From positions 1 to 15,759 of the forward strand of contig JACCYY010000073.1 of NCBI GenBank assembly GCA_013696235.1: 15,759 nucleotides of DNA, in the 5' to 3' direction. Made by a program: the position numbers and the translations under genes. Within the stretch, counting starts at the first letter, position 1. Each line of letters opens with the position of its first letter. This document shows positions 1 to 15,759 of this stretch, in pieces. The notes under the pieces are model-generated. The model had not been told where the DNA came from. It did not search any database and saw nothing but the letters and a program-made list of their open reading frames with translations. The DNA comes from Sporichthyaceae bacterium. GTDB taxonomy: Bacteria > Actinomycetota > Actinomycetes > JACCYY01.

Positions 1-312
1 ATGCGGCTCATCTGTGGACGTGCGCTCGAGGTCCTGCCCAGGCTCGCGGACGCCTCGTACGACCTCGTGCTCTGCGACGGGGACAAGAGCGAGTACGGCG
101 AGTACCTCACCGAGGCGCTGCGGTTGCTCCGCCCCGGCGGGGTCGTGGCCGTGGACAACGCGCTGTGGCACGACCGGGTCGCCGACCCGGCGCAGCGCGA
201 TCCGGACACCGTTGCGATCCGTGAGGTCGGCCGGCGCGTGCAGGAGGACGAGAGCCTGGTCCCGGTGCTGCTGCCGATGGGTGACGGCCTGCTCCTGGCC
301 GTCAAGCGCTGA
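1..312 (+). CDS. O-methyltransferase, class I SAM-dependent (3' part only)
   Basis: This is the C-terminal half of a family-3 (catechol/caffeoyl-CoA type) O-methyltransferase. The visible 103 residues contain the DGDK motif (residues 26-29, usually DADK), which carries metal and catalytic positions. They also contain the LLRPGGVVAVDN stretch with the metal-binding D52-N53, and the family's usual C-terminal GDGLLLAVK. Full-length members have about 200-220 residues, so the SAM-binding N-terminal half lies left of the window and the ATG at position 1 is an internal Met. The enzyme would transfer a methyl group from SAM to a hydroxylated small molecule; the substrate cannot be read from the sequence. 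A homologue (Rv1220c) sits near glgC in mycobacteria, which fits this location. The gene is convergent with glgC and ends inside a shared hairpin. The family call is firm; the substrate is unknown. Confidence 0.9.
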   Translation: MRLICGRALEVLPRLADASYDLVLCDGDKSEYGEYLTEALRLLRPGGVVAVDNALWHDRVADPAQRDPDTVAIREVGRRVQEDESLVPVLLPMGDGLLLAVKR

Positions 313-330
313 CCCACCGCTGGTGGGTCA
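310..330. terminator. Bidirectional hairpin between O-methyltransferase gene and glgC
   Basis: A perfect 9-bp inverted repeat (TGACCCACC / GGTGGGTCA) with a 3-nt loop fills the gap between the convergent genes. The outer TGA of each arm is the stop codon of one gene: 310-312 for the methyltransferase, and 330-328 read in reverse for glgC. There is no T-tract, so it would be a GC-rich actinobacterial-type terminator or a 3'-end stabiliser. The structure is seen; its role is inferred. Confidence 0.6.
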
Positions 331-1545
331 GGGGATGACGGGCTGGGCCTTGCCGAGCACCACGATGCCCTCGTCGCTGACGGTGTAGCCGCGCTGGCGA
401 TCGGCGTCGTGGTCGACGCCGATCTGTGCGCCGGGTGGGACGAACACGTGCTTGTCCAGGATCGCCCGGCGCACGGTCGCGCCCTCGCCGATCGTCACGC
501 CGCTGTGCAGCACGCTCTCCTCCACGCGTGCGCCGCGGTGGATCCGGGCGCCGTGCCCGATCACGGAGCGCTCGATCGAGCCGGACACGATGCTGCCCAG
601 CCCGATCAGGGTGTCGCGGGCCTGCCCGTCCTGGACGAACTTCGGTCCCGGCTGCTGCGGGTGCCAGGTGGCGATCGGCCAGTCGTCGTTGTAGAGGTTG
701 AAGATCGGGTGGACCGACACGAGGTCCATGTGCGCGTCGAAGAACGACGCGATCGTCCCGACGTCGCGCCAGTAGCCGCGGTCGCGCTCGGTCGCGCCCG
801 GCACGGCGTTGTCGGCGAAGTCGTACACCTCTGCGGCGCCGTCGCGCACGAGCCTCGGGATGATGTCACCGCCCATGTCGTGCTGGCTCGAGTCATCGGC
901 GGCATCGGCGGTGATCGCCTCGAGCAGCGTCTCGGTCGTGAAGACGTAGTTGCCCATCGAGGCGAAGACCTCGTCCGGAGAGTCCGGCAGCCCGTCCGGG
1001 TCGGTCGGCTTCTCCAGGAACGCGTCGATCACGCGGCTGCCTGCGCTCGTGTCGATCACGCCGAACTGCGCTGCGTCGGCCCGCGGTACCCGTATGCCGG
1101 CGACCGTGACGCCCGTGTTGGACGCCCGGTGCTGCGCCACCATCTGGGACGCGTCCATCCGGTAGACGTGATCGGCGCCGAACACCACCACGTGCTCAGG
1201 CCGCTCGTCGTAGAGCAGGTTCAGATTCTGGAAGATCGCGTCCGCAGACCCGGCGTACCAGCGCGGTCCGAGCCGTTGCTGCGCCGGGACGCCGGTGACG
1301 TAGTTGCCGAGCAGCGTCGAGAGGTCCCAGGTCAGCGCGATGTGCCGATCGAGGGAGTGCGACTTGTACTGCGTGAGCACCGCGATCCGCAGGTAGCCGG
1401 CGTTCACGAGGTTGGAGAGCACGAAGTCGATCAACCGGTACGTGCCGCCGAACGGAACCGCTGGCTTGGCCCGGTCGGCGGTGAGCGGCATGAGCCGCTT
1501 GCCCTCACCGCCGGCGAGCACCATTGCAAGCACTCGTCCGGCCAT
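328..1545 (-). CDS. glgC: Glucose-1-phosphate adenylyltransferase (ADP-glucose pyrophosphorylase)
   Basis: This enzyme makes ADP-glucose from ATP and glucose-1-phosphate, the committed step to glycogen-type glucans in the cytoplasm. The 405-residue protein has the family's normal length. Visible motifs are GGEGKRLMP (12-20, nucleotide loop), AKPAVPFGG (26-34), GSADAIFQN (99-107), GADHVYRMD (123-131), FLEKP, GNYVF and the YWRDVGTI segment. A C-terminal left-handed beta-helix region ([25 protein letters not shown]) follows. The frame is open 10 codons further upstream, but the ATG at 1545 puts [15 protein letters not shown] at the usual distance and is chosen. A TAGGGT box lies 7 nt before it, suggesting a leaderless mRNA; GGGTGG could instead act as a ribosome binding site. 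The gene is divergent from glgA, which uses its product. Confidence 0.97.
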
Positions 1546-1552
1546 GCTCGCC

Positions 1553-1558
1553 ACCCTA
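1553..1558 (-). promoter_or_regulatory. Putative -10 box of glgC (leaderless type)
   Basis: On the minus strand TAGGGT fits the actinobacterial -10 pattern TANNNT and lies 7 nt upstream of the glgC ATG. Transcription would then start at or next to the A of the start codon. I see no convincing -35 box. The same bases (GGGTGG) could serve as a weak Shine-Dalgarno, so the two readings compete. Confidence 0.45.
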
Positions 1559-1584
1559 GAGGCTGGTTGCAGCACCCTGGCAGG

Positions 1585-1610
1585 CTGGCGTCCAGCTCGG
1601 GCGACGCCAG
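1585..1610. repeat. Interrupted palindrome in the glgC-glgA divergent region
   Basis: Two perfect 8-bp arms (CTGGCGTC / GACGCCAG) are separated by 10 bp, just upstream of glgA. The spacing suits either an operator for a dimeric regulator of the divergent pair or a hairpin in the glgA leader. No regulator can be named. The region is GC-rich, so chance occurrence is possible. Confidence 0.4.
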
Positions 1611-1634
1611 TCGCGATCGGGACCGGAGGTGCTC

Positions 1635-2792
1635 GTGCGCGTCGGACTGCTGACCAGGGAGTTCCCGCCGGAGGTGTACGGCGGCGCCGGGGTGCACGTG
1701 GAGTTCCTGTCGCGGGCGCTGGCCGAGCTCGTCGACCTCGACGTCCACTGCATGGGCGCGCCGCGTGCCGACGCCACCGCGCACGCGCTCACGGACGACC
1801 GCCTCGGCGACGCGAGCTCGGTTCTTCACGTGCTTGCCGCCGACCTGGCGATGACCGCAGCCGTCGACGGCGTCGACCTGGTCCACTCGCACACCTGGTA
1901 CGCGAACCTCGGCGGGCACCTGGCGAAGCTGCTGTACGGCATCCCGCACGTGATCACCGCGCACTCGCTCGAACCACTCCGGCCCTGGAAGGCCGAGCAG
2001 CTCGGCGGCGGTTACGCGCTCTCGTCGTGGGTGGAGCGCACGGCGTACGAGTCGGCCGACGCGATCATCGCGGTCAGTGCCGGCATGCGCCGCGATGTCC
2101 TCGAGTGCTACCCACAGGTGGACCCGGATCGGGTGCATGTGATCCACAATGGCATCGACACCGCGCTCTACCACCCGGTGCCGGAGTACGACGTCCTGGC
2201 GCGGTACGGCGTCGACCCAGACCTGCCTTCGGTGGTGTTCGTCGGCCGGATCACCCGGCAGAAGGGCGTCCAGCACCTCCTTGCCGCGGCCCGCTCCCTG
2301 GACGCCGGCACCCAGCTCGTCCTGCTCGCCGGCGCCCCGGACACCCCCGAGCTCGGCACCGAGGTCGAGCGGGCGATCGCGCTGCTGCGCAAGGAGCGTG
2401 ACGGCGTCGTCTGGATCGCCGACATGCGGCCACGCGAGGAGATCCTGCAGTTCCTCACGCACGCCACGGTCTTCGCGTGCCCGTCGATCTACGAGCCGCA
2501 GGGCATCGTGAACCTGGAGGCGATGGCCTGCGAGACGGCCGTCGTGGCGAGCGCTGTGGGCGGCATCCCAGAGGTCGTCGTGGACGGCGAGACCGGGCTC
2601 CTCGTCCCGTACGACGCGAACGCGCCGCGGGACTTCGAGCGGGCTCTGGCTGCCGCGCTCAACGACGTGGTGGCCGATCCGGTGCACGCGGCGGCGATGG
2701 GCCGTGCTGGTCGCGAACGAGCAGTCACCGCGTTCGCCTGGCCGGCGATCGCGGAGCACACGGTGGAGGTCTACCGCTCGATCTCCCGTTGA
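1635..2792 (+). CDS. glgA: GT4/GlgA-type glucosyltransferase (glycogen synthase or maltose-1-phosphate synthase)
   Basis: This is a two-domain GT-B retaining glycosyltransferase of 385 residues using ADP-glucose. The N-terminal donor/acceptor loop [10 protein letters not shown] is at 13-22, HSHTWY at 84-89 and the [15 protein letters not shown] stretch at 112-126. The C-terminal nucleotide-sugar domain opens with VGRITRQKG (203-211) and has the catalytic EX7E motif E287-E295 in EPQGIVNLE. The protein matches the short actinobacterial type (TIGR02149), whose mycobacterial member GlgM (Rv1212c) is reported to make maltose-1-phosphate from ADP-glucose and glucose-1-phosphate for the GlgE pathway. 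A GTG at 1629 overlaps the GGAGG at 1625-1629. The GTG at 1635 sits 5 nt after that Shine-Dalgarno and gives the family N-terminus [17 protein letters not shown], so it is chosen. The gene is divergent from glgC, and its stop directly abuts that of the Nudix gene. Confidence 0.95.
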
Positions 2793-3287
2793 TCAGCGGC
2801 CCGGGGCGTCGACGTCGACGATCCAAGGCTCGCTCGGCGGACCGTCTCGGAGGACCGCCTCGAGCACGCGACCGAGCCCCTCGGGGTAGATCGTCTCGTC
2901 GGTCGCCACCAGGTCCGGGACGGTCCACCATCGGAACCCCTGCATGAACGTGCTCTCGAGCGGGTCGAGCTTCACCGGGACGGCAAGCCCGCCCGCTGTG
3001 CGCCCGACGAAGATCCACTCGTGCTGGTCGATGAGGACGTCGAGGAAGACCGACCGCCAGTGGTGCCTGACCACCAGCGCGCCAAGGACGACGTCGGCCA
3101 ACCCCGTCTCCTCGTAGACCTCCCGGACGGCGGCAGCCTCGACGCTCTCGTCCGCCTCGACGCCGCCACCCGGCGTGCACCACCAGCTTCGACCACCCCA
3201 AGCGTCGTTGGACAGGAGGACCCGGTCGTCAGGGTCGAGGAGCGCGATGCGTCCAGCGGTCCGGTAGACCGGCGTGCTGGCGGCCAT
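2793..3287 (-). CDS. Nudix hydrolase
   Basis: This 164-residue protein has a textbook Nudix box at residues 41-63: G41, E47, R55-E56, E59-E60 and G62, fitting GX5EX7REUXEEXGU. Such enzymes use Mg2+ to hydrolyse nucleoside diphosphates linked to another group. The substrate cannot be told: the protein is a stand-alone single domain with a Trp-rich stretch (GGRSWWCTPGG) before the box. The frame is open to 3428, but the ATG at 3287 (MAASTPVYRTAGRIALLD) gives the normal distance to the first beta-strand and is preceded by a modest AGGCAGGACAG. The stop TGA abuts the glgA stop with no base between them. Two strong hairpins separate it from DUF3117 upstream, so it probably has its own promoter. 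Confidence 0.9.
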   Translation of the reverse strand: MAASTPVYRTAGRIALLDPDDRVLLSNDAWGGRSWWCTPGGGVEADESVEAAAVREVYEETGLADVVLGALVVRHHWRSVFLDVLIDQHEWIFVGRTAGGLAVPVKLDPLESTFMQGFRWWTVPDLVATDETIYPEGLGRVLEAVLRDGPPSEPWIVDVDAPGR

Positions 3288-3364
3288 CTGTCCTGCCTCT
3301 CGAGGTGCCCGGCGGTCCCCCTCCGGGCCGCGGTCGCAAGCGAGCGATCCCCGCGCAGCGGAAC

Positions 3365-3402
3365 GGCCCCGGTCCGGCAGCTCGCGCCGCCGAACCGGGG
3401 CC
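3365..3402 (-). terminator. Long GC-rich hairpin downstream of DUF3117
   Basis: The 14-bp arms (3365-3378 and 3389-3402) enclose a 10-nt loop. On a minus-strand RNA every position pairs, with one U-G wobble; on a plus-strand RNA that position is a C-A mismatch. This strand bias fits a role in the DUF3117/Nudix transcript, most simply as the second of two tandem terminators after DUF3117. There is no T-tract. Confidence 0.5.
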
Positions 3403-3411
3403 AGAAGATCA

Positions 3412-3431
3412 CGCGTGCGCAGGCGCACGCG
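3412..3431 (-). terminator. Perfect hairpin 12 nt after the DUF3117 stop
   Basis: Perfect 9-bp arms CGCGTGCGC / GCGCACGCG with a 2-nt centre lie just beyond the DUF3117 stop. On the minus strand GTGATCTTCT follows, giving a loose T-containing tail. The position and strength suggest termination of the DUF3117 mRNA. Confidence 0.55.
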
Positions 3432-3443
3432 ACAGGGAATTGG

Positions 3444-3611
3444 TTAACCGACAGCGTTGGTCAACGCATCGCTCAGTGCAGTCGCCTCGTCCGGCGACAT
3501 CTCGACGACGAGCCGGCCGCCTCCCTCGAGCGGGACGCGGAGGATGATCCCGCGACCCTCCTTCGTCACCTCGAGCGGGCCATCGCCCGTACGCGGCTTC
3601 ATGGCCGCCAT
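3444..3611 (-). CDS. DUF3117 family small protein
   Basis: This 55-residue protein begins MAAMKPRTGDGPLEVTKEG, continues with the RVPLEGGGRLVVEMSPDEA stretch and ends in ALTNAVG. It is almost identical in pattern to DUF3117, a small actinobacterial family of about 55-60 residues (Rv1211 in M. tuberculosis). It is acidic at the C-terminus, has no signal peptide or membrane segment, and is probably cytoplasmic. Its biochemical role is unsettled; the mycobacterial member has been described as calmodulin-like, which I cannot test here. The ATG at 3611 follows AGGAAGGGG at good spacing. The TAA stop lies in the palindrome GGTTAACC. Its neighbourhood, between tag and the glg genes, matches mycobacteria. 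Confidence 0.93.
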   Translation of the reverse strand: MAAMKPRTGDGPLEVTKEGRGIILRVPLEGGGRLVVEMSPDEATALSDALTNAVG

Positions 3612-3643
3612 GCTCGTTCCCCTTCCTGTCCGACGCGCCCGAC

Positions 3644-3663
3644 CTGCGGCACGGTGGCCGCAG
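3644..3663 (-). other. Hairpin in the DUF3117 leader
   Basis: The 7-bp arms CTGCGGC / GCCGCAG flank a 6-nt loop, between the predicted DUF3117 promoter and its ribosome binding site. It could stabilise or regulate the mRNA leader. No known riboswitch or RNA family is recognised. Confidence 0.4.
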
Positions 3664-3683
3664 AGGGGTGCTGGTCGAGATCC

Positions 3684-3689
3684 ATTATC
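3684..3689 (-). promoter_or_regulatory. Putative -10 box for DUF3117
   Basis: The minus-strand hexamer GATAAT matches the TATAAT consensus at 5 of 6 positions and stands out in this GC-rich DNA. A weak TCGAAC lies 17 bp upstream as a possible -35. The predicted transcript would have a leader of roughly 65 nt containing the 3644-3663 hairpin. Confidence 0.45.
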
Positions 3690-3789
3690 CCGTACGCGAG
3701 ACGGCGTTCGACCAGCCGTACCGTTTCGGGCCGCTCGTCGACCGCCAGCGGTGCCTGCAGCGGGGCCCCTCCGTTGGCAGACTGCTGCC

Positions 3790-4596
3790 GTGCATGCCCG
3801 CTCTGCGTTGTTCGACCTCTACGGCGACCACCTGCGTACCCGGGGCGGCGAGGCGCCGGTGTCGGCGCTCGTGGTCCTGCTCGAACCGCTCGGCATCGCC
3901 GCGCCGGCGGTCCGCACGGCCGTGTCCCGGATGGTCCGCCAGGACTGGCTGGTCCCGGTCCGACTGGGGTCCGCGGCCGGGTACGCCCTGACCTCGAGGG
4001 CGTCTCGACGTCTCGACGCCGCAGCCGACCGCATCTACCGCACCCGTGACGTCGCGTGGGACGGCACCTGGCACGTCCTCGTCACGCGCGACATCGGTGC
4101 ACGATCCGTACGTCACCGGCTGCGCACCGGGCTCGGGTTCCTCGGGTACGCGCAGATCGACACCGACACGTGGATCAGCCCGCGCAGCTCCGACGAGCTC
4201 GACGCCCTCCTCGCCTCCGACGGCGTCCGCGCCGAGCGGTTCCATGCCCGGCACGACGGCCAGCCGGCGTCGCTCGTGCGCCAAGCCTGGGACCTCGATG
4301 CACTGGCCGCGTCGTACGAGGCTTGGTTGAATCGTGCCCGCTCCTTGATCGACGGATCGCGCGGGACCGAGGAGCCGAAGCGTGCCTTCGCCGTCCGCAG
4401 CGAGCTGGTGCACGAGTGGCGGAAGTTCCTGTTCACCGATCCGGCGCTCCCGCGGGCTCTGCTCCCTGAGCCTTGGCCCGGCACCGCTGCCGCCGCGTAC
4501 TTCGACGCCGAGGCCGACCGGCTCCTGCCGCTCGCCACGAAGTTCGTCGACGACACCTTGGCCCGACCACCCGGCCACCACGAGGAGATCCCATGA
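3790..4596 (+). CDS. PaaX-family transcriptional regulator
   Basis: This 268-residue protein has the PaaX layout. An N-terminal winged-helix domain (about 1-75) starts with ARSALFDLYGDHLRTRGGEA and has VRTAVSRMVRQDWL as recognition-helix region. A central domain begins near RDVAWDGTWHVLV, and a C-terminal helical domain contains LVHEWRKFLFTDPALP. PaaX proteins repress phenylacetate-degradation genes and respond to phenylacetyl-CoA; here only the downstream crotonase is present, so the effector may be another acyl-CoA. The start is the GTG at 3790, since the preceding frame is low-complexity and unlike the family. It has no clear Shine-Dalgarno, and CAGACT (3778-3783), 6 nt upstream, is only a weak -10. 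Its stop overlaps the next start in ATGA. Family call firm, ligand unknown. Confidence 0.9.
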   Translation: MHARSALFDLYGDHLRTRGGEAPVSALVVLLEPLGIAAPAVRTAVSRMVRQDWLVPVRLGSAAGYALTSRASRRLDAAADRIYRTRDVAWDGTWHVLVTRDIGARSVRHRLRTGLGFLGYAQIDTDTWISPRSSDELDALLASDGVRAERFHARHDGQPASLVRQAWDLDALAASYEAWLNRARSLIDGSRGTEEPKRAFAVRSELVHEWRKFLFTDPALPRALLPEPWPGTAAAAYFDAEADRLLPLATKFVDDTLARPPGHHEEIP

Positions 4597-5384
4597 CGAG
4601 TCCGGTGAGCTCATACGTCGTCGACGGTGTGGCGACCTTGACCATGGACCGCCCAGACGCGCTCAACGCGCTGGACGTCGCCATGAAGAACGCGCTGCGC
4701 GACGCGCTGGCGACGGTCGCGGCGGACCCCGGCGTGCGGGCCGTGGTGCTCACGGGCAGCGGCCGGGCGTTCAGCGTCGGGCAGGACCTCCGCGAGCACG
4801 CCGCGAACCTCGAGACCCGGCCGCTCGAGTCGGTGTGGGCGACCGTGGCCGAGCACTTCACGCCCATCGCCACGACGGTCGCGACCATGCCCAAACCGGT
4901 GATCGCCGCGGTGAACGGCATCGCCGCGGGTGCGGGTGCCTCGATCGCCTTCGCCTGCGACTTCCGGATCGTCGCCGAGTCAGCCGCGTTCAACCTCGCG
5001 TTCACCGGCATCGGGCTGTCGGCCGACACCGGCGCCTCGTGGACCTTGCCCCGGCTGGTCGGCCGCGCCAGGGCGCTGGAGCTCCTGATCATGCCGCGCT
5101 CGATCCGCGCCGATGAGGCGCGCACCCTCGGCCTGGCGACCGACGTGGTCCCCGCCGCCGAGCTGGGCGCCGCTGCCGCAGCACTGGCCCGACGCCTCGC
5201 GGACGGTCCAACCCTCGCGTACGCGGCGGTGAAGGAGGCGGTCACGTTCGCGAGCACGCACGGGATGGGTGAGTCGCTGGCCTTCGAGGGCGAGCTGATG
5301 GCCCGGACCGGCGCGACCGATGATCACCGAAACGCGGTGGCCAGCTTCCTGGCCAAGGCGCCGCCGGTGTTCACCGGTCGCTGA
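4593..5384 (+). CDS. Enoyl-CoA hydratase/isomerase (crotonase) family protein, PaaG-like
   Basis: This 263-residue crotonase-fold protein is expected to act on a CoA thioester. Seen are RPDALNALD (20-28), the first oxyanion-hole segment GRAFSVGQDL (57-66), the second in AAVNGIAAGAGASIA (105-119), and GIGLSADTGASWTLPRL (139-155). The position of the first catalytic glutamate of true hydratases is not Glu here (FNLAFTG), while an Asp (D145) is present in the ADTG segment. That resembles PaaG (1,2-epoxyphenylacetyl-CoA isomerase) more than a standard hydratase, so isomerase activity is my inference. The ATG overlaps the paaX-type stop by 4 bp (ATGA) behind GAGGAG, giving translational coupling. 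The last 14 bp overlap the 3' end of convergent tag. No other phenylacetate genes are in the window. Confidence 0.88.
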   Translation: MTSPVSSYVVDGVATLTMDRPDALNALDVAMKNALRDALATVAADPGVRAVVLTGSGRAFSVGQDLREHAANLETRPLESVWATVAEHFTPIATTVATMPKPVIAAVNGIAAGAGASIAFACDFRIVAESAAFNLAFTGIGLSADTGASWTLPRLVGRARALELLIMPRSIRADEARTLGLATDVVPAAELGAAAAALARRLADGPTLAYAAVKEAVTFASTHGMGESLAFEGELMARTGATDDHRNAVASFLAKAPPVFTGR

Positions 5385-5964
5385 CGCCCCGGCGCGCGAC
5401 GCAGCCCACCAGATGGTCGTCCACCATTCCAACGGCCTGCATCAGCGCGTACGCGGTTGTGGGTCCGACGAACCGGAAGCCGTGCGAGCGCAACCCACGT
5501 GCCAGCGCGACGGAGTCCGGCGTCGTGGCCGGCACGTCCGCAGCTGAGCGCGGAGCGACCGCCTGGACAGACGGCGCGTACGACCACGTGAGCGCAGCCA
5601 GGCCAGCCGGGAGGGCCAGCGCTGCGCGGGCGTTGCCGATCGTGGCGAGAATCTTGGCGCGGTTGCGCACGATCCCGGTGTCGGACAGGAGCCGCTCGAC
5701 GTCGTCGTCGCCGAAACCTGCCACCACGGTCGGGTCGAAGCCGGCGAAGGCCGCACGGAACGCCGCGCGCTTTCGCAGGATCGTGATCCACGAGAGGCCG
5801 GACTGGAACGCCTCGAGGCTCAACCGCTCGTACATGCCGCGGTCGTCGCGGACCGGTCGCCCCCACTCGTCGTCGTGATAGGCGACGTAGTCCGGCGTAC
5901 TGATTCCCCAGGGGCACCGTGGACGGCCGTCCGGGCCGAGCATCGTCTGGGCAGCTGCCGTCAT
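5371..5964 (-). CDS. tag: DNA-3-methyladenine glycosylase I
   Basis: This enzyme removes 3-methyladenine from alkylated DNA to start base-excision repair. The 197-residue length is normal. The N-terminal CPWG..... YHDDEWG block supplies C17 and H30, and the C-terminal HLVGC supplies H184 and C188; together they match the four zinc ligands of E. coli Tag. The catalytic Glu lies in LSLEAFQSGLSWITILRKR. The frame is open further upstream, but the ATG at 5964 overlaps the upstream gene's stop in ATGA and fits the family N-terminus. It is the last gene of the minus-strand operon with the DivIVA-domain and SRPBCC genes. It overlaps the crotonase gene tail to tail by 14 bp. Confidence 0.96.
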   Translation of the reverse strand: MTAAAQTMLGPDGRPRCPWGISTPDYVAYHDDEWGRPVRDDRGMYERLSLEAFQSGLSWITILRKRAAFRAAFAGFDPTVVAGFGDDDVERLLSDTGIVRNRAKILATIGNARAALALPAGLAALTWSYAPSVQAVAPRSAADVPATTPDSVALARGLRSHGFRFVGPTTAYALMQAVGMVDDHLVGCVARRGVSDR

Positions 5965-6419
5965 CGACCGGCTGCGGCGCTCGGCGCGGACGCGACGGCC
6001 GCGAGCTTGCGGAGGCTCCGCTGCAGCACCCAGCCCGCCAACCGCCCGACGACGGGCCACGCGCGCTCACCGAGGGCACCGAAGGGCAGCTCGATCCGCT
6101 CCCACCACACGATCCGTGATCCCCGCGAGCCGAGCGGCTCGATGACGAAGCCGGCTGAGCCGCGGACGACGTTGCCGATGTGTCGCAGGTCGAGCCGGCG
6201 CGGCGGGTCCCAGACCTCCACCACCATCACGTCCACGAAACCGACCGGGCCGACACCGGTCCAGGCCTCGACCCGCGATCCGGCGATCGTCGGCCCGCCA
6301 TCGACGCGACGCGCTCGGGTGAACGGGATCCACTGGCCCTGGTTGGCCCAATCGGTCGCAACCGCCCAGAGCCGGTCCGGCGTCGCGTCCGTGCTGATCT
6401 GCGCGTGCAGCTCACCCAT
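5961..6419 (-). CDS. SRPBCC family protein (polyketide cyclase/START-like)
   Basis: This 152-residue protein has the pattern of small SRPBCC proteins. It opens with the first strand and helix MGELHAQISTDATPDRLWAV, then WIPFTRARRVDGGPTIAGSR, VEVWDPPRRLDLRHIGNVVRG and GSRIVWWERIEL, with a final long helix (LAGWVLQRSLRKLAAVA). The family forms a helix-grip hydrophobic pocket that binds lipids or small ligands; no ligand can be named. No signal peptide is seen. The ATG at 6419 follows GGGAG at suitable spacing. Its start overlaps the DivIVA-domain stop by 8 bp and its stop overlaps the tag start by 4 bp, so translation of all three is probably coupled. Confidence 0.8.
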   Translation of the reverse strand: MGELHAQISTDATPDRLWAVATDWANQGQWIPFTRARRVDGGPTIAGSRVEAWTGVGPVGFVDVMVVEVWDPPRRLDLRHIGNVVRGSAGFVIEPLGSRGSRIVWWERIELPFGALGERAWPVVGRLAGWVLQRSLRKLAAVASAPSAAAGR

Positions 6420-6732
6420 CGGTCGGTTCTCCCGCGCCGGTCGGGTCGTGCGCCTCGAACGGCCGGCGGAGCCGGGCGATCTCCTCGTCGCGGCGGGCCA
6501 GCTCGCCGGCCAGGAGGTCGAGCGCGTCGTCGACCTCGACCATCCGGTAGCCCCGCAGCCCGACGCCCAGCCGGAGCGCGTGGACGTCCTCCGGCTGCAC
6601 CGAGCGGTCGGCGGGAAGCCGCGCCGGCGGGCGGTCGGGGCTCAGCCGGCCCAGACCGTCGCCCCGGCCACCGGCGACGAGCACCGTGCCAAGCACGACC
6701 CCGAGCGCGACGAGCACCTGCAGCCAGAACAT
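6412..6732 (-). CDS. Small membrane-anchored DivIVA-domain protein
   Basis: This 106-residue protein starts with one hydrophobic segment (about 3-20, FWLQVLVALGVVLGTVLVA). A charged linker follows, then a single DivIVA-domain repeat around residues 47-75 (QPEDVHALRLGVGLRGYRM with VDDALDLLAGEL), and a short coiled coil (ELARRDEEIARLRR). The pattern matches the short DivIVA-domain family next to tag in actinobacteria (Rv1209-like). It may mark the membrane or associate with the pole or septum machinery; that is inferred only. The frame is open far upstream on this strand, but the ATG at 6732 is chosen because GGAGGGAGGA precedes it by about 8 nt and it gives the membrane segment. First gene of the operon with SRPBCC and tag. 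Confidence 0.82.
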   Translation of the reverse strand: MFWLQVLVALGVVLGTVLVAGGRGDGLGRLSPDRPPARLPADRSVQPEDVHALRLGVGLRGYRMVEVDDALDLLAGELARRDEEIARLRRPFEAHDPTGAGEPTDG

Positions 6733-6782
6733 CGACGTCGTCCTCCCTCCGCGCTCGCCCTGCCCTACCCGGGTGCCGGGAC

Positions 6783-6788
6783 TACGGT
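6783..6788 (+). promoter_or_regulatory. Possible -10 box for folP2-like gene
   Basis: TACGGT fits TANNNT and would start transcription near 6795, leaving a leader of about 30 nt that contains the GAGGAG ribosome binding site. I see no clear -35 box, and TANNNT hexamers are not rare, so this is tentative. Confidence 0.3.
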
Positions 6789-6825
6789 GTCGGGCTGATC
6801 GTGCCACGCGACCCTGAGGAGTGCC

Positions 6826-7689
6826 GTGCCGCTTCGCCTGGGCACACGCGTGTTCGCCGACACCGAGCTCGTGGTGATGGCGATCGTCAACCGCACGCCG
6901 GACTCGTTCTACGACCGGGGCGCGTCGTTCGCGTGGCGCGACGCCCTGGGCACCGTCGACCGAGCCGTCGAGGACGGCGCGGGGATCGTCGACATCGGTG
7001 GGGTGAAGGCCGGGTACGGATCGGAGGTGTCCGTCGACGAGGAACGCCGCCGGGTCGTCGACCTCGTGCTTGCCGTCCGGGATCGCCACCCGGCCCTGGT
7101 GATCAGCGTGGACACCTGGCGCAGCGAGATCGCCGACGAGGTGCTCCAGGCAGGTGCCGATCTGATCAACGACACGTGGGCCGGGGCCGACGACCAGCTT
7201 CGCGACGTCGTGGCCCAGCACGACGCCGGCATCGTGTGCTCGCACACGGGTGGCCTCTTGCCACGCACCGACCCGCACCGTGTCCGCTACGACGACGTCC
7301 TCGCGGAGGTGGCACGAGGCGTCGGCGAGCTGGCTCGACGAGCCGCCGCCGCAGGCGTACGACCTGACGCGATCATCGTCGACCCGACCCACGACTTCGG
7401 CAAGAACACGTGGCACTCGCTCGAGCTGACCCGCCGGCTCGACGAGCTGGTCGCGCTCGGCTACCCGGTGCTCGTGGCGTTGTCGAGCAAGGACTTCGTC
7501 GGCGAGACGCTCGACCTCCCGGTCGACGCCAGACTGCCCGGGACGCTCGCAGCCACCGCCGTCAGCGCCTGGCACGGAGCTCGGGTGTTCCGGGCGCACC
7601 AGGTGCTCGAGACCCGGCAGGTGCTCGACATGATTTCCTCGATTCGGGGTGATCGTCCACCTGCGGTGGCCCGTCGCGGTCTGGCCTGA
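6826..7689 (+). CDS. folP2: FolP2-type dihydropteroate synthase homologue, probably not a folate enzyme
   Basis: This is a 287-residue TIM barrel of the DHPS family. It keeps N22 (in VNRTPDSFYD), SVDTW (94-98), N115-D116 and FGKN (191-194). Several DHPS signatures are altered. The GGESTRPG loop reads DIGGVKAG (57-63); the GxSRKxF loop is ALSSKDF (218-224); DPGIGFGK is DPTHDFGK (186-193); the terminal RxHDV is RAHQV (256-260). These changes match mycobacterial FolP2 (Rv1207), which is reported to lack DHPS activity, so the substrate is unknown. The GTG at 6826 follows GAGGAG and gives a short lead into strand 1. The neighbours (DivIVA-domain gene and LOG gene) match the mycobacterial order. 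The symbol follows that homology. Confidence 0.88.
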   Translation: MPLRLGTRVFADTELVVMAIVNRTPDSFYDRGASFAWRDALGTVDRAVEDGAGIVDIGGVKAGYGSEVSVDEERRRVVDLVLAVRDRHPALVISVDTWRSEIADEVLQAGADLINDTWAGADDQLRDVVAQHDAGIVCSHTGGLLPRTDPHRVRYDDVLAEVARGVGELARRAAAAGVRPDAIIVDPTHDFGKNTWHSLELTRRLDELVALGYPVLVALSSKDFVGETLDLPVDARLPGTLAATAVSAWHGARVFRAHQVLETRQVLDMISSIRGDRPPAVARRGLA

Positions 7690-7698
7690 GCCCCCGGG

Positions 7699-8544
7699 TC
7701 AGCGACCGTCGGCCTCGCGCTCGGCCCGCTCGAGCTCGGTCACCGCCGCCACCTCCGCCGCGCGCCGCCGGCGGTCGGCGTCCACGATCATCGCCACGGC
7801 GTCGTCGACCTCGTCCACCACGGTGATCAGGTCGATGTCGGCCTCCGAGACGGTGCCCCGCGCGAGAAGCGTCGCGCGAACCCAGTCGAGCAGGCCGCTC
7901 CAGTACGCCGACCCGACGAGGACCACCGGGAACCTGGTCACGCGCTGGGTCTGGACCAGCGTCAGCGCCTCGAACAGCTCGTCGAGCGTGCCGAAGCCGC
8001 CGGGCAGGAAGACGAATCCCTGCGCGTACTTCACGAACATCGTCTTTCGCGCGAAGAAGTACCGGAACGTGATCCCGATGTCGACCCACGAGTTGAGACC
8101 CTGCTCGAACGGCAGCTCGATCCCGAGCCCCACGGACACCCCACCGGCTTGGCTCGCACCCCGGTTCGCCGCCTCCATCGCGCCCGGGCCGCCGCCGGTG
8201 ATGACTGCGTAGCCGGCCTTGACCAGCGACTCACCGAGGCGCTGCCCGAGCGCGTACACGGGGTCGTCGCGGTGGATCCGGGCGCTGCCGAAGACACTCA
8301 CCGCCGGTCCGAGCTCGGCGAGCATCCCGAAACCCTCGACGAACTCGCCCTGGATGCGGAGCACCCGCCAGGTGTCCGTGTGCACCCAGTCGGCTGCGCC
8401 GCGGGTATCGAGCAGGCGTTGGTCGGTTGTGCTCTCCTCGAACTGGGTACGACGCAGCGTCACCGGGCCACGCTGCTTCTCCCGAGGCGGCTCGGTCGGC
8501 GCTGGCAGGGCGCCGTCCGCCGGCTCCGGGCGTTTCGCTGGCAT
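7699..8544 (-). CDS. LOG family protein (TIGR00730, lysine-decarboxylase-like Rossmann fold)
   Basis: This 281-residue protein has GGGPGAMEAANRGA at 117-130 and PGGFGTLDE at 181-189, the nucleotide-binding and PGGxGTxxE signatures of LOG proteins. AVSVFGSARI (81-90) is the first Rossmann strand. LOG proteins release free cytokinin-type bases and ribose-5-phosphate from nucleoside monophosphates; the 'lysine decarboxylase' name often given is misleading. An N-terminal extension of about 50-60 residues, rich in Pro and charge and poorly ordered in appearance, precedes the domain. The ATG at 8544 lacks a Shine-Dalgarno but has TAGCCT 7 nt upstream, suggesting a leaderless mRNA. The gene is convergent with folP2 across 9 bp. 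Confidence 0.92.
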   Translation of the reverse strand: MPAKRPEPADGALPAPTEPPREKQRGPVTLRRTQFEESTTDQRLLDTRGAADWVHTDTWRVLRIQGEFVEGFGMLAELGPAVSVFGSARIHRDDPVYALGQRLGESLVKAGYAVITGGGPGAMEAANRGASQAGGVSVGLGIELPFEQGLNSWVDIGITFRYFFARKTMFVKYAQGFVFLPGGFGTLDELFEALTLVQTQRVTRFPVVLVGSAYWSGLLDWVRATLLARGTVSEADIDLITVVDEVDDAVAMIVDADRRRRAAEVAAVTELERAEREADGR

Positions 8545-8551
8545 GGCGTCG

Positions 8552-8557
8552 AGGCTA
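8552..8557 (-). promoter_or_regulatory. Putative -10 box of the LOG gene (leaderless type)
   Basis: TAGCCT on the minus strand fits TANNNT and lies 7 nt before the ATG, with no Shine-Dalgarno in the gap. It overlaps a small inverted repeat (AGGCT-AG-AGCCT, 8552-8563) that could be an operator. Spacing fits transcription starting at the A of ATG. Confidence 0.45.
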
Positions 8558-8663
8558 GAGCCTGGCGGTCGCTGCTCCCGGAGCGGGCACCGGTACCGGC
8601 TCGCGGACGACGCGAGTGACGACGGGCAACAATGGGCCAGGCAGGCCGGCACGAGGGAGGGCG

Positions 8664-10238
8664 ATGCCCGAGAAGGCGGGGGCGGGTCGCGGGTCGTCCC
8701 AACGGGACCGCTCGCACACCCTGCGCGACTGGGCGCGCCTCTACGAGTCCGTCGACGAGCTCGCCGCAAGGTGCCAGACCGGCGAAGCCGGACGCGTACT
8801 CGTCGAGATCGATGGTTTCCTCGCCGAGGCCCGGGCCGCCGGTGTCGTCGAGGTGCTCAACCGCTCCTGGTACGTGGTCGCGCTGGCGAATCTCAACCTC
8901 GGCGATCTTGATCGCGCGGTCGATGCCTGCAACCAGATCATCGAGCAGGGCGGTGAACCGGGTGATCCGGCCTGGACCTCCAGCGCGTACGCGCTCCGCG
9001 GGATCGCCCGGTCAGATCGCGGTGATCATCTCTCGGCCGTGGACGACCTCGTCGACGCAGCCGTCCTCCTGGACGACGCCCGCCCGACCGGACAGCCCTA
9101 CGCGTACGCGGTGGACGGCATCGGGCTCGGCTACCTCGGTCTTCGCCTCTACGAGCTGTCGATGGACGCATACCAGCAAGCTGCCGAGCTGGTCGCCCGA
9201 CCGGGTCTCACCCTCCCGCGGATGTTTCACCGCTTCCACCAGATGCTGGTCGAGATCTGCTGGGGTCTCGAGCTCGACCGGCTCGACGAGTCCGACGAGG
9301 CCGGCTCGCACTTCCGGGCTGCGCTGGCGATCGCCGGCGACGCGACCCCGCTGCCCACCCTGGGCACGCAGACCTGGGCGCTACGGCTGCGGGCGCTCGT
9401 CGGGTTCTGCCACGCGATGACCGATGCAATCGGGCGCGCTGTGGAAGGTCTCGAGTCAGACGCCGATGCGTTGGCCGTGCAAGAGCTCGACGAGGAGGTG
9501 CTGGCGCGCATCGGACTGGCCCGGGCGTACGGCCGGCTCGGCGACGTCCCGCGGGCGCTCGCCGAGGCCGACCTGGCTGAACGCGCCGCCGGGGACGACC
9601 ACCCGCTCGGCCTCAGCATCGCCTGGGAGCGGCAACGCCTCGCTCGACCGGATGCGCCGACGGCGGCCACCTCCGTCGTCAGCGAGTACGCGAGCCGGCT
9701 CGAGCGCGAGCGCTGGGACGACCGGGTGCGGTTGAGCGCCGAGACCCGGGAACGGCTGCAGTCCGAGATCGAGCGGCGCGCGGCGCGGAGGATGTCCGCC
9801 GAGTACCTCACCGACAGCCTCACCGGTGCGGCGAACCGCCGTCACCTGGAGCTGCGGCTCCCCGAGATGGTGAGCCGGGCCAGGACGCACGACGAAGCGG
9901 TGGCGCTCGCGTTCGTCGATCTCGACGCGGACACCACGACCGAGGACATGGTGTCGATCGGGGCCCAGCTGCGGACAGGGGCCGGTCCAGACGGGTTCGT
10001 CGCCCGGTACGGAGGCTCGGAGTTCGTCGTCGTGCTTCCCCGCCAGACCGCCCGCCAGCTCGCTGACGTGGTCGACGACGTGGTCGGCGGACGCCGTGCG
10101 GACGGTGTCCCTCGACCGCGGGTAGGCGTGGCGTCGGCCCGGCGACCACCATCGGTCGCCGGTCTCGTGGCGGCCGCCGACGAGGCGCTCCTCGCTGCCC
10201 GCCGGGCCGGCGGCGGCATCCAGCTCGCCACCAGCTGA
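8664..10238 (+). CDS. TPR-like protein with a degenerate C-terminal GGDEF domain
   Basis: This is a 524-residue cytoplasmic protein with no signal peptide or membrane segment. Residues of about 20-340 are helical with repeated Ala/Leu-rich pairs resembling TPR units ([40 protein letters not shown]). A short linker helix ([15 protein letters not shown]) leads to a GGDEF-family domain from about 380. DSLTGAANR (384-392) and FVDLD (417-421) are kept. The segment that normally carries FKxxND..GH..GD is missing, and the active-site motif is GGSEF (450-454). No RxxD inhibitory site is seen. It is unlikely to make cyclic-di-GMP; it may bind GTP or partners through the repeats. ATG 8664 is preferred over GTG 8616 because GAGGGAGG precedes it. 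The gene is convergent with dapE across 10 bp. Confidence 0.82.
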
Positions 10239-10248
10239 CCGAGAACGA

Positions 10249-11325
10249 TCACTCCGGGCCGGGCGCCGCGGTGAGCCAGGCGCGCATCTTGGTCTCGCAC
10301 TCCCCGATCTCGGCGACCGCGACGTGCTCGTGGCGGGCATGGGCGACGTTCGGGTTGCCCGGCCCGTAGTTCACCGCGGCGATGCCGAGCTGGGCGAACC
10401 GCGCGACGTCGGTCCACCCGAACTTCGGACCGGGCTGCCCGCCGATCGCCGCGACGAACGACGCGGCGGCGGGCAGGTCGAGACCCGGTCGAGCACCCGG
10501 TGCGCTGTCCATGAGCGTGAGCTCGAAGCCGGCGAAGAAGTCCTCCAGGAATCGAAACGCCGCCGCCTCGTCGTGGTCCGGTGCGAACCGGTGGTTCACC
10601 GTCACCACGCAACGGTCGGGGATCACGTTGCCGGCGACCCCACCGGCGATGCCGATCGCGTTCACGCTCTCGCGGTAGCGCAGACCCTCGACGTCCGGCT
10701 CTCGCGGCTCGTACGCGACAAGCCGGGCCAGGACAGGTGCCGCGGCATGGATGGCGTTGGCCCCCATCCACCCGCGCGCGGCGTGAGCCCGCACTCCCGT
10801 CGTGGCGACGTCCACGCGCATCGTGCCCTGGCAGCCGCCCTCGACGGTCGCGCTGGTCGGCTCCATGAGCACCGCGAAGTCAGCGGCGAGGAGCTCAGGT
10901 CGCTCGTCGGTGATGCGCTTGAGGCCGTTGCGCTCGGCCTCGACCTCCTCGCACTCGTAGAAGACGTAGGTCACGTCCCGTACGGGTGCCGGCACGGTCG
11001 CTGCCAGGCGCAGCCCGACCGCGACCCCACCCTTCATGTCTGCGGTGCCGATGCCGTGGAGGACGCCGTTCTCGAGCCGGGACGGGTAGTTGTCCGCGAT
11101 CGGGACGGTGTCGAGGTGACCGGCCACGACCACCCGCTCGGCCCGCCCGAGCCGCGTACGGGCGACCACGGAATCACCGATCCGGACGACGTCGAGATGG
11201 GCGATCGGTCGCAGGGCGGCCTCGACAGCGTCGGCGATCTCCCGCTCTTCACCGCTCACGGACGCGATGTCGACCAGGGCCGCGGTGAGTCGAGCGCCGT
11301 CTTGGGAGAGATCCAGTTCTGCCAC
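10249..11325 (-). CDS. dapE: Succinyl-diaminopimelate desuccinylase
   Basis: This cytoplasmic M20-family metallohydrolase cleaves N-succinyl-LL-diaminopimelate to LL-diaminopimelate and succinate in lysine and peptidoglycan synthesis. In the 358-residue protein the two-zinc site is visible: H70 and D72 (GHLDTVP), D96 (GTADMKGG), catalytic E126 with ligand E127 (CEE), E155 (LMEPTSA) and a C-terminal His in ARHEHV (332 or 334). The dimerisation lid is the middle segment around 175-285. The frame is open far upstream on this strand, opposite dapD, but the family N-terminus begins at the GTG at 11325 ([13 protein letters not shown]). There is no Shine-Dalgarno; a TACGGT -10 lies 6 nt before it. 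It is divergent from dapD, as in mycobacteria. Confidence 0.95.
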
Positions 11326-11330
11326 GCGGG

Positions 11331-11337
11331 TACCGTA
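11331..11337. promoter_or_regulatory. Palindromic bidirectional -10 element between dapE and dapD
   Basis: The palindrome TACCGTA offers a TANNNT box on both strands. TACCGT on plus ends 7 nt before the dapD GTG; TACGGT on minus ends 6 nt before the dapE GTG. Neither gene has a Shine-Dalgarno, and the whole gap is 18 bp, so both mRNAs would be leaderless. No good -35 is seen on either side; those regions lie inside the opposite coding sequence. Confidence 0.6.
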
Positions 11338-11343
11338 ACGGCC

Positions 11344-12348
11344 GTGACCGAATCGCTGGCGAGCCGTCCCGATGGGACAGATCACGGGACAGATCACGGG
11401 GCGGGTGACGGCTCCCCCGACGACGGCGCCTGGGCGGACGGGATCGCCACGATCGGCTCCGCCGACCAGGTGCTCGACGTCTGGTACCCGAGGCCCGCAC
11501 TCGGTCAGCCGCCTGACCCGGCGGTGCCGGCCGAGGACCTCGAGGCGCTGGTCGGCACGGACGACGTGCGCCAGGTCCGGCTCGCGGCGGTCCGGACCGT
11601 CCTCTCGTCGCTCGCTGCCCCACCCGCCGACGTACCGGACGCGTACCTGCGCCTGCACCTGCTCTCCCACCGGCTCGTCGAGCCGCACGGCCTGAACGTC
11701 GAGGGCATGTTCGCGGTGCTCAACAACGTGGTGTGGACGTCCGCGGGACCGTGCACCGCCGAGGATTTCGAGTCCACCCGGCTGCGGCTGCGCGCGGCCG
11801 GTGTGCGGGTGACCGTCTACGGCGTCGACAAGTTCCCGCGCATGGTGGACTACGTCGTCCCGAGCGGGGTCCGGGTGGCTGACGGCGACCGGGTCCGCCT
11901 CGGCGCCCACCTCGCGCCTGGGACGACCGTCATGCACGAGGGCTTCGTGAACTTCAACGCCGGCACCCTCGGGGTCTCCATGGTCGAAGGCCGGATCACC
12001 GCCGGCGTCGTGGTCGGTGACGGTTCGGACATCGGCGGCGGCTCGTCGATCATGGGCACGCTCTCCGGCGGCGGCAAAGAGGTCGTCCGGATCGGCGAGC
12101 ACTGCCTCCTCGGCGCCAACGCCGGCGTCGGGATCTCCCTCGGCGACGACTGCGTCGTCGAGGCCGGCCTCTACGTCACGGCCGGCACCCGGGTGGCGCT
12201 GCCCGACGGTGCGGTCGTCCGAGCCCGTGAGCTGTCCGGGCGCGACGGCCTGCTGTACCGCCGCAACAGCGAGACGGGAGCCGTGGAGGCGCTCCCGCGC
12301 TCGGGCACGTGGGGCGGCCTGAACACAACCCTTCACGCCAACCAGTAG
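11344..12348 (+). CDS. dapD: 2,3,4,5-tetrahydropyridine-2,6-dicarboxylate N-succinyltransferase
   Basis: This trimeric hexapeptide acyltransferase transfers succinyl from succinyl-CoA to tetrahydrodipicolinate in the succinylase branch of meso-DAP/lysine synthesis. The 334-residue protein matches the long actinobacterial DapD (Rv1201c, about 317 residues). Conserved blocks include [74 protein letters not shown] and [13 protein letters not shown]. The left-handed beta-helix runs through about 180-295. The N-terminus has an unusual hydrophilic extension containing GTDHGTDHG, encoded by a tandem 12-bp repeat. No in-frame start codon lies nearer the conserved region, so the GTG at 11344 is chosen and is probably leaderless. 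It is divergent from dapE. Confidence 0.96.
11374..11397 (+). repeat. Tandem 12-bp repeat inside dapD
   Basis: GGGACAGATCAC occurs twice head to tail with no mismatch and stays in frame, giving GTDH twice in the N-terminal extension of DapD. A 12-bp unit preserves the frame and could vary in copy number by slippage. Confidence 0.8.
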
Positions 12349-12362
12349 CCAGCCTGACCTCT

Positions 12363-12374
12363 CGTTGATCAACG
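12363..12374. repeat. Perfect 12-bp palindrome downstream of dapD
   Basis: CGTTGATCAACG lies 14 bp after the dapD stop and about 80 bp before the next gene's start. It could be an operator for that gene or a weak 3' hairpin for dapD. A 12-bp palindrome can occur by chance at this scale, so the role is open. Confidence 0.3.
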
Positions 12375-12455
12375 GCTCGGGGCCAGGCGCGAAACCGTAC
12401 GGAGGTGCGGCTCGTTGGGACGGGAAGCAGGACGAGCGAGTCGGGGGTGACGCAC

Positions 12456-13415
12456 GTGCGCAGGTTGGCCGGGGTGGCGATCGTCACGGTGCTGGCCGCT
12501 GCGCTCGTCGTCGCGGCCGTCATCGGGCTCCGCTCGGTCGGTGTCATCGGCCCCTCTGAGCGCTGCGTCGCCGAGGTCGACGGAGTGACGGTCAGCCTTG
12601 ACCTCGAGCAGAGCCGGCACGCCGCGTTGATCGGGGCGGTGGCCACCGCCCGTGGGCTGCCGGCTCGGGCGATCACGATCGCGCTCGCCACCGCCTACCA
12701 GGAGTCCGACCTGCGCAACGTCGACTACGGCGACCGGGACTCCCTGGGGCTCTTCCAGCAGCGCCCGTCGCAGGGCTGGGGCACTGCCGCCGAGGTGCAA
12801 GACCCGACGTATGCCACCAACGCCTTCTACGACGCTCTGGTCCAGATCACCGACTACCGCGAGCTGCCGGTGACCGAGGCCGCCCAGGCGGTCCAGCGCA
12901 GCGCCTTTCCCGGCGCGTACGCCGACCACGAGGCCGACGCCCGGGTACTCGCGTCCGCGCTGTCGGGCAACTCGCCGGCAGCGTTCTCCTGCGAGCTCGC
13001 GGTCGACGACCTCGAGGGCGAGGTGCCGCTCGCGAGCGGGCTGACTCCGCGTGCGCAGCGCGTGCTCGACGACGCGCAGGCCGCGTTCGGCCAGCAGAGC
13101 GTCGGCGGCTTCGATGCCGCTGGCGTCACCTCCGGCCACATGGCCAGGTCTGCGCACTACGACGGCCGCGCGGTCGACGTGTTCTTCGCCTCGGACGACC
13201 CCGCGGCCGTGCTGCGCGGCTGGTCCCTCGCGCACTGGGTCGTCGCGAACGCAGACCGCCTCGAGGTCGCCACCGTGATCTACCGAGACCAGATCTGGAC
13301 GGCCGCTCGCTCCGGCGACGGCTGGCGCCCGTACGTGCCACCGGACGGGCCGACCGACAACCCGACCCTGCGCCACCTCGACCACGTCCACGTCGACGTC
13401 GTCGCCGGTGCCTGA
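12456..13415 (+). CDS. Exported or anchored cell-wall protein: transglycosylase-like domain plus M15-like C-terminal domain
   Basis: The N-terminus MRRLAGVAIVTVLAAALVVA is a signal peptide or anchor. Residues of about 50-165 hold a lysozyme/lytic-transglycosylase-like block: AYQESDL with candidate acid E83, then DRDSLGLFQQRPSQGWGT. The C-terminal part has SAHYDGRAVD (H234, D241) and HLDHVHVDV (H307, H310, H312), echoing the SxHxxGxAxD and HxH metal ligands of M15/LAS peptidases. I recognise the latter as the ARB_07466-like domain of actinobacterial proteins, whose activity is poorly known. It probably binds or cuts peptidoglycan. Homologues are often mislabelled as heavy-metal transporters. 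In-frame GTG starts exist at 12405, 12447 and 12456; the last has GGGGG at 8 nt and begins the signal sequence directly, but 12447 is possible. Confidence 0.8.
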   Translation: MRRLAGVAIVTVLAAALVVAAVIGLRSVGVIGPSERCVAEVDGVTVSLDLEQSRHAALIGAVATARGLPARAITIALATAYQESDLRNVDYGDRDSLGLFQQRPSQGWGTAAEVQDPTYATNAFYDALVQITDYRELPVTEAAQAVQRSAFPGAYADHEADARVLASALSGNSPAAFSCELAVDDLEGEVPLASGLTPRAQRVLDDAQAAFGQQSVGGFDAAGVTSGHMARSAHYDGRAVDVFFASDDPAAVLRGWSLAHWVVANADRLEVATVIYRDQIWTAARSGDGWRPYVPPDGPTDNPTLRHLDHVHVDVVAGA

Positions 13416-13421
13416 TCCTCC

Positions 13422-13512
13422 TCCCGATGATCAAGGAATTTCTGCCCGTGACGCGGTGCCAGGAACCTGGCTCCGGACCGTCAGAGGGGCAGAAATTCCT
13501 TGATCATCGGGA
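13422..13512. repeat. Long perfect inverted repeat with nested hairpin overlapping the dapC stop
   Basis: Two 26-bp arms (13422-13447 and 13487-13512) are exact reverse complements around a 39-bp centre. The arms start TCCCGATGATCA and include the AT-rich AAGGAATTT, unlike the flanking DNA. The centre holds a second stem, GCCAGG-AA-CCTGGC (13458-13471), flanked by CGG and CCG that also pair. The element lies between convergent genes, 6 bp after one stop, and its right arm contains the last codons and stop of dapC. It may be a bidirectional terminator or a miniature repeat of mobile or REP-like origin. Confidence 0.85.
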
Positions 13513-14646
13513 AGGTGGGGACGGTGGGGTGAGCCGGGTGACGGCGGCGGCGACGCGCTCGTCCGTGGCCGTGAGCGCGACCCGTACGTGCTGTCCGCCG
13601 CGCGGGCCGTAGAAGTCGCCGGGGGCGACGAGGATCCCGCGCTCGGCCAACCACTGCGTCGAGGTCCAGCCCGGCTCGGCGCGGGTGACCCAGAGGTAGA
13701 GGCCGGCTGTCGAGTGCTCGGCCCGGAACCCGGCCGCCTCGAAGGCGGCACGCAGCGTCGTCCGCCTGGCCCGGTACCGCTCGCGCTGCTCGTCCACGTG
13801 AGCGTCGTCGCCGAGCGCGGCGGCCATCGCGGCCTGCACCGGCGCCGGCACGATCATCCCGGCGTGCTTGCGGGTTGCGAGCAGCCCGGCCACGAGGGCC
13901 GGGTCACCGGTGAGGAAGCCGGCCCGGTAACCAGCCAGGTTCGAGCGCTTCGAGAGCGAGTGCAGGCTCAGCAGCCCGGTGGTGTCGCCGTCGCAGACGT
14001 CTGGGTGCAGCAGGGAGACGGGGCGCTCTTCCCAGCCGAGCTCGAGGTAGCACTCGTCGCTCGCGACCACGGCACCATGCTCCCGCGCCCAGGCCACGAC
14101 CTTGCGCAGGTGGGCCACCGGCAGGACCTGACCGGTCGGGTTGGCCGGCGAGTTCACCCACACCAGGCCGACCCGCTGCGGTCCGAGGCCGACCAGGCCC
14201 GCAGCCGCGACCGGGGTCGCCCCGGCCAGCCGGGCACCCACGTCGTACGTCGGATAGGCGATCTCGGGGTGGACGACCACGTCGCCGGCGCCGAGGCCGA
14301 GCAGCGTCGGCAGCCACGCGACGATCTCCTTCGCGCCGATGGTCGGCAGCACCGCAGCCGGATCTAGGCCCACGACGCCGTGGCGACGTTCCAGCCACGC
14401 GACGGCGGCAGCGCGCAGCGCCGGGGTGCCGTGCGTCAGCGGGTACGCGGGGGCGTCCGCGGCCATGGCGAGGGCGTCCTGGACGACGGCCGGGGTCGGG
14501 TCAACCGGGCTGCCGACGGAGAGGTCGACGATCCCGTCGGGATGTGTGGCTGCTGTCACGCGGGACGCATCGAGCCGGTCCCAGGGGAACCTCGGCAGCG
14601 CCGCCCACCGCGGGGTTCTCGGCGCAGGATCGGCGGCCGAGCTCAG
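13504..14646 (-). CDS. dapC: Succinyldiaminopimelate transaminase
   Basis: This PLP-dependent class I/II aminotransferase converts N-succinyl-2-amino-6-ketopimelate to N-succinyl-LL-diaminopimelate using glutamate. It has 380 residues. LPRFPWDRL near the N-terminus and [16 protein letters not shown] are the marks of the actinobacterial DapC family (TIGR03539). The PLP lysine is K233 in SLSKRSN; N169 (SPANPTG), D197 and Y200 (SDECY) and the C-terminal Arg in GQHVRVALT complete the site. No ATG, GTG or TTG lies between the fdxA end and the conserved LPRFPWD. The only candidate is CTG at 14646, overlapping the fdxA stop as CTGA and 7 nt after AGGAGG. It is co-transcribed and coupled with fdxA. 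The last codons lie in the long inverted repeat. Confidence 0.93.
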
Positions 14647-14969
14647 TGCGCGACCTCCTGCGGCGGCAGGGCCGCGACGATGGGGTGGTCCTTGGGGATC
14701 TTGCCGAGCTTGGCGGCCCCTCCGGGAGAGCCGAGGTCGTCGAAGAACGCCACGTTCGCGGTGTAGAAGTCCTTCCACTTCTCCGGGGTGTCGTCCTCGT
14801 AGAAGATCGCCTCGACCGGGCAGACCGGCTCGCACGCCCCGCAGTCGACGCACTCGTCCGGGTGGATGTAGAGCATGCGCTCGCCCTCGTAGATGCAGTC
14901 GACCGGGCACTCGTCGACGCACGCGAGGTCCTTGAGATCGACGCAAGGCAGCGCGATGACGTATGTCAC
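14643..14969 (-). CDS. fdxA: 7Fe ferredoxin (3Fe-4S/4Fe-4S)
   Basis: This 108-residue electron carrier matches actinobacterial FdxA/FdxC. The cysteine pattern fits a seven-iron protein. C9, C17 and C50 would bind the 3Fe-4S cluster; C21, C40, C43 and C46 the 4Fe-4S cluster; C25 is extra, as in the family. The conserved [19 protein letters not shown] and [10 protein letters not shown] blocks and the usual tail [15 protein letters not shown] are present. The start is a GTG behind a strong GAGGAGGGG. The stop overlaps the dapC start by 4 bp, so the two are coupled, although the ferredoxin has no known part in the DAP pathway. A linked fdxC-dapC pair also occurs in mycobacteria (Rv1177-Rv1178). 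Confidence 0.96.
14654..14659 (-). promoter_or_regulatory. Shine-Dalgarno that decides the dapC start
   Basis: AGGAGG on the minus strand, inside the last codons of fdxA, sits 7 nt before a CTG that overlaps the fdxA stop. Its strength and spacing support initiation at CTG, since no standard start codon lies in range. Confidence 0.65.
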
Positions 14970-15047
14970 GGTCCCCTCCTCGTTCGTGCGCCACCCTCAG
15001 CGACGCAGTGCTTGCTGCCAGTATCCCCGGTACGCGCCGGCCCCGTG

Positions 15048-15062
15048 CCCCCTGCCCGGGGG
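15048..15062 (-). terminator. Weak GC hairpin after the VanW gene
   Basis: A 5-bp stem CCCCC / GGGGG with a 5-nt loop lies 23 nt beyond the VanW stop, in the 116-bp gap before fdxA. It has no T-tract and could be chance in such GC-rich DNA. The fdxA promoter must also lie in this gap or further upstream, but I see no TANNNT box at a good distance. Confidence 0.25.
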
Positions 15063-15085
15063 ACGGCGGGCGGGAACGCCCCCGG

Positions 15086-15759
15086 TCAGGCGGGCGGCGG
15101 CCGGCAGATGATCTCGTCAGCCGGGTTGTAGTGCGTCTCGAAGTCCTCCGACCGCACGACCGTCCCGCCCTCGACGAACTGGCGGGTCACGGTGATGTCG
15201 AAGCCGGACACTGGGTCCTGGTCGACGCACTCCTCGTCGTCCTCGTACTTGGTGGTGCCCGTGGTGATGTTGTACCGCTCCGAGGACACCGAGCGGATCT
15301 CGTCGTACGCCTTGGTGCCCCAGAACCGGACGGTGATCTCGCCCGGCGTGTGGATCGTCTGGATCAGCACGCCGGTGTCGGTGTCGTTGCGGAACCGCAG
15401 GTCGACTGTCGGCCAGGCCACCGTCGCCTCGCGCCCGGCCGGGTAGCGGCTGATGTAGAAGCTGTGCGGCTTGTGCTCGACGTCCTCGAGCCCGGCGAAG
15501 AAGACCGCGTTGAACGTCGTCGTCGCGACCTGGGAGACCCCGCCGCCGAAGTCCTCGCGCAGCTGCCCGCCGTCGATGATGAAGCCCTTCACGAACCCGT
15601 TCTCGGCCGTCCGCTCGCCGACGGTCTCGTTCAGGCTGAACGTCTCGCCGGGCAGCACGAGGGATCCGTTGATGATCTCGGCAGCCCGACCGATGTTCAC
15701 CAGGCGGTACTCCAGGATCGGGTAGTTGGTGGTGAACTCCGAGACCAGCTCGACGATGC
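15086..15759 (-). CDS. VanW family protein (5' end cut by the window edge)
   Basis: The visible 224 residues contain the VanW domain: FTTNYP, NIGRAAEIINGSLVLPGETFSLNETVG, the DFGGGVSQVATTTFNAVFFAGLEDVEHKPHSFYISRYPAGREATV core and the DLRFRNDTDTGVLI strand. The frame stays open to the right edge, and the residues before the GTG at 15700 (ELVSEFTTNYPILEYRL) are typical VanW sequence, so that GTG is not the start. Full-length actinobacterial members usually have an N-terminal membrane anchor and peptidoglycan-binding-like repeats, expected beyond the edge. Two Cys near the end (EECVDQD and EIICRPP) could form a disulfide, which fits an extracytoplasmic location. The function is unknown; the vancomycin link is by name only. 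Confidence 0.9.
   Translation of the reverse strand, partial: IVELVSEFTTNYPILEYRLVNIGRAAEIINGSLVLPGETFSLNETVGERTAENGFVKGFIIDGGQLREDFGGGVSQVATTTFNAVFFAGLEDVEHKPHSFYISRYPAGREATVAWPTVDLRFRNDTDTGVLIQTIHTPGEITVRFWGTKAYDEIRSVSSERYNITTGTTKYEDDEECVDQDPVSGFDITVTRQFVEGGTVVRSEDFETHYNPADEIICRPPPA

Follow-up and report, generated by a model that had tools for sequence, protein, structure and literature searches.

The 18 bp that separate dapE from dapD in the window (the whole stretch of 15,759 nucleotides analysed here) most probably constitute a bidirectional housekeeping promoter of sigma-A type that is reduced to its core and serves two leaderless mRNAs; judged from the sequence, we assign this reading a probability of roughly 0.86. 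The two genes are divergent and lie back to back, the gap occupies 11326-11343 with the start codons 19 bp apart, and positions 11323-11346 of the plus strand read CAC GCGGG TACCGTA ACGGCC GTG. The source is a fragmented genome of 1.92 Mb in 384 contigs with 72.8% completeness, and searches at the level of its family and its order covered this one genome in each case. The junction comprises the following features:

10249..11325, minus strand: dapE, succinyl-diaminopimelate desuccinylase, 358 aa with a GTG start, assigned from its translation (TIGR01900 equivalog)

11344..12348, plus strand: dapD, tetrahydrodipicolinate N-succinyltransferase, 334 aa with a GTG start, assigned from its translation (TIGR03535 equivalog)

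11323..11325, minus strand: GTG, start codon of dapE and, from the spacing, its putative transcription start

11344..11346, plus strand: GTG, start codon of dapD and, from the spacing, its putative transcription start

11331..11337, both strands: TACCGTA, the putative shared palindromic -10, in which -11A of either strand pairs with -7T of the other

11331..11336, plus strand: TACCGT, -10 hexamer of dapD, 7 nt before the GTG

11332..11337, minus strand: TACGGT, -10 hexamer of dapE, 6 nt before the GTG

11328..11340, both strands: predicted symmetric promoter core of 13 bp, SRN-TACSGTA-NYS, here GGG TACCGTA ACG

Comparison with NCBIfam equivalogs identified both proteins with scores above the family cut-offs (DapE, TIGR01900, 493.5 bits against 304.2; DapD, TIGR03535, 488.2 bits against 441.5). 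The dapD start is well fixed, as no in-frame ATG, GTG or TTG lies between the GTG and the conserved core. The first-pass annotation had described an 18-bp gap containing TACCGTA, with a -10 at a distance of 7 nt from the GTG of dapD and of 6 nt from that of dapE, and the letters confirm this. They also bear out its claim that neither strand carries a Shine-Dalgarno sequence, because the 20 nt upstream of each start contained none, the best AGGAGG matches being 4/6 at a distance of 14 nt for dapD and 3/6 at 13 nt for dapE. Rfam yielded no matches in the window. Just within dapD, a 12-mer is present in two exact tandem copies (11374-11397) and codes for part of the N-terminal stretch, which with 28 codons before the conserved core (start codon nearest to the core) is the longest among the 95 pairs described below. 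Further downstream, two perfectly complementary arms of 26 nt enclose a loop of 39 nt (13422-13512; -71.9 kcal/mol, z -11.4). This inverted repeat follows the frame 12405-13415 of the plus strand and overlaps the last codons at the 3' end of the dapC frame; it resembles a two-way terminator or a small repeat element.

In TACCGTA, -11A and -7T of one strand are paired with their counterparts on the other, which is a criterion for bidirectional promoters, and both genes show two sequence hallmarks of leaderless genes, namely a -10 located 6-8 nt before the start codon and no Shine-Dalgarno sequence. Counting both strands, the window (71.5% GC) has seven TANNNT, of which the gap holds two, and the TANNNTA of the gap is its single copy. 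The pattern CAY-N5/6-TANNNTA-N5/6-RTG likewise occurs once in the available genome (1.92 Mb, 72.8% complete). By chance, both sides would have a box at one of three spacings at a rate of about 4e-7 per start pair, if the sides are taken as independent. A thymine at -18 was absent; taking the GTGs as starts, this position is a G in both directions. Twenty contigs of the same genome and the window, 106 kb in all, contain 56 TANNNT, 13 of which precede the start codon of a coding-like frame by 6 or 7 nt; every other spacing up to 30 was found at most three times.

Two more starts of leaderless type were observed in the window, both on the minus strand. At 1543-1558 the ATG of a glgC-like gene (PF00483) has TAGGGT 7 nt upstream, and at 8542-8557 that of a PF03641 gene has TAGCCT at the same distance. 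TANNNT is rare in the window, where about 40 would be expected on both strands from the TA and T content. N3 is the least frequent spacing in the window and also in the 106 kb of its genome and in the loci of relatives; as TA-N0-T, TA-N6-T and TA-N9-T are also low in the window, the scarcity is partly a matter of codon structure.

Relatives were collected by four routes. A dapD search in a draw from the class Actinomycetes matched 253 of 296 genomes, from which the best 30 were taken as loci, and a dapD search in named genome contigs supplied the best 80 of 573 relatives; a dapE search in the same class draw matched 271 of 296 genomes and supplied 30 loci, and 60 further regions were fetched by coordinates, mostly from families with dapE close to dapD. 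From these 200 loci we removed 27 without a dapD match, one without a usable dapD start, 55 without dapE in the fetched stretch and six duplicates. This left 111 distinct divergent pairs, 95 of them with a gap below 200 bp. The sample is not free of bias; the pairs are related and partly hand-picked, so that counts among them are non-independent. The codon nearest to the conserved core was taken as the start, a rule blind to promoter letters; under a relaxed rule up to four candidate starts per gene were allowed.

With the nearest-start rule, TANNNT was located 6, 7 or 8 nt before the dapD start in 83 and before the dapE start in 71 of the 95 pairs, while any other spacing from 0 to 49 was represented by at most three pairs. 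With up to four candidate starts per gene, boxes on both sides were present in 88 pairs and on one side in six; a single pair, L129, had neither. Shuffling of the letters between the genes with fixed start codons (300 rounds) gave both boxes in a mean of 0.15 and a maximum of 3 pairs against the 88 real ones, and a mean of 0.033 palindromes against 19. These 88 pairs and 19 palindromes support the first-pass proposal of a symmetrical -10 common to two leaderless genes.

Three geometries were distinguished. In 19 pairs, including that of the window, one TAC[CG]GTA palindrome would be shared and the starts are 18-21 bp apart (gaps of 17 bp in 13 pairs, 18 bp in five and 20 bp in one). Another 16 pairs have two boxes with one TA in common, gaps of 22-25 bp and starts 23-26 bp apart, and in the remaining 53 the boxes are separate and the gaps measure at least 28 bp. 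Eight of the 19 palindromes agree with the nearest starts, and the other 11 require another candidate start. The closest start-to-start distances were thus 18 bp (13 pairs), 19 bp (5), 21 bp (1) and 23-26 bp (16), and none of the 94 pairs with a positive gap fell below 18 bp. L183, which has a negative gap under the nearest-start rule, perhaps owing to a misplaced start, was left out of this count. In L089 and L180 the palindrome is kept beside dapE and the dapD start is found about 40-50 nt further off behind a Shine-Dalgarno-like AAGGA, possibly reflecting a change from leaderless to leadered at dapD.

The symmetry is not confined to the -10 hexamers. All 19 palindromes are TAC[CG]GTA, although the hexamers of separate promoters would make TAGSCTA the likelier palindrome (product ratio 216 to 80), which is used in none of them. 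SRN precedes the -10 on both strands in all 19 palindromic pairs (38/38 sides), compared with 63 of 106 separate boxes and 18 of 32 boxes with a shared TA; SR makes up 37% of dinucleotides in the compared loci. In some relatives (L158, L161, L089) the palindrome extends to 13-15 bp. It had been suggested that each -35 region lies inside the opposite gene, and this part of the first-pass annotation was not borne out. In the window, no sigma-70 -35 (TTGACA-like, 16-18 nt upstream of the -10) and no promoter-like site of this kind was found. TTGACA-like sequences at spacers 16-18 were not enriched in the relatives either (mean matches of 0.68-2.12 across classes and sides against 1.30-1.41 over all spacers), with at most one sequence per class reaching 4/6. 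At spacer 21 on the dapD side, five of the 19 palindromic pairs reach 4/6 for TTGACA; these matches were tentatively taken for coding letters of dapE. A search for GnTTnG-like elements in the relatives gave no signal in either direction, with at most one full match per class and spacer. What accompanies the -10 is instead the SRN on both sides of all 19 palindromes.

A tree of DapE from the 95 pairs contains a branch with a support of 100/95 that splits 44 rows from 51. All 19 palindromes and no TA-shared boxes are found on the 44-row side; all 16 TA-shared pairs and no palindromes are found on the other. Quick and careful trees placed identical rows on either side of this split. DapE of the window groups with L117 and L140, both palindromic (100/88), its long end branch making the exact placement less sure. 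Among these related rows, the palindrome requires five changes on the tree, compared with a mean of 17.7 after shuffling. Its origin as one clade was rejected (AU p 0.0007). The tree, being unrooted, is compatible with one gain and later losses as well as with multiple gains. The idea that separate boxes on the palindrome side are split palindromes was also rejected, since TACSGT is not enriched there (7 of 40 hexamers, compared with 11 of 66 across the split).

The design is apparently not confined to the dap genes. At least one match to CAY-N5/6-TANNNTA-N5/6-RTG was present in 250 of 296 genomes, with counts not above those of a control in which the pattern was reversed. This control, which often exceeds the real counts, was set aside; as AT is commoner than TA in these genomes, raw pattern counts are uninformative alone. 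From 40 genomes, a subset picked by family after the counts were known, 30 loci were obtained. Coding-like frames were present at both ends in 18 of them, including three dapE/dapD pairs, and five more (L235, L239, L241, L246 and L238, which is the locus of the window) failed the composition margin only. Outside this subset the figure was 4 of 27 loci, and the design is therefore infrequent class-wide. A protein scan of 20 proteins from 10 loci revealed a pair of genes for an AidB-like acyl-CoA dehydrogenase and a BrkB-family protein in two families (L236, L256, L257), two AI-2E-family transporters (L221), biotin ligase with a carboxyltransferase (L243), and 5-formyltetrahydrofolate cyclo-ligase with UTP-glucose-1-phosphate uridylyltransferase (L253). 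In genome G026, dapD and a glyoxalase-domain gene appear to share a symmetrical TAACGTA -10 (L222); this gene is situated between dapD and dapE, and dapE lies about 700 bp from dapD (L199). In a control for spacing, a coding signature on both sides was found in 34 of 75 cases at spacings 5-6, a figure favoured by the fetching of control loci for dap genes or for this very spacing, compared with 1 of 7 where one of the two spacings was 4 or 7 and 11 of 91 at far spacings, 10 of these 11 being junctions already counted and read with a second start.

Taken together, we propose that RNA polymerase, presumably with sigma-A, binds the palindromic extended -10 SRN-TACSGTA-NYS in either orientation. 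Transcription in either direction would then start with the first base of a GTG, some 7 nt beyond the -10, giving a leaderless dapD mRNA one way and a leaderless dapE mRNA the other. The geometry suggests steric exclusion of two polymerases, and binding would then be mutually exclusive; at ordinary firing rates the two directions would probably be nearly independent. The element, its spacing, its symmetry and its recurrence in relatives can be read from the sequences themselves, and compactness combined with leaderless starts accounts for the data more parsimoniously than forced reciprocity. Several observations count against this proposal, namely the 11 of 19 palindromic pairs that depend on a start other than the nearest, the boxless L129, the six one-sided pairs and the lack of T at -18, to which the palindromes of 13-15 bp may be added, as these are explicable as an operator too.

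Such an operator, with the palindrome as the site of a regulator and the promoters elsewhere or merely overlapping, would suit these longer symmetries of L158, L161 and L089 as well as the palindromes that L089 and L180 retain by dapE although their dapD start has moved away. Nevertheless, the 53 pairs without a shared element still have TANNNT 6-8 nt before each start, and the constant part of the 19 palindromes is the -10 with its SRN, the letters beyond it being variable; we consider an operator very improbable. Slightly less credible still are wrongly annotated starts, with both mRNAs leadered and beginning inside the opposite gene. The dependence of 11 palindromes on a non-nearest start speaks for such errors, but a start rule blind to the box yielded a narrow maximum at 6-8 nt upstream of both genes across the 95 pairs, a Shine-Dalgarno sequence is absent at both genes, and dapD offers no alternative start before its core.

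The first-pass annotation had gone further and claimed that the shared element forces reciprocal or balanced expression. In this reading a single element obliges the polymerase to choose, which would set a reciprocal or fixed ratio of dapE to dapD, and this coupling would be under selection. Both enzymes belong to one pathway, the palindromes in the DapE tree cluster on a single side, and bidirectional promoters of E. coli do compete once one direction is substantially activated, the partner being repressed (parts of PMC12825309). According to the same parts of that paper, however, the basal activity of the five E. coli bidirectional promoters tested was too low for competition for RNA polymerase, which leaves the claim unsupported. 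Moreover, conservation of the palindrome across relatives had been named as the test by which the claim could be refuted, and 69 of the 88 pairs keep divergent starts of leaderless type without it (53 with separate boxes, 16 with TA alone in common), which argues against forced reciprocity. Unrelated gene pairs use the same design, and in G026 the partner of dapD at the shared -10 is the glyoxalase-domain gene and not dapE. Because relatives often have separate boxes and dapD can take another partner, forced reciprocity is an unlikely reason for the arrangement, if a somewhat better candidate than an operator or misplaced starts. The shared element is better understood as a long-standing, compact and tolerated layout, in which two genes depend on one promoter core, than as a switch, and it may have a mild effect on ratio or noise. 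More tentatively, and with more doubt than confidence, one can speculate that the junction is an ancient minimal unit, in which a 13-bp symmetric core fills almost all of the gap between two leaderless start codons set as close together as leaderless genes allow (18-19 bp), that has been kept for coupling noise or ratio of cell-wall and lysine enzymes and represents a general design elsewhere in actinobacteria.

The bidirectional promoter and the leaderless mRNA would here be joined in such a way that promoter geometry and gene start share the same coordinates. This offers a rule that can be checked in actinobacterial maps of start sites: divergent leaderless starts should never be less than 18 bp apart and should favour 18-19 and 23-26 bp. 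Furthermore, the promoters of this gene pair, apparently shared in some relatives, half-shared in others and separate in the rest, provide a natural series in which the effect of sharing on ratio and noise can be tested.

In the main texts searched, we found neither published start sites of dapD or dapE nor a description of a shared bidirectional -10 and leaderless mRNAs as one arrangement; one review (PMC12857756) contains both 'bidirectional promoters' and 'leaderless'. For the start sites, this applies to parts of PMC3898074, PMC6448022, PMC4633059 and PMC3890552 (dap names; dapE not in PMC4633059) and to passages of PMC3848588, where dap names were outside the search. The known parts would thus be combined in a variant for which no description was found in this literature.

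Bidirectional promoters are defined by divergent start sites 7-25 bp apart (PMC10268837, in part), and those of E. coli prefer distances of 18 bp, then 10 and 23 bp (PMC12825309, in part). With the class described by Warman, Grainger and co-workers in E. coli and Salmonella, the dapE/dapD gap has the coincidence of -11A and -7T in common, and both the 18-bp and the 23-bp geometry recur among the dapE/dapD pairs. The 10-bp class was represented in none of 94 pairs and would by its geometry clash with a start codon. In contrast to the E. coli class, both putative start sites coincide with start codons, so that the gap would be wholly promoter, and the -10 is extended by SRN on both sides; thymine at -18, common and non-obligatory in E. 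coli, is absent from the gap.

Passages of the actinobacterial literature report TANNNT at 73% of primary start sites of Mycobacterium tuberculosis, with no -35 motif found and SRN before 49% of TANNNT promoters (PMC3898074), an ATG or GTG as 5' end sufficient for translation in mycobacteria (PMC4633059), and 33% of mRNAs leaderless in Corynebacterium glutamicum (PMC3890552); TANNNT has also been reported as the leaderless signal of bacteria. P. acnes has TANNNT and in addition a GnTTnG element near -36 (passages of PMC3848588), which was not enriched at the dapE/dapD pairs. Two divergent leaderless mRNAs are likewise known from prpD/Rv1129c, one of the closely spaced divergent promoters of M. 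tuberculosis, where, unlike the case proposed for dapE/dapD, the consulted part of PMC3898074 mentions no common -10 element. As in the leaderless TANNNT genes of actinobacteria, dapE and dapD have TANNNT 6-8 nt before RTG and lack a Shine-Dalgarno sequence; unlike them, the two opposite leaderless genes would be served by a single box.
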